Shown here: positions 1 to 64,000 of the stretch, one piece after another
How the letters are laid out: the number at the start of each line of letters is the position of its first letter
Position numbering within the stretch: the first letter of the stretch is position 1
NCBI GenBank assembly: GCA_003024175.1
Contig: MDYQ01000372.1
Location: 1-64,000, forward strand
Length of the DNA: 64,000 bases
Direction of reading: 5' to 3'
Source: Planoprotostelium fungivorum
Taxonomy: Eukaryota; Evosea; Variosea; Cavosteliida; Cavosteliaceae
The notes under the pieces: generated by a model
The model's database searches: none
What the model was told of the DNA's origin: nothing
What the model saw: only the letters and a program-made list of their open reading frames with translations
Position numbers and translations under genes: made by a program

Positions 1-1024
1 GGAAGAGGTTATCCAAAGACATCGCACTCACCTCTCGCTCCTGATGACCATGAAGAATTGATACCGATACAGGACAACGACGAGCCGAGCGCCTCGCCCA
101 CCAACACTAAATCGAGCGTTCTCACTGCCATCACACTCCTGGATAATATTCACTATACGGTCCAAAGAGATCACTCATCTCCAAACACCCAGAGGAGGAA
201 CTCCACCCGCAGTGAAGCCATTTCGGCCATCTATACCGCCTGATACGACCATCGATCCCTCTCTAACGACCGCATCAGAGAGGAGAGCGGCAACCGCTTT
301 TCTGGATAGTATCAACAGTATAATCCGATGTCAACACACCTCAAAGAGAGGGCACTAACGAGCAGCAAGGGAAGCCACGCACATCACCTGGAATGAACGT
401 CAGCCTCCTATCCATGACGGGAGCGGAACAAATTGCGGCCCTCAAACTCCTGGATGAACCATCAGCATGACGGACGGACCTGGATTAAAGCGCCAACGAA
501 AGACAGGCCCCGAATACATCCATTGGAGTCAATCCGCGAGACTTGGCTGTCGAATTCTTCGCATCGAGAGAAGAAGACATAATCGTGTTCTGCTCGTGAC
601 GAGAAATACAGAAACACTCACCTCCAACCCGAACATAGCTGGTCATTCCACACCAGCCCCCAAATCGTCTGATGATAACGCACTCCTTTGTTGACCCGCC
701 CAGACGAAATAGTCAAAAGAAGAGAAACCGTAAACCTATACAAAACGATCAGAAGGGCCACGAGAAGAACAACTCACCTCCAATTCATCGCTCGACCAAG
801 CGGGCGATTGAGACGACACCTGACGAGAAAATTCTGCACGAGAAATTACTCATCAGACAAGAGGAGCACCTACCAAAGGAAGGGTAGCACCACAACGGCA
901 CCAATCGTCTCACAGTGAAGCACCTAGCGAGACATCAGCGAATGAACAACGTTCTCGAGGAGAAGAGAGACTCACCACTCGATCAAAGGACTCAGGGCCC
1001 GAAGTCACACGACCTCGTTCAGCA
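1..1024. other. Repeat-rich block, no gene recognised
   Basis: No reading frame here has a recognisable domain. Several CTCACCT strings (near 31, 615, 772) would be splice donors of a leftward transcript, so part of an unrecognised minus-strand gene could lie here. I cannot assemble a convincing protein from it. Confidence 0.4.
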
Positions 1025-2035
1025 CGACACACGCACATGTGTGAACATACCCTCGACAGTGACACGGCACCGAAGACAAAGCCAGCAACACAACCCACGA
1101 TCGTCATGGGGAAGAAGAAATAGTCAGAGAGCGATAAATCTTTATTGCCCAAAGGCAATAACTTACTCGAGGCCGGTAAAGAAGAGCACCGCCATCGACG
1201 ACAATGACGCCAATAACGCCACTTCTGTGGATGGCGGGAAAGAAGTCGACCGCCAAGCCGAAAGGAAAACCTGTCTCTGCAGCGAAATGAGCGTCAGTCA
1301 GCAAGACAGCCATCACTCACCTGACTTCCACACATGATGTCTCACCTGGTATAGATTGGAGGTATCCGGGTTAAGATCGGCGCTCGCTCATCGGCAATCT
1401 TTCTGCAGGACGTCAGACTGCACCCACGAAGCGTCTCTCACCTCAACTCGCTCATCGAAGATCGGCTCGTCACATCTTCGACCGTGGTGTTTTTCTCGAA
1501 ACAGAAAGCGACCAAGGCAGAAAGGCAGAAGTCACCACCTGTATAATTCAGCTACAAACATCACATCATCAAAACTGGCGTGGCCATCATCCACACAATT
1601 GACCACGAATCCTCACCTCTTCGGGCTCTCGTGACAGCCGAGCCGTTGCGGCTCGCATCATCTTTCGGGGACGACCATCTGTGATGGCCTCCTTCCACAA
1701 ACCTTACTCAGAATTAATCAAATCCTATCGGACGGCACTCTCTCACCTTCGGGTCCTGATTGCGACCACATCTCAACCGAAAGATCTGTTAATCTTTGGT
1801 GGCGAGGGAAATGCCATTATCAGTCCCATCTTGGTCCGTCCCTCTCTCAACCACAAGCAAGAACCCGACCACATCGACTCACAAGACACGGGCACCATGC
1901 GTGATGCCTCGCCGAAAGAAAATGAAATCCAGATGAGGTTTGCCGGTGATCTACACCTCTTCGGCGCCTGGCGAAAACTCAACCCAGACACCATACAGTA
2001 TTCGTATCATTGCTGTGGTACAAAGACAGATTAGT
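1025..2035. repeat. Left copy of a diverged ~1 kb duplication
   Basis: This stretch aligns in order with 3277-4720. Shared blocks include the CACGCA(C/T)GTGTG start, an ATAAATCTTTATTGCC block, CATCACTCACCT, AAAGCGACCAAG, a GACCACATCTCAACCGAAAG block near 1760, and GTTTGCCGGTGATCTACACCTC near 1939. The right copy carries extra insertions. A perfect 8-bp inverted repeat TTATTGCC/GGCAATAA sits near 1143-1162. Open frames exist in both copies but their predicted proteins diverge by frame shifts, so DNA-level duplication is better supported than a gene family. Confidence 0.7.
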
Positions 2036-3058
2036 CTTGGATCGATCTGATTTATGTCAATCAATGCGATGATCATCTTCACCTGGCGATCACTTCCCCC
2101 TCTATCACAGCCCATCACCCATCCTCAGCCTCTTCATTTTCTGCGTCAAATTTGAGTGCTACTGGTGGTCGGTACCATCGCGACGAGTGCATCAACTTCG
2201 AGTACAACAAGTACCGCGGCGCTCAAAGAGAGAAATTCAAGCAACCCCTGCCTCGTTCAGCACCAACAACATACATACACACACCATCTGGACCGACCTG
2301 ATCATGACCCTCGATTCGATACAAAATGCTCGTGCACGATCTTAGATGATGTGATCGAAGAACACGTGTTGGGGTCATCTCATCCGCACTTTCTTCGGAT
2401 ATTACGAAGGCTGATTGTCCTCCGGATTCGACGGTGCTGGAGTGGACAATTTTACTCCGCGTGAGTTTGATGGAAATTGGAATATGCTATTCTTCAGCAG
2501 AGTGACAGATACACCAAATGCACGACACAGGTGAACTATCAATTACTCATTCTCTCCAGTCCGTCAGATCAGGTACAAGAGCAATAGAAGATGCTCGAAA
2601 CGCTCATCCATCTGATACCATTGTGTTGAAAAATCCCGAACACTGTTTTCACGTTTGGAGAAAGGAATGCCAGTGACCGCGATCGCTCCTTCTTCCTCTT
2701 GGTCTTGGTGGTTCAGCCACCAGTCAGCTCAGGCTAGCATGTATCGATCGCGACCGAGTAGGCGTTGGTAGCGTCGTCGTGATGTGACGGCTTCATGGTC
2801 GCTGCCGTCGATTCTGATGACAATTCGCTCAAAGTGGTAGCGAATAGAAGAATCGAAACGTTGTCTCTCGTCTGTTCCTGATGGATGTGTAGCTCTGAGC
2901 TGTCGAAGGGGTTGCGTTCCTTCTTGGTATGATCTCGCTGTACTCCATCATGATTTGTTCAGCAGAAGGACAACGACACCCACAGAGAGAGCTCGAGCGA
3001 TAGAACACGCCCCCCGTCAACCGCTGACAACACAATCACGTGACCCACTTCGTTCAGC
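2036..3058. other. Unassigned spacer
   Basis: No domain or consistent exon chain was recognised on either strand. The stretch separates the two copies of the duplication. Confidence 0.35.
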
Positions 3059-3274
3059 GCAACACACGCATGTGTGGACATGCACCACCCACAAGACCAT
3101 CAACGGTACCACGACACCATAAACGGGAGCCATCAACAACAGCGACAACCCCCGCTCGTTATGGGGAAAAGGTGTTTGAGATATAAATCTTTATTGCCAG
3201 AAGGCCGACAACCTACCACAGGCCCAGCAAAGCGCCGTCACCAACGACGCCGACGCTAACTCGGCAGACGACGG
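3059..3274. repeat. Near-identical partial repeat copy left of an N
   Basis: About 95 bp from 3066 are identical to 3276 onward. After a roughly 20-bp difference the two copies match again to the end. The copy stops exactly at the ambiguous base at 3275, which suggests an assembly join rather than a biological tandem duplication. Confidence 0.75.
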
Positions 3275-3275
3275 N

Positions 3276-4720
3276 CACGCATGTGTGGACATGCACCACC
3301 CACAAGACCATCAACGGTACCACGACACCATAAACGGGAGCCATCAACAACAGCGACAACCCCCGCTCGTAAATAAATCTTTATTGCCAGAAGGCCGACA
3401 ACCTACCACAGGCCCAGCAAAGCGCCGTCACCAACGACGCCGACGCTAACTCGGCAGACGACGGCAAAGATCTCGATCGTCACACCGAAATGAGAACCAG
3501 TCTGCAGCGAAATCAGCGTCAGTCATCAAGAGACAGCCATCACTCACCTCACACGAAGGCATTTTCTGTGACAAGCATTTCATCACATCGACGCTCACGC
3601 TCGCCAACGTAGGACATCAGACTGCATACACGAAGCATCTCTCACCTCAACTTCAAAGATCGGCTGTCGCGTCTTCCCTCCACTCTCGTCTCTCGGTTTC
3701 CCTCCTCCACCTCCCTCTTGGCTCGTTCCCTTTCTTCCCTTCTCCTCCATCGTTCCACTCTCTCCCTCCTTTGTCTTTCCCTCCATGTTCCCTCCCTCTG
3801 ACAGTATTCCCTCTCCCCTCCCCTTCTCTCCTCTCTTCTTCTCCCCTCCCCTTCCCTCCCCTCTCTCGTCTCCATGATGATTTTTTTCAAAAGAGAAAGC
3901 GACCAAGTCAGAGAGGCAGAAATCACCACCTGTGTGTCCATGCTACAAACATCACATCGCCAAAGATGTTGTGACCATCAATCTCCCATTTGAACCACAA
4001 AGTCTCACCTCTTCGTGCTCTCCTGACAGCTCGAGCCGTCGTGGCTTGCATCATCCTTCCGGGACGACCAGATGTGACGGCCTCCTTCGACCTGATCCGA
4101 CGGACTGGAGAGATTCAGTCCTTGAGAAACTGTCTGTGTCGTGCTTTTTCGTGTATCTGCCATTCCGTTCGTTCGAAAAGCAGCAGTTACGTATTTCGAC
4201 GAGTACTCTTCTGAATACGTAAATTGAGTTTTCAGGAAGAACATAGTTTTAGGGGCCTCCATCTTACTGAGATGGGCGCATCCGAAGATGAAACCCTCGA
4301 TACTTCCTCGGGGGATCATTTAGATGGTAGTTTCGATGATGGTTTATAAACCTTCCTCAGAATTAGTTGAATCCTATCGGGTAGTACCCTCTCACCTTCG
4401 GATCCTGATTGCGACCACATCTCAACCGAAAGATCTCTTAATCTTAATCGGTGGCGAGAGGAATGCCAATTCTCAGTCCCATCTTGGTCCGTCCCTCTCT
4501 CGGCCAAAAGAAACAATCCAAACACAAAGACTCACAAGACATGGGCTCCTTCCGTGCATCTTGCCGAAAGAAAATGAACTCTTGGGGTTTGCCGGTGATC
4601 TACACCTCATTTACGCCTGGCGAGAAGACGGCTCGATCTACATCACATCATCCACTCCTCAGCGAGCTGCTGATCTGATCGGATCTTGTGATTTGAAAAA
4701 TGGAGGTAATATATTGAAAT
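3276..4720. repeat. Right copy of the diverged ~1 kb duplication
   Basis: It is collinear with 1025-2035 but interrupted by a polypyrimidine tract (3671-3871) and a second insertion of about 240 bp (about 4100-4340). Identity is highest in the block around 4390-4440, which matches 1750-1800. Function is unknown. Confidence 0.7.
3671..3871. repeat. Polypyrimidine (C/T) tract, about 200 bp
   Basis: The plus strand is almost pure C and T for about 200 bp, with only scattered purines. It is absent from the homologous position in the left copy (after about 1480), so it was inserted or expanded in this copy. Such tracts can form triplex structures. Confidence 0.8.
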
Positions 4721-5937
4721 GAAACGAAGGGCTCAAACAATTTGTCCGAGCCTTCCGGAGAAGAAAGAGCGGCTGAATTCAACTCAGAGTCGGTCGCACT
4801 GGGATCGATTCATGCACTCACCAATGAGTAGGACGGTGTTGGGGTGAGGTCTATTGTCTCCCTTCAAACTTCTCATGATCTCAGAGATCGCGTGACCTCC
4901 TCCTTCTCAGTACGTTCAAGTTGTGAAATTTTTGATGGCATTTTCGCCCTTCAGCCAAATGAGCGCCCACGGTCTCTCTATTCAGTATCATGACTATCTC
5001 ATCATCAGTAATCTTCCAATATTCCAGTGATGATTTGACCGTCTGTGTATGGAGGTAGGAGATCTCGTCTGATACGTCCTCTAAAACGACTTTCAGCTCC
5101 CTTCTTTCGTTGGTGATCCGGTATTGAGGTGAGCTCCGTTGATACCTCCTCTGATTCTCAATGGGGCACCAGAATCACGACATCTCGCAGAATCACGACG
5201 TCTCGCAGAAGGACGGAAGTAAACTCGAACGAAAGGCACGCTAGAATCCAGACTTTTATTTGTCGGTCCAAATCCCTTGGTATTAGCATGAAGATCGAAT
5301 TTGTAAAAGAAGATGGTGTGATGATGATCTGAGGATTTTGATGTGATGAAGATCGACTCACTCCAGCATGAGGTCCAATAATTGAGGAAGACAACTGTTG
5401 AGAGCCGTCGACCTTGCAGCTTCCTTCGCGATTTTCGCGGCTTCTTTCCTCACGGCCGTCTCGTTCTCACCATCCAACTGATGCGATACTGAAGAGAGGA
5501 TATGACCATCAGCCAGAGTCAGTGTGTCCACCTCTTGAAATGATGTGACAACATCTGTCGATCTATCAGATCATGATGTGCGAAAGAAGTTGATTGTGAT
5601 GGTTGAGCAGCGTGCTAGAGTTGTGAGCGTTTGTGATTATGTTCCCGATCCATCGTGCCGTCGTGAAAATGTTGTCCTTCGGTTAGCTCAGTTATGTATA
5701 ATGGTCTCTTCGTCTCATCTTCTGGCAGCCAAAGAGCAGAAAGATGGAATGGGAGAAGATGTTGAAATGAGAAGCAAGGCAGATGAGGGTCAGAATAGGA
5801 TATGAGGGGCATCCAGAAGAAAAAGAAATAGGAAAGGATTCGAAACGCGTGAGGACTTGATTCCAGAGAGATGCTGATCGGATCAGATCTTGGGCCGGAA
5901 AAGTGAAAAATCGATCATCAGTTCAACCCGCTGTCAC
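4721..5937. other. Unassigned spacer
   Basis: No gene recognised. A short imperfect duplication of CTCGCAGAATCACGAC lies near 5180-5215. Nothing else could be supported. Confidence 0.35.
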
Positions 5938-6262
5938 GAAAAGAATTACGAATTGCAACGCGTGTAACTCAGTTGCCAGCCAGTTCATACGGTCGAAACA
6001 CATGCCATTCGACGTAATTTTTGACGCTGAATCGAATGATATAAAATAAAAAGATTCTTGAAGCAAGGTGTTAGAAAATTACGATTTGCAACACAGATTT
6101 CTCTGTTGTGACATGTCCAATACAGTCGAGACTGGCATCGTTCGATGTGACTTTCAATGCTGAATCGAATGATGTAACAAAACGCAAATTGTGAAGAGTG
6201 CTGTCGAAAAGTTACGAATGTCGAAGCGTATAACTCGATCGCACTTGCTCTGAATCTCAATC
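5938..6262. repeat. Three-copy ~130-bp diverged tandem repeat
   Basis: The blocks begin with AATTACGAATTGCAACGCGT (about 5941), AAATTACGATTTGCAACACA (about 6075) and a shorter AAGTTACGAATGTCGAAGCG (about 6209). The first two share a central GCTGAATCGAATGAT string (6025 and 6161). Copies differ at many positions, so the array is old. It lies about 700 bp from the satellite but has an unrelated sequence. Confidence 0.75.
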
Positions 6263-6996
6263 TGACACCATACTCATCAGGTTTGAGGCTCGATCTACCT
6301 TGGATGATGGTTTTAGCGAAAAAGAACGATGTCATGATGGACTTTTCGAAAATAAAACTCCTGAATATGTTTACCGAGCTTTATGTTGTGTGGAAAAGGG
6401 TATTATTAAGACGAACGCGATGCGGCTTCACCAAGGGCATTCAGGACCCAACCAAGGCCCTACAAATTTGAAGCCACCGAGGAACGAAGAGGAGAAAGGG
6501 ACAGAAGAGGAGAAGAGAGGTGAGAAGAGAATAATTTGAATGTATATGGAACGAGAAGGTGAGATGCTGGATCATAAGGAAAAAAGAAGAGGAGAGGGAA
6601 GGAAAGGAAAGCGACGTCAATTAATGGATCACAGGGAAATTCACACGTTTGGCGAGAAGTGATCAATAAAAAATGATTCAATCTCCTCGCATAATGTTGG
6701 TCATCACATATCATCTGGATCGTCATTGTTATCATCGTGATGTTCTTATAGCCTCGAGACATCAATCTGAGAGGAAAAACGAATTCGAGGTCAACCAATT
6801 CGGGACAATGGACAAATCGACACAATGGACAATGAAATGGACAACTTGGACAACAAGATCAGAACAAACAGAAACATGCGGGAAAATGAATAACAGGTAC
6901 AGAAAAAGTAGTATAGACTATAATCATAACAAATGGGCCTTCAGACGTGAAAAAACGAACAAAATATGTGATCACCCCCCCCCCGATGATTTATTC
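6263..6996. other. Unassigned, partly purine-rich spacer
   Basis: Purine-rich runs occur between 6475 and 6615, and a run of ten C lies at 6975-6984 just before the satellite. No gene recognised. Confidence 0.4.
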
Positions 6997-8025
6997 GTTG
7001 TAGAGGGTCGGAGTTCGCTCCAGTCAACTCAGATAGACGTAAGATACGTCAGAAGAGACTATTCGATGCACGAAACTATATTTCGATCGAGTGTGATCAT
7101 GTGTTAATCGATTTATCCATGTGTTTACACATGGATACAGATGGACCAACTTCGTTGTAGAGGGTCGGAGTTCGCTCCAGTCAACTCAGATAGACGTAAG
7201 ATACGTCAGAAGAGACTATTCGATGCACGAAACTATTTTTCGATCGAGTGTGATCATGTGTTAATAGATTTATCCATGTGTTTACACATGGATACAGATG
7301 GACCAACTTCGTTGTAGAGGGTCGGAGTTCGCTCCAGTCAACTCAGATAGACGTAAGATACGTCAGAAGAGACTATTCGATGTACGAAACAAAAATTCGA
7401 TCGAGTGTGATCATGTGTTAAGAGATTTATCCATGTGTAAACACATGGACCAACTTCGTTGTAGACCGTCAGAGTTCGCTCCAGTCGACTCAGATAGACG
7501 TAAGATACGTCAGAAGAGACTATTCGATGCACGAAACTATTTTTCGATCGAGTGTGATCATGTGTTAATCGATTTATCCATGTGTTTACACATGGATACA
7601 GATGGACCAACTTCGTTGTAGAGGGTCGGAGTTTGCTCCAGTCAACTCAGATAGACGTAAGATACGTCAGAAAAGACTATTCGATGTACGAAACAAAAAT
7701 TCGATCGAGTGTGATCATGTGTTAAGAGATTTATCCATGTGTAAACACATGGACCAACTTCGTTGTAGAGGGTCAGAGTTCGCTCCAGTCGACTCAGATA
7801 GACGTAAGATACGTCAGAAGAGACTATTCGATGTACGAAACAAAAATTTGATCGAGTGTGATCATGTGTTAAGAGATTTATCCATGTGTAAACACATGGA
7901 CCAACTTCGTTGTAGAGGGTCAGAGTTCGCTCCAGTCGACTCAGATAGACGTAAGATACGTCAGAAGAGACTATTCGATGCACGAAACTATTTTTCGATC
8001 GAGTGTGATCATGTGTTAATCGATT
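6997..8025. repeat. Satellite array, seven units of 157/147 bp
   Basis: Units start at 6997, 7154, 7311, 7458, 7615, 7762 and 7909 (last one truncated). Two subfamilies exist in the order A A B A B B A. A units are 157 bp and carry CCATGTGTTTACACATGG; B units are 147 bp and carry CCATGTGTAAACACATGG. Each unit also has GACGTA-AGA-TACGTC, TTCGAT and TGATCA inverted repeats. Because 147 is 49 codons, frames stay open on both strands across B units; I regard this as a by-product of unit length. Confidence 0.95.
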
Positions 8026-8126
8026 CCAAAGGAATTCAACTTCTTTTGTCGTCAATATTCCCTCTCCACAACATGGCATCATAACAATTAGATCGGAATT
8101 TTCCTTTTATTTGTCTCCTTGACCAC

Positions 8127-11100
8127 TCAATGAGGAGAGAATCCATATGTATTTTCTGTCTCTTTCTTTCCTGCAGATGTTACAATAGGACTTGATTGCT
8201 CTGAACAATGAGCTTGCAGTTCTTTCACAATCTCTCTACTTGTTATTCTCTCCTTTGTCTTCCAACTGCACAAAATGTCATTCTTCTGCATCATGTGATG
8301 ACAAGCACACCATCTATGCATGATGGAATCATGTACACCAGTTCCTTTGCTGACAAGCCTTCCTCCTCCCGTCACATACTCTCTGACCTGCATCTCTTAT
8401 CATTCATTCCATTTCATCCATTGCAGTCACCTCTCTTTCATTCATGTTGCCATATGGTGTCTCTCCGTTGTTCATCACTTCCCTGTTGCTTATCAGTCTC
8501 TTGGCCTACCAACGCAAGATGATCACCAGAAGAGAACGCCAAAGGACCAGATGTCAGAAGCAAAGCTGTGTATTCTACTCACCATCACCTCTGGTGCCTA
8601 TTGTGATCAGCTGTCATCCCCATGGTGTCTATCATAATATTTTTGTACACTTGCATTACTCACATCCCATCGATTGTCTCTCTCTGCAGCTCTCTCTGCT
8701 TTCTTTCCTGCCTTCAACGAATCTCCTTCTCATCATCATCATTCTCATTCTATCAATCTTCACTTACCAAAGCTGCTCAGCTTGGCTGTGTCTCCTTGTA
8801 TCATCACATTTCTTGCTGCCACCTGTGTGTGTACAACCTCAGCTGACTCAAGATACGATAACGCTCTGCCAATGTGCAGCATTCTGTTCTTGTGTCACTC
8901 TCTTTCCATTCAATTTGATACACAGAATATGTGAAGGAGTGACCCACATTGTGTATTGCTCAGATACTTGAACAGAATGATCTCTCAGCCTGTCAAGTAA
9001 ATTGCATTCCATCAGCTCAAATAGTATCCATGTACTGCCTCCATTGTCGTTGAAGTATGATAGATACTGTACAATGTTTGGATGATGCATTCCCTATTGA
9101 GAGTCAGATGTGCACAGCTCAGTTGCAGCTATCTCACCTTCAGCACATACAGCTCGTTTCTTGTCTTCTGTGCGTCTCTTGTCACTTCCACCTTCTTGAC
9201 TGCCACCTGTGTTGTTCCTGACTGCAGTCCTCTGTACACAACACTGTGCTGACCTTGTCCTACCTTCTCCTCTAGTGTCACATGTTGCTGTTCATCTTCA
9301 GTGATTCTGTCTCAACATCCATTGTCTCTATCAGATGTACAAGCAACTCACAGAAGCGTCCATAGTCTGCATGGGCATCTCATTCATGTTCATCTGTTAC
9401 CATTCTCAGTTATCTGTGGAATATCTGCACTCCACCTTTGATGCAGTTCTTCTCCTTTTCAATATGATCAATACTACCACAATCAACACAAGAATCAGTA
9501 TTGCTGCCCCTACTGCAATACCTATTCATGGGTCAAATTTGCTGATTGGATGACATCAAAGAATGGCTCACCAATGATGATGTAGATCGAAAATGGTGAT
9601 GGTGGGGTGGGTGTGATAGGCTTGCTGGATTGTACTGGTGCAGGGCTGCCAACAGTAAAGTTGGTAAGATGGTCACACATGCATGTGATGACAAAGCTTG
9701 TCATGTTTCTCTCTGTTCTACATCCATCTCCTCTCCATGTGTTGCTTGTAGCGTTGTAGTAGAGACAAGACACAGCCATGAGCTGATCAGCTGTGGTGAT
9801 GCCAATGGTGGGAATGATGATACCTATGGGCTCTGGAGAATTTGTCACCTGTGATGTGAATGAATAATAATATGAAACATCTTGCTCACCTCTACTGGGT
9901 GGCCGTCTGCATCTGTGATCGTCAGCCCATACACTGCAGCTGACAGGTTAGACGGTGCGGCCACTGTAAAGTTCTCGCTGCTGTAGTTGTACTGCATGAA
10001 CACCACCAGCGCTGGTGCACTCTGCTGGCTTGCGTTTCTCTTGTTCTTCAGATCTTCCAGCAAGCTCAGTGTGATAGATGCTGTGGCTTGTGTTGACTTC
10101 TCCTTGTTGTCTCCTGTGGCTGTGCCAACTTGTATAGTCACCACACTTGAGTTCAGCGTGGGTCTTGTAGTGTCGTATGCTGTGAGAGCAAGAGAAGGAG
10201 AGCTGATGCTGATGGGATTGGATGATGTCTTGTTGGCAAACAGCTGAGACATGACAGTGAATACAGCTGCTGCAGAGATGGTCTTGTTGGCTGATCCAAT
10301 CTGCTGGATGCTGCTGTTGGCTGTCTGGTCTGAGATGGGTGGGGTGATCAATGTCCCATTGAATGTTGTGGTGGTGTTTGGAGATGTAGCGCTCGATATT
10401 GAAGTGGTACCCAACGTGCTTGGCATTGATGTACTGCTTGACGATGTGGTACTCGATGTAGTACTTGATGTTGTACTTGATGTGGTGGACGACATGTTGG
10501 ATGAAAAAGTTGTGTAAGTGGGAGCCCCACAGCTTCTTGTCTGACAGTCATAGTTGTCTCGTGACACTGTTTTGTTGCAGCCACTACTCAGCAGAATGCT
10601 CGATGACTGGCTTGACTGTACTCCACAGAAGAGATCGGCTGAATCGGTAGTCAAGTTTGAGCTGCCGTCCTTTGTGACAGAAGGATAAGCATAAGATGAG
10701 ATGTTGCATCGATACACCTCCTGCCTTGTGCCTGCAATGTATCAGTCTGATGTCTGTACATCTCATTGTTACCTCCACTGAACAGCATGGGAGTGGATGT
10801 GACAGTGAAGCTGCAGCTGTCAATGGCTGCATCTGAGTTAGACTGAATGGAATAAGAGCTGTCGTGGATGAAAGTTGATGAATTGACCATCAGCAACTGT
10901 CGATTCACAGCGACGAACGTGATCACTGTCTGAGTTCAACAAACGTTCTACCAAACTACCTCACCCGCAGAAGTAGAATTTGAGACGAAATTTTGATTGA
11001 AACTGGATCGATCAATAGTGGACGAATTCGTGAAGGACATGACACCTCCTGCATCACATCAATCGTCATTCATCTTTCCATCACCAATGTGAGCTTCTCA

Positions 11101-14100
11101 CCTTGTGCCGTATTGTTCTTGAATTCAGTTGTTCCAATGGTGAAGGGAGAATCTATCGATTGTACGATGTAACACTGACTATTGCTACAAATATTTCCAT
11201 TCACAGTGACATTTGTCATCTGTACAATGGAGTGAAGCACCACGATGACTATCAAATGTCATGGATAGATAATATCGTTCTCCTCACCTGTGCCAGAAGC
11301 TGCCTGATTGTTCGTGATCGTCACATTTGTCAATATCACCGAGATACAATTCCTGAGATACGCAACGCCTCCAACGCCACTGTTAAGAGCAATGTTTCCA
11401 TCATATACGCTTCCGTCGTCTGCAAACGTCAGATCAAAGGACAAGGGTGATCTATCACCTCGAAAGTTACAGTTGTTTTGGTCCATTTGAGATACCAATC
11501 CCTGCACTCCGTCACCTCTGTTTCGAGTGAAGTGACAGTAGAAATTTTTTATGAAAGACTGGCCATCTGTTGTCGTCATTTCTGGGACAAGATGTGAAAT
11601 GTACTCACACACGAGTGATTGACTGATGGTGTTGTTATCAAAGCGGCTGTAGGACAGATAAGCACTGGCGCTATTGATGAGCCACGCAGAACCGACATTG
11701 TTGACGAACGTACAGTTTGCGGCAAGGATGAGGCTTCCTACATTGTACAATAGAGCTATTCACGTTAATTTCTCATTCCGTTTTTGAGGGTCTCACGGAT
11801 CGATGCAGTTGTATAGCACGAATCAAATGTGCAATTGGTAAGGGTGACGTAAGCGTTCGTCGCAGATGTACTGATGATACTGGGACCACACCGAATGAAA
11901 AAATTGTTCACACCTGATGAACGTGTCAAAAGATTGAATTTCTCTCAAATCACCCGTGAGCATATTGAAGAAATGGATAATAGAAGACGAATTGGTGTTG
12001 ACGTCCCGAAAGATGTTGTCCGTGAAAAGGAGAGGATTATCGTTCCTTATCAGGGTGGAAACTACAACGAGTCAGATAAAATTCACATCTCGAATCCACT
12101 CACGTATCACATCGTTCTTCGTCTGCACGTTGCTGAAGCTGCAACCGACCACTGAGATTTCATCTCCTACCTCCACCATGTGCATGTCTCCAGGTGGTGT
12201 ACCCGAGAAATCGGAAGAATTCAGAGATACTGCCCCTGTCACCTTCAAGGCACTGTTCGAAAATTGCGGTCTCCCTCCCACTCCAGCCGTCACCAACAGA
12301 TAACCGGATGTGACGAATCGACTGTTTGACATCTGTCCAGATACGATGAAAGTGGTACATCCGAAATTCATAAAGGAAGCTATGACGGATGTATCGGCGA
12401 TGGTCAAGTCTGAGGTCACATCAACGACACGAATCGAAGTGAAGTACTCACTCTGACAGGCGATAGCAGTTGGGGTCACGAATCGATTCAATGTAGAGGA
12501 TTTGAATGTGATCGATAGATTTGGATTCGCCGTGGTGAGATTGAAGAGAGACAGATTTCCGTTCTGTACCGTGAGAGAAGTGACATTACCATCCAACTTG
12601 AGTGAGTTGCTCGTGGACCAACTGCTGTTGACGATGTTGACTTGCAGGACGTTACTGATCTGGAGTGTGACCGAGATGGTCAATTTGGGATCCATAGCCG
12701 TCAGTGTGAGAGACTTCAATGGAGTGGCACCCGGCCACATCAGTGAAGACTTCTCTACCGTGTTGGCATTTACGCGAAGTGTAATGTCTGAGCCACTGGC
12801 ACAAGTACTGCTGTTTGTCGCATATTGAAATGCTGATGGATGTGAGTCGAATGACATACCCGACCTCACCTCTTCCAAAAGTGGAACCTGAGATATCGCA
12901 AGGGGGGCAGATGGGCCTGGCCTGACAGTCGTAATTGTCGAGGGAGAACGTGTAAGGACAAGTGGTGGAGAACAGAACATTCGAAGGTTGTGAAGATTGA
13001 ACGTGACAGAAAGTATCGACGGAATCGGTCGTCAGACTCGTCAAACTTCCGTCGACCTTCACCGATGTGATGAGGGCATCGAGTCCGTTGGATTGTACCA
13101 ATTGATTGGTGCCTGCGATCTCTCAACAAAATGTCGTGAAGGTAAAGTCACCTCCGGTGAGGTACAAGGGGGCAGATGCAGCCTGAAAAGTGCAGTCTTG
13201 GATGTTTACGCTCGTGCTGGATAAGATACAGTATGGGAGGCCACTGGACGATTGATCGGTGGTGAAAGTAGTACCGCTGATGTTTGTCGGTTGATTTGAG
13301 CTACCAGAGAGATTCAAGACTGAGAGATTCAGTCATTTGATGGAAATTCGGTGGAAACTCACTCGAAGTACTGTACGATGGATCAGAAGCGGCGATCGTG
13401 TTTCCGAAGAAAGATGAATATGTGATTTGAGATGGACCTGAAGTCATGATGATGCCACCTTCAACCGATGAATCAGTGACATCAAATCGACATCATCAGC
13501 TTCACCTCCAGCAATATTGTTCTTGAACGTGGAGTTGTTTATCCCCAGAGAAGTCATACCGACGTTCATGACGAAGCAGCGACTGTCATTCAAAGAGCAC
13601 GAGTTACCATCGAAGGTGACGTTGGTCATCTGGATTTGTAGCGATGGATCGGTCACCACGGCTGGTGCGATGTCAAAGATGTAATGGGCGAAGGACGCTT
13701 CACCTGCACCGTACGAAGCGCTGTTGTGGGTGAAACTCGTATCAATGAGTTTGATGATAACCGTTTGATTGATGTAGATGGCTCCTCCCATTCCATCACC
13801 GGAAACTTGATTCGAATCGAAGACACTTCCGATGTCTGTGAACGTCATCATTCTCCGATATCGACGATTTGATTTCGATATCCATGATACGACCGGCTCA
13901 CCTTCCATGTGACTACCCCGGATGACACCTCCGTAGCCCTTGGCCGTATTCAGAGTGAAGTTGCACTGAGTAGTCTGGGCTCCTCCAGCTGTTCATCATC
14001 CATCAGATCTCTACGTCACACACCGACTCACAGATGGGAGATCGATCGATCGTGTTGTTCACCATGGTGACTCGAGTCAAACGTGGCCACTGAATCGAAC

Positions 14101-15439
14101 TGACCAGAGAAGAGATCCCCACGTTGTTGATGAAGAGTGTGTCTCCCACGTTGATGGCACCACTCGTCGAATCCAACAGATCTGATGAGGTGAGAGAGAG
14201 AATAACGACCGTACTCACTTCTGGAACTGGAAGTCGTACACGAATCGAAGAGGGAACTATCTTGTATGTATGCACCGTACGTGTTACTGAATACGGCATA
14301 ACTACAGCGGACGAAATGGCAGCGAGTGATGATTGCGGCACGAACCGCTTCAATGAGGAGGGAAGAGGCATCGACTCGAACGTCGGTGAAATTATTTCTC
14401 GCGAAATAAATGTTCTTAGAGGAGTCGTCCGAGGTGGAGACTGAAAGAAGTCAGAGAAACACTTTCATCAGTCTCACCGATCATGGAGGCTGAGGTGATC
14501 TGGATGTTCTGGAAGGTGCAGTCCGATATGGACAGGTCACCATTGCTGTTAACCAATGGAGAACTAGAGGTACCGGTGAAGTCAGCCGAGGTGATGTTCG
14601 CTTGACTGGTTGCGGTGAGGGACGAAGAGTAGAAGATGGACCTTCCATGATCTCCTCCGAGTACGGTGATCGAGTTTGTTTGGATTGTCTGCAGAGTGAG
14701 ACGAACTGAGATGAGGAGGGCGGAGCAGAGGAGCTTCTGGGTGGCTGGTGGGTAAGATGCTGTCAAGTTCGAGTTGACAATGATCGCATCTGGAGACGGG
14801 GTGAGGTGAAATAAAGAGTCTGTTCTCACTGTTGCAGTTCACGTTTACGAACCTAGGATCGATGAACTCCGAGTCGATGATTGTGAGATCAGTCACAGCC
14901 ACAGCTGGATTTGGGAATGAGAAGGTGAAGTATTTAAAGGAGGAGGATTGGAAAACCAAAGAAGTGATGGTACCATCGAAAGTGAACGTGGACTGTCCGT
15001 TACAAACGATTCCGACGAAGTTGATCTAGTGAAGATCAGAAAGATCAGATCTGAAACATGTTGAACGTTCCGATTTGTGATATGATGAATACTTCACCTG
15101 ACCAATATTGGCAAAATTAAGATTAATCGTATTGATGAAGGTCAACCCCGTAGTGCTAGTCACGTTGAGAGAGACGAGTGGAGAAGTTCCACTGTAGCTC
15201 AGCGTCGATGTTTCGGTTGTAGGAGAAGAAGATGTGACCGTGATTATGTATGGTTGGTTCGAGGAAGAACACTTGCTCTGAGCATCTTGAAAAGCTGAAA
15301 CCCCATAAGAACGTGATCCTGTTCCATCCACATTAATAACATTACCGGCGAGAAAAGTGATTCCGTTTCCGTTACACTGGCCATTTACCACTAAGAAGAG
15401 AGAAAGTAGAAGACAATTGACGAGAGCGGTTCGGCTCAT
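8127..15439 (-). CDS. Receptor pseudokinase with beta-helix ectodomain and GPS
   Basis: A multi-exon gene for a very large type I membrane protein. It starts with a signal peptide (MSRTALVNCLLLSLFLVV, 15439). Exons from about 15.3 to 10.9 kb encode Asn/Ser/Thr-rich strands with GGAIY and FxxN-type repeats, as in right-handed beta-helix or chlamydial Pmp-like proteins; a Cys-containing segment (DNYDCQ) occurs twice (about 12.95 and 10.55 kb). A Ser/Thr run (SSTTSSTT) precedes a GAIN-like region and a GPS motif at about 9.65-9.78 kb with W, GC and CMCDHLTNF, so the HL/T cleavage site is present. A membrane span ending KRRR follows (about 9.5 kb). The kinase domain has GQGQHSVV, VAVKK, ELYVLK, then HTQVAARN for HRD, SSFG for DFG, SDIWSFGVLFW, NGETPYGNM and RCWKTKERITSREI. 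Both catalytic Asp are absent, so it is probably a pseudokinase. Kinase-exon joins are in frame; ectodomain joins are less certain, and two genes cannot be wholly excluded. Confidence 0.8.
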
Positions 15440-15656
15440 GGCTGCCGTTCAACTGGTGTATTTCTAGCCAGGACCAGGGAAAACATACGATATGTATCTG
15501 GAACAGATTTTTATCTCAAAGGTGGCATGACCTCAGCCAACCGATCTCGTTAGCAACACATTAAGCTTTTACTTGAGAGACATTCGATATTGGAACAGAG
15601 GCGCTGAGCCATAACATACCATTTATCGTAACATCTCTCCTGCACTTTCTCCTCCT

Positions 15657-17308
15657 TCATCCATCTACCTCATTCACTTCTTCCGTCTCATCTGCACCTT
15701 GATGCCAGTGCCCGTTCATCTCCTCCTGAGCTTCCACCGCCTCCCAGTCACCCCACTTGTCTCCTTGCTTCGTCCACGCCTCAGTCCCCTCCTCGTACTC
15801 TTCTTGCGTCACCAATGCGGTGTCCAACCTGGCAGCCACCTTCTCCTTGTCCATGTGCACTCCGATGATGACGATCTCTTGTCTCCTGTCTCCGTGAACA
15901 GAGTCCGCCTTGTAGTCCTCCCAGAATTTGGGGTCCTTCCAAGGCCATTCAGACGACGGCACGTCTGCGAACCAGAGAGAGTCAGGAGAGAGGGAATACA
16001 TGTTACCTGCTGAAGCCCAATTCGCGCAGTAACGATGTTTCGTGGCGATCCTGTTTGATTTTAGACAAATGAAGATGCTGATCCAGATGGAAGAGAGACA
16101 ACGACGCTCTGCTGATCTCACCAAGCGAAACCTTTCGATCGAATGACTGAAGGTAGATTCGTCTGTGAATCGGACAGGAGATCGTACAGCCTCTCCGAAT
16201 GAAAGGGAAGACGTCTGCGGTAGACGAAACTGGTCACACCATATTCCTCAGATTCAGGTATCTGCTGTCCTCTCATCTGTTTCAACCAGCCCGGAGCCGA
16301 GCTGGCTTTCTCAAAGTTGAATTTTCGAGTGTTGAGGATGGACTTCAGCTTGACGCGCGAGTTGCGAGCGGTGATGACTCTGGCTGAAGGATTCAGACTC
16401 TTCAGGGCGGCCTTGAGAACTTGGACAACTTCTCTCGATACGAGATCGATCTTGTTGAGTACGATGACGTTAGCGAACTCGATTTGATCCATCAGAAGGT
16501 GAGAGATCGTTCTGGGGTCATCGGAATCAGCCTTCTCGTCAGAGTCTCTCAGGTGCTTGATGCTCTTCAGATTGTCGTGGAAATTGTGGGCATCTACCAT
16601 GGTCACCATGGTGTCTGTCGGCGGTCAGAATCAACGTGAGGGGGAAGGATGTCACCCAGGCGGGCCCACTGGCACAGGCTGTTACCGTTTTCGTCTTCGA
16701 AGGTGAAAGTCTCGGCCACTTGCATGGGCTCGGATATTCCAGTGCTCTCGATCAAGAGATAATCGAACCTTCCCTGTTTCGCTAATTCTCTCACTTCGAT
16801 CAAGAGATCTTCACGCAGAGTGCAGCAGATGCAACCCTGTAGAAAGGATCAATGTCTGTTAGGATCGTGGAGTGGTCGTGATGTATCTCACGTTCTGCAT
16901 CTCGACCATCTTCTCGTCGACTCTGCTGAGAGCTGCTCCTCCCTTCTCGACCAATCTGGCGTCGATATTGATCTCGCTCATATCATTGACTCTGTTCGAG
17001 CGTCAGCATCATCATCACGTCGATGATGATCACATGACTGCCATCTTGAGTCCCTCTCGATTGTTGAGAATGTGATTGAGTAGAGTAGTCTTTCCTGCTC
17101 CCAGGAAACCAGAGAGAACGGTGACAGGTAAGACCTTATTCTTACCCTTCAAGATGTGCTTCTTATAGTGTGAGTGTGGCATCGTGTGAACCTCTGGTAA
17201 TGATTCCGTCTTATCTCGTTCTCGGGGACCCACGGCAGCTGCCTGAAATGTCCGCCGGCAGGACGAAGTCACGGACGAAAGATGACTGAAGACGTCTTCG
17301 TTTCTCAC
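15657..17308 (-). CDS. CobW/COG0523-family GTPase (ZNG1-like metallochaperone)
   Basis: A P-loop GTPase of the CobW family, whose eukaryotic members (ZNG1) deliver zinc to target proteins. Visible motifs in order: [15 protein letters not shown] (Walker A), NDMSEINID, the metal-binding [12 protein letters not shown] (CxCC), [11 protein letters not shown] (Walker B region), the base-recognition NKID, and a CobW C-terminal domain with [13 protein letters not shown] and the acidic, Trp-rich tail. At least five exons are visible, with introns near 16.0, 16.6, 16.85 and 17.0 kb. The Met at 17308 is the upstream option; [13 protein letters not shown], about 125 bp downstream, is an alternative start closer to family length. 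A histidine-rich gene lies 2.2 kb away. Confidence 0.9.
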
Positions 17309-17499
17309 ACAAGATCGAACGTTACACGAGCTTTTCTTCCTTTATCACTCAGAGATCGAGCTTCAAGTTACCGTATTTGGTCTGTTCGAGGGCCCAATGC
17401 GACAGGATCGAATCGACATAACCAACGACACCGCCAGTCGTCAGCTCCTCCTCGGTCGTCCTTGCAGCCGCCATGTCAAAGTGTGAACTCTGTTACGAT

Positions 17500-18339
17500 T
17501 CAATTTTCACGATCACCTGCTCTTCTCCTCACCAACTTGTCGACTGTGTTCTGAAAGTACAGTCCGTCTTCTTGACAAACCCTCCTGGCCACTTCCTTCC
17601 AGTCCAAATTGGACGTACCGATGAGTCTGTCGAGTTCAGTGGAATCTGTGTTGCTGCAGTGCTTGTATTCGATGATGCAGAGGTGGTCCGTGTTTCCGTC
17701 CACCCAGACGACCCTCCGTCGCAATTTGTGGCTGCCGCACGTGGTGTAAAAGTATCTCTTCTGGATGGATCCTGAGTCTAGTTAGATGCATTCGAGTGGT
17801 GGAAGATGTACCCAAGCTGGGTGCACCCCTCGATGTCTTCCAAGATAGACCGTCTGAATCACCGGAGGGTAGAAACGGTTGCTCTCCTCGATATGCATAA
17901 CAGAAGACACTGCTGGTGTCCAGAATGAATTCGTCTGTCTGAGAGTAAGAGATAAAATTACATATGATGTGATACTTATTCTTATAAAGCGTGGAGAATG
18001 AAGAAGATACGAACCAGGTAGGGTGAGAGGTTTCGAACAAGTGAAACTGGGAACGAGTTGGAACAGCCGCAGGGCACCTTCTAGAAAATCGTCCCAGCGG
18101 CTCTTGTGCCAAGAAGTTGGAGGTGTGACGTTACCCTCTACATCTCGAGTCGGTGATGGTGTGGAAGAAGTCCTCCTCTTCGTGCGATCGACCATCATCA
18201 TCATGCCTAAGAGGATGCCGGGTCTGATCTGATCACGTCTCATCACATCGCATTGATGCAATCTGTCTCTCACCTCTCGATATTCGTAATAATTGACTTT
18301 GTTTGGAAATTGTGTGAGCTTCACTGAGAAGCTGGACAT
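17500..18339 (-). CDS. Uncharacterised protein, possibly CG-1-like
   Basis: Exons join in frame from MSSFSVKLTQFPNKVNYYEY (18339) through SRWDDFLEGALRLFQLVP and FILDTSSVFCYAYRGEQPF to a C-terminal RRRAGDREN. The segment DGLSWKTSRG, then YFYTTCGSHKLRRRVVWV and DHLCIIEYKH, recalls the CG-1 domain of CAMTA transcription factors (DGxxWKK ... YYxH ... RRxYW ... IVLVHY). The loop between the Trp and the RR pair is about 15 residues shorter than usual, so the match is tentative. The gene begins 32 bp after the upstream gene's stop. Confidence 0.55.
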
Positions 18340-18370
18340 GCTTGTTTCGGGATTCTACAACGCGTCAGTT

Positions 18371-19317
18371 TCATTCGAACGAGAGGGCTGGACCCACCCT
18401 GTGGTTGTTCACGAGATCGCATATTTTCCCGGAAGAATCCTTGTTCCAACCGACTTGTACTGCAACTCGCGTCATGACGATGATGAGATGATCGAGTGTA
18501 CAAGTGATGCCGATCTGATTGAATGATGGAAGATGATGACACGATAAAACACAAAGAAATCGTGGCTCACAGCTCGTTTTCCCTCGCAATTGGTGGCCGT
18601 GTTGAAGATTGAAATTACGCGCGCTGACATCGTTTCCAGCCAGATATGTGAAGACGCCCCTCTTGTGATGCTTTCGTCGAAGGTGAGTCGAAGATAAAGA
18701 GACGATCGATGCACCTTGACGAGAGTGAGCGCGATGCTAAACCCCAAGACCTTAGACATCACATCATCCTCGATGGCTCTGATCGCGGTCGGTACCAGTT
18801 CGTATGGTCCTGTTGATATCTCAGAGAGAGACGAAGGGAGATGGATAGTCACCGGGTGTAGATTGTCTATTGGAAATGACTTTTGCAGTTACAATCACAT
18901 GGGCTACATCCCTCAATAACATCCTGCGAAATCTGAAAGAGATCAGTCTCAAAGATGAGATACACCGCTATCTACTTCGTTTGAATGGTGCGGCCCGCTA
19001 AGAAGAACTGTTCTTCCCATGATTGTCCATCTGCAGCTACCATCGCGACAGTATTCCAAAACTGCTGCACCGTCTTATTTCCTAAGTCAGCCGACCTGCG
19101 GATCGTCAGCGCACCACCATCTAACGGAATATTATTCGTACCCTTCTTCATTCATAAAGTCTATCGATCTAGCTGCATCATTTGCCATTATGATTCGAGG
19201 GGTCAGACCGTTCTCGCAGATGATTACCATCTTAGCCTTGTCAGAACTCATCAGCACATTCCATGCCGCTTCATATTCTTCGGGCCCGTCTGTCTTCTGT
19301 TTCTTATAGTTGCTCAT
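18371..19317 (-). CDS. Uncharacterised three- to four-exon protein
   Basis: Reads MSNYKKQKTDGPEEYEAAW at 19317, a segment KMVIICENGLTPRIIMANDA, then after an intron TVQQFWNTVAMVAADGQSW, LHPVTIHLPSSLSEI and a final exon with VAVQVGWNKDSSGKICDL ending at 18371. The last two exons join in phase 0 and stay open to a stop, which supports the model. The first half loosely resembles a PAS fold (an 'IIMANDAA' strand-helix and 'ADGQSW'), but I would not assign a function. Confidence 0.55.
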
Positions 19318-19541
19318 CGTCGATTGTTCGCATTGATGCCGTGCCGAGGGAGTCAAAATCGAGCTCCTGTGGCTACTTCTGGCGGATAAATGCCATTATG
19401 ATTTACCCGACATGTAAGTTGGTTGTGTTTTGTTTTATTCAAAGTCTTCGCGATGAGAGGAGAATTCTCGAACATACGACTAACGTCGAGTTCGACTCAC
19501 TTTTTCTCCACAAGAACAGAGACAGCACCCACTAGAAGAAC

Positions 19542-19868
19542 ATGCCTCACCACCATCACCACCACGGCATCTTGGACACCTTGTTTGGGTACGACCACCA
19601 CGGTCACCACCACCACGGATTGATCGACGGAATATTGGGTACACCTCATCACCATTCGAGACACCACCACCACACGACGGAGCACATTGTCTATCACCCA
19701 TCTGCACCTGTCTACGCACCCACACCTGTCTACGCTCCACAAACATACGTGCAACCCGTCACTCACACTGCATACATATGTCCTCCAACAAATGTTTATA
19801 CAACACCTTACCATCACGGACATCATTATGGATACCATCACGGACATCACCACCACCGCCACTGTTGA
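19542..19868 (+). CDS. Histidine-rich small protein (108 aa)
   Basis: A single-exon frame that starts MPHHHHHHGI and contains many HH, HHH and HHHH clusters, with GILDTLFGYDHHGHHHHG near the N-terminus and YHHGHHYGYHHGHHHHRHC at the end. The middle has VYAPTPVYAPQTYVQP. About a third of the residues are His and there are two Cys. Such composition suggests Zn, Ni or Cu binding or pH sensing, as in hisactophilin-type proteins, but no fold is recognised. It converges on the TGT gene with only 20 bp between the stops. The proximity to the CobW GTPase may be chance. Confidence 0.75.
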   Translation: MPHHHHHHGILDTLFGYDHHGHHHHGLIDGILGTPHHHSRHHHHTTEHIVYHPSAPVYAPTPVYAPQTYVQPVTHTAYICPPTNVYTTPYHHGHHYGYHHGHHHHRHC

Positions 19869-19888
19869 TAAATTGTAACACAAAACTT

Positions 19889-21605
19889 TTATAATTCATT
19901 TCTCGTGATCTTCTCTCTCAGTGATCGCATGTAATCGTTCATCTTCCACACATTGTGCGCGGTGGCAAGCGTATAAAAACTCAATTCGCTCATCCGATTC
20001 AGATGATGAAGGAAGGCCCTCGAGTGATTCTTACACCTGCATCGCATCACCATCACCGTCCATCCGTCAACGTAATCATCTCACGCGACGCATCCACAAG
20101 TTCTGTCGATCGGTTCATCATGCGATGACTTGAATTCCGATCGGCTGATGTCGATGGTTCCACCCTCAGACAGGAGACGTCCTGTTCTGGCAATCTTCGT
20201 GGGATAAGAAGAATCGAACGTGTCGATGCCGAAGCCGATCATGCTTCCTATGGATTGTGTGTCTCCCACGCCTGATGAGAATTCAGAGGTGGAGTGAGAT
20301 GTTGGTCACCTAAGAGGTGTACCGGCTTGTGAGTGGATGTCAGTCTGGGCATGATGGCCTTTAAGAGGTCGAATGATTCGGTTCGGTTCGATCCTATGCT
20401 GCCACCTGTCGCAGATCATGATCATGATGATCGCGATGATGATCGCGAAGACGTTCTCACCTACTGCGTGTCCATCGAACGGCATTTCGAACAATGTGTC
20501 CATGCTCTTGTTTCTCAGAGAAATATCCATTCCACCGTGGATGACGCTGTACATGGCCTGACCTCTCGGATCTGCCTTGTGTGTTTGGAGTGATCTCTCT
20601 TGCCATCTGTTTCATCTCATCATCAGACGATCATCAATGTGATGACGATCGTGACGTGATCATGCACGGATCGCTTGTCACGATGACAAACATGATGTGT
20701 GTGGTCACCTGTGTGTCCTGTGAAAAGTTGCCATCATATCTTGATTATCGATCGAAGGTAATATATCCAGTGGTATGATGATATCCGATCCCAATTGCTG
20801 TGCACATCAGCACCTCTTGTCGCATCATCATCATCATCATCGTCATCATCTTCTCACCTTCTGTGCCATTACGGAAGATTCCGGCGTCAGAGTGATCAAT
20901 TCTCCGTCGTAATAAGATCTGAAGGTGGCTCCCTTTTCGTTCAGAGAGATCAGAGAGGCTGAGTTGGATTCATCAAAGAGGTAACGATGGGTTTGTATCT
21001 CACATTCGTACTTGGATGGAATCTTTCCTTTCAATTCGTTTGTGATCTTTCGAGCGGACATGGAGAAGATCTGATTTGCGATGATGAGTGATGGAGGTGA
21101 TGGTGGTGAATGAGATCACATGTTGGAGATTTCAAGATCACCTGGAAGCCACCACTGTCCGTGATGATGGGCCCCGTTTTGTAGTTGATGAATTTGTGCA
21201 GACCTCCCGCGTCTTCTACCACCTGAACGAAACGTTCAATTGTGATTCGAGAATAGATGTTACATCACCTTCGGACCCGGATGAACCAAGAAGTGATACG
21301 TGTTACAAAAGATGAGCTGTGATCCTTTGAACGAGATTCAGCCTCGATGATGTGAATAGAATGAAGCGTTCACCCGCTTCCATCAGTCGAAGATTGTCAC
21401 ATCCCTTCACTGTACCGCTCGTAGCAACCTGAAAGGGTGGTGTCATAAAATGGATTCACATTCGAGACGTGCTCACCGGTACAAATCCTGGGGTGTCCAT
21501 CACACCGTGAGGTGTATGGATTCGACCCACTCGAGCGGCCGACTGACTCGACTGATATAAGATTTCGAATCGAAAACTGGAAGCATGATGTAGGGTGTTG
21601 ATCAT
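19889..21605 (-). CDS. tgt: tRNA-guanine transglycosylase, chlamydial-like
   Basis: Exchanges guanine-34 of certain tRNAs for queuine or its precursor. The chain starts MINTLHHASSFRFE (21605) and runs through GVMDTPGFVPVATSGTVKG, LLFCNTYHFLVHPGPKV, TGPIITDSGGFQV (active-site block), FRSYYDGELITLTPE, GSDIIIPLDILPS, AMYSVIHGGMD, FDGHAVGGSIG, KPVHLLGVGD, IGFGIDTFDSSYPTKIARTG (nucleophile Asp) and the zinc site CGCVACKNHSRAFLHHL, ending SLREKITRNEL. At least seven exons join in frame. The 'FDSSYPTK' version and the FRSYYDG insert differ from the common 'FDCVxPTR' of bacterial and eukaryotic enzymes and recall the chlamydial enzyme as I remember it. Confidence 0.9.
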
Positions 21606-22222
21606 CTCTCAATGCCTGATCTTTCGTGCTCGATTAATTTTTCAAGTTGAAATCTGCAGGTTGTAGATCGTCATCCGGCGCTCAGTTCCTCACAACTTCT
21701 CAGACCAACCAAAGGTGAGTCACAGCTCTCTTCAAGCTCCACATCTCTCCTGATGATATACATTTTACAAATCAATCCACTCTGAACATCCTGTTGATAA
21801 CCTTCGCAACTGATCGTTCTCACTCTCTTTCAACTTTGTTTCATGAGATCTGAAGCTGAAAGTTTATCTAGGTAAGTAGAATCCGAGAAGACCTCTTGTT
21901 CCCATCTAAGGTAAGAATGAGGGGCCACCCTTTCACATTTTCCTTCTATGATGATACAAAGTTCCGTTCTTTCCGAATGATCAGTGGGGAACCCAATCTT
22001 TTTTGCTAATTATGCCAATCTGAACATACTATACAATCCTGAATTCAGTTTCTCTGAACAACGTCTGATCCCTTCCAATAGGTTCCGAGCTCTTTCCTCT
22101 TTGATGGACGGTCTGTCTCCAATAAATTCGGATCATCGCACTTTTGTTTTTCCTCATGTCTTCATTATTTCCCATCTTGTTCGGATCATGTTGAAACCCT
22201 CTATAAAATCATAGGATATATA
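21606..22222. other. Intergenic, with splice-like signals
   Basis: Plus-strand GT donors follow AG or AAG at 21704 (AAAGGTGAGTC), 21870 (TCTAGGTAAGTAG) and 21909 (CTAAGGTAAGAAT). They could belong to spliced 5' leader exons of the downstream homeodomain gene. No coding frame was recognised, and the stretch is more AT-rich than its neighbours. Confidence 0.4.
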
Positions 22223-22441
22223 TTATCTATCCTCCACATCGGTGTGATGATAGAGAGCAGATTCCTCATGCTTGGTGTTGAGAAGACGAGCGCGAAAAAA
22301 GTGGCGTTGTAGAATAAACTCGACAGAAGGAAAGAGCAAACTCTTGATGATGGCTGGGTCCGCACCACCACCGATTGACGTATCGATGATATCGGAAGAG
22401 AGTTCCGTTGAGAAGGAGAAAGAGTGAGAGAGTTTCAGCAT
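22223..22441 (-). CDS. Possible small protein (72 aa)
   Basis: An open frame starting MLKLSHSFSFSTELSSDI and ending YHHTDVEDR. It is divergent from the homeodomain gene, with 27 bp between the starts, so one bidirectional promoter would have to serve both. No domain recognised. It could be a chance frame. Confidence 0.3.
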   Translation of the reverse strand: MLKLSHSFSFSTELSSDIIDTSIGGGADPAIIKSLLFPSVEFILQRHFFRARLLNTKHEESALYHHTDVEDR

Positions 22442-22468
22442 GTTCAAAGGACCTTTTGTAGCTGATAT

Positions 22469-25400
22469 ATGGCTAGTCCGATCATGGAGATGATGTACCC
22501 TTCATCTGCGACAGATGAAAGACCTTCTATACCCAATACCTCAGAAATCACAAAGGATACCGAAGACGAACGAGCCGAAACGTCCATAGGAATGCAGGAG
22601 ACGGAGGTGGGTTTTGAATCATCATCATGTATAGAGGATGTCGATGAAATGGACGAAATCAGATTTTAATCTCACACAGGATAAAGAAGAGATGAAGATG
22701 GAGATACAGAATTCGACCATTCCTCCTCACGACGCAGATGGAGAGATACAGAAACAGTTTCTTCTTGCAGCTGACGAGAAACTTGGAGAAGAATCAGAAG
22801 CCGGAATAGAGGAGCCCTCTGCTCCAGAACCGGTATCTCATCTAACATGATATGTTCTCCATCTGACTTGGAACAGTCAAATGAGGAACCAAACATCCAC
22901 GAGATAGTCATGTCTGATGTTCAGGAGGGAGATGGAGAGGCAATGCAAAACGATCCCCAAAATGAACAGGTAAAACTTCATCTCTCGAAAAACATACGTT
23001 CTAAATCATCTCTCAGGCGACAGAGAACCCAGAAGATGAGGTAGAGGCGACTTTGCATCTCCCAATCTCTGTCATATGATCGCATGAAACTGATGCAAGA
23101 CAGTATCCAGAGTCTCCCTTCGACTCAGAAAAATACAAAGAAGGAGAACTGGACGAGATGGGACAGCCTCTCATGCCACCCACCGGAGAAGATGATCCAT
23201 CCTCCAAGCTGGTCGTCCCAAACCCGGATCTAGACCCCACCGACAGCGAGCCCGAAGTGATCTCCTCCATCTCCTGCATCTCATTCATCATCATCCTGAT
23301 CCTCATATCAGAACGAGAGGGACTCATCATCCGAAGACAAGAAGCTCGGCGACAAGGCGGAAGACATCCTCCTCAGTCGATATCGAGAGGGCGACCGCTG
23401 GAACGAAGAAGAGAAGGTCGAGTTATCCATCGACACCGGAGTCGATGTGAAAGACATCGATGAGTGGTGGGACGAGAAGAACAAGTCCAGACGCACGAGG
23501 GGCTCCGTCACAGAGGTCCTGACGAAGGCTTTCCTCAAAGAGGGTCGCAACGACATCCCGCCTGATGAGATGATCAAGTTGGGTGATCGATTGGGTCTGT
23601 CCGTCAGAAAAGTGAAAAAATGGATGGAAAACTTCAAGTATCGATCCAAGATGAAGGAAAAGTACGGGACGACGAGACCCAACCGCAGGAGACAGAGCGG
23701 AGGGGACGACGTGAGTTACGCATGATGACGTGTGATGACGTCATCAGGAGTATCGGATGAGTAAGAAGAAACCGAACGATGGTTCTAGCTCGAATTCGCG
23801 TGGTACGAGGAATAAGAAGCAGAAGTTTGAGGTGAGAGGGTGTTTGGTGTGGGGAGTGAAGGGAGCAGGAGAGCAATTGGGTGGGAGATATACCGGAGGA
23901 TTATGGAGAGACAGAGGAGCAAGCAGACTTGGACACGACAGTGAGTGTCCTCTATTTGACCTGTGATGATCAAGATCATCATGATCATGCTGATGATGAT
24001 GATCATCATCGACGATCATGAAGACGATGATGATGACATACGACAGAACGAAGACCAGAGAACCACTCCAGAGAAGGAGAAGAAGACCGTGAAACACTCC
24101 CCCGAGGTCGTCTGCATGCTCGAATCTTCCTTCCGTCTCAAGCAACCGTGGACCGAGAGACAGAAGGAAGAGCTGATGGCTGTCACCGGCCTCACTGTCC
24201 TCCAATTGAGAGGTTGGGCCTACAACAAGAAAGTGTACGGCAACCGAGGAGGTCTCAGAGACGAAGAGAAGGAGAGACTGCACGATCTGTATCACAGAGA
24301 AGATCGAAACGACATCACGGGGGAGGAGATGATGGACATCGCCAACGAATTCGGTGTGGAAGAAGCCAGGGTGCAGTACTGGGTGACTGGTCATCGTTCT
24401 CTGTTAGAGAAGACGAGTCAGTTGAAGGTGGAAGCACCGGCGAGCGAGGTGAGGGCGGGCGTTAAACCTTAAACCGACTGAGCGTACAAGGACACTTCGA
24501 TTCCGGGTCTCATCGCTCAGGGAGCACTCAACCGCCGCGCCAAGCAGAAGAAGAGTACTTTCGGGGTGAGAATCAATCTCGATTTTATTCCATTTTAATC
24601 GCTGAAATTGGGACAGGAAGAGTACGATGAGAGGAGCGAAGTCGTAGAGGAGGAAGAAGAGACGAACACCGAGGCCCTCGGAGAATACGCGGAAGTTCCG
24701 GAGACAGTGGAAGAGTATTCGGAGAATCCGAGCGTCACCCTGACCACCGAACCACAAGAGGAATACGAGTACCATCACAACTCCGATTCCGACGTAACCG
24801 ACGGTGAAGCCGTAAGTCATCCATCTACAACCCGCCCGATTCTCATCTACAACTCGCCTGATTTTCTCAGGATGCACCCGTCCACAGAGACAGGAAGGAG
24901 ACTACACCTTCCAGCAGGAGACCTTACCCCACCGAAATCAAGATGCAGCTCGAGGCCGCCTACATCGAGGGAAGAAAGTGGACGCCCGAAGAGACAGAGA
25001 TGCTCTCACACAGCACCGGACTCTCTACCAAGCAGATTCGAGTGTGGAGAGCAGACAGACACAGGAACGGACCACCGAGGAGGAGTGCTGCCGTTCTCAA
25101 CGATGAGAAATGGGAGACACTGATCGAAGCTTATCACCGGGATGGAAGGGGAGAGATACCGATGGAAGAGATGAGGGGAAATCTGTGCGGGAGACTCAGG
25201 ATGTCAGAGGCACAGATATTGAACTGGCAGAGGAGGTATCGCAGTCTGTTGTTCCCACAGATGGAGGAGGTGCAGAAGAGAGTCGTCAAGAACGAAGAGG
25301 AGGAAGAGGTGTGTTTTCATCTCTTCGTATGAATTAGAAGATAGAATCCTACAAGATAAAATAAAACGGAATAAAATCATTCCTCGTGGAATATTGACTG

Positions 25401-25727
25401 AGGAGAAAGCAGGAGGAAGAGGAAGAAGAGGAAGAAGATTACTTGGAGTACACTTCGAAGAGAAGGAGGAGAGCACCACCGACAGAGGAAGCGAGCGAAG
25501 ACACGACACCAAAGAAGAAGAGAGTGTGCAGGAACTACACACCCGACATCATCAATATCTTAGAGGGTGCCTACCAGGAAGACAAAGAAAAACCTTGGGA
25601 TATGGAAGTCAGGCTGAGACTGTCTGGTATGACTGGACTGAGCACAACACAAGTTTACGTGTGGAGGAACGATAGAAGGAGGAGAGAGAAGAGACACACT
25701 GGAGGAAAATCGAAAGGAAAGAGATAG
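22469..25727 (+). CDS. Protein with seven homeodomain-like units
   Basis: Starts MASPIMEMMYPSSATDERP and has an acidic, low-complexity N-terminal third. Seven helix-turn-helix units of about 45-60 residues follow, each ending in a recognition helix built like the homeodomain 'xxVxxWxxNxRxR': VDVKDIDEWWDEKNKSRR (about 23450), RKVKKWMENFKYRSK (23610), LQLRGWAYNKKVYG (24210), ARVQYWVTGHRSLL (24375), KQIRVWRADRHRNG (25030), AQILNWQRRYRSLL (25215) and TQVYVWRNDRRRREK (25640). First helices read like 'LEAAYxEGRKWTPEE'. Glu-rich linkers separate the pairs 1-2, 3-4, 5-6 and the single unit 7. About ten exons join in frame. The C-terminus is basic (GGKSKGKR). Probably a nuclear DNA-binding protein. 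Confidence 0.8.
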
Positions 25728-25868
25728 AGAGGATGATGAAGATCAAGTGTCTCACTTTGTACATCTCTTTTCTATTCCTCATAAATTAAGTGTCGTTTTT
25801 ACAGTGGTCCTACGAATTGCGAGTGGAAAGAGGAGGAAGCAGCTTTCGCTGTGTCGTGTTGCCTGCTT

Positions 25869-26586
25869 CTAACTCGTCTGCTCGTATCCATTAGCCCGCA
25901 GATCAGGTGGCATCATCGTCTCACCTTCCCACGAAGCCAGTTTCTTCGATGAAGACAGTTGAAATGCCTTCTGTTGTGTCAGTGGTTCACTCCCAAAGAG
26001 TGGCTTGTGCTGCGGTTTGATGCTGTTCTTCGGTGCATCATCGGTGTGTTGTGGAAGAGGTGATAGAGCCGTCGATCCTGGAGCCGCCAACGGTTGCGAT
26101 GGTGGTGTGATCCATTCGATGTCACCCATCTGGCTGTTTTGGATGGCTTCTTTGAAGAACAGAACCTGATCTTTTGGTTGGAGGATGTTCTTCACAAAGT
26201 CGATGCCAGGTGGATAATTGAAATCGGCTGGTCTACCGAAGGATTTTGACTTTCTAAAGTGTTTCTTCTCTTTGACGGACTGCGATTGCGATTAAGAGAT
26301 GATGTTCGTCACTGTATGAGGAAATCACCAGCTTCGGTGGGCTCAGGATGGTGTCTACCGGCCCCAATGCTTCATCATATGCGGGATCTCTCGGTCTGCT
26401 CCGACTCAAATTACCACCATCTGTGACTATCATCTCCTCTATCAATTGAATTTGTTCCCGACTGGCCCTCCTGTGGATATAGGGCATGGACGGGTTGCTC
26501 TCACGCAATGCTACACGATTGGAGTTGTTGATGACGGGTGGAGGTGTGTCAATACCCAGCGTCGATTTACTGCGATAGAGGCTCAT
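25869..26586 (-). CDS. Hypothetical protein, two or three exons
   Basis: Starts MSLYRSKSTLGIDTPPPV at 26586. An intron after SPPKL joins in phase 0 to SVKEKKHFRKSKSFGRPADF and then PPGIDFVKNILQPKDQVLF. The C-terminal half is Pro/Ser/Gln-rich and probably disordered. 'SFGRPADFNYPPG' is reminiscent of short motifs in axonemal proteins, which is not enough to name it. It lies 113 bp downstream of the TRAPPC11 stop, in the same direction. Confidence 0.55.
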
Positions 26587-26699
26587 CCCTGATCCCTTCC
26601 TCTGTCTACGTCTCGTCCGAAGCTACTATATACCCTACACCAAATCGGGAAACTGTCCTCCCATTTTTCCAAGAAAAGAAAAACGAACGCAACAGCTCT

Positions 26700-29600
26700 T
26701 TATGTTCGGATTCCCTTCGAAGGGCTTACGAAGATGTAACGAGGCTGCTTCGTCTGTGGCAGCTCTTTACCCAATCTCTTCGATGTGATGTGAATGGCTG
26801 GTAGGGGCTGTCTGCCAGCAGATAGAGGTAGCAAGTTGTATCTCAACACGGTGCTGCGGTGTGGATGTATGCTCAGAGAACTGTCATCGTCATCAGCTCC
26901 GTGCGATCGCGTTGGAAGGATGAACTTGATGATGACGCACCTCAATTGTTTGTCTCCAGCAAAGAGGAAGGCACCGTTATCCCCCACGCTCAACCCAAAC
27001 TCCTGCAGCGTGTCCGTGTGGTTGTGCAGCTCGATCATGTAAGAGAAGAGATGACCCAGAACAGTCGACGAAGGGTTATCGAAACGAATGGAAAAGGGGG
27101 CGGTGGATATCTTCGTGTCAGGCACTTCCAAGTTGGCAATTACGGGTACGGGAGACGATTCCAAGGATTCAGTTCGCTGCCACGTCAGCTGTACCGATCC
27201 TAACGGGATGTTGTCTCCACCGGTGGAAGGTAACAGTTTGTACCACACAGCGTAACGGTTGTCGTGATGCATGACTGCGTGATGATGAGATGGAGGACGA
27301 GTAGAGAGAGGTTCACCTTGTGTCTTGTCTTCTCCCTTCGATGTACCGATGCAAGTGACGTGCTGCTGGTTCTGGTTCATTAGGACACATTCAACTTTAT
27401 CTGACTCACGAATTGTGGAACAGATTGCAACCACTTGAGTTGAAACGGTGCGTTGTTCACCACGTCGAGTGAGAGGTAGAACGGCTGATTCACCACGATC
27501 GAATTCGCGGACAGAGTGTTGATGGGCGAAAAGTGTGAAGTGTAAAAGTGACACTGAACGTTGAACGGCTGGACGACTGGAACATCAAACGACCTCTCTG
27601 CGAACGAGGTGAAGTGTGTCACCGTCTCGTAATTGACCTATCGTCCTCAGTCTGTGGTGTAGAATGATTTCACTATCACCTTCACGACGATCTTTCTAGT
27701 GAGGGGGACATTTGTGTGGAAGTAAAAGTTTTGAGAGAACTCTTCGTCGAGGTGAATGTCTTCCAGTGGAATGTCGTTCAGTTTCTTCGTACGGTCTTCG
27801 GTGGTGAAGAAACAATCTTCTTCTGTAGGAAAATGAATGGTGGAATAAAATAGATTAAATTGTCGATGGAGTGGATCGAGACTGTGATACTATGCATCAT
27901 GGATGGGATAGAATGAATAGAGAATAAAATAGAATAAAATGAGGATGGCTCACTGATGGGTGGATTGATGTCGAAAGATATGGAGCCTCTCGATATGGAT
28001 TCTCCCTTGTTCTTCATTCGGATCTGCATGTAGTAGTATTCACCGACCAGAGCTGGTGGCGTGTGTAGAGCCGTAATTTCTAATCTGGCTTCGTAGGCCA
28101 ACACCCTGCACATCACAATGAATACGAGAATGAATAGAAAAGAGAGAAAGAATAAAATGAAAAGAGAGAGAATAAAACGACGCAATCGATATCAACTCGT
28201 ATACTCTTTTGAAAATGTTGATTCTCACATATCGATTTTCGATGAAACGAAATGAAAAAAAGATGAAGATGAAATCACTTGGTGCTGGTCCTCTCTACGA
28301 ATGCATCCGGATCGTCTGAATTCGATTTGAAGGTGGGCCAGGCATCTAATTTCCACAAGAAATGGATGTTCGTGTTTCCTCCACCCAGAACAGCCGTGAC
28401 GCTCGTGCACTTGACTTCCGTCCTCTCTTTGGTCACGAAGCTGAATTCAAACTTCTTCACCGCTCCCACATCAAAGATCAACTGTCGATGTGAGTCCATC
28501 ACATCGTGATTTGACAAAGTGACATCGACGATGAGAGATCTCACTTGTTGTGGGTCATCTATGATGGTGTCGTAGGTGGAATCGTTGAATTGGATCTGCA
28601 CTCGGCTGAACTGTATGGTTCCGGGAAATTGAGAGGAGAGACGTAAGACAAAATCCATCCGACTTTTCGCGTAGAAGGTTCCCTTGGTGAACTGTACTCT
28701 GGCAGAGAGTGATTCGGTCAAGGGTGATATCGACAATAAAATAGAATAAAAGGATATTTAAATTCGAATTGTAGTCGACCGGAGTCATGATGGGACCGAG
28801 CTGGTCTTGGTTGGGAAACAAGCCTTCGGCTCTCTACAACGCGTCAACTCGAAATTTCGACTCGTAACGTCACCTCGTACAGCGATATGAAATCTCCCAG
28901 GATTTTCTTCTTCTCTTCGATCGGTATCGGCATATCTATATTTAGAATGAATCGATACACTTGTTATCACAGACTCACTTGGAGCCAACAGCTGCATGGA
29001 ATAGTTGACGAAATCTCCGGGAAGGTTCAGACGGAGCGAGCACAAGAGCGAATAATTCAGCGTGTTGGCCAGGAGACTCCACCACATCTCCCCTCGGTAA
29101 TTCGCTGCGATGCGGTCGAACCACCTGCGAGATATCAGCGGAATCTCGGCCATTTCGATGTCACTTTTTGGCCACTTCGTATTTCTCTGAGGCAAATCTC
29201 TCTTGACCGATGAGGGCTCCGGTGTAGAGCGCCATCCTGCTTGATTTCGATTTATAATGATCGTAAGCCTATTGAAATAGTGAGTCTTTTCACATAGAAA
29301 ATGAATTAGAAATAAGAAACAAATTGTGAATGGAAATAGAATGACGTCGAGCTTATTTTAGATAAGTTCGATCAGTTAAAATGATGTATGTATCATTTTG
29401 AATGTGAGTATATCGATTCCATCTATCGTTGCGACGAACAAGTCACCTTGTGTAATAGATCTAAGATCTCAGAAGAGTGAGAAACCAACATCTCCCTGCA
29501 GATGTCTATGAAATCGATCTCCTTCTTCTCTTCCTTCTCCAGCACCTCCCATCCAGTCAATCGAAACATCGTCCGATCTACAACGAGTCACTCACCTGGG

Positions 29601-31746
29601 GGCTGAGTACGAATAAGAATTTCTCTCTGTGGTGATCGTCCGTCTGGCCCACGTACTCTTGTTTGGAATAATCCATTCCTTCGATCGATGACGTAGGTTT
29701 GATCTCTCTGCTGTTCGATATCTTCTCGAACGATTCGGAGTTTCTGATGTTCTACAGTTTTTATTTCAGAGGGTGAAGGAGAGAAGATGAGGAAGGGTGG
29801 AGAAGAGAATAGAAGAAGAAAGGCAGAAGAGAAGATGAACGGTGTGGAGAAGAAAAAATAAGATTAAAAAGGTGAAGAGGAGAGGAGAAAACAATAGGGT
29901 GAAGGATAGAATGAGATGATGACATAGAGAGAAAGAGTTGAACGGTTCGAAACTGACCTGACCGATTTCCAGAGCCACCTTCTTTCTCTGTATGGCATAT
30001 TTGGCTGCAATCTGATAATAGAAGGCAGGGTGTTGCAGACTGAGAGTGTTGGTGTTCTGCCAATTGTACTGAATTTGATTCTCCAGCATCTGTCCGAAGA
30101 CCAGATACCTACATTATGTCACATTTTATTTCCATTTATTTCAAATCTATTTCAAAAACATTCTTATCATACGAGATAACGATACGTTTATGAATAGATG
30201 TTAAGATGGACTCACTGTCTAGATAACCAAGCCCAGTGTTGGTACTCGATCTGAGGGAGTCCCGTGACTGGCTTATACACGCGTGCGTGTCTCTGGAATT
30301 GATTCAAAGCTTCGTTGATGTTGTTCGTGTTCAGGTGGAACCGGCTGATCTACATCGAGTCACTCCGTGAAACAATAAAACGAAATAAAATAAGAATCTC
30401 ACCATGAAATGGATGAGATCGGCCACGGCCTTGATTTCACCAGAGGAGACTAATCGTGACATGTTCGGATCGACGGCGACAAGTGTAGACAGTGCATTGT
30501 ATGAAGAGGTGTAATACTTCAATATGGTTCGATTGTCTCTCCTAAATTCTGCTAGATAAGCGATCTTAAAGTGGTAACGGATCTGGTAGATCTACAACGT
30601 CACGTCAGGTGAAATGTCGTGGATAATTCGAGTTACGTACCAGCTGAGACATCTTCCATACAGCGACGTTCGTAACCATTGTAGATGAGCTCAGATTCGA
30701 TTGACCACCGCTGCCTCCTCCAACGACATACGAGCTGTGAGCTCCTCCTGATGATGACATTCAACATCACGATCGTGCACGATGGCATCTTCCATCACGA
30801 TCGACACTCACCGACAGCGGGACTGCTCGATATTTCGGGTCCTTTGACTATGGGTGAATTAGACATGACGGAGAGTGTGGCTGGACCGAAAGCGGAGGAA
30901 GAAGAAGAAGCTTGTAGCCTCTCTAATGTTCCCTTGAGAGCACGAGCTTCATCTTGGTAGAAGACTCTCGTATACTCTGGCAAGATTTTGTCTAATCTGG
31001 CGGAGAAGGATGAGCGAGAGACGAAAAGATGAGATGACCACCTCTTGACCGATTCGGTGATCATATCACGATCGATGTGGATGATACTTCGGCCATCCAC
31101 TTCTGCTCTCTTTCTCATGTCGTTCGTTCGCGCGTCTGAAGAGGGTTCCACGCCTGTTGAGATGTTGGTGAGTGCTGTGTTTGAGATGGAATGGATCACC
31201 TGGATTGTCTCTCTTCTGTACGAGTCCCAATATGATCTTCGTGCTTCTTCCCTTGATTTTTTTCCTGTTTCTCTTATTAGTTTGGGGTTAAGTGTCGCCG
31301 ATAGAGTGTGATATGGTGTGATATGGGATAGATGACGATTCGTATCGTGTCAACTCCTGATCAAGTGGTTATACGTGTTTCAATCACCTGATGACATCGA
31401 GTTGGGAGACAATGTCAGAGTCTATCGGTTTTCCCTCTTCGTCGGTCCAATTGAAGAGCGCAATGATTACGGCTGGGATCACGTTCTTCTGTCGATACAT
31501 CCAATCTCCTTGGATGATCCCCTTTGGAGTAGAAAACTCTTTGGGTCTGTCTTTCTTGGTGGATAGATTGGACATCTCTGGTGATTCGTATCCCACGAAA
31601 TGGTAAGGAACTAGACCTCTCGAATCTGCATCTGGCCGGACGATATACTGAAACGCCTTGATAATGTATGCGTGAAGAGGAGAGCAACCGACAAGTGCCA
31701 CCACCGGTCGTGGTGACTCACGCACCTCTTCAGGGTATTGATTCAT
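26700..31746 (-). CDS. TRAPPC11: TRAPP complex subunit 11 (TRAPPC11/foie gras)
   Basis: A subunit of the TRAPPIII tethering complex that acts in ER-to-Golgi traffic and autophagy. The N-terminus (31746) reads MNQYPEEVRESPRPVVALV, then GIIQGDWMYRQKNVIPAVII, typical of the family. The foie gras domain covers about 30.6-29.0 kb, with NTLSLQHPAFYYQIAAKYA and MWWSLLANTLNYSLL. The C-terminal beta-rich 'gryphon' region (28.7-26.7 kb) includes DFVLRLSSQFPGTIQFSRV and VLRYNLLPLSAGRQPLP. The gene has about 12 or more exons, and several introns carry the motif ATTTTATTCTATTTTATT. One intron (about 29.76-29.95 kb) is a purine-rich tract on the plus strand. Divergent from the EGF-type gene, with 90 bp between starts. 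Confidence 0.9.
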
Positions 31747-31836
31747 CCCCTGAGCTAAGATGAGGTCCGTCCAAATTTCAGGCTATTTGATTTTCTTTTC
31801 ATTTTACAGACGCATCGATCGCATCACAGAGGCACC
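31747..31836. promoter_or_regulatory. 90-bp divergent intergenic region
   Basis: Only 90 bp lie between the start codons of TRAPPC11 (minus) and the EGF-type membrane protein (plus), so both promoters and leaders must fit or overlap here. It contains TTTGATTTTCTTTTCATTTT, a T-rich stretch. No known box is recognised. Confidence 0.4.
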
Positions 31837-32656
31837 ATGGGTTTCAACAGCCGTCTGGTGTTGCTACTGCTGACTTTATTTATTGTTGGGGCCTACGAGA
31901 GGAAACATCCTCTGGGAAAGGGTGAGAATGCTCGGTGAACCAGATGATGATGTCTTTAGATTACGAGTGTAATTCCTTGACGTGCATTCACGGTCAGTGT
32001 GGGTCAGTCAATGGAACAACAAAATGCATCTGTGATGCCGGGTGGCAGGGGCCATATTGTCAGTGTAATCCGTTGGTCAGTCCCAACCTCTTATGTTCTG
32101 GCAACGGAACTTGCAACAACACCATCTGTCAATGCAATGATGGGTTCGGTGGCATCAATTGCGATTGCAGCTCCGATGACACGTGTAATGGTGGGCTCAT
32201 TCTCTTCAATTCCATCTTCTGATGTAAAATCCACAGCCGGTCATTGTCTCATTCGGATCAATTCGACAGATCCATTCTGTCGCTGTGAGCCGAGATACCT
32301 CACACAATCCAGTAACTGCACCGTCGTAGACTGTTCGGAAGCATTCGAAGATCAGTGCTACGATCTCAGCATCTGCAAATGGTGTCCATCGGCTCCCATT
32401 CGTTGTGTCCCTGTGAATACAACGGGCTTCGCAGATTGTATAATGTATGGCACAATTCCAAAAGGGTCTGTTACAAGTGAGATGAGAAATCGTCTCAGCC
32501 GATTGACAATCGTCATTAGACATTCCAACGGATTGGACCAATTTTATCATCTCTATTTCGGTCGTTGGCGGCTTGGCCGTGTTGATCGCGTCCGCTTATC
32601 TCATCTTTAGAAGTAGGCAGAAGAAGTGGAACACGTATACGACAATAAATGAATGA
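31837..32656 (+). CDS. EGF-like type I membrane protein
   Basis: A signal peptide (MGFNSRLVLLLLTLFIVGAY) is followed by Cys-rich EGF-like modules: HGQCGSVNGTTKCICDAGW and GNGTCNNTICQCNDGFGG. A second Cys-rich domain follows (CRCEPRYLTQSSNCTVVDC, CKWCPSAPIRCV). The last exon gives a membrane span (IISISVVGGLAVLIASAYL) and a short basic cytoplasmic tail ending KWNTYTTINE. Four exons join in frame. Several N-glycosylation sites are visible. A surface adhesion or receptor role is likely. An AATAAA lies inside the last codons, just before the stop. Confidence 0.85.
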
Positions 32657-32783
32657 TGATCTGCGTGCACGTGTTTCATTGTTTTTGAATCTCCTGATGA
32701 CCTTCTCAGACTGAGATTCCTCATTGATCTTGGCGTTTGTTTTCGCATTGACCATAAACCAATGTCCCAGACGCTGCACTCGA

Positions 32784-33095
32784 TCACCTGTAGCTTTTCT
32801 CGTGAAATGCTGTGTGGTCCTTTCTTTCAGTCCTGGTCCAGCCTGTAGAATGTCAGCATCATGACCATCACACTCATCACTCACGAGTTTCGATGTGAAT
32901 TATAATTAATTGGGCCCCCACAGGCCGCTCGTCTTCAGATATTATCACCTCTTCCTCTCGACATCCCCTTCGGAAGGAGAAGCTGAGGTCGCGGTGAGCT
33001 GTTTTCTGATTCAGCGAATGTGACAACGAGATTTCTGGGAAGAGTAAATTTTCGGTCGGCTTCCCCCACACTCCAGGAGGCACAAGGGAAAGCAT
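32784..33095 (-). CDS. Possible small basic protein
   Basis: A frame starting MLSLVPPGVWGKPTENLLF (33095) runs through SFRRGCREEEVIISEDERP to an in-frame intron and a short terminal exon ending FHEKSYR. No domain recognised. It lies between a convergent gene and the divergent ACMSD start (66 bp). The 3' exon frame choice is uncertain. Confidence 0.35.
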
Positions 33096-33161
33096 TTACA
33101 AGGTGAGAACAGCAGTCCATCGATGATTGTCCAGCGATATCGCATCTGATCGACGGGTAGC

Positions 33162-34528
33162 ATGCAGAACAAGACATTCAAAGTCGATCTTCACACACAC
33201 ATTTTGCCAAAGAACTGGCCAGATCTCGAGAAAAAATACGGATATGGTGGATGGGTCAACTTGGAACACACAGAGCGTAACACGGCTCGTATGATGATCG
33301 ATGGGAAGTTCTTCAGAGAGATCGAGTGCAACTGTTTCAGCCCAGAGGTGACATCATCACAACACGGATGGAATCATTGACGTGATGTAGGCTCGCATCA
33401 AAGATTGCGATAGAGATCAAGTGGACCTTCAAGTGTTGTCTACTGTGCCCGTCATGTTCAGGTAATCATCACTATCCAACCCTTTTCATCTCACAGATGG
33501 ACAGTTATTGGGCCAAGCCCGAACACGCTCTCGATCTCTCTCGATATCTGAACGATCATCTGGCCCAGGTGAGAGAAAAGACACAGAACGAGGGAGAGTG
33601 ACGAAACGAAGGTAGTCTCAGAGAATCCAAAGAGGTTCGTTGGATTGGGTACATTACCGATGCAAGCTCCCGAGTTGGCCGTGCAAGAGTTACGCAGATG
33701 CATGCTCGATCTGGGGCTAGCCGGCGTTCAAGTGAATTTCGACTCTTTGCATTGCATCCATGATTGACTTCCAATCAGATCGGCTCGCACGTCAACGAGT
33801 GGAATCTAGACGCCCCCGAGCTCTTCCCCATCTTCCAAGAGGCCGAGAAATTAGGTGACGTCTCACGATGCACCGTCTATCCCATCATCATCTCATCGTC
33901 CATCAGGTGCGGCCGTCTTTGTTCATCCTTGGGACATGATGGGAAAGAACGAGATGCAAAAGTACTGGCTGCCTTGGTTAGTGGGCATGCCGGCCGAGAC
34001 ATCACGGGCCATCTGCTCCATGATCTTCTCCGGAATCTTCCGCAAACTCCCCAAACTCAAGGTGGCATCGAACACCCTCCATTTCTCTGTCTAAATCGCC
34101 ACAGGTCTGCTTCGCCCACGGAGGAGGCAGTTTCCCCATCACGATCGGCAGGATCGAACATGGATGGGAGTGCAGACCCGACCTCTGTGCCGTAGAGTGC
34201 AAGGAGAACCCTCGAGAGTTCTTAGGAAACATGTATTTCGATTCGCTTGTGCATGATGATAAGGCGCTCAAGTTTGTCGTCGATCTGATGGGACCCGATC
34301 GTGTCATCTTGGGTTCAGATTATCCTTTTCCACGTGAGATGGATCGTGATGGAAGATGACACGTGTGACTCATTCGATGATGCAGTTGGAGAAGATCATC
34401 CGGGAAAGATGGTGGAAGAGACGCAGCTGCTCGATGATGAGACGAAAGAGAAGATACTGGGGACAAATGCGATGACGTTCTTGGGTTTAGACAAGGAGAA
34501 GTATCGTGCGGGACACGAAGAGATATAG
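33162..34528 (+). CDS. ACMSD: ACMSD-type amidohydrolase
   Basis: 2-amino-3-carboxymuconate-6-semialdehyde decarboxylase, which diverts the kynurenine pathway from quinolinate/NAD synthesis. A TIM-barrel amidohydrolase-2 fold with the N-terminal metal motif [14 protein letters not shown], then [57 protein letters not shown] (metal His), [10 protein letters not shown], and [14 protein letters not shown] (catalytic Asp) near the C-terminus. It ends KYRAGHEEI. About seven exons join in frame, and the length (about 335 aa) matches the family. AATAAA follows the stop directly. Confidence 0.92.
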
Positions 34529-34838
34529 AATAAATTAATGAATTAGCCTCTCAGACATGATCACAAAACATGGAGATGACTGTCGACAGATCGATTACAC
34601 GATCGTTTCATCTTGCGACAGATGAACCGAATAGCGAATGAGCGAGCGATGAAGCAAGTAGTGTGATAGAACTTTCTTCGTGGTTGACCACAGATCATCA
34701 ATAATGATGTTTAGTATCAAAGGAGATAGATGTACAATTGTTTCATTATTACGTCTTCCAATAGGCCATCTCTCACTTGTTCGTGACTGTTCACGTTGAT
34801 GTAATTAAGGAAGATGAAGTGGTGTGTGTGGAGCCAGA
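34529..34838. other. Intergenic, nothing recognised
   Basis: About 310 bp between the ACMSD stop and the convergent RIIa gene. No RNA gene or repeat was recognised. Confidence 0.4.
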
Positions 34839-35075
34839 TCAGGCCAATGGTGTGGAGTTTCTCGCTGCCTTCTCTTTGTCTTTCAGATTTTGAAAGTATC
34901 TAGATATGTCAGCAATGAAGACACAGGGAGATGCATCTCACTGTCTCGACCATTCCAGAATGTCTTCTGGTTGGGCTCGAATGACTGCTTTCGTGTAGAG
35001 TTTCATGATCAAGGCGAGATCTTCAGGAACCTGAATCTGTTCGGCAGAATAGATGGGGCCCTCTTCTTGGTCCAT
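34839..35075 (-). CDS. RIIa-domain small protein (ROPN1L/RSP11-like)
   Basis: Two exons give about 64 residues: MDQEEGPIYSAEQIQVPEDL, LIMKLYTKAVIRAQPEDILE, then after an intron of about 42 nt WSRQ|YFQNLKDKEKAARNS. This matches the dimerisation/docking fold of PKA RII and ropporin/radial-spoke protein 11 (LPxxLKxYxKxAIRxQPxDLLxWSxxYF). Such short proteins bind AKAP-type helices in ciliary radial spokes, so the gene argues that the organism makes, or recently made, cilia. Family members are often longer; a further 3' exon is possible. Confidence 0.75.
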
Positions 35076-35194
35076 GGTGTGATGATGTGCGGCGGTCTCC
35101 GTGGTGGGCTATATTTAGCAGTCTTTTCTACACCCTGCCAAATTTCACTTTCCGGTGTCAGAATTCCATTCCTTCGTTTCGTCAGGACACAAGC

Positions 35195-36017
35195 ATGATG
35201 CAACTATCTGCGAATGGTGTTCACCTCACGCCCTCGTTCAATGAGAGAGACATACCTTCTCTGGTTCGCATCTTGAACGACATGAAGGTGAGGAATCGTC
35301 CAATGTGTCGTAAAAAACTCACTTTGGTACCGGTGGTGAAGACTCTACTGTCACCTCCCTTTCCATACACTGAATCAGACGGTCGGTGGTGGATCGATCG
35401 TTTCGAGGGTAAAAGGATTCCAGAAGATGCGGAGACACCATACCAATACGCCATACGAGATGCAGGTGATATAACGTTGATCCGTCATCTCGACGTTGAC
35501 GGAAGAAGATGGACAAATGATCGGATGCATCGGTCTGTCCGAGGAGGCCTCATCTCCCAGCAAAGTAAGAGAGATTCTGCAAGTAGAAGGGGTAGGTCGA
35601 TCACATCCTTCCTTCAACTCATGTGACCAGAAGAGGGTATACGCGATAGGATATTTTCTAGACTCTGCACATCATGGAAAAGGGATCACGACCGCAGCTC
35701 TACGACTCCTCATTCGTGAGGTGATGTCTTGGCGTCACATGAGCACGTTGGAAACACTTGCCACATCGAATCGTCTCATCATCTGAAAGGTCTGGCGTCC
35801 CATCTTTGCAGATCGTGCGGGCGATGTCATCATCTATGGTTCTACTTTTGGGAGTAACATCTCGTCTCAGAGAGTGTTAGAGAAGGCAGGCATACGACAC
35901 GTTGGCACGCTGCACAAGGCACACACTTGCTCTCTTCTAAAGGGAGGAGACACCGTTGATATCTGGGTTGGCATCTTGGATCCTGAGAGAGACAGATGTA
36001 CTGATGTAAAGACATGA
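35195..36017 (+). CDS. GNAT N-acetyltransferase (RimJ/RimL-like)
   Basis: Starts MMQLSANGVHLTPSFNERDI and joins four further exons in frame. GNAT features: QYAIRDA, GQMIGCIGLSEEASSPSK, the acetyl-CoA loop region KRVYAIGYFLDSAHHGKGI with TTAALRLLIRE, and the C-terminal SSQRVLEKAGIRHVGTL. It ends ERDRCTDVKT. The family transfers acetyl groups to amines of small molecules or protein N-termini; the substrate cannot be told. About 215 aa, usual for the family. Confidence 0.85.
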
Positions 36018-36052
36018 TATGATGATGTAAGGATCCCAGTCATTTCGTTTCT

Positions 36053-36512
36053 TTAGTATAAATTCTTCCAGCGGTTGCGTTTGTCGTTTTTGTTCACCTT
36101 CTTCAAAAACTTCTTCTCGATCTGTTCCGAGAGACTTTCTCCCTTCTCCAAAACTTTCTCTTTTCTCATCTTGGCTTTTCGGCTTATTTGCTTCTTCTTG
36201 ATCTTTTTCATCGGTCCGCTCGAACTGTTGATGTCAATCGGCGAAGACAGTTTTACATTTTGCATCACTCACGTGAAGACTTGAAGCCGATCCCCCGCAT
36301 TCTCTGTAAAATATCAACAATGAAACGCTCGAGTGCCCACCTGTGAGAACTGACTTAGAAGAGAGTGTGGACTTCATGGATTTGGTGGATTTTGTCGTCC
36401 ATTCTTCCGTATCAACCGGTGTGCTGACCTTTGGTGCCGGAGACGCCTTCTTCTCTACAGAACATTCAATCTTGGTCGCTGTCATCTCATCTTCACCTGC
36501 TTTCTTGGGCAT
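36053..36512 (-). CDS. Basic, probably nucleolar protein
   Basis: Three exons join cleanly: MPKKAGEDEMTATKIECSVE, then a short ENAGDRLQVFT exon, then SSGPMKKIKKKQISRKAKMR and a Lys-rich tail ending KNDKRNRWKNLY. The bipartite basic runs and small size suggest a ribosome-biogenesis factor, but no family was matched with certainty. It converges on the GNAT gene with 35 bp between the stops. Confidence 0.6.
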
Positions 36513-37422
36513 CCTGCGTTTTTGTAAAGAAATCAGAAAACTCTCATTGTTTGATGTCAGTGCATTTTATCCTTTTTTCTGCGATTAATAGTTCACTTCT
36601 TCGTCTCATGAGATGATTGTGTGTTCACGATGATGTCACTATCGTCTCACCTTGATGAGCGCCTCGTTCTCCTTCTAGAAGATGTGCGATTGAGCCAATC
36701 CAAAATAAAAATGGAGCTGACCCTCGTCCACCAATTCATCTCCATCAAGTCAGATTTCGACATCCATTCGTGTGATGGATTTCGTGATGCACGAGAGAGT
36801 GGAGTGAAGATGATTCATTCACCTCTCACTCGACAACTGTCTCTTGCCACTCCAACGTGAACTAATTCCCATCTGCTGGTGTTGATCCAAAGGACACCAA
36901 CCAGAAAAACCAAATCAGATGGCCACGGTTCAAGCTTCATTATTTTTATAACTCTTCACCATCTCCCTTTCACTCGTTCGATGTCTGGATGCTGAGAAGA
37001 AGAGACGAAGTGCTCTCTGTGTTCTCTTTTTTTCGTCTGGTTGGTGCTCTTCTCGCTGTTGTTCAATTTTGTACTGTTCACGCTCCTCTTTTTCCCCTCC
37101 TTCTCCGCATATCCCCCTTGCTCTTTTTCTTCATTTCCCTATCATCTCTCTTCTCTCCCTTCTTTGAGCTGTGAATCTATCTTTGGCAGTGACTGTATGA
37201 CATCACAAATTTGATAAAACGAGATCGATCTTTCTTCACGTGTCAGCCATAATGGAGAACACATATGTATATACGATAAAAAGAATACTCTTGTATCGTC
37301 TCCCTGTCTCTTCCGCATATCTCCAGCTGGTGAGGCCAGAATTCGTCTATCTCGCGCAAGAACAAAGAGTGGGATACTGAAGTAGATGGTCGTTGTGAAC
37401 AGATAGTAGTGTTTATAAACTA
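36513..37422. other. Intergenic, nothing recognised
   Basis: A plus-strand pyrimidine-rich stretch lies at about 37025-37165. It could hold 5' exons of the basic protein gene on its left. No coding frame is convincing. Confidence 0.35.
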
Positions 37423-37956
37423 TCAGAAGAGAGACACTCTCTTCGATCCACTGTTGATTGGAAAGGTCCAGGGCAGACAGATCGTTTTCTTAGTGAATCC
37501 AGGAGAGTATGGCCCACAAGGGGAAGGCTGGCAAGGGACTGAATACTTGATGCCTGATCTGACCCAACTGTTGTCGGAGCACACATTGTCAGCATGGATC
37601 TCTGTGATGGTATCTTGAGGTCCGGGGGCAGTAGAGAAGGTGCTGGCCAGAGTGGCAATGTGATATCGAGAGCCAATAGGAAGACACGAGCCAAGCTGGT
37701 AGCTGGTGACATCGATGACATTGCCTGTGCATCCTGTTCCCCTGTAGGCAGAGAGGGTTGCGTTGCCTCCAACAAGCTGGTAGATGATAGAGAAGGTTTC
37801 ACCGCCTTGGATGCTATCAGCACAGACGTTCAATGGTGAGGCTGTGGCAGACATAGCCACCAAGCAACTTTTGTCTGCATAGTATGTGAGGACAAATGGG
37901 GGAAGTGCCAGGGAGGAAGCAAAGAGAGCAAGAGTGAGTAGAAGGACTGGCTGCAT
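37423..37956 (-). CDS. Secreted Cys-containing protein, copy 1
   Basis: Signal peptide MQPVLLLTLALFASSLALPP, then about 155 residues with spaced Cys and N-glycosylation sites, and motifs PQDTITE and KKTICLPWTFPINSG near the end. The start at MQPVLLL (37956) is chosen over an upstream Met because the divergent paralogue begins MQSVLLL. Single exon, unlike most genes here. No known domain. Head-to-head with copy 2. Confidence 0.8.
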   Translation of the reverse strand: MQPVLLLTLALFASSLALPPFVLTYYADKSCLVAMSATASPLNVCADSIQGGETFSIIYQLVGGNATLSAYRGTGCTGNVIDVTSYQLGSCLPIGSRYHIATLASTFSTAPGPQDTITEIHADNVCSDNSWVRSGIKYSVPCQPSPCGPYSPGFTKKTICLPWTFPINSGSKRVSLF

Positions 37957-38008
37957 GAAGAGGGCGTTCAGTGTGAATGGCAGCACAGCAGGTAAATTGT
38001 AGGTGGCA

Positions 38009-38063
38009 GAATCTGCGGGTTATTCACCGCAGTATATAGTAAAGGTATACTTAGTTCGGAATC
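38009..38063. repeat. Upstream box, copy 1
   Basis: Starts GAATCTGCGGGTTATTCACC, contains TGCGG...CCGCA arms, and ends TACTTAGTTCGGAAT. The related box at 38102 lies in the same orientation. Between two divergent paralogues it may mark a duplicated regulatory element. Confidence 0.6.
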
Positions 38064-38101
38064 TGCCAATAATAAGTAGACAACTCAGGGCGGGCTCTCT
38101 G

Positions 38102-38175
38102 GAATCCGCAGGTTATTCACCGCAGTATATTCATTGCAGTATGAGTGACCTTTACTGTTATACTTAGCTCAGAAT
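38102..38175. repeat. Upstream box, copy 2
   Basis: Starts GAATCCGCAGGTTATTCACC and ends TACTTAGCTCAGAAT. It has about 20 extra bases relative to copy 1, including a repeat of the ATTCA(C/T)(C/T)GCAGTAT string. It lies 27 bp before the start of the right-hand paralogue. Confidence 0.6.
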
Positions 38176-38201
38176 TGCTCACAGCCATTCTAGAAGAGAA
38201 C

Positions 38202-38735
38202 ATGCAGTCAGTACTCCTCCTTGCCTTGGTCCTGTTGGCATCTTCAATTGCCCAGCCTCCTTCCTCCCTTCCACTCGTCACCACTGTCTACCAGGACCAG
38301 CTGTGCTCCGTGCCTATCTCAGGCAGTGCCATGGTCGTCAACACCTGCCTGAATTTCCAGGGCTACTCTATCTTTGTGCTTTCTGACGGAGTCAATGCAA
38401 CCATCATGGCTTATCCAGGTGCTGGCTGCAATGGACTAAGCCCCAAAACAATAGTGTACCAGATGTACAGTTGCCAACCACAAAATGGATATTATTACCT
38501 CTCTACTCAAGCCGTTACCTTCTCTCCTGTCCCTACGCCACAAGACGCCATCACCTTGAGCTCAGTGGACAGCATCTGCTCTGATGGTGGATGGACCACT
38601 GCATCAATTGTGTACGGAAATGGATGTTTGGTAGCTCCCTGCTCTCCTTCTGCCTCTGGATACTCTAAGACGATCTGCTTGCCCTATACTTTCCCTACGC
38701 TCAGTGTAGTTCAGATGGAATCTGCCAGGTTGTGA
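38202..38735 (+). CDS. Secreted Cys-containing protein, copy 2
   Basis: Paralogue of the divergent gene at 37423-37956: signal peptide MQSVLLLALVLLASSIAQPP, then matching features (CNGLSPKTIVYQMYSCQP, PQDAITLSSVDSICSDGGW, SKTICLPYTFPTL). Single exon. The pair shares Cys spacing and the C-terminal KTICLP(Y/W)TFP motif but differs at most other positions, so the duplication is not recent. Confidence 0.8.
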   Translation: MQSVLLLALVLLASSIAQPPSSLPLVTTVYQDQLCSVPISGSAMVVNTCLNFQGYSIFVLSDGVNATIMAYPGAGCNGLSPKTIVYQMYSCQPQNGYYYLSTQAVTFSPVPTPQDAITLSSVDSICSDGGWTTASIVYGNGCLVAPCSPSASGYSKTICLPYTFPTLSVVQMESARL

Positions 38736-38860
38736 CCGTGAAGAGGGGTTTGTTTCACTGAAGTAAAGATTTTTCACTTATTTTGTTTCTCTTCTCGTTT
38801 TTTTCGACGAGCGAAGTAAACAACAGGCCAGCATGTTGTCAACATCACATCGATTCCGAA

Positions 38861-40454
<1,594 letters not shown>

Positions 40455-40709
40455 AGAGAAAGTTGAAACTTTAGAGCAGACGATTGTCGTGACATTCTGT
40501 AGAGGCCTCTACAACGAATGCTGAGATGACTCGGGTGATACAATGTTGTTTGTCATCTGTCCACAGCTTGACACATCCAGAAGACAACGCGAAAAAAACC
40601 ACCTCCATACCAAGTTTCACTTAACCTCCTTTATTTCGCGGACCTTCAAGATTTCACTGAGCACAGGAATTCCACTACCAGATCAATCAGAGAGCAAATC
40701 ATAAACAAG

Positions 40710-41257
40710 ATGCAAGACAAGAGAGAGATGGCAAACGCAAAGACACCTTCTTCCATCGGACCCCATCTGGCATGGATCCCCTTTGGCCTCTGCATCATCG
40801 TCAGCATCATCTTTATTGCATTCAGTATCAACGCACGAAACACACTTCCCATCCTCTTCGTCTTGTCTGCTGTCATATGCATTCCGATCCTATTCTTCTA
40901 CGCCCGTGGACTCAAAAGCTCATCCGATACGTTACAAAATGTGAGCCTAAGCTCTCTAGAATGTTATGCTGACAAAGTCAGGTGTCCATGACTGTAATCG
41001 CCTTGGGCGTTTCGGCTTGTATCTTGGTAGCACTGAATCTTGGCCTCGTCTCCTTCCTCTGGTTGTTTGCATGGTCTGGTTCGGAGTCAGATTGCATCTT
41101 CTCTACACACAGTGACAGTTGTTCCAACGGTCGATACAGCTTCCTCTTGTTCCTCCCACCTATACCCCTCTTCTGTTTCTTGGTCCTCTTTCCTCTGTGG
41201 CTCACCAGGCGATACATTAACAAGTGTGGCTCATACATAACACTTTCAACCGTTTGA
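40710..41257 (+). CDS. Four-span membrane protein
   Basis: Two exons joined in phase 0. Four hydrophobic helices: LAWIPFGLCIIVSIIFIAFS, LPILFVLSAVICIPILFFYA, TVIALGVSACILVALNLGLV with WLFAW, and YSFLLFLPPIPLFCFLVLFP. A Cys-containing loop (SDCIFSTHSDSCSNG) lies between spans 3 and 4, and the tail is basic. The topology is tetraspanin-like but no CCG motif is present. Family not recognised. Confidence 0.7.
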
Positions 41258-41573
41258 TAAAGAGAAATCTAGCCTTTTCTTATACCTTGAATTACAAAAG
41301 CGAAGTCTCAGCAGTGTACTGCAGAACATCACTGGTGTGACGATCGATATCTAGACCTTCTCCACAAAACATCATGCGATGAACCATCTATATCGTCTGT
41401 ATCTCTGTGTAATTAGCTGGTGAGCTATCGCAGCTACACCCAGAAGGTTAAAACCATCCTTCTATTCAGATCGTAACACACCACAACGATAAGAAGCGAA
41501 CGAAATCAAAGAACAACCTTTATCCTACTTTTCAGAACGGAACCCTGTGCCCTGCGTCACGTTCAGACATCGT
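41258..41573. other. Intergenic, nothing recognised
   Basis: Convergent spacer of about 316 bp between the four-span protein and symplekin. Confidence 0.4.
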
Positions 41574-44500
41574 CTACCTTCTACACTCACCGTGACGAGT
41601 GGCCCATGCCTTTAGAGGGTCTCTCATGTCTGATGATGCAGCGATGAGGTCTTCCATGTGTTCCGGTGGCAGCGAGATGATGACGGGGAAACAGTGTGGC
41701 GAAGTCTGTCTGCAACACTTTACGAAACCTGTTTGTCTTCAACTCACACCATCATCGTGATTTGCATCGATTCACATCATGATTCACATCATGATTCACA
41801 CCATGATTCACATCGTGATTCACATCCTGATTCATATCTCGATTTGATCATCACCTTCCCACAGAGTTCGATCTGTCCAGACTTGCTTCGATATCAATTG
41901 GGGTAGAATGGTCGTCACGGTGAATCCAATCATGTTCTTGTGCTTATCTAACGATTTCAACACGGTTCTCATGAACAGTGCGGGAATGTTGGATAATCGG
42001 CTGCTGAGTAACTGTTGTAACACTCCCGCGATGACTTCTTGTGTCACGAGTTCGTCTTCTGCCAGGCAGAATTCGATGGCTACGGTACGATGAGTTCGAA
42101 TCGTCGATGTGATGTTGATGTGACGTTGATGTGATGTTGATGTGATGTTGATGTGATGTTACCTTCTGCCACCTTCTTGATCATCGTCTGAGGATCAACC
42201 GGCTGAAGTGTATTCGGATGATAAACATCCAGCGTGTGCAGTGCTCCAAACAATTCCGACGCATTGATCGATTTGTTATCGAATAGAATCCTCTGTATGG
42301 CACTCTTCACCACCACCGCAGGTAACGTCAGAATGTTGGCCAACTCTCTCAGTATCTCTTCCTTGTCTGATGCACGTCAGATTGACACGTGACACGTGAC
42401 GTGATGTGACGTACCGATGGCAGATAGGATGGGTAGGAGGAAACGTGTCTGTGGGACTCTCGATGGATAGATGGTGTGAACAGCTCTCACGATGGCGTTC
42501 GTGATGACTGTGATGTCATCAGAGATCATCGATGATGGTTCGTGGATGATGCACATCAACGTTTGACATCGTCGATGTCGGTGTTCGAATCGACGAAATC
42601 ATCGGATGATGTGACTCACCCTTGTCTCTCGTCAATATGTTGAGATAGTAGAGAATGAGTTGTTCTGATCCTTCTGGCATGTGAAGCAGCAGCTGAGCTG
42701 CCATGTCTGAATGCACATCGAGAGAGGACAAAATGGGCGTCGCATAATCTCTCGTCAACTTCTTCGTCGTCTCATCCATCCTTCCGTACATTTCTGCCAC
42801 CCTGAGATCGTCAGGGAGACTCGATCTACAACCAGCCTCACCTGAACAATAATTCGTTCTTTTTCGTGCAGAGAGCCATGAAGAGGGAGAGGTGTCGAGA
42901 AGAGAGACTTTCACTCTTTGCATCATCATCGATGAGATCGGTGATGAGTTTCTCTGCATGATGGAGGATGTCTCGACTGTTGGAGTCTTCTTTCTCTTTA
43001 AAGAGGGCGTTGGTGGTCACCCTCACACATAGTGTCCTCAGCTCTTCATCTGTCAACACATGTCAGCATCTCATGGTGATCATCATCGTCATCGTCATGT
43101 GATCGCGATCACGATCACGATCGTGACAGACGATCATCACATCGACGTGATGCTTCATCATGATCTCCACTCACCAGCGTGATGAGCGAAAGACAACAAG
43201 AGATCGAGTGCTTCCGTCCGATCGGCCGGTCTGTGCAGTACAATGTCTCTCAGTGCACCAAATACCGTCGTGATCCTCTCGTTCTTCTCCGTAGGCTGTG
43301 AAGGGCTCTCTTCCAAGATATTTCTCATCGCATCGAACGAACCGCTCTGTATGTAAGGTACCTCTATGAGGAGCCACGACAGTGTTCCCCTCTTGCTTAC
43401 GTCTGAAAAGGTCGTGCAGCTGCGGAACATTCGATCGTACACTTTCTCGTATCTCTTCGCTGGTGGGAGTCAGATCGCGTTGTAGATCGAAGTCACGTGA
43501 CGTCACACCTTCGGATCGTAGGGCTTCTCTGTGTAACCAAGACGACGCGATGTCCTTCCTCTTCACGAAATCTCTCGCGATGTACTGCAGCATCTCTTCA
43601 CAAGCTCCGTCGTTCAATTCAAAGGTGGAAGCCAAATGGCCCAGCATCTTGTTCCTCACGTCTAGCTTACCTGACGTGATAGCGTAGTGCTCGGCGTCAT
43701 ACAGCTCTCTCAGAGTCAATTGAACGAGAGATTTGCTCTCTTCTGATGAAAGAGAAGACTTCCTCGGGCTGAATTCTACCTTCACGGCGGGAGCTGATGG
43801 AGTTGAGAGCGAGTCGAAATTTCGATGGGATTTCGTGATCACCTGACGTCTTCTTCTTCTCTTTCACTCTGTCTCTCGTTTCCTTCGGTAGATCTGATGG
43901 TGTCTCCTCTTTTGTCTCTAAATCGGGCAGTCTCGGATCTTTCCTCTATTTTTCTGTCGATAAAGAATAAAATAGAATAAATGTCGCACCTGTTCGGCCT
44001 TGACGATCGGGGGAGCATTCGCCGTCGGTGGAATCGTTGTAGATGGAACAATTTCTGGAATTTGTGGTGGTTGAAACGGATTGACCACGACAGGTGTTGG
44101 ATGCACCACACCAGGCACCACGCTCGCAGATTGAATCGCAGCCTGAATCGCAGCCTGCGACGCCACGTTGTGTCCCTGCGGCATATTTTGAAAGAGGGAG
44201 CAGAGGAAGTGCAGCTGCTGGACCCACTGACCCATCTGCTGCTGGATGACAATGTTGTTTGAGTACCTCTGTAGAAACACTTGCGAGTCCATGACTTCGT
44301 TCTTCATGCTCTCCACGATGAGGTCGCTGATGAGATCGTTCATGCCGGAAGAGATTAAGACTTCCACGATTTGCATGGACACGGAGATCAGCTCTTCACT
44401 CTGGAGATTGAACTGCGGTGGATGGTTGATGGGCTGAGCTGTGGCAGGGGTGAAGTGTCCTTCTTCCCTCGGTCGTTTGCTGGGTGGTTCTGGTTTTGAT

Positions 44501-45868
44501 GAGATGGAGGATGTGTGATGTGATGAGATGAAGAGATCGATAGTGTGTTCTTATGTCTTCTGTGATGGATGCACATCGTGGTCTTGAGACGTAGAATGAG
44601 ATGAAAGATGGATCGGACGGATCAGAGGATGAAATAAAATAGAATAAAATGGTCACCCATATCTGAGGTCGATCGATCGGCAGGACGCTTGACCAATATC
44701 TCAGAGGAAGTATTTCTCAGTCGATGTTGTAATTTGATTGCGTGTTCTCTACTCTTGACGTCCACGCTCGCTACCAGCGTCTCGCTCCACTTCAACATAT
44801 CTTCGTGCTTGATCCTTTTCTCTCCGTCAACACAAACGAAACGTTAAGTGGACTCACTCCAAGAGGGACCACACGCCGTTGCGAATGGAATGTTGTATGG
44901 AGGGTGTGACGTGAGGTGACTTTAAGTTATCGACGTTGATGAGTTTGGATATGGATGATATGGCGGGGAGAGTGTAACACAAGTATTGGTTGCGGTTCCG
45001 ACTGATGCGAACCAGACTGTTGATGAGACAGATGACATCGGCTGTTCTCCTGATCGAGATGAGCACGCGTGGACGATTCTGAAGACGTGTGCGTGAACAT
45101 TTCACTCACATGTTGGGATGGAACTGTCTGCACATGGACCCGATCATCGAATCAGCGATGAGTCGGATCGATTGGACATCCACGATGGAATGACTCCTTC
45201 CAACATCGATGTCTAAGACGTGAGTTGGGTTCTGATCGTTGATGGATGACATGGCGATGACCATGAGTTCTTTGTATTTGGTGGCGTACAAGACTCGAGC
45301 TGCGGAGTACTCTCGCATGGGAGGTACTGTGAAGATGGAGTCGATCAGACCCTCTACACTTCGAGTGAAAGTCACGACACTCCTCCAACTTCTCTGCTGT
45401 GGTTCTCTTGGATCGGTGATGCTGATATGGGTGAGGTGATATATGTGTGATGATGATACGTACATGTTGTGAAGAGAAGTGTAGAGCATGTTACAGGCTG
45501 TGAGAAGTCCTTGTCCGGCTACAGCTGGGGAGTGATCTTCCATGATACATCGGTTGAGAAGATCCCACATGAAAGAGGCATCTGTCGTGAATGTTTCAGG
45601 CTCTTCCTTCATCACCAAACTCACATTGTGGATAGATCCTGCTGATGGCTTCGAGACTGTGAATCAGGGCCACTCTTACGTTGGGAGCGGGATCGCTGTG
45701 GAGAGAAAGGAGTCTCTGAAAATATTCCTGTAATGTCTGTTCATCTTCGACGAGGACATCAGTAATACGAGTCAGGGCTGATGAGCGGTGGATCTCTTCT
45801 TCTCCTCTGGGAGGGTGACCTTTCCCTGAAGCCTCCGCGAACAGAGCTTCCAGTTCGCTCTTTTCCAT
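41574..45868 (-). CDS. SYMPK: Symplekin (mRNA 3'-end processing scaffold)
   Basis: Scaffold of the cleavage/polyadenylation complex (Pta1/symplekin). The N-terminal HEAT region (45.87-44.7 kb) reads MEKSELEALFAEASGKGHPP, then PAPNVRVALIHSLEAISRIY. A Pro/Ala-rich low-complexity part follows near 44.1 kb. The C-terminal symplekin domain (about 43.4-41.6 kb) has VAEMYGRMDETTKKLTRDYA, LLLHMPEGSEQLILYYLNIL, VIAGVLQQLLSSRLSNIPAL and FPVIISLPPEHMEDLIAA. More than ten exons. Introns contain (GAT)n-like microsatellites (41760-41840, 42115-42165, 43060-43140) and the ATTTTATTCTATTTTATT motif. The Met of MEKSEL is preferred to an upstream Met in poor context. Confidence 0.88.
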
Positions 45869-46033
45869 GATGTGATGTCGCTGATCTGAGATTTTTCGTT
45901 GTAGATCGTTCAATTCCTTTCTCGCTCGATTTTCGAATCCAGGACAAGTACACATGCACATTCAGACACACGTCCTTCTAAACACTATCTCTATTTCATC
46001 TTATGAACGGAAGACAACACATCCATACGTTCT

Positions 46034-48803
46034 TTATGCTGAGAACCAATACTTTGCAGTGAATCGAATGTAGAACCACAGGATGCACAAGTACAAGATG
46101 ACAGCAGGAATCACGTATCGAATCATACTCTTTGTCCAATCACCTGTCTCATCATCACCTCTCATGTCCTTCCCTCTTCACTCACCCGACTGATCAGGTG
46201 GCAGTGCAGAAGTGAACATGTACATATATAACAGAGTGAAGAGAGATAAATAGATCAAGGTGAAGGCGTTGTAGAGGGGGGACAGGGGAGAGTATTCGGA
46301 TCGTGCTGAGAGGTCTGAATCCTCTGTGTCTGATGCATTCATCTCATCCATGTCTCTCTCTACTTCCTCTACATCATCACTTGCCACCTTCTCATGGTCA
46401 TCATCATCAACATCATCGTGATCATCATCACCTTCTTCTTCTTCTTCTGCTTCGGCGTGTGAGGTGACATCCTCGGTACATCTTCCACACGATTCTGTAT
46501 CTGCTGATCCTCCGACACTGCATCTGAAGATGTCTCGTTGTAGTTCCGCTTCTCCCTCGCGTGATTTTCTTCTCTCTTGCGATTCTTCGTCTTCTTCTTC
46601 GTCTTTCTGTGATCTAAAAATAGATCTGTGGTCGCGTGACCTTCCCTCCCTTCTTTCATCTCGTTTGCCTTGGGTGGAAAGAGAGAGGAGGTGTAGGTGT
46701 TGGTGTTGATTGGAAGGGGTGGGAGGGTGTTGTGATTGTTCTCTTTCGATGGAATGGGGTTGATCGGCTCGCTTCTCTTTGGAGAGGGAACGAGGTCGAC
46801 CTTTTCGTGAATGAGTCACCATCAGATGATCATGTGTGATCATGTGATCATGTTCGTGTGATGTACACGATCATGTGATGATGATGACGAAGATGTGATG
46901 ATGTGATGATGTGATGATGTGATGTTGTGATGATGTGATGATGTGATGTTGTGATGATGTGATGATGTGATGATCATTATCTCACTTGTGTGAAATTTGC
47001 GATCTCGGCCAACAAATTTGCTGCAGCCTGCCCGATGTCTTCTTCCGTCTTCGTGGGCACTCTGGCGTGACCTCTTCTACCCACAGTCGATCCCACTCCA
47101 CCCACCGTGGGGCTTCCACTCTTCACCTTCTCCACGCTCTTGTTCTCCAGGGAAGGGTTGACTGGATTCACAATCGGATGATTCGGCCCGTTCGTGTTGG
47201 CATTCGATACATCGATCGATTGAACTTTGTCCTTCTGTATTTCGGTCTCTCTTGTCACCTGTTTCAATGAGAAGAAAGAAGGGAGAAGAGATGAGCGAAG
47301 AGAGTGAAGAGGAAATTGTGGAAGAAATGATTTGGACGGTTGTCCCTTCTTCAAAATTCGACGCTTCACCTGAATGTTCTCTACGATGACGTCACTCTCC
47401 ACGTCAGAAGGGTTCGCTGAACTATTCTCCGCCGCCGTAGAGAGAGCAGAAGAGCTGTCACTCTCTTGCACGTTCGGTTTCACTTTCACCTGACGTCTCT
47501 GTTGATAAAACTCTTGACTCCCTCCTCCCACCTTCCACGTCTTCCTTTCTCCCCTGTACCTCAGAGAGGTAGGTTTCGATGTGACATACTCTGTCGATGT
47601 CTGTTGTTTGTAGGTCGTTCGATTCAAACTGCTCGGGAGACTGCCGGCGTTGAGAGCGTTGGAGGCTGACGGGGTGAGTTTAGGGTACGTACGGTACGTT
47701 GGAGTCACCGTTACGTAGGGAGAAGATGGGAGCGTTGGCGGAGAGTCTGGAGCTGATGAACGTCGGAGAATTTGCGGACATGCCGGATAATTTCGATTTG
47801 TCCCTCTCTGGTGACCTCAGTAGATCTGCTGGATTCTAAAGTTTGAGATGAGAAGGTTTCTTCATCGCGAAGAGGAAGATGTTCATGATGTCGCTGGAAC
47901 ATTGGATCAGATGAATCACCCTGTGGAGAGGCTTTTCGAGCGGGTCACCGAGAGATGCAGATCGGGCCTGATCGCGATCAACGATGATGATTGATCGCAT
48001 CGATGGACGATCGCAAAGTGATGCGTTGCATCACAACTAGGGTAGCACTATCACAATCATCTCACCTTGTAGGCTTGTGATGTTAATCTCCTGGAGAGAA
48101 GTCAGTCGAGAGGACTATTCTGGACATGAAACACGTGTGAACGTGATGAAAAAGTGAGAGATGAAAAGAAGCTCACTCGTCATCTGTGGCTGCACGAATG
48201 AACTTCCTGGGTGTACCGGGCGGGCTGAATGCATCGAACGACCATCTCGGAACACCATTATTCCACAGACTACCCCCTTCATCTGATAGACTATAGTTGT
48301 ATCCGTAAGAATTGTTCATGCCATTGTTACTGTTATCACTCTCGATCTCGATCTGCTACGTTGCATTAGATACGAGAATGTATCTCAGACTTACAGAGTC
48401 CGTCTCACAGCTGTCCTCATCGGTGATACCTTGTGGTAAGAAGAAATTCGGCTCCTCTTGCATCTCCCTCTGTGAATGAGCCTTATTCTACATCCTCCAA
48501 TCAGATCGATCAAAGGACGACAAACATCGATTTCTCACGAGTGCTGCTCTCAGATCTGTCTCAGAGATGACTATGGGTCTACCAACTGTCTTATTTCTTT
48601 TGTGTCTCGGCGCACTCTTATCTCTCTGCATCACGACCTATTCAAATGTCACAGAGGGACCTTTTAAGAGGATGCCAGAGAATATTTGTCACCTCGTCAT
48701 CACTAGAGGGAGAGAAGAATGGGTCGATTCGAGGCATTAGAATGGGCTCGATTGTCGGTGGCTTGTCTTTCATCGACATCATGTTGCCTCTCGCGAACTC
48801 CAT
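46034..48803 (-). CDS. Disordered protein with two C-terminal membrane spans
   Basis: Starts MEFARGNMMSMKDKPPTIEP (48803). Long charged, Ser-rich exons follow, including DAFSPPGTPRKFIRAATDDE, RSSAPDSPPTLPSSPYVTVT, EDIGQAAANLLAEIANFTQ and very acidic or mixed-charge runs (EEEEEGDDDHDDVDDDDHEK). The C-terminus carries two hydrophobic helices in separate exons, LIYLSLFTLLYMYMFTSALP and MIRYVIPAVILYLCILWFYI, ending AKYWFSA. A long disordered head with a two-span hairpin at the end fits an ER or nuclear-envelope protein. No family recognised. A TGATG microsatellite fills the intron at 46860-46980. Confidence 0.6.
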
Positions 48804-49064
48804 CCCGATCTGATGTTCCGCTGGTCAAATAAAAATTCAAATATTCACAAAAAATAGGAACTCATGATCATGTGGCACACTTGGCTGCGGTCAGTTTTCA
48901 TTTGAGAAGCACTCACGATCACTATTTCACCTTCAAACGAGATGAAGAATAACAATGCATCTCATCGTGAAAATATCGTCTGAGAACTACAAGACTCTAT
49001 CTTCACCTTGTAAAAGTTACAAAATCTAATGAACATGATTTTATTTGATACGAGGGAGAAGAAC

Positions 49065-50062
49065 TTAGTTCTGTCTCTCCTTGGCAGGTGATGTCGGTCT
49101 CTTCTTGTTGGGAGACTTTCCTCTGTTTGGGTCGGCAGCAGTGCCCTCCAGCCACTCTTCGCTGATGGTGCTTCCCTCGGTTCCTCTCTCTGTCTTTGTC
49201 TTCTTTGTCTTCTTGTTACCCAAGTTGGTAGCCTGGTTAAAGAGGACGTAACCGATGAGACCGGTGGCAGCGAGGAGGGCGATGTAAGTGAAGACCCTGT
49301 GTGAGATGTGAGATTCAGATGGAGGATGCATGTGCATCTTACATCTGGTAATCGCTGCTCTCGGCTTCCTCAAAGACGATGGTTCCGTTGTAAAAGACGT
49401 GGGTGAAGTTTCCTCCATTCTCCTGCGTAAGATTTAGACCTTGGAACAAACATGAAAGAGATGAAGACACGTACACCATCCTGAGAGTAGTAGACTCTGG
49501 CGGCGAGTCCGAAATCCCTGGGCTCCATGAGGGGGTCGGTCCAGAAAGAGTAGAGGATAGAGATGTGCTCCTTGGGCTGGACTTCGATGTTGTAAGGTTG
49601 ACGGGTGAACTAGACATCATTCAATCATATGATCATACGTTACACATTTCGAATAGTTTTTAATACTCACGTTTTGGATGTAAACGCTCAAATCGTAAGG
49701 CCACAGCAGAGAAGCAGTGACTCCAGTGACGTTAAAAGCCTCGTCACCGTTGTTGGCGAAACCGCAGACGATGTCGATTCTCTCTCCCAAGTGGAACGCT
49801 GCGTCGATCAGATCAGATGCCTCATCCTCTAAACTCACTCTTGTTGTTGTTGTTCTTGGGGAAGATGGAGTAGACGGAAACGTGAGGGGAAGGTCCGACG
49901 ACGAACGTCTTGGTAGCAGTTGTCTTTACTTCAGCATCAGCAGCTGGTTCATCGGCATAGACTACGAAGGATTAAGAACTTGAACTGACGATCAATATTG
50001 TTAGGTCTACCTGCGGCGATCAAAAGCACAAGGCAGAACAAGGCAGACTTCATCATAGACAT
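49065..50062 (-). CDS. SSR1: Translocon-associated protein subunit alpha (TRAP-alpha)
   Basis: An ER membrane protein of the TRAP complex, which assists Sec61 with weak signal sequences. Signal peptide MSMMKSALFCLVLLIAAG, an acidic or TK-containing spacer, then the lumenal Ig-like domain (VCGFANNGDEAFNVTGVTAS, PYDLSVYIQN, FTRQPYNIEVQPKEHISILY, DFGLAARVYYSQDG, HVFYNGTIVFEE), a membrane span (VFTYIALLAATGLIGYVLF) and a Lys-rich cytosolic tail (NKKTKKTKTERG). Six or seven exons. Order and length match the family well. Confidence 0.92.
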
Positions 50063-50498
50063 CTCGTGTGACGATGTGATCTGTTCTTTTTTGGAGCCAA
50101 TCTTGCCACGGTAGATCCGGAACATCAGGCCGCATCCGTTTATCCATCGAAACAACGTGGCAAACAAGTCATCGTTTTCAAAAATTTGAAACAGAAACCA
50201 GAGCGTGGGCGTTGGCGGGAGATGATGAGGTTTGTGATCTGCGATCGCACACACAGATGATGACGTAACTGTATTGTGTACACCTGCGACGACCTGATGT
50301 TGTCATCATCGTGTAGAGCGATGCACACTGACGATATCCATCAACTATTGAATGAACACCTGATGATCTTCTGTCTGAAAGAATCTCGAGCACAAGAGAC
50401 GAGTGTGTGGTCGGTGGGTGTACTTGGATGACAGCCTACAACGCGAGCAAGAAAGAGTTGAGATCCCGATTTTGCGAGAGCGAGCATCAAACATCACA
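50063..50498. other. Intergenic, divergent
   Basis: Separates TRAP-alpha (minus) and HEATR3 (plus). Contains no recognised gene. Confidence 0.4.
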
Positions 50499-53362
50499 AT
50501 GGGAGGGAAGTCGAAGAAGAACGATAGAGCACAGAGAAGACAGAACGTCGAACCAATTCCTTCATCTGCCGTACCTTCTTCAGATCGAGTCGATCCCACT
50601 GAGAAGTATCCCGTCTTTGCACAGGTGCTGCAAGACAGAGACAACCGAAAGTGACGAGATACAGTTGAACAGCTCTGAGGAAAATGAGAGGGAGACAGCT
50701 TGTGCAGCTGCATCACAGTTTGCATTCGAAGACCCAAAGGTGAAGACACGTTCATGATGTCAGTGAAAGAGCTCACATCGAGACGTTCAGATCGTTGGAA
50801 AATTGATCGATCTCGGGCTATTGAAGTGTTTGATCGAGAGGATGGGTGATCCATCCATCTCTGTTCGAACGGCAGCCGCTGGCGCCATCAGGTTCGTATA
50901 GATCATCATTATCATCTCACCATTCCAACCTGTGATCGTGCTTACGCTGGACAGAAACTTCACTTTGGGAGGTGAAGAGATCTGTGAGAAATTGATGCAG
51001 AGTGATTGCATGACACCCCTCTTACATCTCACCTTGTCTTACAAGCAGGTAAGAGACTGGACATCCTCCTCACATCATCTGACATCCATCAGCACCTCCA
51101 AGAAGCGAAAGAATTAGACAAGAAAGTAGCTGAGCTGCTCATGATCCAAGTCATCGCATCTTTCACTAACCTATGGTGAGATTCAAATTTCAAACTATCC
51201 GCGCTCATCTCCCCCAGTGAAACGAACAATCGAGCGGTCGAATTATTTTCAAACTCAACGGCTCTATCTATGGCCTTAGAACTACTGAACGTGAAGCAAT
51301 ATCCATTGCAATTAGTCATCGAGACAGCACAATTTCTAAATGTAGTGACGGAGAACAACGAGAGCTGCTGCAGAGCCATTCGCGCTGATCGAGGTGGGAG
51401 ATGAATGACATGATGAGATGTGATGATGAGATCGTGGAGTGATGATGACAGAGAGGGCGGGAGCTTTAGAGGTGATGATGAAGGATCCAGAGCAACACAT
51501 CTATCTCCGAATGCTTCTGTGTGGTGAGTGATGATGATCATCATCGTGTTCTGAATCTGTGCAGCCATACACTTGAACGTGGCGACCGTTGTAGATGGTC
51601 AGGAGAACAATAACCAAGAATACACACCCTTCATCATGCAGGGTGTTCAGCTGGATGTTCAGACTATCTTTTCAGAGTGCATCCAGGTGATCATCATCTC
51701 TCAACTCCAACAGATTCCACGTATTCAAAATTTCTCTTGTGAAAAAGTACATTTCTAAATTTTGTCTGCCGAGAGACATTGAAAAAACTGAACAAAAGAA
51801 AAACCAAAACTGAAGAAAAACTGAAAAGAATCCGCAGAAAGAATTGAACGAGCCAGCGGAAGATGAGATGGACGGAATGAACAGAGTCTATCACCAAGTT
51901 CAATGGGCATGCAAGGCAAAGCAACTGGCCCTCGAGCTACTCACAAACATCTTGACCGGTGAATGTGCTCACGATTCAGAGTCAGCTGACCGTAGAGAAG
52001 GAGAAGAAGAAGAGGGAGCGAATGAGATGGAAACGGAAGAATACGTGGAGGTGGATATAAACAAGGTGGACTATCTCTTCACTCAGCTGCCGGGGACCAC
52101 TTCGAGCTACTTGAAGCAGTTCAACATAGAACGATCGGTGAGTCACCGTCACATCACGATCGATCATCACATCGCTAGTATCATCTCATCACCACCATCA
52201 CATCACAATAGATCATCACATCATCACATCACATTGATCATCACATCACATTGATCATCACATCACATCACATTGATCATCACATCACATTGATCATCAC
52301 ATCACATTGATCATCACATCACATGTCATGACCTCCATCTAACACCCATCAGATCCTCCAGCAATGTGCTCCCCTCGATACTGGATCCATCCAACTCCTC
52401 CACACCTTCTCCAACAAGATTCACCACCGCAACGAGCCGCGAGATCAGATGAAAATGCACGTGGCCACACGCTGGGACCAGCAGATCCTCAGCCCCGAAG
52501 AATGCACGAACGGTATGGTCAAATCACTGAAGATGTGCAGCCTGAGGGCCCTCTCTTGCTTAGGCAACGTCCTCTTGTGCATGAGTCGAGAAGGTGAGAG
52601 ACGAGAGTTTGTGCTCTGCCTGACGTTGGATCAGAAGTGAAGAATGAGAGCCAAGTGTGGAATCACTTGATCAGGTTGTGTGACGTGAAGACAGAAGTGG
52701 CCAGGCTGACGTCGGAGATTTCTTGTGGAGAAGTCTACTCTTCTATCGTTGACGTGGCAACGTCAAACTTGTACGTACTGTTACGCAAGGTGAGACGTCG
52801 CGTGGGGACGGAGGATTGACGGAGGATCAGATTTTATCCGTTTCTCCGGGATCAAATTTTTGGACCACTGAGGAGGTAGAGAGCATCTACAAGATGTGCC
52901 AGAGAGAGTATTCGAGAGAGACGAGAGTCAACTGTCTCAACATCATCACTGTCATCACCAGACATCCCTCTACACCGACATCCTTCTATCAAGTGTGTGG
53001 ACACTCACATCACCTCTACACATCGACTCACCCACGCAGGTGGCCCTGGATCTATTCTTAGCCTCTTTGTCCGACGAGACCGACATCGTGAAGGCTGCCC
53101 TGGACGGTATCTTTGATGTCTACGCCGAGAAGGAAGCCAACGCTTTCATTCAGCTTGCTCCCTTCTCTGAAGCTCTGACCAAGACACAAGCACAGCTGAA
53201 GGCAAAGGTGAGATGTCATTCTTGTTGTCGGCAGAGAGAAAGGAGGGTTGACGCAGAGTACAGAAGAAGAAGGGAGGATTGACAAGGGAGGAGGTAGAAG
53301 ACGTGGACGAGATGATGACCAACTTGGACAATTTCATCGCTTATAAGAGGGAGCAACAATAA
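50499..53362 (+). CDS. HEATR3: HEATR3/SYO1 ribosomal-protein symportin
   Basis: ARM/HEAT-repeat adaptor that co-imports RPL5 and RPL11 into the nucleus. N-terminus MGGKSKKNDRAQRRQNVEPI is basic, as in the family. HEAT/ARM units include LLKCLIERMGDPSISVRTAA (AGAIR), LGGEEICEKLMQSDCMTPLL, ALELLNVKQYPLQLVIETAQ, QWACKAKQLALELLTNILT, an acidic insert (ETEEYVEVDINKVDYLF), and CSLRALSCLGNVLLCMSRE. The C-terminus has VALDLFLASLSDETDIVKAA and MMTNLDNFIAYKREQQ. About 12 exons. The intron at about 52140-52350 is a 17-nt tandem microsatellite. The TAA stop lies inside AATAAA, 9 bp from the convergent kinase gene's stop. Confidence 0.85.
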
Positions 53363-53371
53363 AATCGGAGT

Positions 53372-54452
53372 TTATTCGTGTCTCTTGTCGTGGCTGTCCG
53401 TGGCGAAGATTTGGTGCTGAGAGATGATGAGACGATGTCGAGATGATGATAGATGCGGAGTAGATGAGATGACGTGCAGATGATTCACCATGATGAGCTG
53501 AGGGTGAGGTGAATGATCCAAAATGTGGATCGCATTCAGATGGTCGTTCGATTGGACTCTCTGCCATGCCTCTTCATCGGTGATACCTGATGTGATGTCA
53601 GACATGTGATGTGAACGTCGTCCACGCTTCGAACACACCCCAAGCTTGTTTGTGTCTCTGAACGAGTCGACTCATGGCCACATCGATGTCGCATGATATG
53701 AAGATGGACTCATCCAACAATTCTTCTTGGATTCTCTTCCATGGTTCCTCTGTTCAATTTTAATTTTTCATCTTACACCCTTGACTCACGGTTCAATAGA
53801 ATGTAATTACCCTCGACGATAACAATCTGATGGCTGATGATGTGAATGTCATGATGGCAAAATGGTGATGGACGCACGTTGGGAGGATGACGATGTCATC
53901 TTCTTTTGGATCTTTCAGAGCGTGATCGAAAGAAGGTGCCAATACTTGTGAGTCTGTGTCGCTCTTGATCTTCTTCAATAATGTGATGAGACCTTTGCGA
54001 TCGATCCATCAGCGAAGCTTGTGAAGAAGGAAGACACACCATCCGCCCAAAATGTAAAAGGTGCACCACGTCTCTTGTGAGCTTCTATCGGGTCACTCAT
54101 CTCATCCAATTGTCTACGATAATAATGGAACCTGATTGATTAAGCGTCGAACGTCATCAACATCAACCTACCCATCCATGGGTAATACGACGGCACTTCC
54201 TGGCACCAATCGTTCGAGCTGTTGACCGATTCGAGCTGCAGTAGTGGTTTTACCGCTTCCTGACTTGCTTTCAGCTCTCGTTCATCCAACACATCGCGAC
54301 ACCTGGTGATCCAGCGATACCGATGATGTAACGCTGCCCAGATTTCTTCTCTCTGTTCCATGACGATCAGACATCACATCCTCATCTTTTCTTCTGTCTC
54401 ACCTCCATCTCTTCACGATGCCTTCGGCGAGGGATTTGTACTCGTCTTCCAT
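53372..54452 (-). CDS. P-loop kinase, uridine kinase-like (YFH7 type)
   Basis: Starts MEDEYKSLAEGIVKRWR. An in-frame splice produces the Walker A GIAGSPGSGKTTTAARIG, followed by LVPGSAVVLPMDGFHYYRR and HKRRGAPFTF, the standard order in uridine kinase/pantothenate kinase-like ATPases (MDGFH, RRGxPxTFD). Later exons give QIVIVEGNYILLNRE, EPWKRIQEELLDESIFISCD and DVAMSRLVQRH, then GITDEEAWQRVQSNDHLNAI. The substrate is unknown; the subfamily includes YFH7 and bacterial 'nucleoside triphosphate hydrolase' proteins. Confidence 0.82.
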
Positions 54453-54556
54453 GTGTCTGCTTGTTTGTAGTTCTCTGTTCTCGTTGTTTGTTGAGTGATT
54501 CAATTTGAGATAGTTTTGAGATATTTGTTTTCTCCCTGCATCACAAAGAGATCACC

Positions 54557-55877
54557 ATGCCATCTGGAGATGTGGCTGTCACACGTTTAAGAACCAGGAG
54601 ACTTCAACAGAAGTCAGGGTACAAAGAAAAAGACGCGCCAGCCACCAACAGGGATGTCATTCTTCGTCGATTCCTCCAGGAACAAGTCAGAAAGAACGTT
54701 CAGAAGGAGCAGGAAGAGACACAGAGGCTGAAACAATTAGAAGAGGATGAGTCCGCAAAGAAGGAGGACCAAATGGACTCGACGGAGGAAATGAAGCAGA
54801 ATAATGAGGAGGAGGTCACTGTAGAAGAGGCTCTTCTGTTGGACACGGTCGACCCTGAAGAAACCCTGCGGCTGCTAGACAAGAAGCTGGACGAGTTAGC
54901 CGATCAGAAGCACAAGATGTTCCTCCTGCTCAAGCACATCCTCAGCGAAGAAGAGAAGAAGAGACAACAGAGAGAGGCGGAAATCCGCAGACAGATCGAA
55001 GAGCAGCAGCAGAGGATGGTCCAAGATGTAGACAACAGAAAGGAAGTGGAAAATCAAGTCAACCAAGCAGAAGAGAACGAAGGTTCACCCCTCGATCTCC
55101 TCTCCTCCCCTCCTTTCGATCGTGTCAATCGTGGACACTTCACGGAGGAAAAAGAAACGACCAACAGTGCACAGATGGATGCTGATGTGGACAATGCCCT
55201 CAACACTTCAGTACAAGGTGATTAGAATAACAATGACCCCGGCATGACTCGAGATCAGGAAGTCAAGACATGCAAAACAACCGACAGGAGAAGGACAGAA
55301 TGGAGCCCAATGGCTTCACTCCTTCGTCTCAAAATTCCGTCTCTGCTTCGCCTTCATCTTATGTGATCCTCTGCCCCGTCGTCCATCTCTTACTCTCCAC
55401 AGAACTACGGCTACCGAGACAATTGGAATCGCTACGGATCTTACAATGGCAATTCCAGCTATAATAACGATTATCATTACTCAGGAAGCTACCAGAGTGG
55501 CTACTCTGGCTATTCTTATTCTCAGCAGAGTAGTTACAACAACCACTATAACGACCACTACGACCGAGGCTATGCAAACTCTCCCCCACAGAGAGAGGGC
55601 GGTCGATACATGAAGAGCTATAACTATGTGAGCCGAGTGATGATGACATCACGATCGCTGATGACGTAAGAACCATGGTGGATACAACAGTGGTCACAAC
55701 CAACGGGAGTATGGAAGGACAGAATCATCATACAACCAATACTCTGATCCATACTGCAGACAGAGTGATTACCCCAATGACTATGGGTACAACCGAGGAA
55801 GGTAAAGAGGAGACGAGATCATCGTGAAGATGATGATCGAAATCAGATACCCTCCCAGAAGAGATTGGAGGAGGTAG
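54557..55877 (+). CDS. GPS2-like coiled-coil protein with Tyr-rich tail
   Basis: The first exon (222 codons) begins MPSGDVAVTRLRTRRLQQKS and contains a long Glu/Lys/Gln coiled coil. The block EETLRLLDKKLDELADQKHK followed by MFLLLKHILSEEEKKRQQRE closely recalls the N-terminal coiled coil of GPS2 (LEEKLLALQEEKHQLFLQLKKVLHEEEKRRR), a subunit of NCoR/SMRT-HDAC3 corepressor complexes. Three to four more exons encode a low-complexity tail rich in Tyr, Asn, Ser and Gly (NYGYRDNWNRYGSYNGN, SGYSGYSYSQQSSYNNH) that resembles prion-like domains. The final splice (46-nt intron after YNRGR) adds YPPRRDWRR; without it the protein stops at 55805. Confidence 0.65.
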
Positions 55878-56153
55878 AGCACTGCTACTGCAGTACAATA
55901 GCGAGATATGAGGAACTATTGTATAAAGTTGTACGTTGATGCATCAAAATGATTTTAAATCGATTTTTCGAAAAATGCGTCTACAACGATTAGAAATTTG
56001 AGCAACAATTACAGAGCCTGCTCACGCGTCACCATAAGAATCACTCGACCTCTCTCTGTGAGACATTTAATATAACCTCTATCGCTGTCATTGTTTCTCT
56101 TCTGATGTGTTTCTTCAGCACGACCGCTCGACATCATATCCTTGTCGAGTTAT

Positions 56154-59100
56154 ATGAGTAGTAACAAACGGAGGGTCACACGCACAGCGGACGATAAACA
56201 CGAGCAGGAACAAAAGAAGATCAAATTAGATACCATGTCAGCGGCAGCTACAGCCAGAAGGAAGGATGCGGCCCAGCCCGTCAAAAAACTGGTCATTAAA
56301 AACCTGAAAGGTAATCTCTCAGAGACATTGATGATCCATATCCGAATTGACGTTCTTCAGCTGCCCCCAAACTTCCAGAGAACTTTGAAGAGCAGACGTG
56401 GTCCATCTTAGAGGGCGCTGTCCGGGCAGTCTGCCACAGCCAACCCACAGAGAGGAGTTTAGAAGAGCTCTACAAGGTAATCCATCGTCTCCATCATGCA
56501 TCGACGGCTCCTCATCGTCCTCTCAGGCCGCCGAAGACTTGTGTTATCAGAAGTTGGCGGCCAATCTGTACGTTCGCCTGCAGAAAGAATGTGAAGATCA
56601 TGTCAAGCAGGAATACGTCAAGCTCTGCAATCAAAAGGCAGCTGGACCCGAATATTTGAGCCTCATCGATCGGTGCTGGGGTGAATTTTGTCAGCACATG
56701 GTGAATGGGTCACGCTCGCATGCGATTGACACGTCGCAGACTTTGATCCGCAGCATCTTCTTGCATCTGGATAGAACGTACGTCATACAAAATTCGAGCA
56801 TCAAGTCCATCTGGTGAGCAGTCGACACGATGTGATGGCACATTGATGATGGATAGGGACATGGGATTGCAGATCTTTCGAGTTCAGATCGCCTCCGTGG
56901 CCGACGTAGAGAAGAAGCTCACGACCGGTATCTTGCAGATGATCGAAGACGAGAGGTGAACATCACCATGTTCTCCATCATCTTCATCATCTCTGACACC
57001 CCACAGAAAGGGACAGACGGTGGATCGTATACTCTTGAAAAATCTCTCTCGCATGTTCGTTTCTCTCGGGATGTACCACGAATCGTTAGAGAAACCCTTC
57101 TTGCAGGCGACCGTACAATTCTACCGCAGTGAGGGAGCCGAAAAGTCGAGAGACATGGAGGTATTTCACTCGATGAAATTTATTCCTCACTCTTCACAGG
57201 TGGCAGAATATCTCAAGCACGTTGAAATTCGGCTGGGACACGAGAACGACAGAGTCAATCATTACTTGGACACGTCAACCAGGAGGCCGCTGATCACCGT
57301 GGTGGAGAAACAACTATTGGAGGAACACATCGAGAGCCTCGTCAGCAGAGGTACCGGTCCACTCGTTGCAAACAACAGAAAGGAAGATCTCGCCAGGTGA
57401 TTTTATTTCATTTTATTTCATTCCTCTGAACGAGAGAAGGATGTACAGCCTACTCTCACGCGTGGGCGGACTGCCCGCGTTTAAATCATCCTTTGGAACT
57501 TATATCCGCACGACCGGAGCGGCCATGGTGGAAGACACAGAGAAGGAGGCCACCTTTGTAGAGGACTTGTTGGAATTCCGATCCAAATTGGAATCCATCA
57601 TGGAAGAATCTTTCATCAAAAATCCGGAATTCGCTTACACGCTGAGGGTGAGGAGTCCGAGACATTTTATTTCATTTTATTTGATATCATCGACTTCGAG
57701 TGACACGTGGATAGGAGAGCTTCGAGCATTTCATCAACCAGAAGGTGAACAAACCAGCAGAGCTCATCGCAAAGTTTGTCGACGGAAAATTGAGATCGGG
57801 CAACAAGGGCGCATCCGAAGATGAGGTATGTCATCTCTCTCCTCATCATCATCCGATGTCATCATGGTCTCATCCGATCTGATGTCATCATCTGATGTCA
57901 TCATCTGATGTCATCATCTGATCTCATCGTTGTAGATGGAGCAACTATTAGACCGTGTCATGGTCCTATTCCGTAGCATCCACGGTAAAGATGTCTTCGA
58001 GGCCTTCTACAAGAAGGACTTGGCCAAGAGACTCTTACTCGACAAGAGTGCTTCCATGGACTTAGAGAAGGCGATGATCAGCAAGCTGAAGACCGAATGT
58101 GGCAGTGCCTTCACGAACAAATTGGAGGGAATGTTCAAAGACGTCGATCTATCGAGTGACATCATGTCTGCATTCAGTGATGTGAGGGAGGGGCGTAATT
58201 ACGTACGTACTGATGCGTAATCCAGTCGAAATTTCAAGACGAATTGAGTGGAGAGATGGATATGAACGTACAAGTCCTTACTGCTGGTTACTGGCCCGCT
58301 TACACTCCAATCGAAATCATTCTACCGAAGAACGTGAGAACAGTCATACGAATCATAATTGACTCGTTGTAGATGATGGAATACCAAGAAGTCTTCAAGA
58401 AATTCTACCTGAGCAAGTACAGTGGAAGGAAATTGACGTGGCAGAATTCTTTGGGACAGTGCACGCTGCGTGCTGCGTTTCCTGCGGTAAATGTTTTATT
58501 CGATTTTATTCTTTCTCAACGAGACAAGGGAACGAAAGAGCTGCTGGTCACGCTGCTGCAATCGGTCGTCTTACTGTTATACAATGACACGGATAAGCTT
58601 ACGACAAAGGATATCCAACAAGCCACCGGTCTCCAAGGCAACGAGCTGAAGCGAACCCTCTTGTCCCTCGCCTGTGGAAAAGTGAGTGAAAACTCGATGA
58701 AAAGAGAAAACTCAACTCGTAAAGGTGAAAGTGTTGAACAAAGAACCGAGCACGAAGGACATCAGTGATGATGACACGTTTGAATACAATCGAACGTTCA
58801 AACAGAAGCTGCACAGAATCAAGATCAACAGCGTGCAGATCAAAGAGACACCCGAGGAGAGACAGAAGACAACGGCCACCGTCATGCAGGATAGACAGTA
58901 TCAAGTGAGTCGTCTCTCAGACGATGAGATGTGTGTGTGACGCGACGGCAGGTCGATGCGGCCATCGTTCGCATCATGAAGACAAGGAAGCAATTGTCTC
59001 ATTCTGCTCTCATCTCCGAACTCTTCAGTCAACTCAAATTCCCCGCTCAGGTATCACATCTTCACATCTTCACATCGACATCTCATCTTCTCACATCACA

Positions 59101-59300
59101 TCTTCACATCTCACATCGACATCTCATCTTCTCACATCACAACTTCTCATCGACACGGACATCTCATCTTCTACGATCAAGTATCGAACTGACTCTCTTC
59201 TCAGCCTGCCGATCTGAAGAAGAGGATAGAGAGTCTCATCGAGAGGGAGTACATGGAGAGGAGTGCGGAGGACTCTCAGGTCTACGTATACATGGCTTAA
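56154..59300 (+). CDS. CUL4: Cullin-4 ubiquitin ligase scaffold
   Basis: Scaffold of CRL4 (DDB1-RBX1) ubiquitin ligases. The N-terminus carries a basic, NLS-like stretch ([19 protein letters not shown]), then [10 protein letters not shown] and [20 protein letters not shown]. Cullin repeats follow, then the cullin homology domain with [40 protein letters not shown] and [14 protein letters not shown]. The C-terminal winged helix has [17 protein letters not shown] (neddylation Lys) and [16 protein letters not shown], ending VYVYMA. This fits CUL4 better than CUL1-3. About 16 exons. Its last base pairs overlap the stop of the convergent gene at 59297. Confidence 0.92.
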
Positions 59301-59671
59301 TAAATCATACGAGTGTAACATGCGTCGGCGTTGGTGAATGGAATCGAGGACAGATGAATGGACACATCGGGGAAGGAAATCTTAAGACGCGGAAGTTGAG
59401 ACGTCCCATCCTCTAAAGAGATTGTGAACGTCTCTGGCCCGCAATTACGGGTTTCCACCTCTTTCGGAATTTCATCATGCAGAGGGACCCTCCATCTTTG
59501 AATCTCCCAGCCCTTCCATTGAGGCAGCCCGTATTCGGTGAAGTTATAGACATCGTTAGGTGAAATCTCTTTCAAAGACACATGAGCTGCTCGTGTGCTG
59601 CTGAAAGGCGTCGGAGTTTTAGTAAACTTCCGAGATTTCGCACAAATCTCCGCATCTTCCTTCCATTTCAC
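59297..59671 (-). CDS. Hypothetical 124-aa protein
   Basis: A single open frame starting [20 protein letters not shown] and ending [14 protein letters not shown], with [20 protein letters not shown] in the middle. No domain recognised. Its stop codon (59297-59299) overlaps that of CUL4 (59298-59300) on the other strand, so the two mRNAs must share 3' sequence if both genes are real. Upstream exons may exist. Confidence 0.5.
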
Positions 59672-59810
59672 ACGTTGAGACGGAAAGAACGTCGGGTAAT
59701 AAGATGCTCACGCAGTGAACAGAATCGAACACAACAGACATCAGACAACACGATACCAACACAAACACATCAGACACCAACATAGAAAGACTATCATTTG
59801 TAACATCACA

Positions 59811-61484
59811 ATGGTTCGAACTAGATCGATCGAAATGTCCGTCACAGAGGCTGAACACCCCGTGATGGGAAGAGTCTTGAAGGCGGCGAGAGACTTCCAA
59901 CCGGGCCAGAGAGTCATGAAAGAGACACCTCTTCTGATCGTAGAGAGATCAGATGACTTGACCACACTCCTCAGCGTCATCGAAAAGTACCTGCGATCCT
60001 CTGAGCAGACGAAACAGCGTATCATCGACACGCAGGTGAACATCCATTCTCATGTGAACATCTCGACCGGCAGCTCACACTGGTCAGGTGCCTTCTGGAT
60101 ACCTCGAAGAGGAATCCGATGATCAGCTCACTCAGAACATGACGGAAAAGAGCCAGAGCTTTAAGAAACTGCTGGAAGACAGTCCAAGATTCCGTGCGAT
60201 GAGACAGCGGGACCCCACTCTGACCATGCCATTGGCCCTCCGCTTGCTGTGGATCATGAACAACAACTTCCATCAAATCTATCTGAAGGACAAGAGGTGT
60301 TCCGCCTTCTATGACGTCAGCTCCCTCATGGCTCACAGTTGTGATCCCAATCTGAAGTGAGTCGACTCCTGTGATTCCATATCATCGGTATCGACCGATG
60401 GACAGATGGATGGCAACCGAAGATGGTCCATGCTTCTTGGCCATACGGCCCATTCCCAGAGGAGAACTGCTCACCTTCTCTTACATGGAGGGAGAGAGAC
60501 TTGTTTGCTCGACGAACGTCAGACAGCACTACCTCCACCAGTCGAGAGCTTTCATCTGCGGCTGTTCGAGATGTTCGGCGCCCGATCGATGTCGGCCCAT
60601 GATCTGTCCATCTTGCACCGATGGCATCTTGATGAGAACGGGAAAAGTTCACAATCTTGGACCCATCGTGGGTGATGGTTCCAACTCGGTCATCTCATGG
60701 ACTTGTGACGTCTGTCGCCACGCATGCAGCGATGACGATCTCGGAGACCACTTCAACACGGAGAAGACTCTGCTGAGAACCATCAACGACCTCACCCTTC
60801 AGAAGGTGAAGATGCTGATGCACGTGATCGTGTGCTCATCCTTTACACAGTTATCCGACCCCGCCGCCACACTACAGCCCGTATTGAGAGATGCACGACG
60901 TTATCTCGGTAGAAATCACTGGATGCTATCTTGGGCCGACCGATGTCTCTGCAAGATGTACATGGAACAGGGAATCATCACCGTGGCCATGGGCTTGGGT
61001 GATCGAGTGAGTCATTAGACGTCCATCACCTCATCTGACGTTCAACAGCACCTCCAGTATCTCCGGAGAGTCGTTGGAAACCCGAATCTCGTGGCCGATT
61101 GGGGCGTCGTCGTGTCGAATTTTTGCGTCTCAGTCGGTGGATTCGAATCGGCCAGTAAGGTGATGACGATCATCATCACTTGAGAAGAAATTCTGAAGAG
61201 GAGAACAGGTGTTGAATACGGGCGTCATGCAGGCCATGATCGACACGGCGAATCCTGGAATCGATCCAGCCATGAGGACTTTAAGGAAGACGTACTTCGT
61301 CAACGAGTTCGAGAGGAACAGCCCGGAGGCAGAAGTTAAGAAGACACCCCTGTGCATGAAGTGTAACCAAGAGACGAAGTTGTTGTGCTCTCACTGCCAT
61401 CTGACGTACTATTGCTGCAAGGACCATCAGGTGGAAGACTGGCAGAGACATCGTCTGGCCTACCAATTGACATCACAAGTGTAA
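59811..61484 (+). CDS. SET-domain protein with C-terminal variant MYND finger
   Basis: A SMYD-like protein. Starts MVRTRSIEMSVTEAEHPVMG; the SET domain has MGRVLKAARDFQPGQRVM, SAFYDVSSLMAHSCDPNL (NHSCxPN type), RPIPRGELLTFSYMEGER (GEELxxxY type) and a post-SET Cys set (FICGCSRC, ICPSC). A helical part follows, and a MYND-type zinc finger sits at the C-terminus (LCMKCNQETKLLCSHCHLTY YCCKDHQVEDWQRHRLAY). In SMYD proteins the MYND usually splits the SET domain; here it is at the end. The seventh and eighth ligands are His and Tyr instead of Cys, so the second zinc site may be weak. Probable protein lysine methyltransferase. Confidence 0.82.
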
Positions 61485-61897
61485 GAAGAGGAATGTATAG
61501 TAAAAGAGAGAGAATAGCTTTGTGTCCATACATTGAATTATAAAGCCGATGGACATCGTGTGCATGTTCCGTCTGAAACATCTCGGGGGAGCTCACATCA
61601 TGGATGTTGATTTCTCGAAAATTTTGTCTTTCGACTGTACTATCTATAAATCGATACCTGCTTAACTGATATCTCAGGTATCTCACGAATCAGTTATGAT
61701 CTGTAAGGGAGTTTGGATCACTGAGAGATTTCGTCCTCTCAAACGTTGAATGAGGAAGACCCTCACATGAGACGGGAGCGGCAAAAAACCCACGGAATTT
61801 TTCAATCTTCCCTGCAGTGAAAATATCCCCCGCCTTGGTACTCATCGCGGGAAGAGAGAATCCGGGGTGTTTCTTGTGACGACGATATGGCTGCATA

Positions 61898-62191
61898 GTG
61901 ACATGCTTCTGCCTCCCAGCCACTCACGCACAGAACGAAGCCTTGCTCGCCGAGCGTCAATGCAGCTTCACAGACTTCTGCTGTGCTCTCTTTGTCACCC
62001 CTGGCAACATCTACTTCAATCGTCAGCACATTCGAAGCAAGTACGGCATGGAAAGAGGACAAGAATGCTCTGATTGCTGTGTGGTCTTATGCTGTGCCCC
62101 TTGTGCCACCTGTCAGCACAACCGAGAGCTGATCAGCAAGAGGGAAGCTCTCCTTCAGCTCGGTGAAGCTCCAGCAGTCAAAAGGATGTGA
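61898..62191 (+). CDS. PLAC8 family Cys-rich protein (5' exon missing)
   Basis: Reads TCFCLPATHAQNEALLAERQ, FCCALFVTPGNIYFNRQHIR, KYGMERGQECSDCCVVLCCA and PCATCQHNRELISKREALLQ, ending APAVKRM. This matches the PLAC8/cornifelin/FCR family (R..kYgi.G....D......C.pC.lCQ..RE), which includes plant cadmium-resistance and cell-number regulators. The in-frame sequence before about 61898 is closed by a stop, so the real start lies in an upstream exon (about 61.7-61.88 kb) that I cannot fix. Confidence 0.75.
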   Translation: MTCFCLPATHAQNEALLAERQCSFTDFCCALFVTPGNIYFNRQHIRSKYGMERGQECSDCCVVLCCAPCATCQHNRELISKREALLQLGEAPAVKRM

Positions 62192-62520
62192 TAAATCTCC
62201 CATTCGAGACGTACAGATGGTGTTTCGAGTCTACCGTACTTCTTTCGGTTCATTGTAGACCTGATCATAGTTACATATGATCGTCATCTTCTGACAAGTC
62301 ACCTCAAACCTATAATGTTTACCACTACGAGGTCCCATAGTCGGAAAATACGGAAAGTTTGACCCTCATTCTTGTAAAATTTTCCAGCTATCTGGTGTTT
62401 TGTATAACGGTAATAAGTTTTAAAAAAACAAGATGAATATTGTGAAATAAAGCGGTGTAGATAATGGAATGATTTAGGATTTAAAGTTTCGTAACGGAAT
62501 TGGGCATCTGATTAGGAGAG
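62192..62520. other. Intergenic, AT-richer, nothing recognised
   Basis: Contains TTTTAAAAAAACAAG and GAAATAAAGCG, possible 3' signals of the PLAC8 gene. No coding frame recognised. Confidence 0.4.
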
Positions 62521-63815
62521 ATGCAGAAGATACAGCCGGGATCGGTAGAGGAATCGATCCTCAAGATCTTATCTGAGCATCCTGAGGTGTGATGGTGTTT
62601 CAGTGGATGTGTGTGATCTCAAATGCGGTAGGGAGTCGATCAGGATGTGATGAAGAGAGAACTACCGGGTATAGAGATCAAAAAGTTGGGAGATGGAATC
62701 AATCAACTCTTGAAACAGGTGCGTTGCATCAGATCTTCCGCTGTCAAGTAATCATCGCTCAGAAAAGAGTGAGAGTCGGCAGAGACGCTAGGAACAAATT
62801 GATTTATCAAGAAATCAAATCAGAAGTTAGCGATATGTAAGGGGCATTCTTCTCAATCAAACTCTCGCATTGACCGATCCACAGATTGACCAAATTAGAG
62901 GGAGAAGAACATGTGATCTATCAATACATTGCCAACGCAGGAAGTCATGGTGATGCATCACCTCATTTTCGACACTGAATGGCAAAAGGCATCTGGTCCA
63001 AAGATATCAAAGACAAGAGCAACATCGCACAGAATCAAGTTACAAAACTTCTCAGATCGTTAGAAACGAAAAAACTGATCAAAGCTCACAAATCAGTTTC
63101 TGTGGGTCATCTTTCTCTCGTTTTCATCTCTGATGATCTCGCAGCAAGGAACGTCCAGGAAAGTCTATATATTGGCCTCGATCGAACCACACGTTGATGT
63201 CAGTGGTGATATATGGTATAAGAACGGTGACCTGGATAAAGAATTCATCGACACACTACACGCTGCCTGCGCGAAATATCTAGCGCTGAAGGTGAGAATA
63301 ACGTCAACTCGAATAGAGATACAAGAAGAGATTTGATATAGACCATGATTCTTATTCTTTTCGAAGGGTTCTGCTACGGTGCCAGAACTAACAGATCACA
63401 TAAAGAAATCGGGACTGTCCAAGGTGAAGAAAGACAACAACTCATGATGTCCTTCGGTTGAACGTCATGCAGAATGAATTGAAAGTATCCAACATCCAAT
63501 CCATCATCGACGTCATGATCTACGACGCAAAAGTAGAGCGCATACCTGACTCGGTGAGAACCTTCTCCCTCTCTCTTCTTCTCTCTTCTCACGTGAACCA
63601 CAGGCTTACTATCGCCTGACCAACTTGGAAGTGAAACACAATGGATTCACCATGATGCCATGTGGAACGTGTCCGGTGAGACGACGAGATAGAGCAGAGA
63701 AATCTGACTGAAGGAGGTGTTCGATGAGTGCACGGACGAAGGAGACATCAGCCCGAGAACTTGCGTCTATTTCACGAGATGGCTGGGATTGGAGCCGGGC
63801 TCAGAAGCCTTCTGA
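62521..63815 (+). CDS. POLR3F: RNA polymerase III subunit RPC6 (RPC34)
   Basis: A TFIIE-alpha/beta-like winged-helix subunit of the Pol III initiation subcomplex that contacts TFIIIB. Starts MQKIQPGSVEESILKILSEH. Winged-helix parts: IEIKKLGDGINQLLKQ, IWSKDIKDKSNIAQNQVTKL and LETKKLIKAHKSV, then KVYILASIEPHVDVSGDIWY, VPELTDHIKKSGLSK and SNIQSIIDVMIYDAKVERIP. The C-terminus has the [4Fe-4S] Cys set (MPCGTCPV ... ECTDEGDISPRTCVYF), ending WLGLEPGSEAF. About nine exons join in frame. AATAAA lies about 12 bp after the stop. Confidence 0.88.
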
Positions 63816-64000
63816 GATGTAGAGAATAAAGATGGAGGACCTCAGTCGATTTCCATGGATGAAGTAAACAGAGTCTGTATGAAATAACACAGACTGTACT
63901 ATGATAACAAGAAAGGGGAGAAGGACACATCGTTACGTTCTCTTATATTGACCGAAATCGAATTTCTTCGAAGGATTTCCCGTGGGCATGGCCCTTATCC
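63816..64000. other. 3' flank of RPC6, window end
   Basis: Contains AGAGAATAAAGATG just after the RPC6 stop, a likely polyadenylation signal. The remainder shows no recognised feature. Confidence 0.4.

Follow-up and report, generated by a model that had tools for sequence, protein, structure and literature searches.

The GPS is classically located before 7TM domains. In adhesion GPCRs, it carries the HL|T site and is combined with a GAIN fold and a large recognition ectodomain; passages of PMC12716839 place the GAIN/7TM pairing at the stem of Holozoa and describe the TxFAVLM tethered agonist as an adhesion GPCR feature. The GAIN domain is also used outside the ordinary adhesion GPCRs in polycystin-1/REJ-type proteins, and polycystin-1 appears in passages of PMC13197933 as an atypical aGPCR with a GAIN domain. 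In choanoflagellates and sponges, GPCR-TK and GPCR-TKL/K fusions, which have 7TM regions, are examples of surface receptors with a C-terminal kinase (passages of PMC12716839). Tyrosine kinases with a membrane span are reported, again in passages of the respective papers, to number seven in Acanthamoeba (PMC4053784) and three in Physarum (PMC4758236); the word GPS is absent from the main texts of both papers.

Here we describe a gene in a 64,000-nucleotide stretch of Planoprotostelium fungivorum DNA (contig MDYQ01000372.1, positions 1 to 64,000, hereafter the window) whose predicted product shares the GAIN fold, the GPS with HL|T and a large recognition ectodomain with adhesion GPCRs, but has one span and a tyrosine-kinase-type tail in place of a 7TM region, and no TxFAVLM tethered agonist after its cut. 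It resembles polycystin-1/REJ-type proteins in using GAIN outside ordinary adhesion GPCRs and differs from them in its single span and kinase, with no PKD, REJ or PLAT match in Pfam at E up to 1. With receptor tyrosine kinases and pseudokinases it has in common a signal peptide, an ectodomain, one TM, a TK-group domain and a C-terminal tyrosine, whereas the GAIN/GPS between ectodomain and TM is its own feature. Its C-terminal kinase recalls the GPCR-TK and GPCR-TKL/K fusions; however, the family to which it belongs has one TM. We did not find GAIN, one span and a kinase described together in the passages of the literature searched, and we rate the novelty of this architecture, which joins two known kinds, as high but not certain.

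The gene model was predicted by script from reading frames and splice consensus. It occupies 8127..15439 on the minus strand, with its ATG at 15439 and a TGA that ends at 8127, and comprises 32 exons encoding 1924 amino acids with no internal stops. Its introns are GT..AG and 37-66 nt long, with the exception of intron 1 (138 nt), and phase 1 is common to introns 2 to 20; alternatives exist for intron 1 (15163..15026) and for several ectodomain introns. The GPS, the single membrane span and the kinase-type domain all lie on the minus strand (by Pfam and hydropathy), and the encoded order is signal peptide, two tandem beta-helix-type units, Ser/Thr-rich stalk, GAIN/GPS, linker, TM, kinase-type domain and short tail. 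The earlier note, which named no strand, had read a GPS followed by one span and a kinase-like domain, and this is borne out by PF01825, hydropathy and PF07714 in one spliced frame. The Pfam search of the spliced protein that it proposed returned PK_Tyr_Ser-Thr (PF07714; E 1.4e-43, residues 1663-1895), GPS above the cut-off and a sub-threshold Beta_helix. Its extent of 8127..10720 is correct at the left edge, where the stop codon ends, but takes in only the C-terminal third of a gene that runs to 15439; overall, a receptor pairing a GPS with a kinase-like tail is supported.

Directly downstream of the gene's 3' end, a tandem array at 6994-8025 has periods of about 147 and 304 bp (89-92% matches) and contains inner palindromes, e.g. 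CCATGTGT..ACACATGG. At 3060-3450, a lone N at 3275 stands between two copies of one stretch, which suggests an assembly join within a repeat. An Rfam search of the window gave no matches.

We searched 5.8 billion proteins (7998 candidates scored) for relatives of the window gene. Ten of the 14 best matches were P. fungivorum proteins and the other four were EukProt ORFs (P0009-P0012); all 14 carry both GPS and kinase Pfam models. The best relatives are 55-58% identical; the gene's own protein was not among the matches of this search, and if a public model of it exists, that model may be split or may fall outside the length limits. The four EukProt ORFs bear Trinity transcript names tagged 'complete' and extend from a hydrophobic start through the kinase, with ectodomain, GPS, TM and kinase on each. 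Searched against the same 5.8 billion proteins, the GAIN region of P0012 matched only P0012, P0010 and P0011. Profile A3, for which only the 7999 candidates sharing most words were scored, found one further GPS and kinase protein, P0101 (P. fungivorum), among the best 120 of 131 matches. The public model P0014 (locus L016, C337:98900-108600) continues into an apparent neighbouring MRG/chromodomain gene, and other family members are publicly named, for example, cell wall surface anchor or Src protein.

The predicted protein begins with a hydrophobic N-terminus, MSRTALVNCLLLSLFLVVNG (15380..15439, minus strand, as are all features of this gene below), which hydropathy suggests is a signal peptide. 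Two beta-helix-type units follow, at 12870..15379 and 10565..12832, each with a DNYDCQ motif at its end. The first was recognized by Pfam Beta_helix (E 0.005 at residues 237-398 of the spliced protein, below the curated cut-off) and by its repetition in the second; in BLASTP of the two halves, without composition correction, the units are 30% identical over 661 aligned positions (E 2.7e-77). The stalk at 10349..10564 is defined by composition (61% S+T, residues 1301-1372), and the corresponding stretch (465-627) in the predicted model of the paralogue P0004 is of low confidence. Ectodomains differ among the 14 best relatives: by Pfam, five have Chlam_PMP repeats, three have Beta_helix and three have leucine-rich repeats. 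Because Protostelium aurantium eats fungi (abstract of PMC11237637), prey recognition is a natural guess for the role of the ectodomain.

The GPS motif (C..W..GC..C.C.HLTNF; 9651..9770) matched PF01825 with 35.6 bits in the genome search, at 9770..9651, and with E 3.2e-6 and 28.0 bits in the spliced protein (curated cut-off 22.5). The cleavage triplet H-L-T is present (CMCDHLTNF, residues 1585-1587); the predicted cut falls at L1586|T1587, between nucleotides 9666 and 9665, and is followed by TNFTVGSPAP. We placed the GAIN domain, including the GPS, at 9654..10336, with an intron (9889..9849) inside, on the basis of profile A4 and of the predicted fold of P0004. Searched against the PDB at E up to 1, profile A4 matched adhesion-GPCR chains only (best 2.7e-9). 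As VIA-align of the whole P0004 model gave only kinases, its GAIN part was modelled separately; folded alone, it has a GAIN fold whose nearest solved chains are those of ADGRG1 (5kvm), GPR110/ADGRF1 (8hc0), ADGRG6 (6v55) and CD97 (9mqr). The GAIN fold that the earlier note wished to see in a structure prediction is thus present in a predicted model of a paralogue. A sequence search with only the GAIN part upstream of the GPS found nothing in the PDB at E up to 1, so that GAIN membership beyond the GPS comes mainly from the paralogue's predicted fold. On these models, a GAIN fold is predicted to surround the GPS.

A linker of 31 residues separates the GAIN/GPS from a predicted single TM helix (9457..9572, with an intron at 9571..9522 inside), after which comes KRRR. 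By hydropathy, the only strongly hydrophobic segments are the signal peptide and ~9572..9457; in the P0004 model, helix 860-881 is the counterpart of the latter, and one TM helix is followed by the kinase. We interpret this as a probable single span with an extracellular N-terminus. A juxtamembrane mini-exon, MNMNEMPMQTMDAS (9352..9393), was assigned by frame and by alignment with relatives.

The tyrosine-kinase-type domain (8127..9287, PF07714) is encoded by eight exons, all open and joined in frame. Candidate frameshifts near 8900 and 8530 were rejected; both are short introns, and the paralogue L015 has an intron at the ~8900 place. The best solved chains for the window kinase are EGFR, a SRC-ABL ancestor, ITK, CSK and ABL, and the predicted kinase fold of P0004 is nearest to SYK, RET and FGFR. 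In a 38-row tree, the family and the TK rows were split at 96/98 from plant RLK, WNK, STE20, PLK4, CDC15-like and bacterial kinases. The kinase domain therefore belongs to the TK group. Its catalytic set of K, HRD-D and DFG-D is incomplete: the window copy keeps the VAVKK lysine and has lost both aspartates, with HRD changed to HTQ (HTQVAARN at 8831..8808) and DFG to SFG (SSFG at 8777..8706, across an intron). Among 27 P. fungivorum members read, a count that includes near-copies, the HRD aspartate is lost in 21 and the DFG aspartate in 18. Both are retained in only two of the 27, L013 (with DFS) and L015 (HTD, DFG), and in all four EukProt members. Left out of this count were L016 (the locus of P0014), L018b, L019, L020, L020b, L021, L021b, L024, L024b, L028, P0007 and P0101, the last of which has HTN and GFG in its kinase motifs. 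Most sampled copies are predicted from these motifs to be catalytically inactive.

Such losses bear on the strongest of the alternatives, an ordinary receptor tyrosine kinase in which ligand-driven dimerisation switches on the kinase of the receptor itself, GAIN serving only as an uncut folding spacer. The single span, the TK-group kinase and the intact aspartates of the EukProt members are as this alternative would have them, and solved structures include an uncleaved GAIN domain (8oek). However, at least one catalytic aspartate is missing from the window copy and, among the other 26 P. fungivorum members read, from 24. Furthermore, H-L-T is contiguous in 22 of the 27 P. fungivorum GPS loci read, and in another three (L029-L031, in which the exon breaks after H and LTNF lies further downstream) splicing apparently restores it; this retention counts against a spacer because a mere spacer would not need HLT. 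We consider an ordinary receptor tyrosine kinase unlikely. Elsewhere in the GPS, L014 has HFT in place of HLT, L028 keeps HLT and has lost one preceding cysteine, and L015 has DNC where other members have GC.

It is less likely again that an adhesion or feeding receptor carries its kinase part as a decaying relic. The eight open, in-frame kinase exons do not fit decay, even though the window copy has lost both aspartates and many other members one or the other. Strong purifying selection was found in a single degenerate subfamily, the only one free enough of saturation for the test and one that does not include the window gene: among L018, L022 and L023 (DYR for HRD; 129 codons), dN/dS is 0.033, 0.044, and 0 with 10 synonymous differences, although these pairs are close copies between which gene conversion is possible. 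Among L029, L030 and L031, dN/dS is saturated or nearly so. In the subfamily tested, the pseudokinase domain is thus under strong purifying selection and not decaying.

Retention of the tail tyrosine also argues against a relic. In the window gene, the C-terminal tail KKETENTYGFSPH (8130..8168) contains it at codon 8147..8145. Of 39 family tails, 37 have a tyrosine among their 17 C-terminal residues (34 of 36 when only distinct tails are taken), although the tails are not independent because members share ancestry and some are near-copies. Composition alone would give about 0.40 per tail, and among 204 other proteins from these searches, 46 have such a tyrosine. P0007 (incomplete), P0014 (which extends into the following gene and is represented by its locus L016), L019 (contig end), P0101 and P0107 were excluded. 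The two tails without a C-terminal tyrosine are those of L015 and L020b. L015 (C109:172000-181700) has both aspartates yet no tail tyrosine, the reverse of the pseudokinase members; this is a single case, but together with the DNC of its GPS it weighs against the reading favoured below. SH2 domains, possible phosphotyrosine readers, gave 79 exon matches in the genome, all above the family cut-off.

To place the locus in its genome, we compared the positions of GPS and kinase matches across the 36.9 Mb assembly. The GPS profile search scored 150 of 176 candidates, all 150 above the cut-off; this number is not a gene count, as some loci are near-copies, perhaps haplotypes. Kinase exons were located by PF07714 (150 of 169 matches used) and by three family kinases (150/156, 73/73 and 42/42). 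For at least 73 of the 150 GPS sites, a lower bound, the same strand carries a kinase match 100-2500 nt downstream, and the nearest such matches lie 237-1099 nt away; the control counts are three same-strand upstream, one opposite-strand downstream and none opposite-strand upstream. This adjacency is more than chance. Of the 27 GPS loci read, seven of which had been picked for a kinase match and 20 had not, 26 have a kinase exon downstream at E <0.01 and the other (L021b) at 0.02, while no kinase exon lies upstream or on the opposite strand. The script identified a TM in 24 of these loci, and in L017, L026 and L027 it is apparently split by an intron. L018, L021, L022, L023 and L024 (contigs C1, C196 and C335) are near-identical GPS-pseudokinase genes in tandem, and represent recent amplification or unmerged haplotypes. 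After some of these tandem copies comes a new start, with an ectodomain that resembles leucine-rich repeats.

It is very improbable that two adjacent genes, one for a GPS surface protein and one for a kinase, were wrongly joined in our model. The public model of P0014, a receptor with an MRG-type domain, does look like a fusion of two genes; however, the 32 exons of the window gene run in frame without a stop, the TM-to-kinase introns are 42 and 64 nt long, the downstream kinase matches recur in one direction and within a narrow range of distances at all 73 sites, and the transcript ORFs P0009-P0012 each hold all the parts from ectodomain to kinase. A disguised 7TM adhesion GPCR whose helices after the GPS were missed can be set aside almost entirely, for although the GPS classically precedes 7TM domains (passages of PMC12716839), there is a single hydrophobic segment after it, the P0004 model passes from one TM helix to the kinase, and family-2 GPCRs of Amoebozoa are without GAIN in a data set that includes P. 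fungivorum (passages of PMC10445921), while the lack of PF00002 matches in the genome shows little because that search matched in no control genome either.

We therefore favour, with a probability of roughly 0.6, a type-I receptor with a single pass, one member of a large family in Amoebozoa (the 'GAIN-TK receptors'), that works by self-cleavage, clustering of the stub and trans-phosphorylation of the tail tyrosine. The order of its predicted parts, established from sequence and from the predicted fold of a paralogue, is recognition ectodomain (of beta-helix type here, with leucine-rich repeats in some relatives), GAIN/GPS with intact HL|T, one TM, TK-group domain and tail tyrosine. Under the favoured reading, GAIN would cleave itself at L1586|T1587, leaving two fragments associated as a heterodimer. 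A ligand, prey wall or neighbour would bind or pull the ectodomain and so alter or strip the N-terminal part, upon which the C-terminal stub may cluster or reorient. Because there is only one helix, and TNFTVGS after the cut is without TxFAVLM, signal transfer would be expected to proceed through clustering of the stub rather than by way of a tethered agonist within a 7TM bundle. The few catalytically intact members, or cytosolic tyrosine kinases, might then phosphorylate the tail tyrosines, including those of pseudokinase members like the window copy, and SH2 proteins would read the phosphorylated tails. HER3, a receptor pseudokinase that works with active partners, offers a parallel to such trans-phosphorylation. 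A wider reading is more tentative, and we put it at a little under even odds: some 150 self-cleaved GAIN-TK receptors in one species would form a new class in Amoebozoa, in which an active minority serves a pseudokinase majority, the tail tyrosine is the output, and release of the ectodomain, whether mechanical or driven by ligand, is read directly as phosphotyrosine without G proteins.

A single-span GAIN-kinase receptor could couple release of the ectodomain to phosphotyrosine signalling. If this is true, GAIN can serve as a portable switch, for release or for force, without needing a tethered agonist in a 7TM bundle, and a single-helix system would allow the role of autoproteolysis in signalling to be separated from GPCR activation. 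The family is also a large natural collection of receptor pseudokinases, some of which are under selection. In passages of the literature, GAIN/GPS is tied to polycystin-1 and to receptors with 7TM; in this amoebozoan, receptors of tyrosine-kinase type with a single pass use GAIN at scale.
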